From positions 1 to 55,546 of the forward strand of contig NZ_JANYMP010000047.1 in assembly GCF_025061645.1 (NCBI RefSeq): a stretch of DNA of 55,546 nucleotides, read 5' to 3'. Positions 1-55,546 of this stretch are shown piece after piece (the first letter of the stretch is position 1; each line of letters starts with the position of its first letter). Source of the stretch: Umezawaea endophytica (GTDB lineage: Bacteria > Actinomycetota > Actinomycetes > Mycobacteriales > Pseudonocardiaceae). The translations under genes and the position numbers were made by a program. The notes under the pieces are model-generated. The model did not search any database. It was not told where the DNA came from and saw nothing but the letters and a program-made list of their open reading frames with translations.

Positions 1-109
1 TCGGCCACCCACCACCGGACTCGCGAAATCCCAGACCGGCCAAGAGATGAAGGGAGCAGAAGAGACCCGCCAGCCCCTCCCAGCCCCTCCCGCCCCCTCC
101 CACCCGGCC

Positions 110-1975
110 CTACGCCGTCACAGTCCACTTCTGATTAGCAGCCCCAGTGCAAGCCCAGATCTGCGCCAAAGTCCCATTGACCGACGAATTCCCAGTAGCA
201 TCCAAACACTTACCAGTAGCCGGATTCACAATATCCCGCCCAGCGGTGACGCTCCACCGCTGGTTGTTCCCGCCAGCGCAATCCCAGATCTGCAACTTAG
301 CCCCATCCACAACACCATTATCCTTGATATCCAAGCACTTCCCCAGCGCCCGAACAGTGCCATCCGCCCCCACGACCCACTTCTGCGCAGCACTCCCGTT
401 GCAGTCGTACAACTGCACCGCCGTGCCGTTCGCACTACTGGCCCCAGCGATGTCCAGGCACTTCCCGCCCAACCCGGTGATCGTCCCGCCAACGGGCTGC
501 GGAGTACCGCCCTGCGTCCCGTTCCAGGTGAACGTGGCCGTGGTCCGGGCGGGCAGGCTGTAGTCGAACGACGACCCACCCCAGTTCACCTTCACGTTCT
601 GCGTGCTACCGGTCGTGTTGTACGCGATCAGCGCCTTCGACCCGTCCGTGTTGCGCCACGCGACGTTCTTGACCGACCCGTTGTCATTGGTCTCGATCCG
701 CTGCGCCCCCGGCCGGACGAACTTCGTCAGGTGCCCCATCGTGTAGTACTCGACGTTGTAGGTGACCTGACCGCGCTTGCCGTCGTTGTTGTGCACGGTG
801 ATGAACCCGGTGCACGTCCCGCACCCTCCGTTGTGCGGGTTCATGGCCTCGTCCAGCGCCAGGCTCCACTTCACCACCGAACTGCCCCAGTTCCGGGTGT
901 AGTCGATGATGTTGAACATGTCCTCCCGGTGCTGGTCGGAGATCCACGTGCCGCCGGAGTGCTCCGTGTCGAACGCCTTGACGTTCGGGAACTCGTTGTG
1001 CGCCGTGGTCTGCGCCGACACGTCCCCGACGTAACCGTGCCAGGCGATCCCACCGAACAGCGGGTCGTTCACGATCCCCGAATCCTGCAACTGCGGCTTG
1101 ACCCAGGTGTTGTACCCGTCCCAGTTCCAGTCGTGGATCAGCACCTTGGTGTTGATGCCTGCCGCCCGGAACGCGGGGTAGATCCCGTTCTTGGTGAAGT
1201 TGATCAACCCGGCGGTGTTCCACTGCATCGACGGGTACCCCGGACAGCACCCCGGCTCGTTCTGCGGCGTCACGTAGTCGATCGGGATCCCCCGCGACTG
1301 GTAGGCCTGCACGTACTTCGCGAAGTACTGCCCGTACGTCCCGTAGTACTCGGCCTTCAACCACCCCTGCCGCATGGAGTTGTTGTCCTTCATCCACGCG
1401 GGTGCGCTCCACGGCGACGCCATCACCCGCAGCGCCGGGTTCAACTCCTTCGCCCGCTTGGTCAGCGGCAGCACATCAGCCAGGTCGTGATCGATCTTGA
1501 AGTCGTTGACGTCGCAGCACGTGTCGTCGTACGAGTAGTCGAACCGCGCGAGGTCGGTGGACGCCATCGGGTTCCGCGTCATCGACAGGCCGATGCCGTT
1601 GACCGGGTCGAACAGCTTCTTCATCGTGTCTTCGCGGGTGGCGGCGCTCAGGTAGCCGCTGCTGTTCATCAGCCAAGCGGCGCTGTCGGTGAACGACGCG
1701 CCACCCCCTTCGAACGTCTGGTACCGGGTGTTCTCGTTGACCGTGATCGTCTGACCCCCGGTCCCGGTACCCGCGACGAACGCCACCGGGGTCTGCTGCT
1801 GCAACCCCCGAGTGACCTGGGTGCCGCGGTCGGCGGCGTTGGTGGACGTGAGCCAGACGTTGACTTGCTCACCCGCGGCCACGGCGGGCGCGGTCGGAAC
1901 GGCGATGACGGCCGCCGCCAGCACCGTGACGCCGAGCGCGGATAGTAGGGACCTTCGAGGCGAGGACTTCGGCAT
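110..1975 (-). CDS. Secreted GH30 glycoside hydrolase with C-terminal ricin B lectin domain
   Basis: The 621-residue product is a secreted polysaccharide hydrolase. Residues 1-34 are a Sec signal peptide with a twin-Arg-free basic N-terminus and an AVAA cleavage site. Residues ~75-485 match a GH30 (beta/alpha)8 barrel plus beta-sandwich: the motif TPQNEP places the acid/base at Glu240 and AFDTEHSGG places the nucleophile at Glu338. Residues ~495-621 form a ricin-type beta-trefoil (CBM13) with three QxW repeats (QKW 531, QRW 572, QKW 615). GH30 enzymes cut beta-1,6-glucan, beta-1,6-galactan, xylan or glucosylceramide, and the exact substrate cannot be read here. Paired cysteines (CC at 153-154 and 243-244) suggest extracellular disulfides. 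The ATG is preceded by GAGGAA. The ROK gene is divergent and is the obvious candidate regulator. Confidence 0.88.
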   Translation of the reverse strand: MPKSSPRRSLLSALGVTVLAAAVIAVPTAPAVAAGEQVNVWLTSTNAADRGTQVTRGLQQQTPVAFVAGTGTGGQTITVNENTRYQTFEGGGASFTDSAAWLMNSSGYLSAATREDTMKKLFDPVNGIGLSMTRNPMASTDLARFDYSYDDTCCDVNDFKIDHDLADVLPLTKRAKELNPALRVMASPWSAPAWMKDNNSMRQGWLKAEYYGTYGQYFAKYVQAYQSRGIPIDYVTPQNEPGCCPGYPSMQWNTAGLINFTKNGIYPAFRAAGINTKVLIHDWNWDGYNTWVKPQLQDSGIVNDPLFGGIAWHGYVGDVSAQTTAHNEFPNVKAFDTEHSGGTWISDQHREDMFNIIDYTRNWGSSVVKWSLALDEAMNPHNGGCGTCTGFITVHNNDGKRGQVTYNVEYYTMGHLTKFVRPGAQRIETNDNGSVKNVAWRNTDGSKALIAYNTTGSTQNVKVNWGGSSFDYSLPARTTATFTWNGTQGGTPQPVGGTITGLGGKCLDIAGASSANGTAVQLYDCNGSAAQKWVVGADGTVRALGKCLDIKDNGVVDGAKLQIWDCAGGNNQRWSVTAGRDIVNPATGKCLDATGNSSVNGTLAQIWACTGAANQKWTVTA

Positions 1976-2160
1976 GGCAGGGTTCCTCGTTCCGTGCGGA
2001 AGGCAGCCGGTCAGGATCGGCTGAGGCGTGGTGGCGACCTTGCGTTACCGGGTTCAGGTGTCGGCTGGCATAGTCGAGGTGTCCGGCATCACGCCTTATT
2101 TCAAGATGTGATTTAACCCAGGTGACCTTGGGACGTCAAGGCTTGGTTAAGGGAGCGACA
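1976..2160. promoter_or_regulatory. Divergent promoter region between GH30 and ROK genes
   Basis: This spacer must hold both divergent promoters and probably a ROK operator. It includes an AT-richer patch around 2096-2118 (TTATTTCAAGATGTGATTTA) in otherwise GC-rich DNA. That is the kind of site ROK repressors of the NagC/XylR class bind. The exact operator is inferred, not read. Confidence 0.4.
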
Positions 2161-3378
2161 GTGCAGCGGAGCAAGCGGACGATGCGCGACTTGAGGACGA
2201 GCAACCGCGCCCGCGTGTTGCGCAGGCTGTACTTCGACGGCCAGTTCAGCCGCCACGAGCTGGCAGGCGCGACCGGCCTCAGCCAGGCGTCGGTCAGCAA
2301 CGTCGTCGGCGAGCTGGTCGAGGACCAGGTCGTCGTCGAAGCGGGTCTGGTCGGCTCCGACGGCGGCAGGCCGCGGGTCCTCCTCCGCGTCAACCCGGAC
2401 CACGCCTGCGTCGTCGGCGTGGACGTCGGCGAAACCCACGTCCTGGTGGAGGTCTTCGACCTCACGCTGCGCAGGCTGGCCATGAGCACGTTCCAGATGG
2501 ACACCATCGCCAACCGCGGCGAGGCGGTCGTGGAACGCGTCCTCGCGGGCCTCGACCAGTGCGTGGAGGACAGCGGCGTGGACCCCGGCCGGATCCTCGG
2601 CGTGGGCGTCGGCGTTCCCGGTCTGGTCGAGCGCGGCTCGGAACTGCTGGTCCACGCCCAGACCGTCGGCTGGAACGGCGTCCCGCTGGAGCGGATGCTC
2701 CGGGCGGGCACCGACCTGCCGCTGTTCATCGACAACGGCGCCAACACCCTCGGCCAGGCCGAGATGTGGTTCGGCGCGGGCCGCGGCGCCCGCAACGCGG
2801 TCATCGCCCTCATCGGCTCGGGCGTCGGTGCCTCCGTCATCGCCGACGGCGTCCCGTACCGGGGAGCGTCCGGCGGCGCGGGCGAGTGGGGCCACACGAC
2901 CCTGTCGCTCGACGGCAGGCCCTGCCGCTGCGGCGCGCACGGCTGCCTGGAGGCCTACATCGGCGCCAAGGGAGTGCTGGGCCGCCACCGCGAAGCGGCG
3001 GGCCTGCCCCCGGAGATCGTCGACGAGGAGGTGGCCCTCCGCGAACTGCTGGCGGAGGACTCGCAGGCGGCCAGGGAGGTCCTCGAGGAAACCGCGCGCT
3101 ACGCCGGAGCGGGTATCGGCAACCTGATCAACCTGTTCAACCCGGAACGGGTGATAGTGGGCGGCTGGGCGGGCCTGATCCTCGGCGAACAACTGCTCCC
3201 CGCCATTCGCGAGGTGGCCGCCAAGCACGCCCTCCACCACCCCTACCAACAGGCGAAGATCAGCCTCTGCGAACTGGGCACCGAATCGGTGGCCATGGGC
3301 GCGGCCACCCTTCCGGTCGCCGAATTCCTCGGCGCGGGCGGCGTCCGCTCAGCCGCCCTCATGCGCCCGACCGGCTGA
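2161..3378 (+). CDS. ROK-family transcriptional regulator
   Basis: Residues ~10-70 form a winged HTH of the NagC/XylR type (FSRHELAGATGLSQASVSNVV). It is followed by the sugar-kinase-like ROK fold, with the phosphate-loop-like segment GVDVGETH and the zinc/ROK signature CRCGAHGCLEAY near residue 257. The frame is open from GTG 2122. GTG 2161 is preferred because AAGGGAG lies 5-6 nt upstream and the product then starts like other ROK repressors (405 aa). ROK repressors sense sugars or sugar phosphates released from polymers. Its divergent position suggests it controls the GH30 gene. The 3' end overlaps the convergent jetD remnant by 30 bp. Confidence 0.85.
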   Translation: MQRSKRTMRDLRTSNRARVLRRLYFDGQFSRHELAGATGLSQASVSNVVGELVEDQVVVEAGLVGSDGGRPRVLLRVNPDHACVVGVDVGETHVLVEVFDLTLRRLAMSTFQMDTIANRGEAVVERVLAGLDQCVEDSGVDPGRILGVGVGVPGLVERGSELLVHAQTVGWNGVPLERMLRAGTDLPLFIDNGANTLGQAEMWFGAGRGARNAVIALIGSGVGASVIADGVPYRGASGGAGEWGHTTLSLDGRPCRCGAHGCLEAYIGAKGVLGRHREAAGLPPEIVDEEVALRELLAEDSQAAREVLEETARYAGAGIGNLINLFNPERVIVGGWAGLILGEQLLPAIREVAAKHALHHPYQQAKISLCELGTESVAMGAATLPVAEFLGAGGVRSAALMRPTG

Positions 3379-3897
3379 CCGCCAGAGGTCGGCCTCGTCG
3401 GTGTCGGTCGGCACGTCCCGGTCGAGCGCCACGGCCCGGACGACGACCTTGCGCACCAGCGGCTCGTCGAGAGCGGCCGGCCACTCCCACGGCCGTCCGC
3501 TCAGCACGACCGCCAACACCGCGTCGGCCTTGGCCACCACGGCGTCGAACTCCGCCGCCGGCACCTCGTCGTACCGCCTGACCTGCGCGAGCCACCGCGA
3601 CCGCCACGCCATCTGCCCGGCAGGCCGCCCCACCGCCCGCCGGTGCACCTCCGCCAGGACGTCGAGGAGCGACGTGCCGTCCCGGCGGAGGTGCTCGTCC
3701 AGGCGCACCAGCGAAACCTGCCGTCGGGCGGGGAAGTCGACCGCCTTGTGCAGGACCAGCCCCACCGCCTCGGCGGTCGGCCGGTCCTCGACGCGGAAGC
3801 TGAACGCGGACCGCCCCGACTCCATCGTGTCGAGGGCCGACCGCCAGAACCCCTCCAGGGCCGGAACGGAGTAGCGGGCCCGCAGCTCGTCATCCAC
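3349..3897 (-). CDS. Truncated JetD-like protein (N-terminal domain only, DUF3323-like)
   Basis: The 182-residue product lies downstream of the jetABC genes on the same strand. Its sequence resembles the N-terminal domain of TIGR02679/JetD: an early Trp-rich helix (ALEGFWRSALDTME), a segment like the LxxLDxxLR motif (VSLVRLDEHLRRDG), and a C-terminal stretch (VPTDTDEADLWRSAG). In full-length JetD, as I recall the family, that last stretch lies just before the Toprim-like DUF2399 domain that carries the nuclease/topoisomerase VI-like chemistry. Here the reading frame stops there, and the ROK gene occupies the place where the catalytic half would be. Full JetD is about 380-420 aa. The start is GTG 3895-3897. 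It is separated from jetC by 526 bp, instead of being close-coupled. The family link is my alignment by eye; an unrelated small protein is the alternative. Confidence 0.55.
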   Translation of the reverse strand: MDDELRARYSVPALEGFWRSALDTMESGRSAFSFRVEDRPTAEAVGLVLHKAVDFPARRQVSLVRLDEHLRRDGTSLLDVLAEVHRRAVGRPAGQMAWRSRWLAQVRRYDEVPAAEFDAVVAKADAVLAVVLSGRPWEWPAALDEPLVRKVVVRAVALDRDVPTDTDEADLWRSAGRAHEGG

Positions 3898-4423
3898 CCG
3901 GCAAGCCTAACGACCGGACCGGCTCGGCCTCCCCGGCCGAAGAAAGGCGCGAACAATCACCACCGCACGACGACGATGATCGATCGCACTGGAAAATCAA
4001 CGGCCGCCGCGGCCGGGGTCGCCGTTTTCTCCTTGCGGTGATCAACGAACTGGCCACCCCCACGACCGCCGGACCAATCGTTCCGGGGACAAGACCGCCA
4101 ATACCGACCGGTCTGCTCCGACAAACCCGGAACGTTCATCCGGGAAGCTGCCGGAGGCGTGTTCGGGCAGCCTTTGTTGATCATTGTTGACCCGCCTCCC
4201 GGCCTCGTGGTCAAGTCGACCACCAAGGTTGGAACGAGATTAGGGGCCGGTGTTCGTGCTGGTACCCGTGCCGACGGCGGCGGAAGCGTCTCGACGAAGA
4301 CGCTTCACCGCTACTGCGACAGGACATTCACATGTGTGATTTCCTCGACGGCCCACGACACCCGGAACGTTTTCGTGCGCGGATCTCCTCGTGCTCCACG
4401 ACCGTGAAGCACGGCGGCTACCG
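3898..4423. other. 526-bp non-coding gap between jetC and the jetD remnant
   Basis: No convincing gene lies here; the short frames lack ribosome sites and family motifs. The base composition is patchy and less GC-biased than the neighbours (for example around 3950-4010 and 4160-4190). It contains short inverted repeats, including CCCGGAACGTTCATCCGGG near 4115-4135 and the terminator-like hairpin at 4283-4306. It probably replaces or separates an ancestral jetC-jetD junction. Confidence 0.5.
4283..4306 (-). terminator. Probable jetC transcription terminator
   Basis: A 9-bp perfect stem (GAAGCGTCT / AGACGCTTC) with a 6-nt loop lies about 120 nt downstream of the jetC stop. There is no U-tract, which is common in actinobacteria. 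If real, it ends the jetABC transcript before the jetD remnant. Confidence 0.5.
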
Positions 4424-7400
4424 CTACGGGTCGACCCGGTCCAAAGCCGCCCCGTCCCAGGTCGTCTGGGTGCAGGCGACGCCGCGGCCGTTGCGGGGAC
4501 GCAGGACGTCGTAGATGTGCATCCTGGGGATCTTGTCGGAAACGCCCCAGCCGCTGGGCCAGGTGATGACCCAGTCCATGTCGAGGTCGACGAGCAGCCC
4601 CAGCATGCGGGCGATCGTCGGGTCGTCCAGGCGTTCGAACGCCTCGTCCAGCAGCACCAGCCGAAGCGGGTCGAACGACTCGGCGCCGCTGCTGACCGCG
4701 TCGTAGAACGACGCCGCCGCGGCGAACAGGGTCACGTACGAGATGAGCCTGGTCTCGCCGGACGAGAGCTGCTTCAAGCGCCGTTCCCGCGGGTTCCCGT
4801 CCGGCCCGGTGTCGCCGACGGTCACGGTGAACTGGTGCCACGTGCGGTAGTCCAACGCCCGTGACAGGACCTCGGCGTAGTTGCCCGAGTCGGCGTCGCG
4901 CTCGGTCTCGATCCGCTCGGTGAACACCCGCCGCAGGGCCTCGTCCTGCTCCGGCGTCCGGTTCGCGAACGGCTCCCGCACCAGCGCCAGCGCTCCGCGC
5001 GTCTCCTCGTCCAGCGCGGACGACGGCTTCCACGACAGCTTCACGTGCACGCCCTGGCTGGACCGCGCCTTGCCGAGCACGTCGTTCATCCGCTTGCACA
5101 GGTCCTCGGCCACGGCGACCTGCCCGCGCAGCCACTCGGCGAGGTCGCGGATCAGGTAGTCCGCGAACACGCCCTGGTACTGCTCGTTGAGGAACCCGCG
5201 CTGGTCGGCCAGCTTCGCCGTCACCTGCCGGGCCGCGACGGCCACCGGCCGGGTGCCCTCCTCGCCGGTCACGGTCACCGTGAGCAGGCCCGCGTGCTGT
5301 TCGGCGGCGATGTCGTGGCTGCCCGCCAGCGACGTCTGCAACGCCTGGAGCTTGGTGATCACCGTGGCCTCGCCCGCGCCGCGGCGGTCGCCCTCCGCCG
5401 TGATGGCCTCCCGGACCGCGTCCAGGTCGCCGTCCACGTCCGGCAGCGCCGCCACCAGGACGCCCGGCGCCGCCACGGTCGCCCCGAACTGCTCGGCGAC
5501 CCTGGTCTGCTCGGCCGTCGCGCCCGCCAGTTGCTCACGGGCGCCGTCGAGCTGCGCTTCGAGCTTCGCCGCCTGCTCACGGGCCGACGCGACCTGCTCG
5601 CGCGTCGACCTGAGGTCTTCGCGGTACTTCCGCCGCGAAGACTCCAGCGAGCTGAGCTGGCCCGCGATCTCGCGCGCCTCGCCGCCGATCGCCTCGGTCA
5701 GCTCGGCCAGCGTCGTGGCCTGCGTCGCGTGGTCCACGCACCGGCTCTCGGCGTCCGCTTCGGCCGCCGCCCTGTCCTCGCCCGCCGCGTGGAACCGGTG
5801 GGTCGCGTCGGTCAGGTCCGCCACGGCGCCCTGGCACTGCCTCCGCAGCAGGTCGCCCAGCCGGTCCGCGGTCCGCTGCGCCTCGCCCGCGGCCTGCTGC
5901 GACTGCCGCAGGCCCTCGGTCTCCGCGGGCAGCCCGGCCTCGCCCGCCTGCCGCACCAGCTCACCGCGCACGGCCTCACCGCGGGCCTGCGCCTCGTCCA
6001 GCTCGGCCCGCAGCTCCCGCGCCCTGGTCTCGGCGCGGTCGGCCGACTCGCGCGCGGCCTGTTCACGGCTGTGCTTGGCGATCAGATCGCCGTCGGACGG
6101 GAACCCGGCCAGGTGGGACTCCCAGCGGGTCACCCGGTCCCGCGCGCCCGCCAGCTCGCCCTCGGCCACGCCCAGCTCACCGCGCAGCTCGGTCAGCTCG
6201 TCCTCCAGCACCCCGATCCGGCGCCGCCGCGCGGACTCGCGTGCTCCCGCGCCGATGAACTCCGCGGCGGGCTTGCGCCACGTCCCGCCGAGCACACCTG
6301 CCCGCCAACGGCCGTCGGTCGACAGCGCCAGCCCGCTCCCGGCGTCCAGCGACACCGCCGCGAGCAGCCCCGCGACCACCTCGGCCGACACCACCGACCC
6401 CGGCTCCACGGCCGGGACCAGCACCGACGCCAACGACGGCCCGGCAACGGCGTCCCGCGGGGTCGCGGTCACGTCGTCGGCCACCGACCCGTCGCCGGTC
6501 ACCCACGCGTCCAGCAGCCCGCTCGCCTGGAGCGCCGACTCGAGCCCCGCCCGCCCGGCCTCGTCCACGGTCGGCTGGAAGTCGACAAGTCGGTAGAACG
6601 GCGTCCCCGCCAGCGGATCGCGCGAAGCCGATGCGTAACGACCCGGCTCCGGCACCCGTTCCCCACCCGACCGCAGCCCGGCCAGCTCGGCGTCGAGCTG
6701 GCCGATCCGGCCGCGCAGGTCCTCCTGCCGCAGCACGAACGCCTGAGCCGCGTCGCGCGCCGCGCGGACCAGGGGAGCGGTCCACTCGCGGGCCGCTGCC
6801 GTCACGGTCCTCGCGACCTCCGGGTCGACGGCCTCCGGCAGCTCGAACGACTGGTTCGGCAGGCCGTCGGCCAGCGGCCCGGCACCGCACCAGCGCTCGA
6901 CCTCGGCCAGCCACGTCGCCGCGACCGCCGTCAGCTCCTGGCCCTCCTGGTGGCGCAGCGCCGCCGCCTCGGTCGCGGCGACCTGGGCGTCCTTCGCCTT
7001 CTGCCGCACCGCGTCCACCTGCCGCTGCTCGCGGTCCAGCTCCCCGGCCCGCTGGTGCAGCGCGAGCGCCAGCGCGCCGCGCTGCCGGGCCGTGGATGCG
7101 ATCCCCGACGTCGCCGCCGCGGCTGCCTCCAACCCGGCCAGCACGGTGTCCGTCGCCGCCGTCGGCGGCACGCGCCGCTCGGTCGGCAGCGGTTCCGCCT
7201 CGGGGTCCGGCTTCGCCCGCACGAGGTGGGTGGTCACGGTCGCCTCGGCGTGCGGGACCCTCGGCACGACCGGCGCCGCTGACGAGTCCAGCCCCGCCGC
7301 GCGCAACTGCTGGCGCAGCGGCTCGGTCAGCTCGTCCGCCGACCCCAGCTCCTCCTGGAGCCGCCGCAGCGACCGCAGCACGGCGTCGACCGCGCCGTCC

Positions 7401-8488
7401 TCCTGGAGGCGCTGCTTGCTCGCCATCTCCAGCGCGGCGATGGCCGACGACCGCTTCTCCGCCACCAGCTTCTCGCGGGTTTGCAGGTCCTGGAGGTCGC
7501 GGAACGCGGGCAGCTCCTTGAGCGCCGCGATCGTCTCCTCCGCCTGGCCCTCACCGGTCTCCAACGCCGACTGGGCGCTCTCCGCCTCGGCGCGCGACGA
7601 CCGCGTCCGCTCCAGCTCGCCCTCCAGCCGGGAGCAGGCGCGCGCCAGCTTCCGCACCGCGTCCTCGGCGCCGCGCAGCCGCTCCGCCGACGAGCGCAGC
7701 CCGCCGAACGCGTAGTCGGAGTACGTCTTGAGGAACGTGCCGAGCGCGGCGTCCGCCGACGACAGCCGGGTGATGTTCTCCCGGATCGACTCCAGGTCGT
7801 CGAACGACGTCGCCAACTGCTCGACCATCGACTGGTCCAGCGGCGGCAGCGCGTCGGACAGGATCTGCTCCAACTGCCCTTCGAGCACCTTCAGGCCGAC
7901 GTCCGGGTTCCGCAGCGTGCGCTGGAGGTGCAGCAGGTCGCCGTACCGGGCCGCGGGGACGCCGTACACCGTCTCGGCGATCTTCGCGCGGAACGCGGCG
8001 TCCTCCAGCACGCAGTCCGCGCCGATCGCCTCCCGCAGGTGCGCCGGACCGAGCGGGATCCGCTCGTGGCCCGCGAGCTGGAGGTCGCGCCCGACGCGCG
8101 CGGACGTGATGAACCGCCACGAGTCGGTGATCGCCTGCGACGTCTTGGACGCCTTCACCCCGAGCCCGCAGGTCAGGAACTCCTCGACGCCGTCGACGAC
8201 CCGGCGCAGCTCGATCCACGCGTAGCCGATCCGGTTCGGGCCGCCGTTGTAGTCGTCCAGCATCAGCCGCCGCAGGCTGACCGTGTCGAAGCCCTTCGAG
8301 CCGACCTGCCGCAGGTCGCCGTCCAGGCACAGCGGCAGCAGCAGCTCCAGCGTTCGCGACTTGCCGGACCCGTTGGTGCCCTGGAAGATCGCCCGCCCGC
8401 CGGAGAAGTCGAACGTCTGCTCGGTGTACTGCCACACGTTGACGATGCCGCCGCGGTGCAGCCGCCACCTGTCCCGCTCCAGCGTCAC
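4424..8488 (-). CDS. jetC: Wadjet JetC: SMC/MukB-like ATPase (TIGR02680 type)
   Basis: The 1354-residue product begins with an SMC head: RWRLHRGGIVNVWQYTEQTF, then Walker A GTNGSGKS at residues 37-44. A long coiled-coil region with a hinge-like interruption around residues 600-800 follows. The C-terminal head half has an ABC signature LSSGETRLISY near 1243 and Walker B LVLLDEAFERLDD near 1283. In Wadjet (JetABCD), JetC dimers with JetA kleisin and JetB extrude DNA loops from small circular DNA, which JetD then cleaves. The frame is open far upstream, but GTG 8486-8488 overlaps the jetB stop (GTGA) and yields the family N-terminus. All ATPase motifs look intact, so the motor is probably functional even though jetD is truncated. 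Confidence 0.88.
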   Translation of the reverse strand: MTLERDRWRLHRGGIVNVWQYTEQTFDFSGGRAIFQGTNGSGKSRTLELLLPLCLDGDLRQVGSKGFDTVSLRRLMLDDYNGGPNRIGYAWIELRRVVDGVEEFLTCGLGVKASKTSQAITDSWRFITSARVGRDLQLAGHERIPLGPAHLREAIGADCVLEDAAFRAKIAETVYGVPAARYGDLLHLQRTLRNPDVGLKVLEGQLEQILSDALPPLDQSMVEQLATSFDDLESIRENITRLSSADAALGTFLKTYSDYAFGGLRSSAERLRGAEDAVRKLARACSRLEGELERTRSSRAEAESAQSALETGEGQAEETIAALKELPAFRDLQDLQTREKLVAEKRSSAIAALEMASKQRLQEDGAVDAVLRSLRRLQEELGSADELTEPLRQQLRAAGLDSSAAPVVPRVPHAEATVTTHLVRAKPDPEAEPLPTERRVPPTAATDTVLAGLEAAAAATSGIASTARQRGALALALHQRAGELDREQRQVDAVRQKAKDAQVAATEAAALRHQEGQELTAVAATWLAEVERWCGAGPLADGLPNQSFELPEAVDPEVARTVTAAAREWTAPLVRAARDAAQAFVLRQEDLRGRIGQLDAELAGLRSGGERVPEPGRYASASRDPLAGTPFYRLVDFQPTVDEAGRAGLESALQASGLLDAWVTGDGSVADDVTATPRDAVAGPSLASVLVPAVEPGSVVSAEVVAGLLAAVSLDAGSGLALSTDGRWRAGVLGGTWRKPAAEFIGAGARESARRRRIGVLEDELTELRGELGVAEGELAGARDRVTRWESHLAGFPSDGDLIAKHSREQAARESADRAETRARELRAELDEAQARGEAVRGELVRQAGEAGLPAETEGLRQSQQAAGEAQRTADRLGDLLRRQCQGAVADLTDATHRFHAAGEDRAAAEADAESRCVDHATQATTLAELTEAIGGEAREIAGQLSSLESSRRKYREDLRSTREQVASAREQAAKLEAQLDGAREQLAGATAEQTRVAEQFGATVAAPGVLVAALPDVDGDLDAVREAITAEGDRRGAGEATVITKLQALQTSLAGSHDIAAEQHAGLLTVTVTGEEGTRPVAVAARQVTAKLADQRGFLNEQYQGVFADYLIRDLAEWLRGQVAVAEDLCKRMNDVLGKARSSQGVHVKLSWKPSSALDEETRGALALVREPFANRTPEQDEALRRVFTERIETERDADSGNYAEVLSRALDYRTWHQFTVTVGDTGPDGNPRERRLKQLSSGETRLISYVTLFAAAASFYDAVSSGAESFDPLRLVLLDEAFERLDDPTIARMLGLLVDLDMDWVITWPSGWGVSDKIPRMHIYDVLRPRNGRGVACTQTTWDGAALDRVDP

Positions 8489-9699
8489 GACACGGTCTCC
8501 TCGTCGAACAACGACCAGCTCGGTTCTCCGGGCTCGATCGGGGTGGGGGTGACGACCTCGCGCTCGGGGTCGCCGTCGGGTTCGGGTATCCACCGGTGCG
8601 CGGCCGGGTTCAGCAGCCAGCCGTCCTCGCCCGCGACGGCCAACCCCATGCGGCGCAACAGCTCCGTCACCTCGGTGACGAGCTTGTCCTGGTCTTCGAC
8701 GATCTGCTTCGACCACGCCGCCGGGTAGTCCTCGACCAGCCGGTCGAGCACCTCGCGCAACCGCGCGGTCGACACGAGGTGACGGCCGTCCGCGCGGGTG
8801 ATCGGCTCGTCTTCGGCGTCGTACTCCAGCTCCAGCAGCGTGGGCAGCGCCAGTAGCGCGAGCCGCGCGACCGTGGAGGAACCGGGGAAGTACATGTCCG
8901 TCAGGTAGTCCTCGGGGTCCGCCGCCAGCACGCCCTCCAGGCGCGACTCGGTGTACAGCCCGAAGCACTTCTCCAGCAGCACGGACTCCTTGCGCTGGTT
9001 GCGCCGCAACCAGTCCGCCTGCTCCGGCGGCAGGTCGGCGTACAGCACCAGCGGCGTCTCCACGAGCCTGCGCCGCACCGCGTGCTCGACGCCGCGCGGC
9101 CCCGGCCGGGCCGCCAGCGCCACCAGCCGCTCCGGCGAGTCCGCCTCGGCGACCGGCCCGGTCAGTAGCTGCCCGAGCAGGTCCGTGTCGATCGTGATCA
9201 GCGCCTCGGTCTGGAGGTCCGCGCCCACCTGGCCCTCGGTCTCGTGCAGCACGCCCAGCGACACCAGGTGCCGCAGCGCCGCCGTCAGCGCCCGCCGGTC
9301 GACCACGTCGTCCACCACGTCGATCCCGGCCTCGACGGCGGCGGCCCGCACGTCCGACACCAGGCGGGACAGCAGCGCCTGCCGCCCGACCCCGGTCAGC
9401 ACGCCCAGCGTCAGCGCCAGGTACGCGTACCCGCGCGGCGACATCCCCGGCACGCCGCGGGTGTCGTCCACGCCGGGCCCGGACTTGTACAGCCGCGCGA
9501 ACCGCCGCTCCACCACCAGCCGGTAGCCGAGCAGCCCGGCGAACAGGTCCTGCAACGCGAACCGGTGCCGGTACACCAGCGCCAGCAGTTCCCCGTCCGG
9601 CCCGTCGCCGCGCAGCAGCGGCCTGCGCAGCAGCGTGCGCGCGCAGCGCACGACGTTCGCCGCGTCGATGTCCGGGAGGTCGTCCAGCGGGGTGCTCAC
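8485..9699 (-). CDS. jetB: Wadjet JetB: KITE-type SMC accessory protein (TIGR02678 type)
   Basis: The 404-residue product has the TIGR02678 pattern: an ARTLLRRPLL segment, then GYRLVVERRFARLYKSGP, then YAYLALTLGVL. Winged-helix repeats of the KITE class follow. JetB binds the JetA kleisin and the SMC heads. I chose GTG 9697-9699, preceded by GGAGGAGCGA, over the ATG 36 nt upstream, because of this ribosome site. The 3' end overlaps jetC by GTGA, so the two are translationally coupled. Upstream coupling to jetA has been lost through the 152-bp spacer described separately. Confidence 0.85.
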   Translation of the reverse strand: MSTPLDDLPDIDAANVVRCARTLLRRPLLRGDGPDGELLALVYRHRFALQDLFAGLLGYRLVVERRFARLYKSGPGVDDTRGVPGMSPRGYAYLALTLGVLTGVGRQALLSRLVSDVRAAAVEAGIDVVDDVVDRRALTAALRHLVSLGVLHETEGQVGADLQTEALITIDTDLLGQLLTGPVAEADSPERLVALAARPGPRGVEHAVRRRLVETPLVLYADLPPEQADWLRRNQRKESVLLEKCFGLYTESRLEGVLAADPEDYLTDMYFPGSSTVARLALLALPTLLELEYDAEDEPITRADGRHLVSTARLREVLDRLVEDYPAAWSKQIVEDQDKLVTEVTELLRRMGLAVAGEDGWLLNPAAHRWIPEPDGDPEREVVTPTPIEPGEPSWSLFDEETVS

Positions 9700-9857
9700 T
9701 CGCTCCTCCGGGGTGCCGGGGTCTGGCCGGCGCATTCGACCTCGTGGGGCCGCAGGGCTGGTCGGGTGTGGTCGCCTGGTGCGCCCTCGCCGAGGACCGG
9801 TCGTGCCGCAGGGCCGCCGGTCGTCGAACGCCGCGCGTCGGGGGTGCTCACTCGCTC
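9689..9857. repeat. 17-bp direct repeat bounding a 152-bp insertion between jetA and jetB
   Basis: The 17-mer GGGGTGCTCACTCGCTC occurs exactly at 9689-9705 and 9841-9857. Read on the gene strand it is GAGCGAGTGAGCACCCC, which contains the jetA stop in one copy and the jetB GTG start in the other. An undivided copy would give the normal GTGA stop/start overlap, as seen at jetB/jetC. The 135 bp between copies has no open reading frame of note. Near its edges are imperfectly inverted motifs (GCATTCGAC near 9733 and GTCGAACGC near 9823). Tandem duplication or a small non-autonomous insertion could explain it. Confidence 0.7.
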
Positions 9858-11347
9858 AACGCCAGCCGCGCGTCGTGCAGGGTCAACGTCCCCGCCTTCG
9901 AGGTGATCCTGGTGGTCTCGCCCGGCGAGTGGTCGACGGTGACGCGCAGGCCGCGCACCGGGTCGGCGGCCGAACCGGAGTCGGCCGCGCTCTCCCGCTG
10001 CGCCATCGCCAGCGTCAGCAGCTCGCACAGCACGCCCAGCGCGTCGCCGGACAGCGTCGTCGACGCCAGCCGCGGCGCGGCCGACGCCAGCTCGGCCACC
10101 GACGCGGCCCGGTGCTCGTCCGCCTCGCGGGCCGCCGCCAGCAGCGACTGCTCGGTGATCGGGTCGTCCAGGATGCGCGACGTCCGCCCGCGCGCGCCCC
10201 GGTCGCCCCGGCTGCGGACGCTGACCGTCACGTCCCGCACCGGCCCGTCGCGCCACGCCGTCCGCTCGTTGTCGCTGTCGTGCTCCGGCGCGGGCAGCAC
10301 GTGCCGCGCCGAGTAGAGACCGAACGCCGCCGCGTACAGCTCGTGGCCCTGCGCGCGGGTGCCGGAGTCGAACCACGCCGCCAGCTTCAGCAGCTCCGCG
10401 CGCCGCCCCGGCAGCAGGCCGCCGCCGGAGGTCGCGCGCTTCACCGACGCCAGCAGCGACCCGATGGCCCGCGCGGTCGCCTCGCGCAGCGCCGTCACCT
10501 GGCTCGGGTGGCCGGGGCGGTCGACGAACCAGCCCGCCAGCTCCTGCCAGTCCGCCGCGGACCGGCCCCGCGCCCGTTCGACCTCGACGCCGAGCCCGTC
10601 CGTGGCGCCGAGCAGCCGCAGCAGCTCGCCACGCCCCCGCGCCAGGCCCGCCAGCGCGTCCGCGATGGCCGGGGTGTGCCGCAGCACGTCCTCCACGACC
10701 ATCTGGATGTACTCGACCAGCAGGTTCCGGAACCCGGAGATCTCCTCGGGCGCCAGGTGGTGCCGCGTCACGACCTGCCCGAGGTACGCGTAGAAGTCAC
10801 GCACCGTGGCCGCCAGCTCGGCGTGCTGGAGGAAGACCGTCGTCACCCGTTCGGCCAGCACCTCGCGGGACCGCCTGCCCTCGCCCGTCACCAGCGCCTC
10901 GGACAGCGCGCCGCCCAGCTCGCTCAGCCCGCGCTCGATCGCGGGCAGCAGCTCCCGCGACACCTCGCGCGCGCCCTCCGGCACCCGGAGGAGCTGGTCG
11001 ACGTCCCGCTGGACGCGCACCGCGAGCTTGCTCACCTGGTAGCGGACGCTGCCGTGCTGGAACTCGGCGATGCTCGTCGCGACGACCTCGCGACGGCCCT
11101 GCACGAGGTTGCCCCACTCCACGAGCTGCTTGAGCCTGTTGATCACGTTCTCGATCCGGGACTCTCCCGCGTCCACGGTGCCCAGCCGCTCCGCCCCCGC
11201 GAGGGCGCCTGCGACCTCCCCGGCGGGCAGGTCGGCGAGCAGGGTGGACGTGAACAGGCGCATGATCGCCAGGTACGTGCGCTGGTAGTCGCGCGCGTCC
11301 AGGTACGCGTAGAGCTTCAACCGGCCCGCTGGTTCCACGGTCGGCAC
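9848..11347 (-). CDS. jetA: Wadjet JetA: kleisin-like subunit (TIGR02677 type)
   Basis: About 499 residues with the TIGR02677 pattern: LKLYAYLDARDYQRTYLAIMRLFT at the N-terminus, LVEWGNL and a VATSIAEFQHGSVRYQ segment, then a long helical middle and a C-terminal winged-helix-like part. JetA is the kleisin that bridges the two JetC heads and recruits JetB. GTG 11345-11347 is chosen because the family core starts just after it. Upstream in-frame GTGs at 11360-11362 and 11366-11368 are possible, and none has a strong ribosome site. It is the first gene of the operon and is divergent from cobD across ~107 bp. Confidence 0.83.
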   Translation of the reverse strand: MPTVEPAGRLKLYAYLDARDYQRTYLAIMRLFTSTLLADLPAGEVAGALAGAERLGTVDAGESRIENVINRLKQLVEWGNLVQGRREVVATSIAEFQHGSVRYQVSKLAVRVQRDVDQLLRVPEGAREVSRELLPAIERGLSELGGALSEALVTGEGRRSREVLAERVTTVFLQHAELAATVRDFYAYLGQVVTRHHLAPEEISGFRNLLVEYIQMVVEDVLRHTPAIADALAGLARGRGELLRLLGATDGLGVEVERARGRSAADWQELAGWFVDRPGHPSQVTALREATARAIGSLLASVKRATSGGGLLPGRRAELLKLAAWFDSGTRAQGHELYAAAFGLYSARHVLPAPEHDSDNERTAWRDGPVRDVTVSVRSRGDRGARGRTSRILDDPITEQSLLAAAREADEHRAASVAELASAAPRLASTTLSGDALGVLCELLTLAMAQRESAADSGSAADPVRGLRVTVDHSPGETTRITSKAGTLTLHDARLALSE

Positions 11348-11454
11348 CCTAACGCCGGCCACCGACACCCCCGGACATCGGGAACCGCGCCCCTAGCTCG
11401 AACGGGTGACAGCCGACGCTATACGGTGCCGTGTCGACTTCGGGGAGGTCTGCC

Positions 11455-12393
11455 TTGGGCGTGGGACGAGCGGCCGGATTGTTGCTGGGAGTAGCGGCGG
11501 ACGCGGTCTTCGGCGACCCCCGGAGACACCACCCGGTGGCGTTCTTCGGCCGTGCCGCGGATGTGACCGAACGGACCACGTACCGCGACAGCCGCACCGC
11601 GGGCGTCCAGCACACGGCGCTGCTCGCGGGCGGCGTCGTGGCGTTGGGCGTGGTCGTCGAGCGGCTGAGCGGTCGCAGCGAGCTGCTGAAGACCGTCACC
11701 ACGGCCGCCGCGACCTGGGTCGTCCTCGGTGGGGCCTCGCTCGCCAAGGAGGGCACGGCGATGGGCCGTGAGCTCGACGGCGGCGACCTGGCCGCCGCGC
11801 GCGACCGGCTGCCGAACCTGTGCGGCCGCGAGCCCGCCTCGCTGGACACGCTCGCGCTGGCCAAGGCCACCGTCGAGTCCGTCGCCGAGAACACCTCCGA
11901 CGCCGTCGTCGCGCCGCTGCTGTGGGGCGCGGTCGCGGGCGTGCCCGGCCTGCTGGCGTACCGCGCGGTCAACACCCTGGACGCGATGATCGGCCACAGG
12001 TCACCTCGCTACCTGCGCTTCGGCTGGGCCGCCGCCAAGCTCGACGACCTCGCCAACCTCGTCCCGGCCCGCGCCGCGGCACTGCTCACCGTCGTCGCCG
12101 CCCCCGTCGTCGGCGGCTCGGCCGCTGAGGCGTGGGAGGTGTGGCGGCGCGATGCGTCGGCGCACCCCAGCCCCAACGCGGGCCAGGTGGAAGCCGCGTT
12201 CGCGGGCGCGCTGGAGATCCGGCTCGGCGGGCGCACGGTCTACTCCTACGGAGCCGAGGACCGCGCCGTCATGGGGCACGGCCGCAACCCCGACGCCGGG
12301 CACGTGACCAGGGCCGTCGAGCTGTCCAGGGTGGTAGGCGGGCTGTCGGCGGTGCTAGCCGCGGCCCTGGCGCTGTTCGCCCGCCGCCGCTAG
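11455..12393 (+). CDS. cobD: Adenosylcobinamide-phosphate synthase CobD/CbiB
   Basis: The 312-residue integral membrane enzyme attaches aminopropanol (or its phosphate) to adenosylcobyric acid in cobalamin synthesis. Family hallmarks are GVAADAVFGDPRRHHPVAFFGR at the N-terminus, ATVESVAENTSDAVVAPLLWGAVAGVPG, and YRAVNTLDAMIGHRSPRY in the middle. Several hydrophobic helices are present, including one at the C-terminus. TTG 11455 is preferred over GTG 11431 because GGGGAGG lies 6 nt upstream. M. tuberculosis has the homologue Rv2236c in the same neighbourhood. No cobalamin riboswitch fits in the short upstream spacer. The 3' end overlaps convergent SURF1 by 39 bp. Confidence 0.9.
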   Translation: MGVGRAAGLLLGVAADAVFGDPRRHHPVAFFGRAADVTERTTYRDSRTAGVQHTALLAGGVVALGVVVERLSGRSELLKTVTTAAATWVVLGGASLAKEGTAMGRELDGGDLAAARDRLPNLCGREPASLDTLALAKATVESVAENTSDAVVAPLLWGAVAGVPGLLAYRAVNTLDAMIGHRSPRYLRFGWAAAKLDDLANLVPARAAALLTVVAAPVVGGSAAEAWEVWRRDASAHPSPNAGQVEAAFAGALEIRLGGRTVYSYGAEDRAVMGHGRNPDAGHVTRAVELSRVVGGLSAVLAAALALFARRR

Positions 12394-13197
12394 CTCGGAC
12401 CCCGACGCGGCGGCCTCGTCTTCAGCGAGCATCTCCGCGACCGACTTCCGCTTCGGCCTCGGCTCCGCGAGCGCCCCACCGGGCTGGATCTCGCGCCAGG
12501 TGAAGTACGCCCAGCCGCCGAGCGCCATCACGCCGAACGCGATCCACTGCAACGCGTAGGAGAAGAACGGCCCGGACTCCATCCGCGGCAGCGGCAGCGC
12601 GTTCAGCACCCCCGGTTGGCCCTCGGAGAGCTGGAAGTAGCCCGGCCGGACGTCCAGCCCGGCCGCCCGGCCGACGACCGCCGAGTTGATCGCGTATACC
12701 TGCCTGCGGCCGTCCTCGGTGAACGCCTCGCGGTCGTCGGACTCACCGGCCCGCACCCACGCCACCGTCGTCACCTCGTCGGTGGGCGCGACGGGGATCT
12801 CCGGCACGCTCACGCCGCTGGCGGGCCGCAGGTAACCCCGGTCCACCAGCACGACCTGCCCGCTGTCCAGCCGGAACGGCGTCACGACCTCGAAGGCGGC
12901 CTCGCCCTGCACGGTCCGCAGCCTGGCCACGGCCTCGCCGTCGGGCAGGAACCGCCCGGTGAGCGCCACCCGCTTCCACTCGACCTCGGCGTTCGGGCGG
13001 TCGAGCACGGTGCCCACCGGGACGGGGTCGGTCTTCATCGCCGTCGTCAGCGCGTCGTTCTGCGCCACCCGCTCGTCGTTGCGACCGAACTGCCACGGCA
13101 TGAGCATCGTGAAACACGCGCCCGCGAACACCCAGACGGCCAGCGTCAACGCGAGCCACCCAGGTCGGAGCAGGAACCGGAACCGCACGGCCTCCAC
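12355..13197 (-). CDS. SURF1-family membrane protein (cytochrome oxidase assembly)
   Basis: The ~280-residue protein has the SURF1 layout. There is an N-terminal membrane helix (LRPGWLALTLAVWVFAGACF), then an extracytoplasmic domain with RVALTGRFLP, RTVQGEAAFEVVTPFRL and VLVDRGYL. A C-terminal helix (FFSYALQWIAFGVMALGGWAYF) and a cytoplasmic Lys/Arg- and Ala-rich tail follow. SURF1 helps insert heme a in cytochrome aa3 oxidase. GTG 13195-13197 or GTG 13186-13188 are both possible starts; the frame extends further upstream only as non-family sequence. It is last in the ptpA operon, as the homologue Rv2235 is near ptpA in mycobacteria. Confidence 0.87.
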   Translation of the reverse strand: MEAVRFRFLLRPGWLALTLAVWVFAGACFTMLMPWQFGRNDERVAQNDALTTAMKTDPVPVGTVLDRPNAEVEWKRVALTGRFLPDGEAVARLRTVQGEAAFEVVTPFRLDSGQVVLVDRGYLRPASGVSVPEIPVAPTDEVTTVAWVRAGESDDREAFTEDGRRQVYAINSAVVGRAAGLDVRPGYFQLSEGQPGVLNALPLPRMESGPFFSYALQWIAFGVMALGGWAYFTWREIQPGGALAEPRPKRKSVAEMLAEDEAAASGSELAAAGEQRQGRG

Positions 13198-13214
13198 GGT
13201 AGGCGCTGCGCGGA

Positions 13215-13754
13215 TCAGGAGCGGATCAGGGTCCGCTCGAACCTCACGTTGAACCCCTTGCCGGTCGGGGCCGCGCACATCACGCCCACCAGCGCGGGCA
13301 CCCCCGGCGGGAAGTACGCGAGCCGCAGCATCGTGACCGGCTCGTCGTCACCCAGCCCGTACCGGACGGTCACCGTGTCACCGACCCGCTCGGCGGAGAT
13401 GGTGACCCGGTCCGCGGTCGCGGTGGGTACGACGGACCAGTCCGAAACGCCCCTGGTCACGACCGCGCTGATCTGGAACTCGCCGTCGACCAGCTCCACC
13501 CCGGCCTTGATCCAGTTCTCCTCGTCGATCCGCAACGCGATCCCGGCCTGGTCGTACAGCTCGGCGTAGTCCGCGGAGAAGGTCGTCGACACCGCGCAGT
13601 CGCCGTCGACCCACCGCCCGCGGACGTGACCGGTGTCGCGGATGAAGCCGTAGTGGGTCGTGCGCCAGAAGTCGGTGTCCGGGTCCGCTGTGACGAACAG
13701 CTCCCCGTCGGGACCGGTCGACCACTTCGCGGGCTCGTTGATCCATTCGTCCAT
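13215..13754 (-). CDS. DUF1349-domain protein
   Basis: The 179-residue cytosolic protein has the concanavalin-like beta-sandwich pattern of DUF1349: a WINEPAKW start, TDFWRTTHYGFIRDTGH, YAELYDQAGIALRIDEENWIKAGVELVDG and a C-terminal LAYFPPG segment. Members often sit beside carbohydrate or sugar-phosphate genes; no catalytic role is established. The next gene upstream is a fructosamine-kinase-like protein, 7 nt away, so a role in sugar-adduct handling is possible but inferred. ATG 13752-13754 follows an AGATGATGG stretch with no strong ribosome site. Confidence 0.8.
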   Translation of the reverse strand: MDEWINEPAKWSTGPDGELFVTADPDTDFWRTTHYGFIRDTGHVRGRWVDGDCAVSTTFSADYAELYDQAGIALRIDEENWIKAGVELVDGEFQISAVVTRGVSDWSVVPTATADRVTISAERVGDTVTVRYGLGDDEPVTMLRLAYFPPGVPALVGVMCAAPTGKGFNVRFERTLIRS

Positions 13755-13761
13755 GGGGCCA

Positions 13762-14568
13762 TCATCTCGCCGCGGCGACCGCTTGAGTGGCGTAACCGCC
13801 GCCGAACAGCACGACGTGCACGAGCAGCGGGAACAACTGGTGCAGCCCGACCCGGTCCTCCCACCCGTCGGCCAGTGGCGCGACCTCCTGGTAAGCCCGC
13901 TCGACGTGGTCCAGGAGCGGGCAGCCGAACAGCCGCAGCATCGCCAGGTCCGTCTCCCGGTGGCCGCCGTGCGCCGCCGGGTCGACCAGCCACACCCGCC
14001 CGTCCGCCGCCCACAGGACGTTGCCGCTCCACAGGTCGCCGTGCAGCCGGGCGGGCGGCTCACCGGGGTCCTCGGCCCGCTCGACCCGCGCGGTGATGAG
14101 CTGTGCTTGCGATGCGGTGAGCAGGCCCTGGTCGACGGCCGTCCGCAGGTAGGGCTCGACCCGGTGCGCCCAGTACCACTCCGGCCAGCGCTCGCCGGTC
14201 TCGTTGCGCATCGGCGCGAGCCCGATCGCCGCGTCCACCGGCCCGCCCGGCGGGGGAGAGCCGAACGCGGGCGCGCCGCTGTCGTGCAGCACGGCCAGCT
14301 CGCGCCCGAACGCCTCCGCGGCCTCGGCGGTGGGCCGTCCGGTCGGCACGTGGTCGGTGACCAGCCACGTCCCGTCCTGCCCCAGCACCCGCGGCACAGG
14401 CGGTCCACCGGGCACGGCCAACCACCGCAGCGATGCCGCCTCGGCCGGTGCCGACGGGGTGTCCTTCGCCACCACGTGCCCACCGGCCACCGCGACGTCG
14501 TAGACGCCACCGCTGATCGCCGTCGCCGACCGGGCGTCCAACCCGGCCAGCTCGACGACCGCGGTCAC
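13762..14568 (-). CDS. Fructosamine kinase family protein
   Basis: The 268-residue aminoglycoside-phosphotransferase-like kinase has ISGGVYDVAVAGGHVVAKD (nucleotide-binding strand and Lys), the catalytic loop HGDLWSGN, and the metal-binding VDPAAHGGHRETDLAM. These are typical of the fructosamine kinase/YniA family, which phosphorylates ketoamine adducts on glycated proteins so that they detach. The true start is GTG 14566-14568, which overlaps the ptpA stop (GTGA). It is co-transcribed and probably translationally coupled with the low-molecular-weight phosphatase upstream. Protein-ribulosamine kinase/LMW-PTP pairing has been noted in bacteria and plants, so the two may act together in deglycation. 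Confidence 0.85.
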   Translation of the reverse strand: MTAVVELAGLDARSATAISGGVYDVAVAGGHVVAKDTPSAPAEAASLRWLAVPGGPPVPRVLGQDGTWLVTDHVPTGRPTAEAAEAFGRELAVLHDSGAPAFGSPPPGGPVDAAIGLAPMRNETGERWPEWYWAHRVEPYLRTAVDQGLLTASQAQLITARVERAEDPGEPPARLHGDLWSGNVLWAADGRVWLVDPAAHGGHRETDLAMLRLFGCPLLDHVERAYQEVAPLADGWEDRVGLHQLFPLLVHVVLFGGGYATQAVAAAR

Positions 14569-15020
14569 AGCCGTTCGCGCACCCACGCCAACAACCCCGG
14601 CACCGCCGCCTCGGTCATCTCCAGCACCCGGTCGAAGCCCTCGCGGTCCCCGTAGTACGGGTCCGGCACGTCCACCCCGTCCGCGTCCGGGTCGAACGAC
14701 CGCAGCAACCGCACCCGCTCCGCGTCCCCGGACAACCGCCGCAACTCCCGCGCGTGCCCCGAGTCCAACGCCACCAGCAGATCCGCCCCCAGGTGCGCCT
14801 CCCCGACCTGCGCCGCCACGTGCTCAGCCGGGTACCCCGCGTCCACGAGCGACTTCGCCGCCCGCTCGTCCGCCGCGTCCCCGACGTGCCACCCACCCGT
14901 ACCCGCGCTGGACACCTCCACCACGCCAGCCAACCCGGCCCGCCGAACGTGCTCCCGGAACACGATCGCGGCCACCGGCGAACGACAGATGTTGCCCGTG
15001 CAGACGAAGGTCACATGCAT
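14565..15020 (-). CDS. ptpA: Low-molecular-weight protein-tyrosine phosphatase
   Basis: The 151-residue protein starts with the CX5R active-site loop VCTGNICRSP (Cys7, Arg13). It has the late general-acid motif DPYYGD (Asp120), both diagnostic of LMW-PTPs. It could dephosphorylate Tyr proteins or, given the fructosamine kinase partner, sugar phosphates. It is first of the four-gene operon ptpA-FN3K-DUF1349-SURF1. The M. tuberculosis homologue Rv2234 has a conserved position near SURF1 and cobD. Confidence 0.9.
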   Translation of the reverse strand: MHVTFVCTGNICRSPVAAIVFREHVRRAGLAGVVEVSSAGTGGWHVGDAADERAAKSLVDAGYPAEHVAAQVGEAHLGADLLVALDSGHARELRRLSGDAERVRLLRSFDPDADGVDVPDPYYGDREGFDRVLEMTEAAVPGLLAWVRERL

Positions 15021-15052
15021 GCCCCGACCCTAATCTCAGCGGCCCGGCGGAT

Positions 15053-16213
15053 TCAGGGACCGCGGTGCTCCAGGAAGCTCGAATCCACGGTCACCACACC
15101 GGTGAGCCGCCACGCCCCGCGCTCGAAGACCAGATCACCGGTGACCGTGAAGGGCAGCTTGCGGTGGTAGGCGAGGATCGCCCACTCGTGGTCTTCCCCG
15201 TTGAGCGTGATGTGGACGCTGCGCGCTCGGCCGCGGACGTAGGTCGCCAGCACGATCGTCGCGGTCTCCAGGTCCTGGCCGCCGGGATCCTCGCGGGTGA
15301 GGGCCCGCACGGTTCCGACCAGGGTCTCGGTGCGCGGTGGTTCCTCCTGGCGGACGAGCCTCTCGCGAACCCGCGGCAACGCGGCGATGACGTCCCGGTC
15401 CACCACGATGGGCGTTCGTCCGACCGAGGGTCGCGGCTCGGACGACGCCCAGTCGAACGACAGGTCGAGCGAACGCAGCGCCTCGGGCTGGGTGAGGTCC
15501 TGGAGCGATTCCACCAGACCGGCGCTGAGCCCGAGGTGCCCCGCCTGGTCCGCGGTGCCGCTGTCCCATCGTCGGGCCAGGTCGCGCGTGGTCTCCAGCC
15601 CGGTGGCCAAGGTCTCCATCACCCTGCGCGGGAAGGACACCGCCGCTGATCCGTCGTCGAGTGGAGGCAGCGGGTCGCCGAGGCGGGTGACGACGGTGAA
15701 CACGAAACTGCCGGTCTTGGTGTGGCCGAGCCTCACGTCGTCGTCGAGGAAGTCGGTCACGCTGGACGGACGCCTGCCCCGGTGGGGATGAGCCGGATCC
15801 GCTGCCGTGGTGGCTGCGGCCTTCATCATCTTGAACAGGGCGTCCATCGTCTTCTCGGCCTGGCGGAACGGAATCGTGCCGTCGGTCATCGCCTGGTCGA
15901 GGCGCACGAAGAACAGGTCGGCGCGAGCGGCCATGATCCGCTCGGCCAACTGGGAGGGGTCCCAGTCGTAGATCCTGCCCAGGGCGTGCAGGGCGTCCAG
16001 GAACCTCTGGGAGAAGTCGACGAAGTCGGTGGCGAGCGGAAGCATGATCCGCCCCATCGGGCCACGCTCACCGACGAGACGCCAGATCTCCCGGACGTTC
16101 GGGTGCTTCGACTCGAGCTCCCAGTCGTGGGCCGCGAGGTACTGCGAAACGGCGGGAGGAGTCAGGGCCGTCGCGATGGCCCAGTAGCCATCCGGTGAAG
16201 AGGTGTTCACCAC
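15053..16213 (-). CDS. Uncharacterised protein coupled to a broken DUF4365-like gene
   Basis: I do not recognise a functional family. The 386-residue protein is soluble, with no signal or membrane helices. Residues ~10-110 (YLAAHDWELESKHPNVREIWRL...DFVDFSQRFLDALHALGRIY) look like a conserved N-terminal module. I have the impression this occurs in actinobacterial two-gene cassettes with a DUF4365-like partner. The middle has a basic turn (HPHRGRRPSS), then FVFTVVTRLGDP, and the C-terminus is beta-rich. GTG 16211-16213 overlaps the partner stop codon at 16207-16209, so the pair was co-translated before the partner broke. A defence or DNA-maintenance role is only a guess from the DUF4365 (nuclease-like fold) neighbour. 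Confidence 0.6.
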   Translation of the reverse strand: MVNTSSPDGYWAIATALTPPAVSQYLAAHDWELESKHPNVREIWRLVGERGPMGRIMLPLATDFVDFSQRFLDALHALGRIYDWDPSQLAERIMAARADLFFVRLDQAMTDGTIPFRQAEKTMDALFKMMKAAATTAADPAHPHRGRRPSSVTDFLDDDVRLGHTKTGSFVFTVVTRLGDPLPPLDDGSAAVSFPRRVMETLATGLETTRDLARRWDSGTADQAGHLGLSAGLVESLQDLTQPEALRSLDLSFDWASSEPRPSVGRTPIVVDRDVIAALPRVRERLVRQEEPPRTETLVGTVRALTREDPGGQDLETATIVLATYVRGRARSVHITLNGEDHEWAILAYHRKLPFTVTGDLVFERGAWRLTGVVTVDSSFLEHRGP

Positions 16214-16610
16214 TGGCCTCCTTCGCCGATCGTCCGCATGATTCCCGACAGCCCGTTCACGTCGAACAGGTTGCGTCTTGGCAGGTGCACGGTTCTCGAG
16301 CCCTGATCCTCGCCGATGCTTCCATCGGCCACGCCAGGTGTTCTTCGGTCAGCAGGTCGTGACGGGTCGTGCACTTGACCTGCAGCTCGAAGTCGGGGCA
16401 GTAGAACGTGCTGTACTCCGCCGAGGAAGCGATGGTGATGTCGACGCCGTCGTAGTCGGTTTCGTGGGCCTTGATCGAACAGCCCGCCGCGGCCACCACC
16501 ATCCGGACGAACGCCAGGCTGAAGTGCTCCTTGCGGGCGTTGTGCGGCAGATCGCCGTCCGGCGCGTCGATCGTTCCCACTGCCCGAGGGCCGTCGTCGA
16601 CGTCGGACAT
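16207..16610 (-). pseudogene. Frameshifted, internally deleted DUF4365-like gene
   Basis: The start at ATG 16608-16610 gives a good DUF4365-like N-terminus: HNARKEHFSLAFVRMVVAAAGCS, YDGVDITI and the FELQVKCTT strand typical of a restriction-nuclease-like fold (Asp, then QxKxT). After HLAWPMEAS the frame runs into a stop at 16257. The normal C-terminal end (TVHLPRRNLFDVNGLSGIMRTIGEGG) continues in another frame to a stop at 16207-16209, which overlaps the next gene. The part between these blocks, roughly 60-70 residues in homologues as I recall them, is missing. This indicates an internal deletion with frame change rather than a simple sequencing slip. The upstream ribosome site AAGGCAGG remains. 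Confidence 0.65.
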
Positions 16611-16781
16611 GCACCTGCCTTCCCATCGAGAGGTGAATCGGCAGCACGCTAGTGAGGCTGTTTCGCCCATGCGGCGCGTTCCACCGTCGATTCATCCGAA
16701 AGAGTCGAGGGAGGCGCCTGGTCGCGGTGGTAGCCAGGAGAACGTCTCAGCGGCCTCTAAGGTCGTCCGCGCGACCACGAC

Positions 16782-17768
16782 GTGTCCACCACGACCGCTC
16801 CGACCATCGGCCTGGCGATCCCGGCCCTGGCTCAAGCACTCCCGCGGGTGGAGGTCGAGATCCGCCGGATGGCGACCTCGTCCTCGCTGCCCATCGTGAA
16901 CGAGTTCTCCGGCCGCGTCACGGCGGCGGGCGGCAAGCGGTTGCGCTCCGTCCTCATCCTGGCTGGCACGTTGGCCATGCGCGGTGCCGTGACCGACAAG
17001 GCCGTCACGGCGGCGGCGTGCGTGGAGGTGTTGCACGCCGGGTCGCTGGTGCACGACGACCTGATGGACGGCGCGACCGAACGGCGGGGTGTGCGGACCG
17101 TCAACGCCGACTGGGGGCCCGGCCCGGCGGTGCTGGTGGGTGACTTCATGCTGGCCCGCGCCAGCCAGGTGGCGCTGCGGGAGATCTCGCCGTTCGCCGC
17201 GGAGCAGCTCGCGGCGGCCGTGGCGGACCTGGTCGAGGGCCAGGTGCTGGAGGTTCTGGACCTGCACAACCCGGACCGGACGGTCGACGACGCGCTGCGG
17301 TCGATCGCGCTCAAGACCGGTGCGCTGTTCCGGGTCGGCTGCGTGCTGGCGGCGCACTGCGCGGACGCCGACGAGGCGACGGCGACGCGCATGGCCGAGT
17401 ACGGCGCGAGCTTCGGGCTGCTGTTCCAGGTCCTCGACGACCTGCTGGACCTGGCGTCCACGCGGCTGCGGCTGGGCAAGCCGGTCGGCAACGACCTCCG
17501 CCAGGGCGTCTACACGGTGCCGCTGCTCCGGGTGATGGACCCGGACCTGCGGGCGCTGCTGACCCGCGAGCCGGGTGACGACGAGGTGGCGGAGGTGCTG
17601 GCCCGGTTGCGCCGCGGCCCGATGGTCGAGGACACCCTGGCCTACTGCCGGGCGCTGGCCCGCCGGACGGTGGAGGCGCTGCCCGTGCTGCCCGCCTCGG
17701 AAACCGCCGACATCCTGCGCGAACTGCCCCTGGCCTACCTGAACTGGGCGACCACGCTCATCGCCTAG
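16782..17768 (+). CDS. Polyprenyl (long-chain isoprenyl) diphosphate synthase
   Basis: The 328-residue trans-prenyltransferase carries the first Asp-rich motif HDDLMD at 91-96 and the second QVLDDLLDL at 217-224, with GKRLRSVL (IPP-binding Lys/Arg) at 51-58. The residues before the first motif are small (Ala, Gly, Ser), so a long chain product is expected, probably the menaquinone side chain. Position near cobC matches no mycobacterial neighbour that I recall. A -10-like TAAGGT at 16758-16763 would place a start point near 16770. GTG 16782 lacks a clear ribosome site. Confidence 0.88.
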   Translation: MSTTTAPTIGLAIPALAQALPRVEVEIRRMATSSSLPIVNEFSGRVTAAGGKRLRSVLILAGTLAMRGAVTDKAVTAAACVEVLHAGSLVHDDLMDGATERRGVRTVNADWGPGPAVLVGDFMLARASQVALREISPFAAEQLAAAVADLVEGQVLEVLDLHNPDRTVDDALRSIALKTGALFRVGCVLAAHCADADEATATRMAEYGASFGLLFQVLDDLLDLASTRLRLGKPVGNDLRQGVYTVPLLRVMDPDLRALLTREPGDDEVAEVLARLRRGPMVEDTLAYCRALARRTVEALPVLPASETADILRELPLAYLNWATTLIA

Positions 17769-17779
17769 AATTCCGGGCG

Positions 17780-18811
17780 ATGACCAGCGAGCGCGCCCTC
17801 CTGCGCCACCACGGAGACGTCGACGCCGCCCCCGGCCTCGTCGACTTCGCCGTGAACGTGCGCCTGCCGCGCCCACCCGCGTGGCTGCGCGACCGGCTCG
17901 TGGCCGCGCTGGACGACCTCGGCCGCTACCCGACCGACCTGGCCGACCTCACCGCCCGCCGCACGGTCGCCGAACGCCACGGCCGCACGCCGGACGAGGT
18001 GCTGGTGCTCGCGGGCGCCGCCGAGGGGTTCGCGCTGCTGCCCGCGCTGCGGCCGGTGCTCGCGGCCGTGGTGCACCCGTCGTTCACCGAGCCCGAGGTG
18101 GCGCTGGCCGACGCGGGCGTGCCGGTGCACCGGGTGCCGCTGCGCGCCGAGGACGGGTACGCGCTGCGGTCCGACCTGGTGCCGGACGAGGCCGACCTGG
18201 TCGTGATCGGCAACCCGACGAACCCGACGTCCGTGCTGCACCCGGCCTCCGCCATCGCCGAGTTGGCCCGCCCCGGCCGGGTGCTGGTCGTGGACGAGGC
18301 GTTCGCGGACACCGTGCCCGGCGAGCCGGAATCGCTGGCCGGTGCACGACTCCCCGGTCTGCTGGTGCTGCGCAGCCTCACCAAGACGTGGGGCCTGGCC
18401 GGTCTGCGCGCCGGCTACCTGCTCGGCGATCCCGCCCTGCTGGCGCGGCTCGCCCACCACCGTCCGCAGTGGCCGGTCGGCAGCCTCGTGCTGGAAGCCG
18501 TCACGGCCTGCTGCGAACCCGAGGCCGTCGCGGCGGCCGAGCTGGTCGCCGAGGAGACCGTGCCGCACACCGCGCACGCCGCCCGCGCACTGGCCGACCT
18601 GCTCGTCGTGCCGCCGCGAGCACCGTTCCTGCTGATCACCGTGCCCGACGGGCAACGGGTCCGGGAATCCTTGCGGGACAAGGGTTTCGCGGTCCGCCGC
18701 GGTGACACGTTCCCCGGCCTCACCCCCGACCACCTGAGGGTCGCCACCCGGCCGCCCACCGAGTTCGACCTGCTGGTCGACGCACTGCGAGTCGCGCTGG
18801 AGGAACGGTGA
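17780..18811 (+). CDS. cobC: CobC-like PLP-dependent enzyme (Rv2231c family)
   Basis: The 343-residue fold-type I aminotransferase-like protein is related to L-threonine-O-3-phosphate decarboxylase and histidinol-phosphate aminotransferase. It has GNPTNPTS (PLP ring contact) at 144-151, VDEAFAD (Asp172) and the Schiff-base lysine in SLTKTWGLAGLR (Lys202). The decarboxylase makes (R)-1-aminopropan-2-ol phosphate for cobalamin, the co-substrate of CobD encoded earlier in the window. Family members lacking that activity exist, so the reaction is inferred. A TAGAAT -10-like element at 17766-17771, overlapping the upstream stop, could give a nearly leaderless transcript from ATG 17780. Confidence 0.8.
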   Translation: MTSERALLRHHGDVDAAPGLVDFAVNVRLPRPPAWLRDRLVAALDDLGRYPTDLADLTARRTVAERHGRTPDEVLVLAGAAEGFALLPALRPVLAAVVHPSFTEPEVALADAGVPVHRVPLRAEDGYALRSDLVPDEADLVVIGNPTNPTSVLHPASAIAELARPGRVLVVDEAFADTVPGEPESLAGARLPGLLVLRSLTKTWGLAGLRAGYLLGDPALLARLAHHRPQWPVGSLVLEAVTACCEPEAVAAAELVAEETVPHTAHAARALADLLVVPPRAPFLLITVPDGQRVRESLRDKGFAVRRGDTFPGLTPDHLRVATRPPTEFDLLVDALRVALEER

Positions 18812-19959
18812 GCACCACCCTCGGGCAGGTGGTCGCGGCGCTGGAGGTCGTGTACCCGCCCAAGACCGCCGAGTCGTGGGACGCGGTCGGCCTGGTCTGC
18901 GGCGACCCGGCCGAACCGGTCACCCGCGTCCTCTGCGTCGTCGACGTCACCGAAACCGTGGTGGACGAGGCGATCGAGGTCGGCGCCGAGCTGATCGTCG
19001 CCCACCACCCGCTGATGCTGCGCGGCGTCACCGGGGTGCCCGCGAACGACCCCAAGGGCAGGCTCGTGCACCGGCTGATCCGCGCGGGCGTGGCGCTGTT
19101 CAGCGCGCACACCAACGCGGACGCGGCCGACCCCGGCGTGTCCGACGCGCTCGCGGCGCTGCTCGGCCTCACCGTCACCGGCCCGCTCAGCCCCAACCCC
19201 GTGCCGCCGCTGGACGTGCTCACCACGTTCGTCCCGCACGCCGCCGCGGCCGACGTCCTGGCCGCCCTGCACGCCGCGGGCGCGGGCCGGATCGGCGACT
19301 ACCGCGACGCCGCGTTCACCGTCGCGGGCACCGGCCAGTTCCGCCCGGTCGACGGCGCCAACCCGGCCATCGGCACCGTCGGCGCCCTGGAGCACGTGGA
19401 CGAGACCCGCGTCGAGGTCGTGCTCGAACGACGGCTGCGCACCCAGGTCGTCGCCGCCCTGCGCGCCGCCCACCCGTACGAGGAGGTCGCGCTGAACCTC
19501 CACGAGATGGCCGACCTCCCGTCGAGCACCGGCATCGGCCGCATCGGCGAACTCCCGGCGCCCGAACCGCTGCGCGACTTCACCCAGCGCGTCGCCGACG
19601 CCCTCCCGAAAACCGTCTGGGGCGTCCGCGCCGCTGGTGATCCTGATCGCATGATCCACCGGGTCGCCGTCTGCGGCGGCGCCGGCGACAGCTACCTGAC
19701 CGCCGCCACCAAGGCCCGCGTCGACGCCTACGTCACCTCCGACCTGCGCCACCACCCGGCGTCCGACCACCTCGCGTCGAGCCCCGACGCGCCGGCGCTG
19801 GTCGACGTCGCCCACTTCGCGAGCGAGTGGCCGTGGTGCGAGCAGGCGGCGGGGGTGGTCCGCGAGGCCTTCGGCGGTACGGTCGAAGCACTCGTCTCCA
19901 CCCGCCGAACCGATCCGTGGACCGTCGGTGCGACGAGCCGACACAGGAGGACCAACTAA
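18808..19959 (+). CDS. Nif3-like dinuclear metal centre protein (YqfO/DUF34 type)
   Basis: The 383-residue protein has the NIF3 signature: ESWDAVGLVCGD, IVAHHPLML (metal-binding His pair) and FSAHTNADAAD near the N-terminus, and the C-terminal DVAHFASEWPWCE. The inserted central PII-like domain (residues ~130-240) is the YqfO form. Biochemistry is unsettled; GTP cyclohydrolase-like or phosphatase roles have been proposed. GTG 18808 overlaps the cobC-like stop (GTGA), and the stop abuts the next ATG. Homologue of Rv2230c in the same order. Confidence 0.9.
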   Translation: MSTTLGQVVAALEVVYPPKTAESWDAVGLVCGDPAEPVTRVLCVVDVTETVVDEAIEVGAELIVAHHPLMLRGVTGVPANDPKGRLVHRLIRAGVALFSAHTNADAADPGVSDALAALLGLTVTGPLSPNPVPPLDVLTTFVPHAAAADVLAALHAAGAGRIGDYRDAAFTVAGTGQFRPVDGANPAIGTVGALEHVDETRVEVVLERRLRTQVVAALRAAHPYEEVALNLHEMADLPSSTGIGRIGELPAPEPLRDFTQRVADALPKTVWGVRAAGDPDRMIHRVAVCGGAGDSYLTAATKARVDAYVTSDLRHHPASDHLASSPDAPALVDVAHFASEWPWCEQAAGVVREAFGGTVEALVSTRRTDPWTVGATSRHRRTN

Positions 19960-20697
19960 ATGAAGGCCGATCCCGCCGTGCAGCGCAGGCTGCTCCCGCT
20001 CGCCGAGGTCGATGCCGAACTCTCGCGCGTCGACCACCGCAGGCGCACGCTGCCGGAGATCGTGGAGATCGCCGAAGCGGAGAAGCAGCTCCGGGTCAAG
20101 ACCGACGCGCTGACGACGATCGAGACGACGCTCGGGGACCTCAACCGGGACGTCAAGCGCCAGGAGACCGAGATCGACCAGGTCCGGGCGCGGGAAGAGC
20201 GCGACCGGAAGCTGATGTCGGGCGGCACGGTCGGCGCGAAGCAGCTCACCGAGCTGGAGCACGAGCTGGCGACCCTGGAGCGCCGCCAGGCGGCTCTGGA
20301 GGACGACCTGCTGGAGCTGATGGAACGGCGCGAGGCCGTCGAGGCCGACGTGCAGCACGCGCGGATCGAGCTGGACAAGGCGACCGAGGCGCTGGCCGAC
20401 GCCGCCCGTCGCCGGGACGCGACGCTCGCCGACCTGGACTCCATCGAGGCCAAGCGCAAGGCCGACCGGGAGAAGGCGGGCGCCGGGTTCCCGGCCGACC
20501 TGCTCGCGCTGTACGAGAAGGTTCGCGCCCACAAGGGGATCGGTGCCGGTCTGCTGCGGTCCCGCCGGTGCGGCGCCTGCCGGATCGAGCTCGACCGCAG
20601 CGCGTACTCGATGGTCCGCGAAGCCGCACCGGACGAGGTCGTCCGGTGCGAGGAGTGCGGCGCGATCATGGTGCGGACGGCGGAATCCGGCCTGTGA
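19960..20697 (+). CDS. Coiled-coil C4 zinc-ribbon protein (Rv2229c family)
   Basis: The 245-residue protein is mostly a long antiparallel coiled coil (residues ~10-170). A C-terminal zinc ribbon has CGAC and CEEC pairs (zf-RING_7/DUF164 type). Proteins of this family are thought to bind nucleic acid or act as chaperones; a firm role is unknown. The ATG immediately follows the TAA of the Nif3-like gene, with AGGAGGACC upstream inside that gene. The stop overlaps the RNase H gene (GTGA). Confidence 0.88.
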   Translation: MKADPAVQRRLLPLAEVDAELSRVDHRRRTLPEIVEIAEAEKQLRVKTDALTTIETTLGDLNRDVKRQETEIDQVRAREERDRKLMSGGTVGAKQLTELEHELATLERRQAALEDDLLELMERREAVEADVQHARIELDKATEALADAARRRDATLADLDSIEAKRKADREKAGAGFPADLLALYEKVRAHKGIGAGLLRSRRCGACRIELDRSAYSMVREAAPDEVVRCEECGAIMVRTAESGL

Positions 20698-21770
20698 AGG
20701 TCGTCATCGAGGCGGACGGCGGCTCGCGCGGCAACCCCGGCCCCGCCGGGTACGGCGCGGTCGTGCGGGACGCGGAGTCCGGCGAACTCCTGGCCGAGCG
20801 CTTCGGTGGCCTCGGCCACGTGACCAACAACGTGGCCGAGTACCAGGGCCTGATCGCCGGGCTCCGCGCGGCGGCCGAGCTGGGCGCGGAGTCCGTCGAG
20901 GTACGGATGGACTCCAAGCTCGTGGTCGAGCAGATGTCCGGGCGGTGGCAGGTCAAGCACCCGTCCATGCAGCCGCTCGCGGCCGAGGCCCGGTCGCTGG
21001 CCGCCGGGTTCGGGCACGTCGGCTACACGTGGATCCCGCGCGAGCGGAACAAGGACGCGGACCGGCTGGCGAACCGGGCCATGGACGAGCAGGCGGACGC
21101 GGCCAAACCGGCCGCCGCCACCCAGCCCCCGGCGTCCTGGTCCGGCGCTGGCGGCACGCCGACCCGGCTGCACCTGCTCAGGCACGGTCAGACGGAGTTG
21201 TCCGTCGGTCGTCGGTACTCGGGGCGGGGGAACCCGCCGTTGACCGAGGTCGGCCGTGAGCAGGCGGCCGGGGCCGCGCGGCGGTTGGCGAAGCTGGATG
21301 ACGTGGCCGCGGTGGTGTGCTCACCCCTGGGGCGTGCCCGCGAGACGGCCGAGGCCGTTGCCGGGGCGCTCGGCCTGGAGGCCGTGGTCGTCGACGGGTT
21401 GATCGAGACCGACTTCGGGGCTTGGGAGGGGTTGACCTTCACCGAGGCCGCCGAACGTGACCCGGAGCTGCACCGGAGGTGGCTGGGGGACACGTCGGTC
21501 GCGCCGCCCGGTGGGGAGAGCTTCGACGCGGTCCACCAGCGGGTGAGGCGGGCTCGGAATGATCTTGTCGCGCGGTACGGCGGGCAGAACCTGGTGGTCG
21601 TCAGCCACGTGACGCCTATCAAGACGCTGCTGCGGATGGCGCTCGACGTCGGTCCGAGCCTGTTGTTCCGGCTTCACCTGGACTTGGCGTCGCTGTCGGT
21701 GACGGAGTTCTACCCGGATGGTCACGCTTCTGTTCGGTTGGTCAACGACACTTCGCATCTGGCCGGGTAG
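20694..21770 (+). CDS. Bifunctional RNase H I / acid phosphatase (alpha-ribazole phosphatase-like)
   Basis: The 358-residue fusion resembles Rv2228c. The N-terminal RNase HI domain (1-~130) has the catalytic carboxylates in VIEADGGSRGN, NVAEYQGL, RMDSKLVVEQM and ERNKDADRLAN. The C-terminal histidine-phosphatase domain (~160-358) has LLRHGQTELS, SPLGRARETAEA and VSHVTPIKTLL. It would remove RNA from RNA-DNA hybrids and dephosphorylate small phosphates, possibly alpha-ribazole-5'-phosphate in cobalamin synthesis, which suits cobC and cobD nearby. GTG 20694 overlaps the zinc-ribbon gene stop. Confidence 0.92.
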   Translation: MKVVIEADGGSRGNPGPAGYGAVVRDAESGELLAERFGGLGHVTNNVAEYQGLIAGLRAAAELGAESVEVRMDSKLVVEQMSGRWQVKHPSMQPLAAEARSLAAGFGHVGYTWIPRERNKDADRLANRAMDEQADAAKPAAATQPPASWSGAGGTPTRLHLLRHGQTELSVGRRYSGRGNPPLTEVGREQAAGAARRLAKLDDVAAVVCSPLGRARETAEAVAGALGLEAVVVDGLIETDFGAWEGLTFTEAAERDPELHRRWLGDTSVAPPGGESFDAVHQRVRRARNDLVARYGGQNLVVVSHVTPIKTLLRMALDVGPSLLFRLHLDLASLSVTEFYPDGHASVRLVNDTSHLAG

Positions 21771-21791
21771 TGCCGGGGGAGCGGCCCCTGG

Positions 21792-22367
21792 TCAGACCGC
21801 GGGTCGTAGTTGGGTCGTGCCGCGGCGTCGTCGGTAGCTGACGTCCCCCAGCGCGGCGGTGAACCGGTCCACCGCCGCCGACACCGCCACCGCGGCGTCG
21901 TGGTCCAGGGCGGATTCGCCCAGTTCCGGGCGGATGCGGTTGTCGAGCACGAACTCGCCGCGCACGACGTGGTCCGCGCCCTTGCTGGCCAGCAGCGGGT
22001 TCAGCGCGTAGTCCATCGCCACCAGGAAGCCCTGGCTGCCGCCCGTGGCCAGCGGCAGGATCGCCCGGCCCCGAAGCGCGCGCTTGGGGAGCAGGTCCAG
22101 CAGCGCCTTCACCAGTCCGCTGTAGGCGGCCCGGTAGACAGGACTGGCCACGACGATGCCGTCCGCCTGGAGGATCGAGGTCACCGCCTCGGCGATGGCC
22201 GGGTCGTTCATGTCCTCCGTGAGCAGCGGCAACGTCGGGAGTTGGCGGACCTGCAACGTCCGCACGTCGTGGCCCGCTTCGACCAGCCGGGTGTTGACGT
22301 GGCCGACCAGCACTCCGGTTCGGGCCGACGCCGAAGGGCTGCCGGAGATGGTGAGGATCGTGGACAT
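21792..22367 (-). CDS. NADPH-dependent FMN reductase (SsuE/MsuE type)
   Basis: The 191-residue flavodoxin-fold reductase has the FMN phosphate loop ISGSPSASARTG at the N-terminus, VASPVYRAAYSGLVKALLDLLP in the middle and PLATGGSQG, all typical of SsuE. It supplies reduced FMN to a monooxygenase; none for alkanesulfonates lies in the window. ATG 22365-22367 is chosen over GTG 22377-22379 because GAGGTG lies 9 nt upstream of the ATG and the product then begins at the flavodoxin strand. It converges with the RNase H gene. Confidence 0.85.
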   Translation of the reverse strand: MSTILTISGSPSASARTGVLVGHVNTRLVEAGHDVRTLQVRQLPTLPLLTEDMNDPAIAEAVTSILQADGIVVASPVYRAAYSGLVKALLDLLPKRALRGRAILPLATGGSQGFLVAMDYALNPLLASKGADHVVRGEFVLDNRIRPELGESALDHDAAVAVSAAVDRFTAALGDVSYRRRRGTTQLRPAV

Positions 22368-22395
22368 CAGGTGTGACACCTCGGTTCGGGCGGGG

Positions 22396-22440
22396 CCGGA
22401 GGCCTCCCGGCGCTCGCGAAGTACGCCGGGTGGCCTCCGG
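22396..22440 (-). promoter_or_regulatory. Strong leader hairpin upstream of FMN reductase
   Basis: The arms CCGGAGGCCTCCCGGCG (22396-22412) and CGCCGGGTGGCCTCCGG (22424-22440) pair over 17 bp with one mismatch and an 11-nt loop, about 29 nt upstream of the FMN reductase start. On the minus strand a short open frame, GTG to TGA around 22470-22447 (VTANLPRH), ends just before the hairpin. This layout fits attenuation, but no cysteine codons are present. Confidence 0.4.
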
Positions 22441-22703
22441 GGATCAGTGACGTGGAAGGTTTGCGGTCACGATCGACGAGCGAATTCCGCGGACGAACCC
22501 GACTCCCTCGAACGCGCGGGAAAACCGTGGAGGCGAAAGGGGAAAGGTCGTCAGATACAACAGAAGGAAGCGGCCACCCGACCGAAGTCGACGTGGCGGC
22601 GACGGGTCAACACCCCGGTTCCGACCATGCGTCGAGTAGAGCAGTCCCGACCGGCCACAACAACCCCACGTCCCCCGGATTCCACGACCTGGGACGTGCC
22701 CAC

Positions 22704-22709
22704 TATCCT
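22704..22709 (+). promoter_or_regulatory. -10 element of rnpB promoter (TATCCT)
   Basis: TATCCT lies about 8 nt upstream of the inferred 5' end of RNase P RNA at 22718. The remaining 22441-22700 stretch holds no gene that I can support. Confidence 0.5.
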
Positions 22710-22717
22710 GGGTGTGC

Positions 22718-23117
22718 GGATGAGTCGGCAGGGCGGCCGCGTCGACAGAATTTATGTCTGTCGCCGAGGAAAGTCCGGACTCCACAGGGCAGGGTGGTTG
22801 TTAACGGCAACCAGGGGCGACCCTCGGGACAGTGCCACAGAAAACAGACCGCCTCGGCGTGAGCCGGGGTAAGGGTGAAACGGTGGTGTAAGAGACCACC
22901 AGCGCCCCTGGCGACAGGGGCGGCTAGGTAAACCCCACCCGGAGCAAGGCCAAGAGGGTGCTCAGGCACCTGCGCAGGCGTTCGAGGGCTGCCCGCCCGA
23001 TGCCTGCGGGTAGGCCGCAAGAGCCCGTCGGCAACGGCGGGTCGAGATGGATGGCCGCTGAGCGGTGCACCGTGAGGTGCCCGTGGAACAGGATCCGGCT
23101 TACATGCCGGCTCATCC
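22718..23117 (+). ncRNA. rnpB: RNase P RNA (class A)
   Basis: The catalytic RNA of ribonuclease P, which matures tRNA 5' ends. Diagnostic segments are GAGGAAAGTCCGGACTCC (22767-22784), the P4-type AGGGTGAAACGGTG around 22871-22884, the GGTAAACCCC segment, and the 3' ACAGGATCCGGCTTACA (23089-23105). The 5' GGATGAGTCGGC (22718-22729) pairs with the 3' GCCGGCTCATCC (23106-23117), closing the P1 helix and fixing both ends at about 400 nt. Confidence 0.95.
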
Positions 23118-23158
23118 GCCCTGTTCCCGGGTTGGCGTTAAGGGCAGTTCCGGCGGGG

Positions 23159-23279
23159 TGTGTTCGATTTGACTTGGGGCCCCTAGATTTGCCCCTTCGT
23201 CGGACAATAAAGGGCAGAAGGTGAAGCTGCCGTCCGACGCGAGTTTAAGGGGCAAATCCCCCAAGTAAAATCGAACACA
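23159..23279 (+). repeat. Long-hairpin element, copy 1
   Basis: A 121-nt imperfect palindrome with nested stems. The outer arms are TGTGTTCGATTTGACTTGGG and its near-complement at 23259-23279, with one conserved G/A mismatch. The middle stem is ATTTGCCCCTT with AAGGGGCAAAT, and the inner stem is CGTCGGAC with GTCCGACG. A 5' bulge CCCCTAG lies between outer and middle stems, and a small apical hairpin GGCAG/CTGCC is present. Copy 2 at 32047-32166 keeps the unpaired parts and changes the stems in matched pairs. It lies just after rnpB and before the secretion-like module. No coding content. Confidence 0.85.
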
Positions 23280-23439
23280 GTTGCGGGCTAGTGGAACCTT
23301 GCGTCGTGTCCGGGCTGGTCAGAGTGCACAGATAATGGGTGCAGGTGAGGTCCGGTAATGCTGGGCAAGGGTGATTGGTGCCTGGCGGCAGGAAATCGGT
23401 CGGCCGCGCCTTGGGATGACAGTCAAGGCCTGGAAGGCC

Positions 23440-23787
23440 CTACGAAGACCGTCGTGCTGGTCGTCCTGGTGGCATGCGGTGTACCGGGCGGAACGGTCGG
23501 CCGCCGTTGAAGCGCTCCTCCAGTTCGCCCACGTACTCCTCCACGGCGGGGTTGACGATGTCCGCGAGGCTTCTCACGCCTGCCAGTGGCTCGTACGCCG
23601 CCAGGTAGGTGGCGGCTGCTCTTGCCCTCTCCAGCACCTCGCTGTCGAAGTTGATCGTCCGCTGCACCCGCCGCCCGGTTTGCCGGTCCTCACCGGTAAC
23701 CTCTGCGGTACCCAGCTCGGTCGTGGAGACGGTGATTTCCTTCACCTCCGCGTCCGTGGTGGCAGCGGTTTCGGGCGGCAGGGTCAT
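23440..23787 (-). CDS. ParB C-terminal-like ribbon-helix-helix protein
   Basis: The 115-residue protein has a flexible acidic N-terminus. From residue ~40 it has an RHH-like unit (RRVQRTINFDSEVLERARAAATYLA ... SLADIVNPAVEEYVGELEERFNGGRPF). This matches the centromere-binding C-terminal fold seen in small ParB-like proteins of actinobacterial plasmids and integrative elements. It probably binds DNA as a dimer. GAGGAGG lies 7 nt upstream of the ATG. A partner ParA is not in the window. It is divergent from the secretion-like genes, so a regulatory role is possible. Confidence 0.6.
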   Translation of the reverse strand: MTLPPETAATTDAEVKEITVSTTELGTAEVTGEDRQTGRRVQRTINFDSEVLERARAAATYLAAYEPLAGVRSLADIVNPAVEEYVGELEERFNGGRPFRPVHRMPPGRPARRSS

Positions 23788-24166
23788 CGGCGAGCCTCCT
23801 CGAAGCGCGAGACCGGGACGTACCCCTGTTCGGGCTAGTGGTCCGGCCGAACAGGTCAGTCAGGTGATCAGGGGAGCAAGGGAGCGGCGGGCGTGCGCAC
23901 TGTGCGTGACCCGCAAGTTCGCGGTCGGGTGAACTATCTCGGCAACCGGGAGAATCGGGCCTGGGTGGTTCACCAACGACACCCCCTCAACCATGATGTG
24001 CGTGCCAGATTAGACGTAATCGAGTGCGAGGGGAACGGCTTTTGATCAACGGACGGCTCGGCGACTGATACACCTCGTGACGAAGACGTGTTCTACTCGA
24101 TAGCGCAAGCCCCGGACGGGACCCCCTACACCGCCCGGAGTCGCTCGGCGTACTCAGGAGTACGAG
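23788..24166. other. Gene-free divergent region upstream of the secretion-like module
   Basis: The 379-bp spacer holds promoters for the RHH gene and for the secretion-like operon. Visible structure: an inverted repeat CCTGTTCGG (23825-23833) and CCGAACAGG (23847-23855). The 11-mer CGGGCTAGTGG at 23831-23841 also occurs at 23284-23294 on the other side of the RHH gene. Either could be a binding site for the RHH protein; this is inference. Confidence 0.45.
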
Positions 24167-24451
24167 ATGACCGCCATGGCCCTGGTAACACTCGCGCAGC
24201 AGCAGCAGCCTGGCGGCGGCCTGGGCACAACAGGCATCCGCGACTGGATCCTGAACAACCTGGTTCCGCTGCTCCTCCTCACCGTCGCAGTCCTCCTCCT
24301 CTGGCTCGGTGGCGGCAAGGGTGACAACGCCGGCGTGATGCGCAGGCTCGGTGGTGTCATCGTCGCGCTGGCGATCATCGGATTGGCCGTGACCACGAAC
24401 GCCGGCGCGAACATCGGCACGTGGCTCGCTGGCCTGTTCACCGGAGGCTGA
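24167..24451 (+). CDS. Small two-helix membrane protein (pilin/VirB2-like position)
   Basis: The 94-residue protein has a Gln-rich start and two hydrophobic helices (NLVPLLLLTVAVLLLWLGG and GGVIVALAIIGLAVTT), with a short Lys/Arg loop between. Size, topology and position immediately before a VirB4-like operon resemble VirB2/TrbC-type pilin-like or channel proteins. Sequence identity to a named family is not visible. It is the first gene of the operon, with AGGAGTACG upstream of ATG 24167. Confidence 0.6.
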   Translation: MTAMALVTLAQQQQPGGGLGTTGIRDWILNNLVPLLLLTVAVLLLWLGGGKGDNAGVMRRLGGVIVALAIIGLAVTTNAGANIGTWLAGLFTGG

Positions 24452-24454
24452 CGG

Positions 24455-24961
24455 GTGCGGGTACGCACTGACGACGAGGTCTACCGGGTCGACGCCGTCT
24501 GGCTGGGACCACCGAAAGCGACCTTCCCCTGGCGTGCGCGCTACGTGGCCTGGGGCGTGGGGATCGCGGTGTTCCTCCTGGTCCTGACGGTCGAGCGGCA
24601 GCTCGGTTTCGGCTTCAGCTTCTTCACGACCGCTTGGGCGCTCATCATCACGGTGGTGCTCACGCGGTTCATCTGCGCGCGCATCAGCCACGAGAGGCCG
24701 CTGTCGGCCGCCATGGCGATGTGGGTCCGCGAACTGCTCGCCCCGCGTGAACGCACCGCGGGCGTGGGCGGAGCGGCCAGCGCCGCCCGGATTCGGGTCA
24801 ACCCCCAACGCCCCCGCAGGCGTCAGAAAAAGCGGGGGAAGGGTTCGAGACGCTCCACAGCTTCCACCGTCCAGGTCTCGGAACAGGCCCAGAAGAATCG
24901 ACGGCGGTCAGGCGGCCGTAAGAAGGAGGTACGCGGTGTTCGGACGCCGGCGAGACCGTGA
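24455..24961 (+). CDS. Small membrane protein with basic tail (VirB3/PrgI-like position)
   Basis: The 168-residue protein starts at GTG 24455, with GGAGG 8 nt upstream inside the preceding gene end. Two hydrophobic helices (YVAWGVGIAVFLLVLTV and FSFFTTAWALIITVVLT) are followed by a strongly basic C-terminal tail with several Arg/Lys clusters. In type IV secretion operons a VirB3/PrgI-type protein of this topology usually precedes or fuses to the VirB4 ATPase, as here. The 3' end overlaps the ATPase start by 26 bp. Confidence 0.6.
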   Translation: MRVRTDDEVYRVDAVWLGPPKATFPWRARYVAWGVGIAVFLLVLTVERQLGFGFSFFTTAWALIITVVLTRFICARISHERPLSAAMAMWVRELLAPRERTAGVGGAASAARIRVNPQRPRRRQKKRGKGSRRSTASTVQVSEQAQKNRRRSGGRKKEVRGVRTPARP

Positions 24962-27806
24962 CCGACGCTCCGCGGCGCACGTGGCCCAGCACGCGGCAGC
25001 CGCGGACCACTCGGATCGCAAGGTGTACAGCAAGCGGGGTCGCCGCCTCACCGGTGAACAGGCGATCCCGAGCTACACGCCGTCCATCGCCGCCCGCAGC
25101 ATCGACGGCCACCTGCTGCGCACCGGCCAGGAGGTCTACGCCTGGTACAAGCTCGCGCCGCAGCGCTGGTCGTTCCGGTCGGACTCGCAGCGCCAGGACC
25201 TGATCGCGGCCATCGCCGGTCAGTACGCGGAGCTGCAGGGCCGCTGGATGCACCTGCGCGTGACCACGCGCCCGTACCCGATCCGGATGTGGGCCGAGGC
25301 GCACGTCCACAACGCGGTGCGCCGCCTCCCGGACACCCCCGGCACGCTGTCGTTCGACGACTACATGGTCGGCGAGCAGCAGCAGCTCATGGGTCGTTCG
25401 ATGGCGGAGAAGGAGGTCTACCTGGGCGTCCAGGTGCAGACCCGCAACATGATGGACCGCGCCGTCGAACGCGCCGCTCCCGTGCTGCGCAAGGTCTTCC
25501 CGGACGCCGTGGACGCCGAGCTGGTGGCGTTGGACAGCGAGGTCGACCACCTCGACCAGGTCATCGGCTCCGCGGGCCTCGAAGGGCGTCCGGCGACGGC
25601 CGAGGAGATGTCCTGGCTGATGCACCGGTCGTGCTCGCTCGGCCTGCCCGCCCCGCGCAACCTCCCGGCCGTGCCGGGCGCCGCGTGGGAGCCGGAGGAC
25701 CTGGCCAGCTTTACCGACGCGGCGGACTTCCACCAGGAGCCGTACTCGCCGACCGTCACCGTGCGTGGCCGGACCGGGTCGAACGCGGGCATCCGCCGCC
25801 ACGTCGTGGTGCTCACCGTCGGCCTGATGCACGGCTTGCAGATCCCCGAGGTCGACGACCCGTGGGTGCAGCGGGCCGACCGCCTGCCCGCGAGCGTCGA
25901 GTGGTCCGCGCGGATCTACGTGCGCAAACCCGAGGACGTCTCGGGTGAGCTCCAGCGGCAGATGAACAAGGTCCGCTCGCAGGTCCGGCACTACACCGAC
26001 GAGCACGAGCTGGAGCCGCCGCAGTCGCTGGCGCGCCAGGCGTCGCGGGTGCTGGACATCGACGACGAGATGACGTCGGGCTTCACCGCGATGGGCACCC
26101 GTGTGCGCTCGTGGTGGCGGCTCGCGGTCTCGGGGCCGACCGAGCGCGACGCGCTGCGGCTGGCGCAGTCGCTGCTGGACCTCTACAAGCCGAAGGTCGC
26201 CATCGAGCACCCCGAGGCGCAGTTCGCCATCGCCAGGGAGTTCATCCCCGGCGAGTCGCTGTCGTCCGGCGCGTACCTGCGCCGTGGCTCGGTGCTGTGG
26301 GCGGCCTCGGCCGTCCCGACGGCGACGGCTGAGGTCGGTGACCGGCGCGGCATCCTGCTCGGCGAGACGTGCACGGCCACCCGGCGGCCGGTGGCGTGGG
26401 ACCCGTGGATGGCGCAGGAGCTGCGCGACGCGTCGGGCCTCACGGCGATGGTCGCGGGCCTCGGTGCGGGCAAGTCGTTCCTCGGCGGCGGCATCGTCTA
26501 CAAGACGCTGCGCGCGGGCGCCCACTGGACGCTGCTCGACCCGTCGGGTCCGCTGGCGGCGCTCTGCGAGCTGCCCGAGCTGAAGCCGTACGCGCGGCCG
26601 ATCAACCTGCTCAACGCCCAGCCCGGCATCCTCAACCCGTACCGGGTGGTCGCCGAGCCGATGCTGGAGCACTTCATCGACGAGGAGGACCCCGAGCGGG
26701 CCTGGCGCCGGGAGAAGGCACTGGCCGCGGCCACCCGTCGACGGCTGGTGCTGGACGTCCTGAGCGGCCTGCTGCCGTACGAGGTGGCGAAGCTGCCGCA
26801 GACCCGGATCGTGCTGCTGCGCGCGGTGCGGACGGTCGGCGGCCGGTTCGACGCCCACCCCGGCCAGGTCTTCGAGGCGCTGCGGCGGGACGCGAGCGAG
26901 CACCACGAGCACGCGGTGGTCGTGGCGGACTTCCTGGACGAGATGCGCGAGCGCATGTCGCTGCTCATCCCCGAGCGCAACGCCGACCCGTACGACGAGC
27001 AGCGCGACGACCGGCTCACGGTGCTGACCATGGCGGGCCTGAACCTGCCGAAGGACAACGTCGGCCGCGAGCACTGGACGGACGCCGAGGCGCTGGGCGT
27101 CGAGATGCTGAACCTGGCCGCGTGGCTCACCCAGCGGTCGATCTACGAGCGCCCCAAGGACCTCCGCAAGGGCGTCTGGATCGACGAGGCGTTCTTCCTG
27201 TCCGAGGTCCCGACGGGCCGCGTGCTGATGAACCGCTTCGCGCGCGACTCGCGCAAGTGGAACGTCCGCGTGCTGCTGTCGTCGCAGGTCCCGGCGGACT
27301 TCCTGAAGATCCAGGGCTTCGTCACGCTGCTGGACTCGGTCTTCGTCGGCAGGCTCGACGACGACCAGGCCCAGTCGGACGCGCTGCGGCTGCTCAAGGT
27401 GCCGATCGGCGCGGGCTACGAGCAGGTCGTGGCGAGCCTCGGCCGTCGACCCGGTGGTGTGCGCAACGCCGCCGAGCGCGACCGCGCGCCCCGCCAGTTC
27501 ATCTTCGGCGACGGCGCGGGCGGCGTGGAGCGGATCCGCATCGACTTCAGCGGCCCGCACCTGGCGCACCTGCGCGAGGGCCTGGACACGACGCCGGACG
27601 CGTTGCGGCACAACGAGGGCGACGTCGTGGAGGTGTCCGCGCCCCTGGAGGAGCGGCTCACCTACAACGAGCGCAACCACACCGACGACTACGACGACGA
27701 GCTGGCCGCCGACCTGGAGGTCGGGCTGGTCGACGACGACGAGCTGGTGGACTCGACACACGGCGAGGGAGGGAACCGTCGACCGGGCCGGGAAGGCGCG
27801 GCATGA
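24936..27806 (+). CDS. VirB4-like secretion ATPase
   Basis: The 956-residue protein has an N-terminal domain (1-~430) and a C-terminal RecA-like motor. Walker A is GLGAGKS at ~508-514 and Walker B is GVWIDEAFFL near 747-753. A DSRKWNVRVLLSSQ segment follows, as in VirB4/TraC-type ATPases where a conserved RxxG/Q motif follows Walker B. It should power assembly or export at the membrane. GTG 24936 is chosen because AGAAGGAGG lies 6 nt upstream; the open frame reaches further upstream within the preceding gene. The stop overlaps the next ATG (ATGA). The tail is acidic (DDYDDELAADLE). Confidence 0.85.
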   Translation: MFGRRRDRDRRSAAHVAQHAAAADHSDRKVYSKRGRRLTGEQAIPSYTPSIAARSIDGHLLRTGQEVYAWYKLAPQRWSFRSDSQRQDLIAAIAGQYAELQGRWMHLRVTTRPYPIRMWAEAHVHNAVRRLPDTPGTLSFDDYMVGEQQQLMGRSMAEKEVYLGVQVQTRNMMDRAVERAAPVLRKVFPDAVDAELVALDSEVDHLDQVIGSAGLEGRPATAEEMSWLMHRSCSLGLPAPRNLPAVPGAAWEPEDLASFTDAADFHQEPYSPTVTVRGRTGSNAGIRRHVVVLTVGLMHGLQIPEVDDPWVQRADRLPASVEWSARIYVRKPEDVSGELQRQMNKVRSQVRHYTDEHELEPPQSLARQASRVLDIDDEMTSGFTAMGTRVRSWWRLAVSGPTERDALRLAQSLLDLYKPKVAIEHPEAQFAIAREFIPGESLSSGAYLRRGSVLWAASAVPTATAEVGDRRGILLGETCTATRRPVAWDPWMAQELRDASGLTAMVAGLGAGKSFLGGGIVYKTLRAGAHWTLLDPSGPLAALCELPELKPYARPINLLNAQPGILNPYRVVAEPMLEHFIDEEDPERAWRREKALAAATRRRLVLDVLSGLLPYEVAKLPQTRIVLLRAVRTVGGRFDAHPGQVFEALRRDASEHHEHAVVVADFLDEMRERMSLLIPERNADPYDEQRDDRLTVLTMAGLNLPKDNVGREHWTDAEALGVEMLNLAAWLTQRSIYERPKDLRKGVWIDEAFFLSEVPTGRVLMNRFARDSRKWNVRVLLSSQVPADFLKIQGFVTLLDSVFVGRLDDDQAQSDALRLLKVPIGAGYEQVVASLGRRPGGVRNAAERDRAPRQFIFGDGAGGVERIRIDFSGPHLAHLREGLDTTPDALRHNEGDVVEVSAPLEERLTYNERNHTDDYDDELAADLEVGLVDDDELVDSTHGEGGNRRPGREGAA

Positions 27807-29728
27807 CGCTCCTCCTCATCGTCCTCGCGACAGCCGCCGCGCCGAGTGCGCGGCGGCTGTACAAGCGGTTCCGGGGCCCGGCCGGACCGGGGCCCAAGCG
27901 GTGGCGCCCGCTCGGCGTGGTGGTGGCGATCCTGGCGTTGCAGGCGGTCATCGGCGCGCCCGCGGCGAACGCGGCGGCGTGCGGTGAGTCCCCGAACCCC
28001 GAACGGCCGGGGTCCGGCATGGTCGGCGCGATCGACCCGCCGATCGGCAACGGCCTCAAGGACACGCCGTACCTGAACTTCGGGTACGCGGGCATGGTCT
28101 GGCACACGTACCAGGAGAAGTGCACGGTCCTGCCGGACTCGCCCGGTGTGATCGACACCTGGATGGGCAACGAGCTGTTCAACGTCGGCAAGAACATCGT
28201 CGGCGCGACGAACGCCCTGCACTACACCGTGATGGGCCGCGGCCTGCTGGTGCCGCTGGACGACGCGGTGAAGTCCGGTGTCCAGAAGGTCTACGACAAC
28301 GTCTACCTGCGCTGGTTCGGCCTGGTGGCGCTGCTGCTGGCGATCCTGATGTTCCGGCAGATCTGGCAGGGCGACCTGGCCACGATCAGCAAGCGGGGCA
28401 TGTGGGCGCTGGCCGCGATGTGGCTGGCGACGTCGACGCTCGCGTTACCCCAGTTCTACACGCTGCTCGACAGCACGCTGGTGACGAAGACGTCGGAGAT
28501 CCAAGCGGGTTTCGTGGAGTCGCCTGAGGAACAGGGCACGCTGCACGTGCTGCCGTCCAAGCTGCACGACACCGTCGTCTACCAGAGCTGGCTGCGCGGC
28601 GAGTTCGGCACGCCGGACGCCCCGCAGGCCACCGAGTTCGGGTCGCGGCTGCTGAACGCGCAGGCGTGGACGACCGATGAGTTGGCCCAGCACAAGGACG
28701 GCGACCAGGCGGCGCTGGACGCGAAGAAGGCCGAGTACAAGGCGATCTTCGCGGGCCTCGGCACGTCGAAGGGCTACTTCACCGGCGAGGACGGCAGCCG
28801 CATGGGCTCCGGCTTCCTGGCGATGCTCCAGGCCGTGGCGTTCTCGCTGTTCCAGCTCTTCGCGAAGGCCGCGGTGCTGCTGGCCCAGCTCCTGCTGCGG
28901 ATCCTGACGCTGGCCGGACCGCTGATCGGCCTGGTCGCGCTGATCCACCACGACCTGCTGCGCAAGGTCGGCCGCGCGGCGGCGGTGACGGTGTTCAACG
29001 TGCTGATCCTCGCCGTGCTGGCGGGCACGCACGCGCTGCTGCTCCAGGCGATCCTCAACGCCAACGGGCTGTCGCTGCTCACCAGGACGCTGCTCGGGCT
29101 GATGCTGACGGTCATCTGCTTCATGATCGGCAAACCGCTGCGCCGCATGTGGCAGATGGTGGAGATGTCGGTCGGGTCGGCCAGCCAGGCGCTGCCGATG
29201 GGGCAGGGCCTGCTGTCGCGGATGCGCGGCAAGAAGGCCGACAACGGCCCGACGCCGCAGGACGAGTTCTGGGACACCGTGCGCGACACCGACCCGGACG
29301 GCGACCCGACCCCGCAGCGCGACCGGACTCGCGTCCGGCCCGAGGCGAACAACCCGGTCATGGCGACGGCGCAGCGGCTCGACCGCGGCTCCGGCCCGGC
29401 CGAACTGCCGTCGTCGTCGGGCAGCGGTGGCGACCGCGCGCTGCCCGCCCGCGGTCACGGCGGACCGGCGGCCCTGCCGTCCGGCCGCTCCAGCCGCGTC
29501 GTGGACACGGCTCCGGCGTCCGACCGGGGCTGGGACCGGCACGAGGACGCGGTCTTCGTGCCCTCCCGCGTCCCCACGTACAGCAGCAGCAACAGCAGCA
29601 GCTTCGCCCGCGTCTCGGACAACCCCGTGGTGCCGGGCCCCCGCCGGGCCGAGACTGAGGTCGTCGCGGGGCGGCAGGTGCACGTGATCTACCGCCCGTC
29701 GCGCGGGCTCGAAGTCAGGGACAACTGA
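27803..29728 (+). CDS. Polytopic membrane protein (VirB6/TrbL-like)
   Basis: The 641-residue protein has an N-terminal hydrophobic stretch and a signal-like segment ending AANAAAC. An extracytoplasmic portion follows, then several membrane helices (LRWFGLVALLLAILMF, MWALAAMWLATSTLAL, and a cluster between ~360 and 450 including LLRILTLAGPLIGLVALI and VTVFNVLILAVLAGTHALLL). The C-terminal ~190 residues are hydrophilic, low-complexity and Ser/Pro/Arg-rich with a Ser-Asn run. This is the layout of VirB6/TrbL-type channel proteins of Gram-positive type IV systems. ATG 27803 overlaps the ATPase stop. Confidence 0.72.
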   Translation: MTLLLIVLATAAAPSARRLYKRFRGPAGPGPKRWRPLGVVVAILALQAVIGAPAANAAACGESPNPERPGSGMVGAIDPPIGNGLKDTPYLNFGYAGMVWHTYQEKCTVLPDSPGVIDTWMGNELFNVGKNIVGATNALHYTVMGRGLLVPLDDAVKSGVQKVYDNVYLRWFGLVALLLAILMFRQIWQGDLATISKRGMWALAAMWLATSTLALPQFYTLLDSTLVTKTSEIQAGFVESPEEQGTLHVLPSKLHDTVVYQSWLRGEFGTPDAPQATEFGSRLLNAQAWTTDELAQHKDGDQAALDAKKAEYKAIFAGLGTSKGYFTGEDGSRMGSGFLAMLQAVAFSLFQLFAKAAVLLAQLLLRILTLAGPLIGLVALIHHDLLRKVGRAAAVTVFNVLILAVLAGTHALLLQAILNANGLSLLTRTLLGLMLTVICFMIGKPLRRMWQMVEMSVGSASQALPMGQGLLSRMRGKKADNGPTPQDEFWDTVRDTDPDGDPTPQRDRTRVRPEANNPVMATAQRLDRGSGPAELPSSSGSGGDRALPARGHGGPAALPSGRSSRVVDTAPASDRGWDRHEDAVFVPSRVPTYSSSNSSSFARVSDNPVVPGPRRAETEVVAGRQVHVIYRPSRGLEVRDN

Positions 29729-29729
29729 G

Positions 29730-30329
29730 ATGCCGATCCGGACGAACAGGGGCCGCGCGGCGGTCTACCGACGCCTGTGGAGCTGGCCGCTGCGGTCGCC
29801 GAACCACCTGATCGCGACGATCGTCGGCTTCGCCGTGGTGATCATCGTGTTCACCAGCGTGATCCCGGCCATCACCAAGGGCGCCAGGGGCGGCGGTTCG
29901 ACCGGCGCCGCCACCACCACGTCCCAGGTGCCCGGCCAGGTCGGCGTGCTCCCGTCCGGCGTCCCGACCATCTCGCTGCCGACGAAGGCGGCCCCGCCGT
30001 CGTCCACGCCCGCTTCGGCTCCCGTGGACCCGGACGCCGCCGTCACGGCCGATCTCTGGGCGGAAGCGTGGATCACCCGTCCGGCGGACAACAAGAACTC
30101 CACCTGGCTTGAGACCCTCAGGAAGTACACAACCGAAGAGCTGTTGCCCCAGATGGCGACCGTCGACCCCGGCAACCTGCCGACGGCGCTGGAAGGCCGG
30201 GTGCAGGAGAAGGAGTCGCACACGGACTCCGTCGTGTTCGAGGTCGGCTTGAAGGGCGGAGGCACCCTCCAGATGACGGTGGTGAAGAGGGCCGAGGTCT
30301 GGCTCGTGCACAAGTACGACAGGGTGTGA
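29730..30329 (+). CDS. Single-pass membrane protein (VirB8/TcpC-like position)
   Basis: The 199-residue protein has a basic N-terminus, one membrane helix (LIATIVGFAVVIIVFTSVI, ~27-45), a Gly/Ser/Thr/Pro-rich linker to ~95, and a compact C-terminal alpha/beta domain (~100-199). That topology matches the NTF2-like VirB8/TcpC scaffold proteins of type IV systems, but no diagnostic motif is seen. It begins 1 nt after the previous stop and ends 4 nt before the next start. Confidence 0.6.
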   Translation: MPIRTNRGRAAVYRRLWSWPLRSPNHLIATIVGFAVVIIVFTSVIPAITKGARGGGSTGAATTTSQVPGQVGVLPSGVPTISLPTKAAPPSSTPASAPVDPDAAVTADLWAEAWITRPADNKNSTWLETLRKYTTEELLPQMATVDPGNLPTALEGRVQEKESHTDSVVFEVGLKGGGTLQMTVVKRAEVWLVHKYDRV

Positions 30330-30333
30330 CGGC

Positions 30334-31338
30334 ATGCTGAAGGTCGGCGTCCTGGTGTCCGTGGTGGTGACCGTGCTGCTCACGGTCGTCCTGACGAACG
30401 GTGTGACCACGGTCGTCGGCAACAACAGCAACGCGCTGGGCAACATCGGCCTCGTCAACATGAGCTGCAACGCCTCCATCGGCCCCTGGGACGCGGGCGG
30501 CGCGGACAAGGGCAAGAACGACGCCAGCAACCTGAAGGAAGAGCAGCGCGGCACCGTCGCCAAGATCATCTCCATCGGCCAGGAGCGCAAGCTCCCGCCG
30601 CTCGCGTGGCAGATCGCGATCCAGGCGGGCATGACGGAGTCCGGGTTGCGGCCGCTCGACTACGGCGACCGCGACTCGCTCGGCATCTTCCAGATGCGCC
30701 CCTCCATGGGGTGGGGCACGCCCGCCCAGGTCACCGACCCCGTCTACGCGATCAACAAGTTCTACGACGTCCTGCTGGCCGTGCCGGAGTGGGAGGCCAG
30801 GCGCCCCGGCGAGTCCGCGCAGGCCGTGGAGCGCTCGGCGTTCCCGGACCGGTACCACAACTGGGAGGCCATGGCGGCCTTCCTCATCGGTGAACTCGGC
30901 CAGGTCGCCGACCCGGCAGGCTGCGGGCAGAGCAACGGGGCGTTCCTGCCGACGTCGGTGGCGGCGGCCAAGGCCATCGCGTTCACCAGGGAGCAGTTGG
31001 GCGAGCCGTACCTGTGGGGCGGCAACGGCCCGGACGCCTGGGACTGCTCCGGCATCCTGGTCAAGGCGTTCGCCACCGCCGACATCCAGATCCCGCGGGT
31101 GGCCAACGACCAGTACATGAAGGGCGGCGCCTTCCTCCCCGTGCGGGAAGCGCAGCCAGGTGATTTGATCTTCTGGGCCACGAACCCGTCCGACCCGGTC
31201 ACGGTCCACCACGTCGCCATGTACCTGGGTGGCGACGAGTACATCCACGCGCCGCAGACGGGTGACGTGGTGAAGATCAGCAAGATCAACTGGGACTACT
31301 TCGAGTTGATGCCACTGGCCGTTCGGCCGGGTGTGTAG
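30334..31338 (+). CDS. Membrane-anchored transglycosylase-like / NlpC-P60 peptidoglycan hydrolase
   Basis: The 334-residue protein has an N-terminal signal-anchor (GVLVSVVVTVLLTVVLTNGV). Residues ~70-190 form a lysozyme-like fold (IAIQAGMTESGLRPLDYGDRDSLGIFQMRPS) with a possible catalytic Glu in TESGL. Residues ~210-334 form an NlpC/P60 domain with Cys238 in AWDCSG and His293 in VHHVAMYLG. This two-enzyme form opens peptidoglycan for secretion machines, like VirB1 in Gram-positive type IV systems. It is part of the tightly packed operon. Confidence 0.85.
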   Translation: MLKVGVLVSVVVTVLLTVVLTNGVTTVVGNNSNALGNIGLVNMSCNASIGPWDAGGADKGKNDASNLKEEQRGTVAKIISIGQERKLPPLAWQIAIQAGMTESGLRPLDYGDRDSLGIFQMRPSMGWGTPAQVTDPVYAINKFYDVLLAVPEWEARRPGESAQAVERSAFPDRYHNWEAMAAFLIGELGQVADPAGCGQSNGAFLPTSVAAAKAIAFTREQLGEPYLWGGNGPDAWDCSGILVKAFATADIQIPRVANDQYMKGGAFLPVREAQPGDLIFWATNPSDPVTVHHVAMYLGGDEYIHAPQTGDVVKISKINWDYFELMPLAVRPGV

Positions 31339-31389
31339 GTCTGCGAAGGCCAGGCGAGGTGCAGCGCCTGTGAGGAGGGAGCGCCGAAC

Positions 31390-31965
31390 ATGTTCACCCC
31401 CGACCCGATCCCGCGTCCGGTAGGGCCACCCGCGTCCACCACGCCGGTGCGCGACTACCTGTCCAGTCCGAAGCCCGGCGTGGACAAGTCGTACGTGGTG
31501 TTACCGCGGTCGCTGGTCGAGGCGATGCCGCTGCCCTGGCAGCAGCACATGGCCCACCTGCTGGCCGAGTTGCACCACAACGCCGCCCACCTGCACTGGC
31601 CGCACTACCGGGTGGTGCCTTCTCGGGTGGAGAAGCTGGTGGATCTGGATGAGGAGCAGTTGGCCGAGGTCGGGGCGATCATGGAGATCGACTCTGATGG
31701 GGAGTTGGTTTATCGGGAGAGGAATGGGGGGCGGATCTCGAACCCGGAGAGTCGGACGGTGATGGTGTCGTGTGTGGATCCGATACCTGGGGAGTTCGCT
31801 AATGCGAATCAGAATACGCCGCCTCGGGGGTTTGCTGCGCCTTATCCGGGGGTGCCTGGAGGGTCTGGGCCGGGTGGGCCTGGAGGTCCGGGAGGGCCTG
31901 GGGGTCCTGGGGCGGTGACGGGGCATCCGTCTGGGCCGTTGCCTGTGCAGGCGCCTCGGTGGTGA
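31390..31965 (+). CDS. Conserved small protein with Gly/Pro-rich tail, last gene of module
   Basis: The 191-residue cytosolic protein has a conserved core (residues ~20-130: YVVLPRSLVEAMPLPWQQHMAHLLAELHHNAAHLHWPHYRVVP) and a collagen-like GGPGGPGG tail. The function is not recognised; homologues probably accompany this ATPase operon. GAGGAGGGAGC precedes ATG 31390. Codon use shifts abruptly inside the gene: the first ~230 bp are C-rich at third positions, while after ~31620 T and G dominate, and that style continues into the RNB gene. Confidence 0.65.
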   Translation: MFTPDPIPRPVGPPASTTPVRDYLSSPKPGVDKSYVVLPRSLVEAMPLPWQQHMAHLLAELHHNAAHLHWPHYRVVPSRVEKLVDLDEEQLAEVGAIMEIDSDGELVYRERNGGRISNPESRTVMVSCVDPIPGEFANANQNTPPRGFAAPYPGVPGGSGPGGPGGPGGPGGPGAVTGHPSGPLPVQAPRW

Positions 31966-32046
31966 GGGTGTCGGTTTCGACGTGGTCACTTGGGGGCGGC
32001 TGCCGGTTCCAGGGTGGTCGGCGGGCGGGTGCCGGTTCCAGCGTGG

Positions 32047-32166
32047 TGTGGCCGATTTGACTTGGGGCCCCTAGATTCGACCCTTCGCCGGGCACTTAGG
32101 GCGGAGGGTGAAGCTGCCGCCCGGCGAAAGTTTAAGGGTCGAATCCCCCAAGTAAAATCGGCCACG
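32047..32166 (+). repeat. Long-hairpin element, copy 2
   Basis: Same architecture and orientation as copy 1 at 23159. The outer stem begins TGTGGCCGATTTGACTTGGG. The middle stem is ATTCGACCCTT with AAGGGTCGAAT, and the inner stem is CGCCGGGC with GCCCGGCG. Compared with copy 1 the stem bases change on both sides together, while the bulge CCCCTAG and loop GGTGAAGCTGCC are kept. The apical pair GGCGG/CTGCC requires a G-U wobble, which would favour an RNA read from the plus strand. It closes the secretion-like module. Confidence 0.85.
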
Positions 32167-32247
32167 GTTCTAGGGCGGTGGCTGCCGGTCTCGTAGTGGG
32201 TCGCCTGTCGAAGTGACATGCGTGGCATTGCATGGAACGCTTGTGGC

Positions 32248-32436
32248 ATGGCTGGTGATGAGAACGCCTGGTACTACTGCTTGACGCACAAGGCTGTTGA
32301 GCGTGGTGTTGGTTGTCGGGGTGGGGATCGGATGGGGCCCTACCCTGATGAGGCCACTGCTGCGCGCGCGCTTGATATTGCTCGGGAGCGGACTGCTGCT
32401 GCTGATGACGCGTCGCGTAAATGGGACGGCGACTGA
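32248..32436 (+). CDS. Small conserved actinobacterial protein with SPOR-like core
   Basis: The 62-residue protein has the conserved pattern WYYCLTHKAVERGVGC...DRMGPYPDEATAARAL. This short family is common in actinobacteria and is sometimes mislabelled as methionine aminopeptidase. It has two Cys that could bind metal. ATG 32248 is preferred over ATG 32218 because the family core begins shortly after it. It lies just upstream of the RNB gene. Function unknown. Confidence 0.7.
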   Translation: MAGDENAWYYCLTHKAVERGVGCRGGDRMGPYPDEATAARALDIARERTAAADDASRKWDGD

Positions 32437-32447
32437 TCGATCGCGGC

Positions 32448-32453
32448 TATGGT
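32448..32453 (+). promoter_or_regulatory. -10 element giving a leaderless RNB transcript
   Basis: TATGGT lies 5 nt before GTG 32459. With a start point 6-7 nt downstream the mRNA would begin at or near the start codon, and no ribosome site is visible. Confidence 0.45.
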
Positions 32454-32458
32454 TGGGC

Positions 32459-33871
32459 GTGGCCTCCTTGGTGATCAGGACCGGTCGCGCCGAGTTGGAT
32501 TTCAGCGGGATCCGTACCGAGTTCGGGTTGCCGCAGGAGTTTCCGGCTTTGGCGTTGGCCGAGGCGGAGCAAGCGGTGTTGCGTGCGCCCGGTGAGCGGG
32601 AGGACGCGACCGCGCTTCCTCTTGTCACGATTGATCCGCCTGGTGCGAAGGATCTCGACCAGGCGCTGTTGATCTTGCGTCGTCCTGGCGGGCGGTTCCG
32701 CGTGCACTACGCCATCGCCGATGTCGGTGGGTTCGTGGTGCCCGGTGGGGCGTTGGACGCCGAGGTTCGCAAGCGCGGGCAGACGTTGTACCTGCCTGAT
32801 GGGAACGTTCCGCTGCACCCGACCGTGTTGTCCGAGGGTGCGGCCAGTTTGCTGCCTACGCAGACGCGGCCTGCGGTGTTGTGGACGTTCGACTGTGGTG
32901 CGGATGGTGAGCCCGAGTCTGTTCGGGTGCGGCGGGCTGTGGTGCGGTCTACTGCGCAGTTCGACTACGAGTCGGTGCAGGCGACGATCGCCGCTGGGAC
33001 GATGCACCCCTCGATCGAGGCGTTGCCGGACTTCGGTCGGTTGCGGCGGGAGCGGGCGTTGGACCGCGGTGCCGTGGAACTCCAGCTTCCCGAGCAGGAG
33101 ATCGAGCCGAACGGTGATGGTGATTGGAAGCTGGTCCTGCGGCCTCGTGTTGAGGTTGACGCGTGGAACGCGGAGATCTCGCTGTTGACCGGCATGTCCG
33201 CCGCCAAGATCATGGTGGACGCTCGTGTGGGGATCTTGCGGACGCTTCCCGACGCCGATGAGGGTGCGGTCGAGGCGATCAAGCGGTCGGCGCACGCCCT
33301 GAACGTGCCGTGGGCTGATGGGGTTAGTCCGGCGAAGTTGCTCGCCGGGTTGGATCCGTCTCGGCCGGAGTCGTTGGCGTTGTTCGTGGACGCGACCCGG
33401 TTGTTGCGGGGTGCGGGGTACACGGCGTTCAACGGGGTGGTGCCGGAGATCGCCACGCACGCGGGGATCGCGGCTTCCTACGCGCACGTGACGGCGCCGC
33501 TCCGGCGGTTGGTCGATCGGTTCGCCACTGAGGTGTGCCTCGCCGTGACCGAGGGGCGTGAGGTGCCTGAGTGGTTGCAGAAGGCGTTGCCCGAGCTGCC
33601 TGGGTTGATGGGTGGGTCGGACGCGCTTGCGAGCAAGGTCGATCGGGCCTGTCTTGACCAGGTCGAGGCGTGGGTGATGGAGGATCGGGTCGGGCAGGAG
33701 TTCGACGCGGTGGTGTTGCGGTCCGAAGGTAACGGGGCTGATGTGTTCGTGGCCGAGCCGCCGGTGATGGGGCGTTGTTCGGGTGAGGACGTGCCCGAGG
33801 GGGAGCGGATCCGGGTGCGGTTGGTGCAGGCCGACGCGGCTCGGCGCAAGGTCGCGTTCGAAGCCGTGTGA
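32459..33871 (+). CDS. RNB-domain (RNase II family) ribonuclease
   Basis: The ~470-residue exoribonuclease-like protein has the RNB catalytic block VTIDPPGAKDLDQALLI, with the metal-binding aspartates, then HYAIADVGGFV. Later come YLPDGNVPLHP, SLLPTQTRPAVLWTFDCG and the C-terminal YAHVTAPLRRLVDRFA motif. It degrades RNA 3' to 5'. It lacks the N-terminal cold-shock domains of RNase II/R, as in the short actinobacterial form. Start options are GTG 32459 (favoured by the -10 spacing) and GTG 32471. Codon use is unusually T/G-ending across the gene. Confidence 0.88.
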   Translation: MASLVIRTGRAELDFSGIRTEFGLPQEFPALALAEAEQAVLRAPGEREDATALPLVTIDPPGAKDLDQALLILRRPGGRFRVHYAIADVGGFVVPGGALDAEVRKRGQTLYLPDGNVPLHPTVLSEGAASLLPTQTRPAVLWTFDCGADGEPESVRVRRAVVRSTAQFDYESVQATIAAGTMHPSIEALPDFGRLRRERALDRGAVELQLPEQEIEPNGDGDWKLVLRPRVEVDAWNAEISLLTGMSAAKIMVDARVGILRTLPDADEGAVEAIKRSAHALNVPWADGVSPAKLLAGLDPSRPESLALFVDATRLLRGAGYTAFNGVVPEIATHAGIAASYAHVTAPLRRLVDRFATEVCLAVTEGREVPEWLQKALPELPGLMGGSDALASKVDRACLDQVEAWVMEDRVGQEFDAVVLRSEGNGADVFVAEPPVMGRCSGEDVPEGERIRVRLVQADAARRKVAFEAV

Positions 33872-33881
33872 AGATGACCCG

Positions 33882-34550
33882 GTGACTGCGATTCGTGAGC
33901 TGACCGTGGGTGTACTGGGTGGTACCGGCGCGCAGGGCAAGGGGCTCGCGCTGCGCTGGGCCAAGGCCGGGCTGAAGGTCGTGATCGGTTCCCGTGCGGC
34001 TGAGCGCGCGGAGAAGTCGGCCGAGGAGTTGCGGGAACTGGCCGGTGTGGACCACGTGACCGGCGCGGACAACCAGGGCTGTGCCGAGCAGTCGGACGTC
34101 GTGCTGGTCGCGGTGCCGTGGGACGGGCACGGCGAGCTGGTGGCGTCGTTGCGGGAAGCGCTGGTCGGGAAGATCGTCGTGGACTGCGTGAACCCGCTCG
34201 GGTTCGACAAGCAGGGGCCGTTCGCGCTGGCCGTCGAGGAGGGCAGTGCCGCGCAGCAGACGGCGGCGCTGCTGCCGGAGTCGCGGGTGACGGCGGCGTT
34301 CCACCACGTGTCGGCGGTGTCCTTGGCGGACCTGTCGATCGAGTCCGTGGACATGGACGTGCTCGTGCTCGGTGACGACCGCGAGGCGACGGACGTCGTG
34401 CGCGAGCTGGCCGAGGTGGTGCCCGGTTTCCGCGGCGTCTTCGGCGGGCGGTTGCGCAACGCGCACCAGGTCGAGGCGTTCACGGCGAACCTGATCGCGA
34501 TCAACCGCCGCTACAAGGCCCACGCAGGTCTGAAGATCACCGACATTTGA
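33882..34550 (+). CDS. F420-dependent NADP reductase (Fno)-like
   Basis: The 222-residue oxidoreductase has a Rossmann motif GVLGGTGAQGKGLALRWA at the N-terminus and the NADP-binding VVIGSRAAERA, then VLVAVPWDGH and VVDCVNPLGF. These are typical of Fno, which passes hydride between coenzyme F420 and NADP in actinobacteria. GTG 33882 begins the family sequence; ORF extension upstream lies within the RNB gene. The last codons (ITDI stop) are part of a 17-bp motif repeated at 35460. Confidence 0.87.
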   Translation: MTAIRELTVGVLGGTGAQGKGLALRWAKAGLKVVIGSRAAERAEKSAEELRELAGVDHVTGADNQGCAEQSDVVLVAVPWDGHGELVASLREALVGKIVVDCVNPLGFDKQGPFALAVEEGSAAQQTAALLPESRVTAAFHHVSAVSLADLSIESVDMDVLVLGDDREATDVVRELAEVVPGFRGVFGGRLRNAHQVEAFTANLIAINRRYKAHAGLKITDI

Positions 34551-34583
34551 CGGGAAGGTTGGAAAGACCTGGGTCAGGGAGCT

Positions 34584-34633
34584 GAGAACGGCGCTGACCG
34601 GCGGAATTGCCTCCGTCGGTCAGCGCCGTTCTC
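34584..34633 (+). terminator. Strong hairpin terminator after Fno
   Basis: A perfect 17-bp stem GAGAACGGCGCTGACCG (34584-34600) with CGGTCAGCGCCGTTCTC (34617-34633) and a 16-nt loop, with no U-run. Between convergent Fno and kinase-like genes, it can stop transcription from both sides. Confidence 0.75.
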
Positions 34634-34685
34634 GTCGTCGAGCACCACTCGGCGACCCCTGCGCGGCCCGGCGAGGGCAATGCCC

Positions 34686-35261
34686 CTAGCACTCCAGCCG
34701 TGGATCGTCATCCAAGGCCGGCGTTACGCATGTCAACCAGTTGGTTGCGGTGATGACATCGCGTGCGATGTCGACGACAGGTCGATCGTCTGTCGGTATC
34801 CGCACGACCCAACTGGGTGCGGCAGCTTCCAAGCGCTGGGCCATCGCAGCCCCTCGGGTCACGTGGGCGTCGAGTTGGCTACCGATCTCCCTGGCGTGGA
34901 GGCGGTGCTGAGCGGTCGCGTCTTCGGCAGTCAGGACCACTGCCGTGATGCGAGGTGATCCGCCCATGGCGCGGGCGATCAAGTCGGGCTCGAGCACGGA
35001 GACGGTGTTGGTGTAGATGAGCCTGCGATATCCCAAGGAGGCGTAGTTGCCCCACAGCGCGGCGAGGTTCGCCTCAGTCAGTTTCGTGCGGGCCGGATCC
35101 CCGATCGGGGCTGGGTGCGCATGGTCCAGGTTGTCACCCTCGATCAGGCAGTGCGGGACGTGTGCGGCTTGCAGTTGCACGGAGACCTCCCAGCCGACGG
35201 TGGTCTTGCCGACGCCGGCGCGGCCTCCGATGAGCAACGCCTCGAATGAGTCTGGCTGCAA
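34686..35261 (-). CDS. P-loop kinase-like ATP-binding protein
   Basis: The 191-residue protein has Walker A GGRAGVGKTT at 12-21, then CLIEGDNLDHAHP (kinase substrate/metal region) and LIYTNTVSVLEP. This is the layout of small-molecule kinases such as the chloramphenicol phosphotransferase-like or gluconate/shikimate-like group. The substrate cannot be told. The start is TTG 35259-35261, with AGAAGGG about 8 nt upstream. It lies inside the segment bounded by the duplicated 17-bp motif, so it may be a recently inserted gene. Confidence 0.72.
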   Translation of the reverse strand: MQPDSFEALLIGGRAGVGKTTVGWEVSVQLQAAHVPHCLIEGDNLDHAHPAPIGDPARTKLTEANLAALWGNYASLGYRRLIYTNTVSVLEPDLIARAMGGSPRITAVVLTAEDATAQHRLHAREIGSQLDAHVTRGAAMAQRLEAAAPSWVVRIPTDDRPVVDIARDVITATNWLTCVTPALDDDPRLEC

Positions 35262-35475
35262 AGTAGTAGCCCTTCTTCCAGCGGCACCTGGATGCGAGTC
35301 AGTACCAAGGACAGGTACGGCACGCCGTCAAAGTGACCAAGTGTGGTGGGCGCGGGTGATCGATGGTGTTTACTCCGGGCGTGACGACCAGCGACGGCCC
35401 AGTGACGGTCCAGAAGTGTGAAACGGGCCGAAACGCCTGTTCAGCGGCTGTGCGCGAACAGATCACCGACATCTG

Positions 35476-36201
35476 ATGCTGCCCGTCGACGACCTCGGCG
35501 AGCCGGTCCCGATCCCGGACCGGCCCCGCCGGGTCGTCAGCCTGGTGCCGTCGCTGACGGAGTCGGTGCCCGTCTCGTCGCTGGTCGGCGTGACGGACTA
35601 CTGCCCGGTCGAGGTGGCGCGCGTCGGCGGGTCGAAGTACCCGGATGTCGACCGGGTGCTCGCGCTGGCGCCGGACCTGGTGCTCGCGAACGTCGAGGAG
35701 AACCGGGCCGAGGACGTGGAGCGGTTGCGCGCCAACGGGATACCGGTGTGGGTGACGGCCGCGCCCGCGACCGTGCCGCTGGCCCTCGCGTCACTGCGCA
35801 GGCTGCTGGCGACGGCGTGGGACGAGGAGCCCGAGTGGCTCGTCGCGGCGGAGGAGACCTGGCGGCACGTCGAGCCGGTGTGGGCGACGGCGGTCGTCCC
35901 GGTGTGGCGGCGGCCGTGGGTCGTGCTCGGTCGGGACACGTTCGCGGGTGACGTGCTGCGGCGGCTGGGGGTCGAGAACGCCTACGCCGACCACGCCGAG
36001 CGGTACCCGCGGCCGTCGTTGGACGAGATCCGGGCCGCGGGCGCCGACCTGGTCGTGCTGCCGGACGAGCCGTACGCGTTCAGCGCCACCGACGGGCCGG
36101 AGGCGTTCCCCGACACGAGGTGCGTGCTCGTGTCGGGGCGCCACCTCACCTGGTACGGGCCGTCGCTGGTGGAGGCCCGTGCTGTTCTGCAACTCCGTTA
36201 A
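35476..36201 (+). CDS. Helical-backbone metal receptor (BtuF/FhuD-like) lacking a signal peptide
   Basis: The 241-residue protein has the periplasmic-binding-protein type III pattern: RRVVSLVPSLTESV, GVTDYCPVEVARVGGSKYPDVDRVLALAPDLVLAN, and VTAAPATVPLALASLRRLL. These resemble vitamin B12/siderophore-binding proteins. It begins directly at this domain, without lipobox or Sec signal, and no ABC permease is adjacent. It may bind a cofactor in the cytosol. No earlier start with a signal is visible, since the upstream frame is short and non-hydrophobic. Confidence 0.75.
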   Translation: MLPVDDLGEPVPIPDRPRRVVSLVPSLTESVPVSSLVGVTDYCPVEVARVGGSKYPDVDRVLALAPDLVLANVEENRAEDVERLRANGIPVWVTAAPATVPLALASLRRLLATAWDEEPEWLVAAEETWRHVEPVWATAVVPVWRRPWVVLGRDTFAGDVLRRLGVENAYADHAERYPRPSLDEIRAAGADLVVLPDEPYAFSATDGPEAFPDTRCVLVSGRHLTWYGPSLVEARAVLQLR

Positions 36202-36215
36202 GGACGTCCTTAACG
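36196..36215. terminator. Perfect 20-bp palindrome between convergent genes
   Basis: CGTTAAGGAC/GTCCTTAACG is perfectly self-complementary and contains the TAA stop of the metal-receptor gene. It lies 10 bp before the panB stop. It could act as a weak bidirectional terminator or as a protein-binding site; no U-tract. Confidence 0.45.
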
Positions 36216-36224
36216 TCGTTCAGC

Positions 36225-37085
36225 TCAGTGGAACGTGTGCTCCGGGCCGGGGAACTGGTGGCCGCGGACCTCGGCGGCGAACGCCTGGGCGGCGCCGCTC
36301 ATCAGGCCCGCCATGTCGGCGTAGCGCTTCACGAACTTGGGTGCCCTGCCGCGGCGCAGACCCATCATGTCCTGCCACACGAGCACCTGGGCGTCGGTGT
36401 CCGGACCGGCGCCGATGCCGACCGTGGGGATGCGCAGGTCGTGGGTGATCTGCTTCGCGACCTCGGAGGTCACCATCTCCAGCACCACCGCGAACGCGCC
36501 CGCCTCCTCGAGGGCCTTCGCGTCGGCGACCACGGAGTCGAACGACTCGCGGCGGCCCTGCACGCGGTAGCCGCCGAGCTGGTGCTCGCTCTGCGGGGTG
36601 AAGCCGATGTGCCCCATGACCGGGATGCCCGCGCGCACGATCGCCTGGACGTGCGGCGCGAAGTGCTTGCCGCCCTCCAGCTTGACCGCGTGGGCCTGGC
36701 CCTCCTTCATGAACCGGACCGCGGTGGCGACGGCCTGCTCGACCGACACTTGGTAGCTGCCGAACGGCAGGTCGGCGACGACGAGCGCCTTCTTCACCGA
36801 CCTGGTTACGGCGCGGACCAGCGGGACCAGCTCGTCGACCGTCACCGGCAGCGAGTTCTCGTGGCCGTAGACGTTGTTCGAGGCCGAGTCGCCGACCAGC
36901 AGGACGGGGATGCCCGCCTCGTCGAACAGCTCGGCGGTGTACATGTCGTAGGCCGTGAGCATGGGCCACGGCTCACCCCGTTCCTTCATCTCGCGAAGGT
37001 GGGGGATGCGCACCCGCTTGGCGGGTGTCGCGGACTGCGCGGGGCCGTTTCCGTACGGCGCCGCTACTTCAGCCGCAGAGGTCAT
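36225..37085 (-). CDS. panB: 3-methyl-2-oxobutanoate hydroxymethyltransferase PanB
   Basis: The 286-residue enzyme transfers a hydroxymethyl group from 5,10-methylene-THF to alpha-ketoisovalerate, the first step of pantothenate synthesis. Signature stretches are [52 protein letters not shown] and [21 protein letters not shown]. The N-terminal 25 residues are an extension, as in mycobacterial PanB (Rv2225, same region). GGAAGGA precedes the ATG. Confidence 0.95.
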
Positions 37086-37222
37086 GGTGGACCGTCCTTC
37101 CCTCGACGCCCGCTTCGTTGCGGGTCCCCGGGTCTGTTTGCACGGTTACCCGTCCAGGGTGACACCAGAGGGCTCCTCGCGGCAGTGTGTGCGAGTAGCC
37201 TCACACCGCTCAGAGGAGTGTT

Positions 37223-37594
37223 ATGGCCTGTCGCATCACGGAACTCGTCCTCGACTGCGCCGACCCGGAGAAGCTCGCCGACTTCTGGTGCGGCGTGCTC
37301 GGTTACCAGGTCCTCGACCGGGACCCGGAGGGCATCGAGATCGGGCGGGCCGACCAGGCCCCCGAGGACCGGATCACGTTGATCCTCAGCCGCTCCGACG
37401 ATCCCAAGAAGCAGAAGCTCCGCCTGCACCTGGACGTCAACGCCACCGACCGCGACCAGTCCGCCGAGCTGGAACGGCTGCTCGCGCTGGGCGCGACGCG
37501 GATCGACATCGGCCAGTCGGCGGTGCGCTGGCACGTGCTGGCCGACCCGGAGGGGAACGAGTTCTGCCTGCTCAAACGGCGTGTGACGCCCTGA
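37223..37594 (+). CDS. VOC-superfamily (glyoxalase-like) protein
   Basis: The 123-residue single-module betaalphabetabetabeta protein has ITELVLDCADPEKLADFWCGVLGYQ at the start and WHVLADPEGNEFCLL at the end, the standard VOC frame with a metal Glu in the last motif. Substrate unknown. AGAGGAG lies 4 nt before the ATG. The 3' end overlaps the convergent hydrolase by 23 bp. Confidence 0.85.
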   Translation: MACRITELVLDCADPEKLADFWCGVLGYQVLDRDPEGIEIGRADQAPEDRITLILSRSDDPKKQKLRLHLDVNATDRDQSAELERLLALGATRIDIGQSAVRWHVLADPEGNEFCLLKRRVTP

Positions 37595-38411
37595 GGACGT
37601 CCCGGACCGCCATCACCACGGCGTCCGGCCGGTCGACCGGGATCATGTGCCTGCTGCCGGGCACCAGCACGTTGCGCCCCCACGGCACGAGCTTCGCGAG
37701 CGCCGTGTGCTCCGGCCACACCTTGCGGCCCGCGGTGAGCACCTGGAACGGCACCTCCGGTAGCGGGTGCTCGACCCGCAGCCGCTCCAGGTCCGCCACC
37801 TGGTCCGGGTAGGCGGCGAGTTCGGCGAGCACGGCCTTCGCCACGTGCGGTCGCCGGTAGACGGCCCTGACCAGGGCTTCCGGCGCCGGATCGCGCTTGG
37901 CGAGCGTCGAACCCTCGATCGCCCACCGCCGCACCAGGTGGCCGTGCCTGCGCACGAACGCCGCGCCCGCGCCGCGCGGCACGAGCTGGAGCAGCCAGTG
38001 CGCGACCAGCGCGGACAGGTCGAACGGCCGCCCGGCGCCGGGCGACTCGGGGTCGGGGTCGAGCAGCACGAGACCGGTCACCCGGTCCGGGCGCAGCCGG
38101 GCGAACGCTTCCACGTGCATGGTCGCCATCGAGTGGCCGACGAACACCGCCGCCCGCTCGTCGCCGAGCACCGCCTCCAGCACGGCGACCTCGCGGGCCA
38201 GCGTCGGATCCACCGAGGTCGGCGCGCTGTCGCCCGTTCCGGGTCGATCGAACACGATCACCCGCGCGGCACCGGCCAGCAGGGCTACCGTGGCAGTCCA
38301 GTCGAACCAGGCCCCGCCGAGTCCGGAGCTGAGCACGACCACCGGGCCGCCGCCGTTCCCGGCGGAGGTGACGTGCACCTCTCCGGCCTCGGTCATGATC
38401 GTGGTTCGCAC
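37572..38411 (-). CDS. Alpha/beta hydrolase
   Basis: The ~279-residue hydrolase has the oxyanion region LSSGLGG, the nucleophile elbow VGHSMATM (Ser), and a late SRHMIPVDRPD with the catalytic His. It could be an esterase, lactonase or similar; the substrate is not readable. GTG 38409-38411 or ATG 38394-38396 are the possible starts, as the longer frame is non-conserved. It is divergent from lysX with about 35 bp between starts, so their promoters overlap. Confidence 0.82.
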   Translation of the reverse strand: MRTTIMTEAGEVHVTSAGNGGGPVVVLSSGLGGAWFDWTATVALLAGAARVIVFDRPGTGDSAPTSVDPTLAREVAVLEAVLGDERAAVFVGHSMATMHVEAFARLRPDRVTGLVLLDPDPESPGAGRPFDLSALVAHWLLQLVPRGAGAAFVRRHGHLVRRWAIEGSTLAKRDPAPEALVRAVYRRPHVAKAVLAELAAYPDQVADLERLRVEHPLPEVPFQVLTAGRKVWPEHTALAKLVPWGRNVLVPGSRHMIPVDRPDAVVMAVRDVLRASHAV

Positions 38412-38446
38412 CTGTTCAGGGTGACCTACGAACCTGTGGAGACGTT

Positions 38447-41400
38447 GTGCCCGTGCCGAAGTGGAAGTGGCGCATCGCCGGAACGGTCGCCACCGTCGTC
38501 CAACTCGCCGCACTGGGCTCCCTCGTCCTGCTGGTCATCCCCGACGACAGCGCGGTCGCCGGGCTGATCCGGCTGGCCGGGTACTGGCTCGGCCTGCCGG
38601 TCGACGCGAACCTCTTCATCGTCCTGGTCTTCGTCGTGCTGGGCGCCGCGTTGCGCAGGCGCAAGCGCGCCGCGTTGTGGACGCTGCTGGTGTTCGAGGC
38701 GCTGGGCCTGCTGCTGGTGTCCGCCGTGCTCGCGCTGTTCGCCCTGGACCCCGACTCCATGGTCGAGGAGGGCGTGACCTGGTCCGAGCTGGGCGGGTTC
38801 TTCGGCGGCGGGGTCGTCGCCTCGCTGGTGATCATCGGCTTCCTGTGGATCGCGCGGCCCGCGTTCCCGGCCCGGCTGGCGCCGGGGGCGTGGCTGCGGG
38901 CGATCGGTCGGTTCCTCGGCGGGATGGTCCTGTTCTGCCTGGTCGGGTTCGGTCTCACGGAGATCTTCCCCGGCAGCCTCGTCGACATGGGCGAGAAGTT
39001 CATCTGGGCCGCCAACCAGGTGACCGGCGAGGTGCTGCCGCTGCGGCGGCTCGACGTGGGCGAGGGCCCGCAGTGGCTGAGCATCGTGCTCGGCCTGTCC
39101 GGGACGCTGGTCGCGATCTACGCGATGTACTTCTTCTTCCGCGGCGAGCGGTCCAGCCGGTGGCTCGACGACACCGAGGAGTTGGGCGTGCGCAGGCTGC
39201 TGGCCGCGCACGGGGAACCGGACTCGCTGGGCTACTTCGCGACCCGTCGCGACAAGAGCGTGGTGTTCGCCGAGACCGGCCGCGCGGCGCTGACCTACCG
39301 GGTGCTCGGCGGCACGACGCTCGCCAGCGGCGACCCGATCGGCGACGAGGAGGCGTGGCCGCAGGCCGTGCAGGCGTGGCTGGCCGAGGCGCGCGAGTTC
39401 GGCTGGAGCCCCGGCGTGCTCGGGGCCAGCGAGCGCGGCGCGCGGGTGTACACCGAGGCCGGGCTCAAGGCGTTGGAGATCGGCGACGAGGCGGTGCTGG
39501 ACGTCCGCGAGTTCACCCTGGCCGGTCCGGAGCGGCGGGCCGTGCGCCAGGCCGTGAGCCGGATCTCCCGCGCGGGCTACACGACGAGGGTGCGGCGGCA
39601 CTCGGAGATCCCGGCGTTCGAGATGGGGTCGATCCTGTCGCTGGCCGAACGCTGGCGCGGCGCGGAGACCGAGCGCGGGTTCTCGATGGCGTTGGGGCGC
39701 CTGGGTGATCCGGCCGACGGCCGGTGCGTGATGGTCGAGGCCTACGACGCCGCCGGTGCCCTGCGCGGGCTGCTGTCGTTCGTGCCGTGGGGCCGTCGCG
39801 GTGTCTCGCTCGACCTCATGCGGCGCGACCGGATGGCCGAGAACGGGCTCAACGAGTACATGGTGGCCGAACTGGTCGAGGCCAGCGGACGCCTTGGCGT
39901 GCAACGGATCTCGTTGAACTTCGCGATGTTCCGGGCGGTGTTCGAGGAGGGCGAGAAGATCGGTGCCGGGCCCGTGCTGCGGTTGTGGCGCAAGGTGCTC
40001 GGCATCGCTTCCCGGTTCGCCCAGCTCGAATCGCTGTACCGGTCGAACGCGAAGTACGGGCCGGAGTGGATGCCCCGGTACCTGTGCTACTCGAAGGCCA
40101 GGAACCTGCCGCGGGTGAGCGTCGCGGCGGGGATCGCCGAGGGGTTCGTGCCCAGCTTGAGGTCGTTGCTCAAACGCGGCTCGGACCGGGTGCTCCAGGA
40201 CGACGTGAACGACCCGGACGCCGTCCAGTTCGCCACCTACGTCGCGGAGATCGAGGCCGCGGCCTCGCAGGTCGTGCTCAAGCCCAGCCGCAGGCCCGAG
40301 CAGGTGCGGGTGCGGATCGCCAAGGTGGAGGCGCTGCGCGCGGCGGGCGTCGACCCGTACCCGGTCGGCTTCGCCCGCGACGGGCAGCTCTCCGGGGTCC
40401 GGGAGCGGTTCGGCGAGCTGGCGCCGGACAAGCACACCGGCGAACGGGTCACGGTCACCGGGCGGGTGGTCGCCGTCCGCGAGGTCGGCGGGCTGTGCTT
40501 CGCGCGGCTGCGGGACTTCAGCGGCGAACTCCAGGTGATGCTGGAGCGGGACCGGCTGGGCGACGCGGAACTCCGCTCGTGGAAGTCCACCGTGGACCTC
40601 GGTGACCACGTCGGCGTGCACGGCGAGGTGGTCACGTCCCGGCGCGGCGAGCTGTCCGTGCTGGTGGACGAGTGGACGATCACCGCGAAGTGCCTGCACC
40701 CGTTGCCGGACAAGCGGAAGGGCCTCGCGGACCCGGAGACCAGGGTGCGGCAGCGGTACCTCGACCTGATGGTGAACCAGGACTCCGCCCAGTTGCTGCG
40801 GATGCGCAGCGACGTCGTGCGGGGGATCCGGGAGTTCCTGCACGAGCGGTCGTACCTCGAGGTCGAGACGCCGATGCTCCAGGCCGTGCACGGCGGCGCC
40901 AACGCCCGGCCGTTCGTGACGCACATCAACGCCTACGACATGCGGATGTACCTGCGGATCGCGCCCGAGCTGTACCTGAAGCGGCTGTGCGTCGCCGGGG
41001 TGGACCGGGTGTTCGAGCTGAACCGGAACTTCCGCAACGAGGGCGCGGACGCCACGCACAACCCGGAGTTCACGATGCTGGAGGCGTACCAGGCGTACGC
41101 CGACTACACGACGATGCTGCACCTGGTGCGCGAACTGGTGCAGCACTGCGCCTTCGCCGCGCACGGCAAGCAGATCGCCGTCCGGCCGGACGGGTCGGAG
41201 TTCGACATCTCCGGGGACTGGCCGATCGTGCCCGTGCACACCGCCGTGTCGCGCGCGCTGGGCGAGGAGATCACCCCGGACACCCCGGCCGAGCACCTGC
41301 GGTCGCTGCTGGCGGCGCGCGGTGTCGCCGTGCCGGAGGACGCCGACCACGGGACGCTGCTCCAGGAGGCCTACGACGAGCTCGTCGAGGCCACCACGGT

Positions 41401-41758
41401 GGAACCGACGTTCTACACGGACTTCCCGACGTCGGTGTCGCCGCTGACCCGCCAGCACCGCGACGACCCCCGGCTCGCCGAGCGGTGGGACCTCGTCGCC
41501 TTCGGGGCCGAGATCGGCACCGCCTACTCGGAGCTGACCGACCCGCTGGAGCAGCGGCGGCGGTTGGAGGCGCAGTCGCTCAAGGCGGCCAGCGGCGACG
41601 TCGAGGCGATGGAGCTGGACGAGGACTTCCTCCGCGCCCTGGAGCACGGGATGCCGCCGACGGGCGGGCTCGGGATGGGCGTGGACCGGGTGCTGATGAT
41701 GTTGACCGGCACCACGATCCGGCAGAGCGTCCTGTTCCCGTTCGTCCGCCCCCAGTAA
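38447..41758 (+). CDS. lysX: Bifunctional lysyl-phosphatidylglycerol synthase / lysyl-tRNA synthetase LysX
   Basis: The 1103-residue fusion has an MprF-like part first. There are about six membrane helices in residues 1-230 and a cytosolic DUF2156 transferase domain to ~570. A class II LysRS follows: an OB-fold anticodon domain (~640-740), motif 2 with FELNRNFRNEGADATHNPEF near 854, and motif 3 GLGMGVDRVLMM near 1073. LysX (M. tuberculosis Rv1640c) makes lysine-modified phosphatidylglycerol, which lowers membrane charge and protects from cationic peptides. GTG 38447 follows GGAGACGTT. It is a dedicated enzyme, so another lysS should exist elsewhere. Confidence 0.95.
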   Translation: MPVPKWKWRIAGTVATVVQLAALGSLVLLVIPDDSAVAGLIRLAGYWLGLPVDANLFIVLVFVVLGAALRRRKRAALWTLLVFEALGLLLVSAVLALFALDPDSMVEEGVTWSELGGFFGGGVVASLVIIGFLWIARPAFPARLAPGAWLRAIGRFLGGMVLFCLVGFGLTEIFPGSLVDMGEKFIWAANQVTGEVLPLRRLDVGEGPQWLSIVLGLSGTLVAIYAMYFFFRGERSSRWLDDTEELGVRRLLAAHGEPDSLGYFATRRDKSVVFAETGRAALTYRVLGGTTLASGDPIGDEEAWPQAVQAWLAEAREFGWSPGVLGASERGARVYTEAGLKALEIGDEAVLDVREFTLAGPERRAVRQAVSRISRAGYTTRVRRHSEIPAFEMGSILSLAERWRGAETERGFSMALGRLGDPADGRCVMVEAYDAAGALRGLLSFVPWGRRGVSLDLMRRDRMAENGLNEYMVAELVEASGRLGVQRISLNFAMFRAVFEEGEKIGAGPVLRLWRKVLGIASRFAQLESLYRSNAKYGPEWMPRYLCYSKARNLPRVSVAAGIAEGFVPSLRSLLKRGSDRVLQDDVNDPDAVQFATYVAEIEAAASQVVLKPSRRPEQVRVRIAKVEALRAAGVDPYPVGFARDGQLSGVRERFGELAPDKHTGERVTVTGRVVAVREVGGLCFARLRDFSGELQVMLERDRLGDAELRSWKSTVDLGDHVGVHGEVVTSRRGELSVLVDEWTITAKCLHPLPDKRKGLADPETRVRQRYLDLMVNQDSAQLLRMRSDVVRGIREFLHERSYLEVETPMLQAVHGGANARPFVTHINAYDMRMYLRIAPELYLKRLCVAGVDRVFELNRNFRNEGADATHNPEFTMLEAYQAYADYTTMLHLVRELVQHCAFAAHGKQIAVRPDGSEFDISGDWPIVPVHTAVSRALGEEITPDTPAEHLRSLLAARGVAVPEDADHGTLLQEAYDELVEATTVEPTFYTDFPTSVSPLTRQHRDDPRLAERWDLVAFGAEIGTAYSELTDPLEQRRRLEAQSLKAASGDVEAMELDEDFLRALEHGMPPTGGLGMGVDRVLMMLTGTTIRQSVLFPFVRPQ

Positions 41759-41763
41759 CGGCA

Positions 41764-41801
41764 GGCCGGGCCCGGCAACCCCACCGGTGCCGGGCACGGC
41801 C
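41764..41801. terminator. Bidirectional terminator between lysX and FAD monooxygenase
   Basis: The arms GGCCGGGCCCGGCAACC (41764-41780) and GGTGCCGGGCACGGCC (41786-41801) form a GC-rich stem of ~15 bp with one bulge and one mismatch, between two convergent gene ends. Confidence 0.6.
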
Positions 41802-41807
41802 TCCGGT

Positions 41808-43538
41808 CTAGGGCGTCGGCGCGACGACGGGCTGGGCGGCGATCACGTCGCGCATCGGCTTCAGCACCGTCTGCTCGGCGTCGATCTGCATCATCACCGG
41901 CCGCGACGGCGCGGCGGGCACGGGCTCCGCGACCACCGACGGGGCGTCGAGCACCGGGAACTCGACGTCGACGGAGATCTCGTCGCCGCCGATCTCGCGG
42001 GTGATCCACGACCCGGTCTCCACCAGCACCTGCAACGTCTTGGTCTGCAACCCGTTGATCCGGCTCAGGTACCAGTCGTCGGCGGGCATGTGGCCCATGC
42101 GGCTGCCGAGGCGGTTCTTGATGGTGCGCATCCGCGACCACAGCTCGTTGGTCAGCGCCTGCCGATCCGTCGTGGTCGTCAGGCCGTCGCGGATCCGGGC
42201 CTCGATGCCGCGCGGCATCCCGTCGTCCTGCGGCATGACCATCGTGGTCCACGCGCGGGCCTTCTCGCGGTACTGGAGCTGCTGCATCAGGCCCTCGTGC
42301 GCGGAGAAGTCCGACGAGCGCAACTGCTTGCCCTGCCAGCGCGACCGCAGCGTGCCCGCCAGCGACAGCGCGCTCTTCACGCCGGTGTTGAGGCCGCGAC
42401 CTGGCCAGAAGTGCAGCGAGTTCGCCGCGTCGCCGATCAGGAAGCCGAACGTCTTCGAGTTGAGCTGCGCGGTGAACCGGGAGTTCTGCGTCATGCTCAG
42501 CCGGAACATGGTGATGCCGAGGATGTCCTGCGGGCTCGCGCCGAAGAAGCGGGCGCCGTCGAGGATCCGCGGCCACAGGAACGACAGCCGGTCGATGGAC
42601 GGCTTGAAGATGGCCCGGTGCCGGTCGCAGACGAACCGGTCGCCGCGCGGCAGCATCATGCAGCGGTAGCGGCTGATGCACTCGACCGGGCTGTTCTCGC
42701 CGATCGCGACGATCTCCGACGCCTCCTCGGCGGTCAGCCGCATGTTGATGAACCCGCCGCCCAGCGAGTTGAACAGGAACCGGTTCTGGCTCACCGTCAG
42801 CGGAACCGTGAACTCGTCGGGGAAGTTGCCCTTCACCCGGATCCCGAGCACGGTCTCCACGAGCTGCTCGCCGCCGACCGAGTAGAAGTTCCGGTCCGAC
42901 GTGCCGAAGTGCTCCTTCAGCTTCTCGCGCGTCGGCGAGTTCGCGCCGTCGGCGATCACCAGGATCCGCGTGTCGCCCCACTCGGCGGGCGGCGTGTACG
43001 GCTCCGGCACCAGCTCGATGCCGTAGACGTCCTGCGCCATGTCCAGCAGGCAGTCCTCGATCCAGCGGATCTTGAGGTTGCGCGGGCGCCCGCGTTCACC
43101 GGGGGAGTCCGGGCCGAGCGGCCACATCTCCGCGAACCGGCCCTCGACGAACAGCTTCTTCTGCACCGCCTCGGGCAGCGTGGACCACACGTTGCTCTGC
43201 AACGTCACCACCTGCTCGCGCCGGTGGTTGCCCTCGGCCAGCCCCAGCCACAGCACCCGGTTGCCCTGCCTGCGCCACCGCCGGTCGAACACCCGCACCA
43301 CGACCTGGTCACCCATCATCGCCCGCAACGTGCAGGCGAACGAGAGCCCGACCGGCCCACCACCGGCCACGTCGACCCGCAACGGCTCCTGCCCACTCGG
43401 CCTCGGTGCCAACTTCTTGAAGAGCCCGGTCGCCCAGTCGCCCGCGGGCACGCCGGACTGGCCGGGACCGTCACCCGGCGGCGTGGGCCGGATGAACTTC
43501 GTCGCAACTTCGGGGACAGCGCCACCAGTGCCGGTCAT
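41808..43538 (-). CDS. FAD-dependent monooxygenase-like protein
   Basis: The 576-residue flavoprotein has the dinucleotide motif VAGGGPVGLSFACTL at 57-71. A second FAD motif FLIGDAANSLHFWPGRGLNTG lies near 369, as in class A flavin monooxygenases. A ~50-residue Pro/Gly-rich N-terminal extension and a ~40-residue Ala/Pro/Val-rich C-terminal tail are unusual for that class. The substrate is unknown and no secondary-metabolite genes flank it. AGAGG lies upstream of the ATG. Confidence 0.78.
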   Translation of the reverse strand: MTGTGGAVPEVATKFIRPTPPGDGPGQSGVPAGDWATGLFKKLAPRPSGQEPLRVDVAGGGPVGLSFACTLRAMMGDQVVVRVFDRRWRRQGNRVLWLGLAEGNHRREQVVTLQSNVWSTLPEAVQKKLFVEGRFAEMWPLGPDSPGERGRPRNLKIRWIEDCLLDMAQDVYGIELVPEPYTPPAEWGDTRILVIADGANSPTREKLKEHFGTSDRNFYSVGGEQLVETVLGIRVKGNFPDEFTVPLTVSQNRFLFNSLGGGFINMRLTAEEASEIVAIGENSPVECISRYRCMMLPRGDRFVCDRHRAIFKPSIDRLSFLWPRILDGARFFGASPQDILGITMFRLSMTQNSRFTAQLNSKTFGFLIGDAANSLHFWPGRGLNTGVKSALSLAGTLRSRWQGKQLRSSDFSAHEGLMQQLQYREKARAWTTMVMPQDDGMPRGIEARIRDGLTTTTDRQALTNELWSRMRTIKNRLGSRMGHMPADDWYLSRINGLQTKTLQVLVETGSWITREIGGDEISVDVEFPVLDAPSVVAEPVPAAPSRPVMMQIDAEQTVLKPMRDVIAAQPVVAPTP

Positions 43539-43677
43539 GACGGGATGGACCTCTTCGCAGTGATCGTCGGGATACCCCTACGACACGTACGGAGGGGCGA
43601 TGTGGTTCAGAGCAGTTTCGACCACTTTGAAATACCTGCTGGGGCGGAAAACCTCGCCGACGTCGACGCGGTTCCGG

Positions 43678-45393
43678 TCAGCCCTCGCGCCAGCCGCTGG
43701 TGATCGGCAGCCTGCGGTCCCTGCCGAACGCCTTCTCGCTGATCTTCGTGCCCGGCGGGTACTGGCGGCGCTTGTACTCGGCCTTGTCGACCATCCGCAG
43801 CACGCGGTCGATCAGGTCGTGGTCGAACCCCGCGGCCAGCAGGTCGTGGTAGCCCTTGTCGCCGTCCACGTACTCGTCCAGCACGGAGTCGAGCAGCTCG
43901 TAGTCCGGCAGGGAGTCGCTGTCCACCTGGCCGGGCCGCAGTTCGGCCGACGGGGGCTTGGTGATCGAGTTCTCCGGGATGGGCGGCTGTTCGCCCAGCT
44001 TCTCCGCCTCGTCGTTGCGCCACCGGGCGAGGTCCCAGACGAGGGTCTTGAGGACGTCCTTGATGGGCGCGAAGCCGCCGACCGCGTCGCCGTAGATGGT
44101 CGAGTAGCCGACCGCCAGCTCGGTCTTGTTGCCGGTCGCCAGCACCAGGTGGCCGTGCTGGTTGGACAGGCCCATGAGCGTCACGCCGCGGCAGCGGGCC
44201 TGGACGTTCTCCTCCGCCAGCCCGGTCAGGCCGAGCTGGCCGACGAACGCCTCCACCATGCCCGCGATCGGCTGCTCGGTGTAGTGCACGCCGGTGCGCA
44301 GCGCCAGGTCGGCGGCGTCGGACTTCGAGTGGTCCGACGAGTACACCGACGGCATGGACACGGCGTGCACGGCCTTGGCGCCCAGTGCGTCCACGGCCAG
44401 CGCCGCGACCACCGCGGAGTCGATCCCGCCGGAGAGGCCGAACACGACGGAGTTGAAGCCGTTCTTCCGCACGTAGTCGCGCAGGCCCGTGACCAGCGCG
44501 TACCAGACCTCGGCCTCGTTCGACAGCGGCTCGGCCGTCTTCGGCACGGGCAGCGGCTCGTAGCCGGGGAGCGGCTCGTCGGACAGCGTCCGGCGGGTCA
44601 CGGTGAAACCGCCGACGTCACCGTCCGCGCGGGCGGCGCCGCCGGGCAGGTCGAGGTCCAGGACGGTCAGGTGCTCCACGAACTGCGGGGTGCGGGTGAT
44701 CAGCGAGCCGTCCGCGGCCACGACCATCGTGTCGCCGTCGAACACCAGCTCGTCCTGACCGCCCACCAGGTTCACGTAGGCGAGCGGCGCACCGGCCTCG
44801 GCGGCGCGGCGGGCCACCAGCGGCAGCCGCAGGTCGTCCTTGTTGCGCTCGTACGGGGACGCGTTCGGCGAGACCACGAGGTCCACGCCCGCCTGGCCGA
44901 GCGCGGCGATCGGGCCGCCGTCCTGCCAGAGGTCCTCGCAGATGACCAGGCCGACCTCCAGGCCGTGCAGCCGCACGACCTCCAGCCGGTCGCCGGGGGT
45001 GAAGTAGCGGCGCTCGTCGAAGACGCCGTAGTTCGGCAGGTGGTGCTTGTGCTGCGTCGCGACCACCCGGCCGCCGTGCAGCACCGCCGCGGCGTTGCGC
45101 TTGCCGTGCTCGTCGCGGTCCAGGTAGCCGACGAACGCGGCGACCTCGCCCAGACCGGCCTCGCCGAGCCTGACCGCGAGCCCTTCGAGGGCCTGCTTGG
45201 ACGCGATGGCGAACGACTCCCGCAGCGCGAGGTCCTCGACCGGGTACCCGGTCAGCACCATCTCGGGGAAGACCACGAGGTGGGCTCCGGACTCGGCGGC
45301 CTTTCGGGTCCACTCGACGACGAGGTCGGCGTTACCGGCGAGGTCGCCGACAGTGGCGTTGACCTGGGCAAGGGCGAGGCGAAGCTGCGGCAT
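43678..45393 (-). CDS. nadE: Glutamine-dependent NAD+ synthetase
   Basis: The 571-residue two-domain enzyme amidates nicotinate adenine dinucleotide with ATP, using glutamine as the nitrogen source. The N-terminal nitrilase-type glutaminase has its Glu44-Lys116-Cys152 triad (FPEMVLTGY, TQHKHHLPNYGVFDE, LVICEDLW). The C-terminal synthetase has the P-loop SGGIDSA at 321-327. It is shorter than the ~680-residue mycobacterial form. ATG 45391-45393 is chosen because the frame upstream is not conserved. The ATG gives the standard MPQLRLALAQVNATVGD start. Confidence 0.95.
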   Translation of the reverse strand: MPQLRLALAQVNATVGDLAGNADLVVEWTRKAAESGAHLVVFPEMVLTGYPVEDLALRESFAIASKQALEGLAVRLGEAGLGEVAAFVGYLDRDEHGKRNAAAVLHGGRVVATQHKHHLPNYGVFDERRYFTPGDRLEVVRLHGLEVGLVICEDLWQDGGPIAALGQAGVDLVVSPNASPYERNKDDLRLPLVARRAAEAGAPLAYVNLVGGQDELVFDGDTMVVAADGSLITRTPQFVEHLTVLDLDLPGGAARADGDVGGFTVTRRTLSDEPLPGYEPLPVPKTAEPLSNEAEVWYALVTGLRDYVRKNGFNSVVFGLSGGIDSAVVAALAVDALGAKAVHAVSMPSVYSSDHSKSDAADLALRTGVHYTEQPIAGMVEAFVGQLGLTGLAEENVQARCRGVTLMGLSNQHGHLVLATGNKTELAVGYSTIYGDAVGGFAPIKDVLKTLVWDLARWRNDEAEKLGEQPPIPENSITKPPSAELRPGQVDSDSLPDYELLDSVLDEYVDGDKGYHDLLAAGFDHDLIDRVLRMVDKAEYKRRQYPPGTKISEKAFGRDRRLPITSGWREG

Positions 45394-45462
45394 GCACCCA
45401 TCTTCTCCCACGCCGCCCGGCCTTGGCGCGCGTTGTGGCGGACGTGTCACACCTACGATCGG

Positions 45463-47037
45463 GTGGTGCGACGCCAACTGCTGCTGCTCCTCGCCCTCCC
45501 GGTCCTGGCCGCCTGCACGACGGTCATGCCCGGCAGAGCGACCCCCGGAACCGAGATAGAACAGCGGGGTCCGGCCGGTGTCGTCCCCGCCGGGCTGGAG
45601 AGGTTCTACGGGCAGGCGCTGGGCTGGGAGGACTGCACCCCGTACGCCACGACCGGCTCCACCAAGTCGGCGTTCAGCAACAAGTCGAACATCGAGTGCG
45701 CCCGCGTCGAGGTGCCCCTCGACTACGCGAAGCCGACCGACCGCACCATCAAGATCGGCCTCCTCCGCCAGCGCGCCACGTCGTCCGACCAGCGCATCGG
45801 CTCACTGCTGGTCAACCCCGGCGGCCCCGGCGGCTCCGGCATGGCCGCCGCCGCGTCGATGGCGAAGGACGTCGGCAGGTCCGACCTCGGCGCCCGCTTC
45901 GACTTCGTCGGCTTCGACCCGCGCGGCGTCGGCGCCAGCGAACCGAGCGTCCGGTGCCTCACCGACCCCGAACGCGACGCCGACCGCCTGGACCTGGACG
46001 TCGACACGTCCCCGGAGGGCATCGCCCAGACCGAGGCGGAGAACAAGGCGTACGCCGACAAGTGCGCCGAGCGCAACGGCCCCGAGTTCCTGGAGAACGT
46101 CGGCACCCGCGACGTCGTCCGCGACCTGGACGTGCTGCGCTCCGCGCTCGGCGACGCCAAGCTCTCGTTCATCGGCTACTCCTACGGCACCCGCATCGGC
46201 TCCGAGTACGCCGAGGCGTTCCCGGCGAACGTCCGCGCGCTGGTCCTCGACGGCGCCGTCGACCCGACCCAGAGCGAGGCGGACTCCCTGGTCGCCCAGG
46301 GCGCCGGTTTCCAGAAGGCGTTCACCGCGTTCAGCACGTGGTGCGCCGCCCGCAAGGACTGCGCGCTCGGCACCGACCCCGCGCAGGCCAACAAGGCGTT
46401 CCGCGACCTCACGCTGCCGCTGATCCAGAAGCCGATCGACGTCGAGGGCCGCAAGCTGTCGTACACGGACGCCATCACCGGCGCCATCCAGGCCATGTAC
46501 TCGGAGCAGTTGTGGAGCCCCCTCAACGCGGGTTTGGCGGAGCTGAGGAACAACCGCGCCAGCACCCTCATGCTGCTGGCCGACACCTACTACGACCGCG
46601 ACGAGCAGGGCAAGTACAGCTCCATCACGGACGCCTTCACCGCCATCAAGTGCGTCGACGACCCCCGCCAGACGGACAAGGCGGTACTTGCCGACATCGC
46701 CCGCAAGTACAAGGAAGCCGCCCCGTTCCTGGACGACGGCAACCCCCCGGCCGCCGCACTAGACCCGTGCGCCTACTGGCCGGTCCCCCCGACCGCCACC
46801 CCGCACACCCCGAAGGCCGACGGCGTCCCCCCGATCCTCGTGGTCAGCACCACCGGCGACCCCGCCACCCCGTACGAGGCGGGCGTGAACCTCGCGAAGG
46901 CGCTGGCGGGCGGCCTGGTCACGTTCCAGGGCAACCAGCACACCGTCTACCTCCAGGGCAACCGCTGCGTCGACACCGCGGGCACCGACTACCTGATCAA
47001 CCTGAAGCTGCCACCCGCGGGGACGACGTGCTCATGA
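45463..47037 (+). CDS. TAP-type alpha/beta hydrolase lipoprotein (SlpD/Rv2223c-Rv2224c family)
   Basis: The 524-residue protein has a lipoprotein signal (LLALPVLAACT, Cys near 19). The catalytic domain has VNPGGPGGSG, FVGFDPRGVGAS and IGYSYGTRIG (Ser240), with a TAP-like C-terminal domain carrying the acid and NQHTVY His. Relatives are tripeptidyl aminopeptidases and the mycobacterial cell-wall carboxylesterases Rv2223c/Rv2224c, which sit next to glnA2 and panB as here. Start: GTG 45463 or 45466; a TACGAT -10-like element at 45454-45459 suggests a leaderless message. Confidence 0.88.
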   Translation: MVRRQLLLLLALPVLAACTTVMPGRATPGTEIEQRGPAGVVPAGLERFYGQALGWEDCTPYATTGSTKSAFSNKSNIECARVEVPLDYAKPTDRTIKIGLLRQRATSSDQRIGSLLVNPGGPGGSGMAAAASMAKDVGRSDLGARFDFVGFDPRGVGASEPSVRCLTDPERDADRLDLDVDTSPEGIAQTEAENKAYADKCAERNGPEFLENVGTRDVVRDLDVLRSALGDAKLSFIGYSYGTRIGSEYAEAFPANVRALVLDGAVDPTQSEADSLVAQGAGFQKAFTAFSTWCAARKDCALGTDPAQANKAFRDLTLPLIQKPIDVEGRKLSYTDAITGAIQAMYSEQLWSPLNAGLAELRNNRASTLMLLADTYYDRDEQGKYSSITDAFTAIKCVDDPRQTDKAVLADIARKYKEAAPFLDDGNPPAAALDPCAYWPVPPTATPHTPKADGVPPILVVSTTGDPATPYEAGVNLAKALAGGLVTFQGNQHTVYLQGNRCVDTAGTDYLINLKLPPAGTTCS

Positions 47038-47088
47038 CCACCCGATCGTGGTGCCACTGGAGCCGTCACTAGCTGCTACTGTGGACCT

Positions 47089-47139
47089 TGCAGCAGGAAA
47101 CTGCCGTCCCGCCCTAGGCCCCGCATATGCGGGGCCTTT
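47089..47139 (+). ncRNA. Candidate small structured RNA next to DUF3800 gene
   Basis: A TACTGT -10-like element (47077-47082) would start a ~50-nt RNA. It has a GCAG-GAAA-CTGC hairpin with a GNRA tetraloop (47093-47104), a C-rich linker and a terminator hairpin. It points toward the 3' end of the DUF3800 gene on the other strand. Several bioinformatic RNA motifs named after DUF3800 are known to occur beside such genes; whether this is one cannot be decided here. Confidence 0.4.
47116..47139 (+). terminator. Intrinsic terminator with perfect 9-bp stem
   Basis: AGGCCCCGC/GCGGGGCCT (47116-47124, 47129-47137) with ATAT loop, followed by TT. It ends the TAP hydrolase transcript and/or the small RNA candidate. 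Confidence 0.8.
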
Positions 47140-47145
47140 GTGCAT

Positions 47146-47865
47146 CTAGGGGTACCAGCAGTACTGGTGTTCGATCCGCTTCTCGATTCGGCGCCACAGG
47201 GACTCGTTGACCGCGATGGCGCGTTTGTCCGTGTCCGGCGCGGTGCTTTCGATGCGGTTGTGCATGAAGACGACCAAGTCGACCGCCTGCACCAGTCGAC
47301 TCGCCGACGACGGCGCGAAGTGCAGCGTGTCGACGATCCTCGTGATCACGCGACCTCGGTAGCCCCAGGTCCCTTGTTTCCGGTACCTCAGCAGGTCCGC
47401 CCGGTACTGGAGCTGATGGCCTTGTTGACCAGGCTCGTCAGCGATGACCAGCGCCAGTTCGCCAACGCGCTCGGCGTACTCGTCGACCCGCTCCAGGAGA
47501 TGGGTGAGCACGACCGAGTGCGGGTCGGCGGCGATACCCCGGTACCGCTCGCACAGCTTCGGTGTGTCGACGCCACGGATGATGATGCGGACGTCGTGGT
47601 CCGCGATGGCCTGGAACGCGTCGCCGTAGACGTCGATCCTGGCGCGGACCTGGCGGGTGAGCGGTGTCCAGTCGCGTTTTCCCTGGAACAGGTCGTAGCC
47701 GTGGAGTTCGGCTTCGAGGGACAGGTCGGCGAAGGTGGCGGTCACTTGCTGGACGACGCTGTCCAGCGCCCGCGTCAGTGACAACGCCTCGTTCTCGGGG
47801 CACAGCAGGGCGGCGATGAAGTAGCTCTGCTTCGAGTACGACTCGTCCACATAGGTCAGTAGCAC
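47146..47865 (-). CDS. DUF3800-domain protein
   Basis: The 239-residue protein starts with the defining MLLTYVDESYSKQSYFIAALL (the Asp-Glu-Ser motif of an RNase H-like fold). It continues with LHGYDLFQGKRDW, a RIIIRGVDT strand, LVIADEPG and a final VQAVDLVVFMHNRIES motif with the last Asp. DUF3800 proteins are putative nucleases, common in phages, islands and defence regions. GTG/ATG choice is ambiguous only at the first codon. A small structured RNA candidate faces its 3' end. Confidence 0.87.
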   Translation of the reverse strand: MLLTYVDESYSKQSYFIAALLCPENEALSLTRALDSVVQQVTATFADLSLEAELHGYDLFQGKRDWTPLTRQVRARIDVYGDAFQAIADHDVRIIIRGVDTPKLCERYRGIAADPHSVVLTHLLERVDEYAERVGELALVIADEPGQQGHQLQYRADLLRYRKQGTWGYRGRVITRIVDTLHFAPSSASRLVQAVDLVVFMHNRIESTAPDTDKRAIAVNESLWRRIEKRIEHQYCWYP

Positions 47866-47874
47866 TGTGTAACG

Positions 47875-49374
47875 CTACCGAACGGACAGTGACCGATCTC
47901 TGCTGGGCATCAGCAACGACAACCCCGCCCCCACCGCGCACAGCACGGCCGTGATCAGGAAGATCTCGTGGTACTCCGTCAGCAGCGCGTCGGTCAGCCC
48001 TCGCTGGTACGCCGCCAGTTGCTGCTGGTACTCCTCCGGCGGCACCCCGAACGGCAGCGGTGTGTTCAGCGACGCCGTCAGTTCCCGGAACCGGTGCAGG
48101 CCCCACGCGGTGAGCGCGGCGACGCCGATCAGCATCCCCGTCATCCGCGCCACCACCACGGCGGCCGACGCGACCCCGTGCTGCTCCGCGGGCACGACGC
48201 GCAGCACCGCCGCCGACACCGGGGCGATCACCACGCCGAGCCCCAGCCCGGCCACGGCCAGGTCGCGGGTCAGGACGAGGGCCGAGACGTCCGCGGGCCA
48301 CTGGGCGATCAGCACGTACCCGACGGCGGCCACGAGCAGTCCGCCGAACGACACCCACCGGTCCCCGAGCCGCGAGGCCAACCAGCCGCCCAGCACCGCC
48401 CCGACGGGCAGCGCCACCAGGAACCGCACCAGCAACGTCGCCGCGGACGCCGAATCCCGCCCGAGCAGCGTCTGCGCGAACAGCTCGACGTCCACCAGCG
48501 TCACCATCAGCGCCGCCCCGGCGAACAGCGAGACCCCGAGGCACGCCAGGAACGGGCCCATCCGCACCCCGGCCGGGTCCAGCAGTCGCACGGACGACCG
48601 CCGCTCCCACAGCACGAACCCCACCAGCACGAGGAGGGCCGCCCCGATCACCGGCAGTCCCCACGGCGGCAGCACGGCGTGCTCCGGGTCGGGGTTGTAG
48701 AGCCCGACGACGAGCAGCCCGAGCCCGAGTGCCAGCAGACCGCCGCCGACGAAGTCGATCCGCACGGCCGTGCGCCGACCCGCGGGCACGGTCCGCTGCA
48801 CGATCACCATCGCGACCAGCGCCAGCGGCAGGTTCACCCAGAACACCCACCGCCAGCTCTGCGGCTCCATGGACTCGAAGAACGACCACGCGTTGAACAG
48901 CGAGGCGACCCCGACGCCGTACAGGGTCCCCAGCACGGACCCCAGTTCCTGCGCCGCGCCGACGACCCCCAGCGCGGTCGACCGGCGGGACGACTCCCAC
49001 AGGTCGGCCACCAGCGCCATCGTCACGGGCAGCAGCGCGCCACCGGCGAGCCCCTGCACGACGCGCCCCGCGACCAGCAGCGGCAGGTCGTCGGCCAACG
49101 CCGTCACCACGGAACCGAGGGCGAACCCGGCCAGGCACGCGTGCAGCACGACCCGCCGCCCGAACCGGTCCGAGAGCTGCCCCAGCAGCGGCATCCCGGC
49201 CACGTACCCGAGCAGGTACCCGGTGACGACGGGCGTGGCCTGCTCCAGGTGGTTCACCGGGATGCCGAGGTCGCGCACCATGTCGATCAGGACGCCGACC
49301 ACGACGTACGCGTCGAGCGCGCCCAGCAGTACGGCGGCGGCGCCCGCGCCGATCGCCAGCCTCCGACCGCTCAC
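47875..49374 (-). CDS. MFS transporter of the P55 (Rv1410c) type
   Basis: The 499-residue, 14-helix drug:H+ antiporter-2 family transporter has [14 protein letters not shown] (motif A between helices 2 and 3), [11 protein letters not shown] and [14 protein letters not shown] (motif C). A long Gln/Pro/Glu-rich loop lies before the last helix ([18 protein letters not shown]). The partner gene directly upstream encodes an LprG-like lipoprotein, overlapping by GTGA. This is the same pair as M. tuberculosis lprG-P55, where it moves triacylglycerides or lipoglycans to the cell surface. Confidence 0.87.
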
Positions 49375-50027
49375 GCCGGCGGAGCGACTTCGACGAGCTT
49401 GTCGAGCTCGGACAGGGTGATTTCGACCGCGCCGCCGTCCAGTTCGAACCGGGCGGTCTGGAGCCGCAGGCTGGCCTTGTCCATGGTGAAGCGGGCCTTC
49501 ACGTCCGAGGTGATGCCCGGCACGAGCGACGCGGCGACGTCCTTCGGCACGGTCCCGGAGACGACGTTCGTCTTGTCGTCGACGCTCTCGGTCTTCACGT
49601 CCTTGGCGCTGCGCAGCACCTCCGCGACGCCGCGCTTCGGGTCGAGGATCGCGGTGGGGTCGTACACCTGGCTCTTCAGCACGCCGGGCAGCTTCTGGAA
49701 CCCGCCGGTCGGGCCCTTGATGTACAGGTCGCCCTTGGCGAGCACGAAGTCGACCTCCAGCAACTGGCCGAACTGGTCGGTCTTCGCCTTGCCCTTGGCG
49801 TCACCGCTGGCGTTCAGGTCGCCCTCGGCGCCCTGGACACCCAACTGGGGCAGCGAGCCGTCGACCTTGATGACGAAGTGGGTGCTCTTGACCTCGGCCA
49901 TGGTCGCGGCGGACTTGGTGAGCACCTCCTTGCCGTCCGGGAGGGGCTCACCGGAGCCGGAGGAGCACGCCGCTAGCAGCGTGACGAGTGCGAGCAGGGG
50001 CGCCACCAGGGCACGACGTGCGGACAT
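49371..50027 (-). CDS. lprG: LppX/LprG-family lipoprotein
   Basis: The 218-residue lipoprotein has a signal peptide ending in LLAAC (Cys21). The mature LppX_LprAFG fold carries [13 protein letters not shown] and [16 protein letters not shown], forming a hydrophobic lipid-binding pocket in known structures. It is first in the operon with the MFS transporter, its only partner. The ATG at 50025-50027 is 57 bp from divergent glnA. Symbol by analogy with M. tuberculosis Rv1411c. Confidence 0.87.
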
Positions 50028-50072
50028 GGGTGGATCGTAGTGCCCCGCAACGCGCTCTTAACCGGCTTTACA

Positions 50073-50078
50073 TAGGCT
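50073..50078 (+). promoter_or_regulatory. -10 element of glnA2 promoter (TAGGCT)
   Basis: TAGGCT ends 6 nt before ATG 50085. The transcript would start at the ATG, and no ribosome site precedes it, so glnA2 is probably leaderless. Confidence 0.5.
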
Positions 50079-50084
50079 GCGCAC

Positions 50085-51428
50085 ATGGACCGCCAGCAGG
50101 AGTTCGTGCTCCGCACCCTAGAGGAACGCGACATCCGGTTCGTCCGGCTCTGGTTCACCGACGTCCTCGGCTTCCTCAAGTCCGTCGCGGTCGCCCCCGC
50201 GGAGCTCGAAGGCGCCTTCAGCGAGGGCATCGGCTTCGACGGTTCCGCGATCGAGGGCTTCGCGCGGGTCTTCGAGTCCGACATGGTCGCGAAGCCGGAT
50301 CCGAGCACGTTCCAGGTGTTGCCGTGGCAGACGCCGGAGGGCACGAACTACTCGGCGCGGATGTTCTGCGACATCACGATGCCGGACGGGTCGCCCTCGT
50401 GGGCCGACCCGAGGCACGTGCTGCGCCGGACACTGTCGAAGGCCAGCGAGATGGGCTTCACCTGCTACGTCCACCCGGAGATCGAGTTCTTCCTGCTGAA
50501 GAGCCTCCCGGCGGACGGCAGCGTGCCCGAGCCCGCGGACAACGGCGGCTTCTTCGACCAGACCAGCCACGAGACCGCGACGCACTTCCGCCGCCACGCC
50601 ATCGAGGCGCTGGAGGCCATGGGCATCTCGGTCGAGTTCAGCCACCACGAGGGCGCGCCCGGCCAGCAGGAGATCGACCTCCGCTACGCCGACGCGCTGA
50701 CCATGGCGGACAACGTGATGACGTTCCGCTACCTGGTGAAGGAGGTCGCGATCACCCAGGGGGTGCGCGCCTCGTTCATGCCGAAGCCGTTCTCGGACCA
50801 GCCCGGTTCGGGGATGCACACGCACGTCAGCCTGTTCGAGGGCGACCGGAACGCGTTCTACGACGCCGAGGACCCGTACCAGCTCTCGGACACCGGCAAG
50901 GCGTTCGTCGCGGGCCTGCTCAGGCACGCCCGTGAGATCTCCGGCGTGACGAACCAGTGGGTGAACTCCTACAAGCGGCTCATCGTCGGTGGCGAGGCCC
51001 CGACGGCGGTCTGCTGGGGACACGCGAACCGCTCCGCGCTCGTGCGCGTGCCGATGTACTCGCCCGGCAAGTCCGCGTCGCGCCGGGTGGAGATCCGGTC
51101 GCTCGACTCGGCCTGCAACCCGTACCTGGCGTACTCGGTGATCCTGGCCGCGGGCCTCAAGGGCATCCAGGAGGGCTACGAGCTGCCGCCGCCCGCCGAG
51201 GACGACGTGTGGTCGCTCACCGACCGCGAGCGCCGGGCCGCCGGGTACGCGAACCTGCCGCAGAACCTGGGGGAGGCGCTGGCCGAGATGGAGAACTCGG
51301 AGCTGCTGCCCGAGGCGCTCGGCGAGCACGTCTACGACTTCTTCCTGCGCAACAAGCGGACCGAGTGGGACGCGTACCGGCGCAGCGTCACCCCGTACGA
51401 GCTGCGTTCCCTGTTGCCGGTCTTGTGA
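50085..51428 (+). CDS. glnA2: Glutamine synthetase type I, GlnA2-like
   Basis: The 447-residue enzyme has the GS signatures: GFDGSAIEGFARVFESDM (N-terminal metal/entry), PEIEFFL (catalytic carboxylates), HTHVSLF, and the KPFSDQPGSGMH ATP region. The C-terminal motif region is NRSALVRVPMYSPGKSASRRVEIRSLDSACNPYLAYS. The length and lack of the ~25-residue insert and adenylylation-loop motif fit the alpha/GlnA2 subtype (Rv2222c), not adenylylated GlnA1. GlnA2-type enzymes may work on glutamine or related amines. The stop overlaps a GTG of the next gene. Confidence 0.9.
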   Translation: MDRQQEFVLRTLEERDIRFVRLWFTDVLGFLKSVAVAPAELEGAFSEGIGFDGSAIEGFARVFESDMVAKPDPSTFQVLPWQTPEGTNYSARMFCDITMPDGSPSWADPRHVLRRTLSKASEMGFTCYVHPEIEFFLLKSLPADGSVPEPADNGGFFDQTSHETATHFRRHAIEALEAMGISVEFSHHEGAPGQQEIDLRYADALTMADNVMTFRYLVKEVAITQGVRASFMPKPFSDQPGSGMHTHVSLFEGDRNAFYDAEDPYQLSDTGKAFVAGLLRHAREISGVTNQWVNSYKRLIVGGEAPTAVCWGHANRSALVRVPMYSPGKSASRRVEIRSLDSACNPYLAYSVILAAGLKGIQEGYELPPPAEDDVWSLTDRERRAAGYANLPQNLGEALAEMENSELLPEALGEHVYDFFLRNKRTEWDAYRRSVTPYELRSLLPVL

Positions 51429-51487
51429 GCGAAAAACCCGTGTGGGTGGTCCACAGCGCACGCCCGGAAAAGCTAGGTTTGCACACC

Positions 51488-54400
51488 GTGACAGAAGTTC
51501 CGTCCGCAGGTGTCCTGATCGAGCCGGAGCCGGAGACCGCGCTCATCGCGTGCACGGTGGCGACAGCCGCCGAACTGCCCGCGGTGAAGGTGCTCTCCAG
51601 CTCCTTCCTGGCCAAGCACCCGGACGCGAAGTTCCTCGCGCTCGTGGTGGACGCCCCGGCGGCCAGCAGGGGGCCGGGGCTGATCACGCCCGCCGACCTG
51701 GGCGTCGAACCCGGTGAACTGGCCGAGCTGGCGACGGCGTGCACCGCCGACCAGCTCTGCGCCGTGCTGCGGCCCCGGCTGCTGGAGACGCTGCTCGCGT
51801 CGGGCCTGCCGGTGCTGTACCTCGACCCGTGGGTCCAGGTGCTGGACTCGGTCACCGAGCCGGTGCTGGCCGCGGTCAAGCGCGGGCCGCTGGTGCTCGT
51901 GCCGCGCGCGCTGCGGCCGCTGCCGGACGACGGCCTGCGCCCGGAGCCCGCCGAACTGCTGGAGACGGGCGTCTTCGACCCCGGCTTCCTCGTCGTGGCG
52001 CCGGGGGCCGAGCCGTTCCTGCACAACCTCGCGGCCCAGCTCCGGCGCACGCCGGACGCGACGAAAGCCGTCCTCGACACCGCTCCCGCGCTGGTCAACC
52101 ACCACGTGCTGCGCGACTCCACCATCGGCCTGTCGGTGTGGAACGCCAACCACCGCGAGCTCTCGCGCGGCGAGGACGGCGTGATGACCATCCTCGGCAC
52201 GCCGCTGCGGACGGTCCACTTCGCCGGGTTCGACCCGAAGCGCCCGTGGCTGCTGTCGGCGGGCTTCGCCGAACGGCCGCGCACCCTGCTGTCCGAGCAC
52301 CCGCTGCTCGCCGACCTGTGCACGACCTACCGCGCGGAGCTGGTGACCCGCGGGTACACCGTGCAGCCCGTCCCGTACGGCTTCGGCGCGCTCGTCGACG
52401 GCACCCCGATCCCCGACGAGCTGCGCGTCGACTACCGCGAGGCGAGCCGCCGCAAGGCCCCGCCGCCCGCGTTCGGCGAGGACGGCGGCGCGGCGTTCCT
52501 GGCCTGGGCCGCCGAGCCCGTGCCCGACCTGCGCGGCAGCACCCGCTGGTCCGCCGCGGTCTGGCGGGCCGACGAAGCGCTGCGCAAGCAGTTCCCCGAC
52601 CCGTTCGGCGTCCACGCCACGGCGTTCCGCGAGTGGTGCGCCGGGGTCGGCGTCGCGAGCGGGCGCCTGCCCGTGCCCGCCGTGCCAGGCCCGGCCGTGG
52701 TCGCCCCCGCCCTGCTCGACCAGCTCGGCGTGTCCGTGCTGGGGGAGGGCCCGGTGGCGGCGCTCGTCCTGGACCTCGCCCGAGCGTCCGGCCTGCCGAC
52801 GTCCACGACCGCGGGCTACCCGGTGGTCGTGCGCGTGGGCAACGAGGAGAACGTGCCCGCGGACCGGTTCGTCGTGGACTACGGCATCGACGCCGGGGCG
52901 CACGAGGAGCGGCACACCGCCCAGGAGCTGTGGGTGCCGTCCGAGGCGACCCGCGCCGCCTCCGAGCGCATCGGCGGCCCGGTCGTGCGCGTCGTCCCGC
53001 TGCCCGTGCGCGACACCGGTGAACGCGAACCGCTCGACGCGGAAGGCCGCGACCTGGTCTTCGGCGCGTTCGCCGACCACGCCGTCGACCGCGCGGGCAA
53101 CGTCCTGGGCGCCGTGTCGGCGTTCCTCGGCGCGTTCCCCGACCGCGGCGACGTGCGGCTGCTGATCTCCGTGACCGGCGCCGCCGAGCACCCGGAAGCC
53201 GCCGAACGCCTGCGCCTGGCCACCGCCGCCGACCCGCGGATCGTGCTGGTCGAGGACGAACCGCTCCCGGACACCGTCGACTGCCTCGTCACGCTGCACC
53301 GGGGCGGTGCCTGCGACCGGATCTCGCGGCACGTCGCCGAACTCGCGGTGCGCGGCGTCCCGGTGCTGCTCAGCGACCACGGCGCCGTGGCGGAGCTGTT
53401 CGACAAGGACTCCGCCGTGCTGGTCCCGTGCCACCAGGGCGGAGCCGAACCGGACGTCCAGGCCGCGTCCAAGCTGATCCGCAGCCTCGCCTCCGACCTG
53501 CCGACCGCCGTCGCCATCGGCGCGGCGGGCCGCGAGCACCTGCTGCACACCCGCTCGCTCGCCCGCGTCGGCGACCAGCTCCGCGAACGCGTCGAACACG
53601 CCTACCGCGGCTGGCGCGCACGCCGTTCCGCCGCGAACCCGGCCGCCGCGGTCGACCCGCTGCGCGCCCTGCACTCGGCGAAGCACGCGCTGCTGCGGCA
53701 GCCGGACACCACGTCCGCGAGCCGGATCCCGATGGCCCCCGCGCTGCGCAAGGTCGTGCTGCGCGTGCTCGACCACTACGACAACCACATGCGCGAAGTC
53801 CTGACGACCCTGGTCGACGGGGTCGAGCGGACCGCGAGCGAGCTGGTCCGCCGCCAGGAGGACATCAAGGCGGGCGTCGGCTTCGGCGAGCTGGAGGTCG
53901 TGCGCGCCGAGGTCGACCAGGTCTCCGAACGCCAGGCGCACCTCAACGACCAGCTCGTGGGCACCGACGACAGCGTCGTGCGGACGCGGGCGGACATGGC
54001 CGCCCAGACCAGGCGGCTGCGCGAGATCGAGGACGCCGTCGTGGGGGAGGCGACCAAGCGCGCGAAGCAGAACGAGGCGCTCGGCTCCCGGCTGGACAAG
54101 CTGACCCACGCGCTGGACCGCACACTGGACCGGATCGACGCGCTGGAGTCCAAGGTCGTGGAGGTGCTGCGCGACCGCGACCACCGGCTCGACGCCGGGG
54201 TCCGGGCCGCCAGCCAGGCCCAGTTGACCGCGGACGCGCTCCGCCGGGTCGTCGTCCGCGAGCACGAGCGGCACAGCGAGACCGAACCCGAGGTCCGCAG
54301 TTCGCTGGTGCTCACCGACGTTGGCCTGCTGCGGCTGCCCGCCGACGACGCGTTCATGCTGCCGCTGCTCTCCAGCAACGGGGTGTGGGAGCCGGAGCTG

Positions 54401-55123
54401 TCCGAGCTGATCGACTCCCTGGTCGAGCCGGACGGCATCTTCCTCGACGTCGGCGCGTACATCGGGTACCAGACCGTGCGCATGCTCAGCAGGCTCGGCA
54501 CCAGCGGCGCGGTGGTCGCGGTCGAGCCGTCGGCCGGTGCGATGGAGCTGCTGAAGCACAACGTCGAGGTGAACCTGCCCGACCGCATCGGCGAACGGCT
54601 CCTCGTCGTCGAGGCGGCCGCCTGGGAGAGCGCGGGCCAGTTGCGCGGCGAACCGGCGCTGACCGGTGGCATCTCCGTCGAGCCGGTGGCCGAGGACGCG
54701 CCCGCCGAGGTGACGCGCGTGCGCGCCACCCGGTTGGACAAGGAGCTGGAGGAGATGCCCGAACTCCACGGCATGAGCCTCTCCGTCGTCCGGGTCGACG
54801 CGCCGGGGCGGGGGCACCGCGCTTTGGCGGGACTCGTCCGGCTGCTGCGCAAGGACCGGCCGCACGTGTTCCTGGAGTTCTCCGCGTCGGCGACGCAGGG
54901 ATTCGGGGACGACCCGGTGACGGTGCTCAAGGAGTTCCGCATGTGGGGGTACGACCTGGTGCCCGTCGCGACCAGGCAGCCCGCGCTCCCCGAGCAGATC
55001 GTGTCGGCGATGGAAGGTCTCCGGTCGATCACGTTGTGGCTCCGGCCGCGGCCCGTTCAGGCCAAAGCACCGGGCCCGGAGGTCGCCGTACCCGTCCGGC
55101 AGGCCGCTGACCAGGCGATTTGA
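51488..55123 (+). CDS. Multidomain glycosyltransferase-coiled coil-FkbM methyltransferase fusion
   Basis: About 1211 residues with distinct blocks. Residues 1-~320 look like a GT-A nucleotide-sugar domain (LIACTVATAAELPAVKVLSSSFLAKHPDAKF, then VLYLDPWVQVLDSV, where DPW replaces the usual DPD). Residues ~355-680 have GT-B features (LWVPSEATRAASERIGG, FGAFADHAVDRAGN, a late VRGVPVLLSDHGAVAELF). Residues ~765-930 form a long coiled coil. Residues ~940-1190 are an FkbM-type SAM methyltransferase (GIFLDVGAYIGYQTVRM, AVVAVEPSAGAMELLKHNVEVN). It may build and cap a polysaccharide or glycolipid; no product can be named. Start GTG 51488 follows a TAGGTT -10-like element at 51474-51479, while GTG 51425 overlaps glnA2 (GTGA). 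Both are in frame. Confidence 0.72.
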   Translation: MTEVPSAGVLIEPEPETALIACTVATAAELPAVKVLSSSFLAKHPDAKFLALVVDAPAASRGPGLITPADLGVEPGELAELATACTADQLCAVLRPRLLETLLASGLPVLYLDPWVQVLDSVTEPVLAAVKRGPLVLVPRALRPLPDDGLRPEPAELLETGVFDPGFLVVAPGAEPFLHNLAAQLRRTPDATKAVLDTAPALVNHHVLRDSTIGLSVWNANHRELSRGEDGVMTILGTPLRTVHFAGFDPKRPWLLSAGFAERPRTLLSEHPLLADLCTTYRAELVTRGYTVQPVPYGFGALVDGTPIPDELRVDYREASRRKAPPPAFGEDGGAAFLAWAAEPVPDLRGSTRWSAAVWRADEALRKQFPDPFGVHATAFREWCAGVGVASGRLPVPAVPGPAVVAPALLDQLGVSVLGEGPVAALVLDLARASGLPTSTTAGYPVVVRVGNEENVPADRFVVDYGIDAGAHEERHTAQELWVPSEATRAASERIGGPVVRVVPLPVRDTGEREPLDAEGRDLVFGAFADHAVDRAGNVLGAVSAFLGAFPDRGDVRLLISVTGAAEHPEAAERLRLATAADPRIVLVEDEPLPDTVDCLVTLHRGGACDRISRHVAELAVRGVPVLLSDHGAVAELFDKDSAVLVPCHQGGAEPDVQAASKLIRSLASDLPTAVAIGAAGREHLLHTRSLARVGDQLRERVEHAYRGWRARRSAANPAAAVDPLRALHSAKHALLRQPDTTSASRIPMAPALRKVVLRVLDHYDNHMREVLTTLVDGVERTASELVRRQEDIKAGVGFGELEVVRAEVDQVSERQAHLNDQLVGTDDSVVRTRADMAAQTRRLREIEDAVVGEATKRAKQNEALGSRLDKLTHALDRTLDRIDALESKVVEVLRDRDHRLDAGVRAASQAQLTADALRRVVVREHERHSETEPEVRSSLVLTDVGLLRLPADDAFMLPLLSSNGVWEPELSELIDSLVEPDGIFLDVGAYIGYQTVRMLSRLGTSGAVVAVEPSAGAMELLKHNVEVNLPDRIGERLLVVEAAAWESAGQLRGEPALTGGISVEPVAEDAPAEVTRVRATRLDKELEEMPELHGMSLSVVRVDAPGRGHRALAGLVRLLRKDRPHVFLEFSASATQGFGDDPVTVLKEFRMWGYDLVPVATRQPALPEQIVSAMEGLRSITLWLRPRPVQAKAPGPEVAVPVRQAADQAI

Positions 55124-55546
55124 CTTCTGTGCGCGCGGTGCGTAACTTTCTCCAAGTCGCACGAGCCACACCGGGTCGAGCGGGGGTTGACTCCGCGTTT
55201 CGAACCGAGTAGCGTCTGTGGCCGCCCCCGAACTACAACTTTCGAATCAGAATCGCTGTGCGCGAATTTGACGAGAGAGTGGCGGTTCGGATAGAACTTC
55301 CCAGAACTAAATGAACTCCAGTTCCTTGCTGGGCCGGTTTCCTCCAAGAGGCCGATTTGACAAGAGAAATGCGGTTCGGATAGCGTCTGGGTATACCAAA
55401 ACTGAATGCGAAGCGAGTTTCTGCTGAGCGAAACGGTCCGAAACGGCCGATTTGACAAAGCGAAAACAGAGTTGCTAAGCTTCAGACACAAACGAAACAC
55501 CGAATACAAACAAACGCCCCGGATCGGGTCGCTGAAAGCGACAAGA
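55120..55546 (+). promoter_or_regulatory. Five tandem promoters, probable rRNA operon leader
   Basis: Five -35/-10 pairs: TTGACT 55120/TAACTT 55143 (17 bp), TTGACT 55187/TAGCGT 55210 (17 bp), TTGACG 55268/TAGAAC 55292 (18 bp), TTGACA 55357/TAGCGT 55381 (18 bp), TTGACA 55452/TAAGCT 55476 (18 bp). The last four share the GATTTGAC context or a GCGGTTCGGATAG block. Such stacked near-consensus promoters precede rRNA operons in actinobacteria. The AT-rich leader after 55485 (ACACAAACGAAACACCG) fits an untranslated rRNA leader. The 16S gene itself is outside the window. The first promoter overlaps the stop of the methyltransferase gene. Confidence 0.75.

Follow-up and report, generated by a model that had tools for sequence, protein, structure and literature searches.

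The actinobacterial EptABCD system retains its fourth subunit. MksBEFG is reported to retain the MksG nuclease and to function in plasmid defence (PMC10123090). In a review, chromosome-organising MksBEF and MukBEF were proposed to derive from Wadjet-like defence, MksBEF via loss of JetD, and Lamassu was described as a sensor of SMC-like type whose effector domains vary and include TIR (PMC10586767). The locus analysed here lies in a stretch of 55,546 nt of Umezawaea endophytica (GCF_025061645.1, NZ_JANYMP010000047.1, positions 1 to 55,546, forward strand), hereafter the window, and carries SMC, kleisin and KITE genes without an associated nuclease gene.

Organisation of the locus in the window

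The features of the locus and its flanks were as follows:

11431..12393 (+): cbiB, the flank divergent from jetA and marker of the syntenic site across the family (PRK01209, 1.6e-138)
9848..11368 (-): jetA, type II, DUF2397 kleisin, ORF of 506 aa (PF09660, 5.6e-120; JetA2, 2.7e-198)
8485..9735 (-): jetB, type II, DUF2398 KITE protein, 416 aa (PF09661, 7.6e-93; JetB2, 3.2e-115)
4424..8488 (-): jetC, SMC-like ATPase, about 1354 aa (TIGR02680, 1.3e-219, over its cut-off; JetC2, 1243 bits)
4001..4015 (-): terminator-like hairpin between jetC and the arm gene (terminator scan)
3904..3909 (-): -10-like hexamer TAGGCT, a putative leaderless-type promoter motif, 6 nt ahead of the GTG start of the arm gene
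3349..3897 (-): arm-only jetD, the complete N-terminal (CAP-like) arm with no Toprim nuclease, 182 aa, GTG start (profile match, 1.4e-13)
2122..3378 (+): ROK-family regulator gene, the convergent flank (PF00480, 1e-52)

The DUF2397 JetA, DUF2398 JetB and TIGR02680 JetC that mark type II Wadjet were all present. An earlier sequence-only reading had taken the three genes as complete with all JetC ATPase motifs, and this was borne out by the profile matches and by the intact Walker A, signature and Walker B motifs of JetC (GTNGSGKS, QLSSGE and VLLDEAF, respectively). Homologues of JetA start near residue 9 of its ORF, and jetC, the start of which was taken from alignment with relatives, overlaps jetB by 4 bases. 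JetA scored below the curated cut-off of TIGR02677 (7.3e-42; 143.7 bits against 165.85) and JetB just under that of TIGR02678 (7.1e-35; 120.8 bits against 124.65). JetC is a JetC2/TIGR02680 protein outside the MksB/MukB sequence branch, with a best JetC1 match of 4.3e-19.

When searched alone, the 182-aa ORF matched no Pfam or PADLOC family, and its sole NCBIfam match was irrelevant (E 0.076). Although this result would suit a chance reading frame unrelated to JetD, such an origin was rejected and is regarded as next to impossible. A profile of five full-length JetDs, from which the ORF itself was excluded, found it at 1.4e-13 over JetD positions 3-100 and 124-222 of 419, with a score of 50.4 bits compared with 15.6 for the best among 1000 shuffles. 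Alignment with 30 other arms revealed that the ORF spans the entire arm and ends at the arm's C-terminal motif, and the gene occupies this position in each of the three genus members examined. The arm is also under purifying selection, with an omega of 0.34-0.39 in the three genus pairs (upper 95% limit at most 0.57; none of 1000 bootstraps reached 1). The domain profiles, the motifs and the arm alignment together confirm what had been proposed from the letters, namely a Wadjet-type locus with an intact SMC motor and a nuclease-less JetD that ends before the Toprim. The convergent ROK gene was likewise located correctly beyond the arm; it runs into the arm gene, overlapping its last 30 bases, and this flank is shared with the two further genus members and with many g22 loci. 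Identity between the window arm and those of its two genus relatives is just 57-59% (75% between the two relatives), whereas JetA identity across the same members is 94-97%; the arm therefore evolves fast, a counter-point to the reading as an SMC complex that lost its nuclease and kept the arm.

The gap of 526 bases between jetC and the arm gene contains, as predicted from sequence, the terminator-like hairpin and the separate promoter motif. The hairpin, which had also been noted downstream of jetC in the sequence-only reading, is about 410 bases past jetC and about 100 ahead of the arm gene; the scan of both strands gave 3 terminator-like sites against 0.4 expected from shuffles. The same arrangement of hexamer before start precedes orphan and TIR-fused JetDs. 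The hexamer was not found before the arm gene in the two other genus members, and the sigma-70 scan found nothing. By these predicted signals, the four genes that type II Wadjet holds in one operon appear to be divided in the window locus.

No JetD C-terminal match was obtained in the window locus, and no Toprim remnant was found there. With TIGR02679, all 13 first-look candidates of the window genome were scored and none matched, which is informative because this model detects the canonical JetDs of two other loci (L050 and L045) over its cut-off. An 18-row Toprim profile, for which the positive controls G119, G012 and G144 gave 3e-72 to 4e-68, had no match in the window genome among the 64 of 188 first-look candidates scored; in all, 23 of the 60 genomes searched were without a match to this profile, and JetC was present in all 60. 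Within this scope, a complete jetD of type II at another place in the genome was thus rejected; a complete type I Wadjet with a JetD of its own lies on contig 13. Neither of the two findings that the sequence-only reading had named as refuting it was therefore obtained: the 182-aa protein is homologous to JetD, and the searches above gave no further type II Toprim JetD. The genome also encodes Smc. Since the host already has Smc and a type I Wadjet, there is no obvious condensin vacancy, which is a counter-point to a nuclease-free SMC role.

JetD states and motor conservation across the family

JetA was detected at 1e-80 in 154 genomes, and 147 loci were read; the others lay at a contig edge (G188, G299, G093) or had no coordinates listed (G038, G046, G079, G281), and L041 and L046, without jetA, stand outside the 147. 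Comparison with relatives, which the sequence-only reading had put forward as a check, showed that jetABC adjoins cbiB, divergent from jetA, in 140 of the 147 loci, with varied jetD states. The state was scored in 145 loci, L086 and L162 being cut by a contig end, and that of L088 was set to 'altered' manually on the basis of two fragments. Both the catalytic Glu and the Asp-x-Asp were present in the JetD of only 36 loci; these residues were altered in 40, 6 had the arm alone and 3 an arm-TIR fusion, while 60 kept jetABC with no jetD at the site. Because these 60 loci keep jetABC armless, the arm is no universal requirement, a further counter-point to its role in a nuclease-free complex. Arm-only JetD occurs in three genera, on two branches, and an order-wide arm search returned 68 of 397 genomes.

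All 25 Saccharothrix/Actinosynnema-genus genomes and all 24 Lentzea genomes carry jetA, and a catalytic jetD was found in none of the 24 readable loci of the former or the 22 of the latter. In the JetABC tree (143 tips; L086, L088, L104 and L162 left out), the window falls in a 64-tip clade with a support of 1.0 and with 0 of 64 catalytic JetDs at the site. The pattern is family-wide and not a peculiarity of the Umezawaea endophytica genome. Because the full-length JetDs of the nearest relatives (Umezawaea beigongshangensis, Lentzea and the Saccharothrix-genus orphans) are without the catalytic Glu, parsimony indicates that the nuclease was probably dead before it was deleted. The word 'amputated' in the sequence-only reading is accordingly misleading as history. 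Catalytic death is deduced here from conserved motifs, and the role of these residues in type II was presumed from an alignment in which the window genome's type I JetD pairs with JetD(E248A), 8q72, at the VENK/VANE position, together with a weak profile match that aligns the Asp-x-Asp region only (probability 1.2%). A direct sequence link from the type II catalytic Glu to solved JetDs was rejected, the Toprim profile having found none of the latter.

The motor was conserved whatever the jetD state: among 146 jetC frames, 144 retained Walker A (143 GTNGSGKS, 1 GANGSGKS), 144 the signature and 143 Walker B. The few loci with a short jetC (L088, 509 aa; L104, 838 aa) or an altered motif (Walker B was not matched in L105, nor Walker A in L168, a locus whose JetD is canonical) are a counter-point to a maintained nuclease-free SMC complex. 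The dN/dS check suggested earlier gave a median omega of 0.07-0.33 for jetA, jetB and jetC in all 14 genera tested (at most 12 random pairs per genus), and jetABC is under purifying selection. The genera at the two extremes, g34 and g27 with the lowest values and g31 with the highest, all lack jetD at the site. Median column entropy of JetABC differed by at most 0.08 bit between sampled loci with jetD (20) and without (29-30), at most 3-4 loci being taken per genus. A relaxing JetD-docking surface in JetABC after JetD loss was sought in 15-residue windows and was unconvincing (strongest z about 3). In Lentzea, the altered Toprim and the arm are equally constrained (omega 0.21 and 0.20, in a comparison that leaves out the Actinokineospora and g38 groups).

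An ORF joining the JetD arm to a C-terminal TIR domain is present at the locus in three Saccharothrix-genus genomes. That of L061 matched the arm at 7.4e-26 and, in its TIR part, PDC-S66 at 1.7e-46 and ThsB at 1e-29; that of L054 (as L200) gave 5.4e-27 and 3.2e-45, and that of L056 matched the fusion profile over its full length. A fourth such frame, in a Saccharopolyspora-genus genome (L017), lies away from the jetABC locus and is broken inside the TIR. With up to 5 candidates scored per genome, matches over the whole arm-TIR query occurred in at least 3 of 386 family genomes, and the window genome gave none at E 1e-20. In addition, eight Saccharothrix-genus genomes contain orphan full-length, catalytically altered JetDs far from any JetC, which are 88-97% identical to one of their number, have their own promoter motif and share no neighbouring genes. 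Plasmid or phage cargo was rejected as their nature: 14 plasmids gave remote matches (all below 60% identity, mostly annotated TIGR02679 or DUF2399), and neither a phage match nor a confirmed viral contig was obtained.

Interpretation of the locus

We favour, with a probability of roughly 0.55, the reading of the locus as a type II Wadjet, passed down vertically, that is now an SMC complex lacking a nuclease and retains the arm as a docking or regulatory part. The Toprim of JetD would have lost its catalytic residues, the altered Toprim would then have been deleted in the window genus, and the arm would remain as a separately expressed subunit that docks on or regulates the motor. JetABC, an ATPase motor predicted to work, would probably still load on and extrude DNA, the likely output being not cutting but silencing, or else the compacting or organising of DNA, be it the chromosome or large replicons; a partner in trans may also be involved. 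This reading builds on the anatomy, homology, conservation, selection and repeated loss of catalytic residues established here, with no type II Toprim JetD found.

The sequence-only reading had offered either decay or a nuclease-free complex with a kept arm; the latter is favoured and the former is not. Degeneration after loss of the nuclease would explain the absent nuclease, the poorly conserved arm and the short or motif-altered jetC of four loci (L088, L104, L105, L168), but it is improbable in view of motor motifs intact in nearly all loci, retention in 25/25 and 24/24 genomes, omega well below 1 and the persistence of jetABC through the 64-tip clade without a catalytic JetD. Recent decay of the window system is unlikely. 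Even less credence is given to the arm and the orphan altered JetDs being inhibitors or decoys that fill the JetD site of active Wadjet complexes to the benefit of the cell or a mobile element. The orphans do resemble single mobile genes, being 88-97% identical to one of them without common neighbours, and have their own promoter motif; however, no close copy was found in the plasmid, phage and viral-contig collections searched, the jetABC that the window arm adjoins is its own and offers no active JetD as a target, and the type I JetD of the same genome belongs to a different family.

Continued defence through an effector in trans is doubtful but carries more weight. Here the arm would be an adaptor coupling the motor to exchangeable enzymes, whether Toprim, TIR or a separately encoded partner, as the arm-TIR ORFs and the full-length altered JetDs retained at a distance from JetC would allow; Lamassu effectors are also reported to be varied, with TIR among them (PMC10586767). 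Against this stand the absence of any enzyme gene seen adjoining the window arm, the small number of whole-query arm-TIR matches (at least 3 of 386 genomes) and the 60 of 145 loci where the site holds no arm, whether alone or fused to TIR.

The arm-TIR fusions suggest a broader view, held tentatively, in which type II Wadjet uses the JetD arm as a plug-in adaptor that links JetABC to interchangeable outputs, and the family is a conversion series. JetABC would sense or extrude DNA and the arm would join it to an output module. In Saccharopolyspora this module would be a Toprim nuclease; part of the Saccharothrix genus would use a TIR enzyme, Lentzea a dead Toprim with a structural role, and Umezawaea no enzyme, extrusion itself being the output. 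A defence system may thereby have become a chromosome-handling SMC complex, with one branch re-armed with a different weapon. One family holds catalytic, altered, arm-only, absent and TIR-replaced nuclease states side by side at one syntenic site, and the change from defence to housekeeping is therefore testable in cultured soil actinomycetes.

Comparison with known systems

The window locus resembles type II Wadjet in its JetA, JetB and JetC families, gene order and JetD arm homology, and differs in having no Toprim and an arm gene set off from jetC with its own promoter motif; cutting would not be expected from the subunits seen. Like MksBEF of Pseudomonas aeruginosa, it is an SMC-kleisin-KITE complex without the JetD/MksG nuclease. 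MksBEF is, however, termed MukBEF-like in a review, whereas the window JetABC is still typical of type II, a JetD arm is retained beside it, and its relatives preserve intermediate states of loss. EptABCD and MksBEFG are similar as actinobacterial SMC systems of plasmid restriction; MksG is reported to be present in MksBEFG (PMC10123090), unlike in the window locus. The effector diversity reported for Lamassu (PMC10586767) resembles the arm-TIR fusions of the window's relatives, although Lamassu has its own proteins, LmuB with LmuA and LmuC, and the window locus has no effector domain. By this analogy, the fusions suggest that Wadjet, like Lamassu, may be able to switch its effector.

Type II Wadjet locus and its truncated JetD

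The jet locus of the window comprises genes of the type II Wadjet family and is flanked by cbiB and a ROK regulator gene, as follows.

9848-11368, minus strand: jetA, type II Wadjet family
8485-9735, minus strand: jetB, type II Wadjet family
4424-8488, minus strand: jetC, type II Wadjet family
3349-3897, minus strand: 182-aa ORF (JetD arm), 526 bases beyond jetC
11431-12393, plus strand: cbiB, flank of the jet locus
2122-3378, plus strand: ROK regulator, flank of the jet locus

The 182-aa ORF alone showed no relevant match in the databases searched. A profile built from five full-length JetDs of the family, without the ORF itself, matched it at 1.4e-13, with a score of 50.4 bits versus 15.6 for the best of 1000 shuffles. 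In an alignment of 31 arms (the N-terminal part of JetD), the ORF covered the whole arm with an internal gap of approximately 27 residues and ended at the last conserved arm motif. These results bear out the sequence-only reading, which had identified the gene as the JetD N-terminal domain. The ATPase motifs of JetC were all intact, as had been claimed, and the absence of the Toprim nuclease half was borne out: no nuclease domain was found in the locus, TIGR02679 had no match anywhere in the genome, and the Toprim profile likewise gave none among the candidates scored (64 of 188). The genome also encodes a normal Smc and a separate complete type I Wadjet system (JetA1, JetB1, JetC1, and JetD1; locus L182, G000:C13, ~173.8-180.6 kb).

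Conservation of the motor and states of JetD across the family

JetA of the window kind was found in 154 of the 390 family genomes searched (27 of 46 genera), and the locus was read in 147 of these. The divergent cbiB adjoined jetA in 140 of 147 loci, the seven loci with no cbiB match being five of genus g31 plus L113 and L155; the jet locus is thus syntenic across the family. The jetA gene was retained in all 25 Saccharothrix-genus genomes (Saccharothrix/Actinosynnema) and all 24 Lentzea genomes.

The dN/dS ratio (omega), proposed earlier for jetABC and the 182-aa gene, was estimated by the Nei-Gojobori method using up to 12 pairs per genus in 14 genera. Median values for jetA, jetB, and jetC were between 0.07 and 0.33 in all 14 genera, and were 0.087, 0.242, and 0.199, respectively, in the window's genus. 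Both extremes came from genera with no jetD at the site (0.07-0.10 in Allokutzneria and in Kibdelosporangium and its relatives, 0.28-0.33 in g31), and sampled loci that have jetD differed by no more than 0.08 bit in median column entropy from those that lack it. The window arm, only 57-59% identical to those of its two genus relatives, gave omega values of 0.39 and 0.34 against them (0/1000 bootstraps at or above 1), and canonical JetD arms gave 0.40-0.44. Counter-evidence came from this low identity of the arm and from L088, L104, L105, and L168, which have short or motif-altered jetC frames. The open frames of L088 (G298; 509 aa, with its JetD split in two frames) and L104 (G291; 838 aa) reflect either true decay or assembly errors.

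The state of jetD was readable in 145 loci of 26 genera. JetD with the Toprim Glu and Asp-x-Asp was found in 36 loci, confined to 8 genera; 35 full-length or nearly full-length proteins carried a substitution of the Glu, alone or together with the second Asp; Gln took the place of the Glu in five; the protein was arm-only in six and fused to another domain in three; and jetD was missing from 60. Arm-only proteins occurred in the window's genus (3/3), Streptoalloteichus (2/2), and Longimycelium (1/1). The Glu of type II JetD is inferred to be catalytic: structure 8q72 was solved with JetD(E248A), and at the aligned position the type I JetD of the window genome has a Glu that corresponds by position to the CEN motif of type II. 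In PMC10123090, E236 and D279 of MksG are described as Mg-binding.

All 22 Lentzea JetDs read had lost the Glu and carried Asp-x-Thr or Asp-x-Ser in place of Asp-x-Asp. Their altered Toprim gave an omega of 0.21, equal in constraint to the arm (0.20) and more constrained than two canonical Toprim groups (0.32 and 0.38), which points to a function kept by the altered domain.

Three further arrangements were observed. In four genomes of genus g38 (L175-L178), the catalytic Glu was replaced by Gln and the other Toprim motifs looked at were intact. At L046 (G035), a canonical-looking JetD adjoins cbiB with no jetABC in the 19 kb read, which is the reverse loss, a cutter without a motor. G022, a member of the window's genus with an arm-only locus, additionally encodes two TIGR02680 JetC proteins with a Toprim JetD near each (L180, L181, and L270); accessory systems are thus present alongside the nuclease-free one.

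JetD as a separate unit: fusions, orphans, and start-site motif

In three Saccharothrix-genus genomes (L054, L056, and L061), the product of the gene behind jetC combines a JetD arm with a TIR domain. The L061 fusion matched the arm at 7.4e-26, PDC-S66 at 1.7e-46, and ThsB at 1e-29, and the WTKQE motif fits the position of the TIR catalytic Glu. Full-length matches to the fusion were found in at least 3 of 386 family genomes, with at most five candidates per genome scored, and none of the 324 matching plasmids covered 80% of it. A fourth arm-TIR frame, broken inside TIR, was observed in the Saccharopolyspora genome G090 (L017), whose cbiB site carries a canonical JetD as well.

Eight Saccharothrix-genus genomes with no Toprim JetD at the site (seven with no jetD, one with a TIR fusion) encode a JetD of ~334 aa that lies on a separate contig or at a long distance from any JetC. 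These orphans (L041, L263-L269) are of the Lentzea kind, with the Glu lost and Asp-x-Thr; they are 80-81% identical to the nearest Lentzea JetDs, adjoin 20 of 21 Lentzea JetDs in the JetD tree, and show 88-97% identity to the L041 copy. They lie in eight unrelated places, sharing no gene within 6.5 kb and at most ~190 bases (often <40) of common DNA beyond the gene. No close copy was found on the plasmids, phages, or viral contigs searched.

Where the Lentzea jetD lies more than 50 bases from jetC, a TAnnnT hexamer was found 5-8 bases before the start codon in 17/17 loci (L088 excluded), and in 0/4 loci where it is coupled. The window arm has TAGGCT 6 bases before its GTG start, and the three arm-TIR genes and, by inspection, the eight orphan JetDs also have the hexamer. 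Such spacing is that of leaderless transcription in actinobacteria. The two other members of the window's genus have AGGAGG or GGAGG before the arm start, not the hexamer, and the motif was absent from uncoupled canonical JetDs of Saccharopolyspora (0/11) and Actinokineospora (0/4).

Order of events and probable output

In a tree built from concatenated JetA, JetB, and JetC sequences (143 tips), the window's genus grouped with U. beigongshangensis (support 0.957), whose JetD of 363 aa has already lost the Glu. The next relatives were Lentzea and the Saccharothrix genus, the branching among the three being unresolved (support 0.264). A catalytic JetD was present at the site in 0/64 tips of the clade holding the window (support 1.0); over the tree, 15 losses were counted if it was never regained (midpoint root), or 8 changes if gains were permitted. 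Since the nearest JetD lacks the Glu and no tip of the clade is catalytic, the window truncation would most simply have removed an already inactive domain.

PMC10586767 treats JetABC as the DNA sensor and motor of Wadjet and assigns the cutting to JetD. It describes plasmid restriction in B. subtilis as dependent on each of the four subunits, and research to date as mostly concerned with type I. Given an intact motor and a genome search that turned up no type II cutter, extrusion or compaction of DNA by JetABC without cleavage would be the most probable output of the window locus, and the arm would be kept for docking or regulation. An effector acting in trans would be the main alternative. 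PMC10586767 proposes a Wadjet-like defence origin for the chromosome-organising MksBEF (and MukBEF), with MksBEF arising by loss of JetD; such a loss is therefore a known idea. Searches of open-licence PMC papers turned up none that, going by its title and the opening of its abstract, deals with type II Wadjet loci lacking the nuclease or with JetD-TIR fusions. The surviving intermediate states, the JetDs that are altered or reduced to the arm yet remain under selection, and the fusions of arm and TIR appear to be new here.
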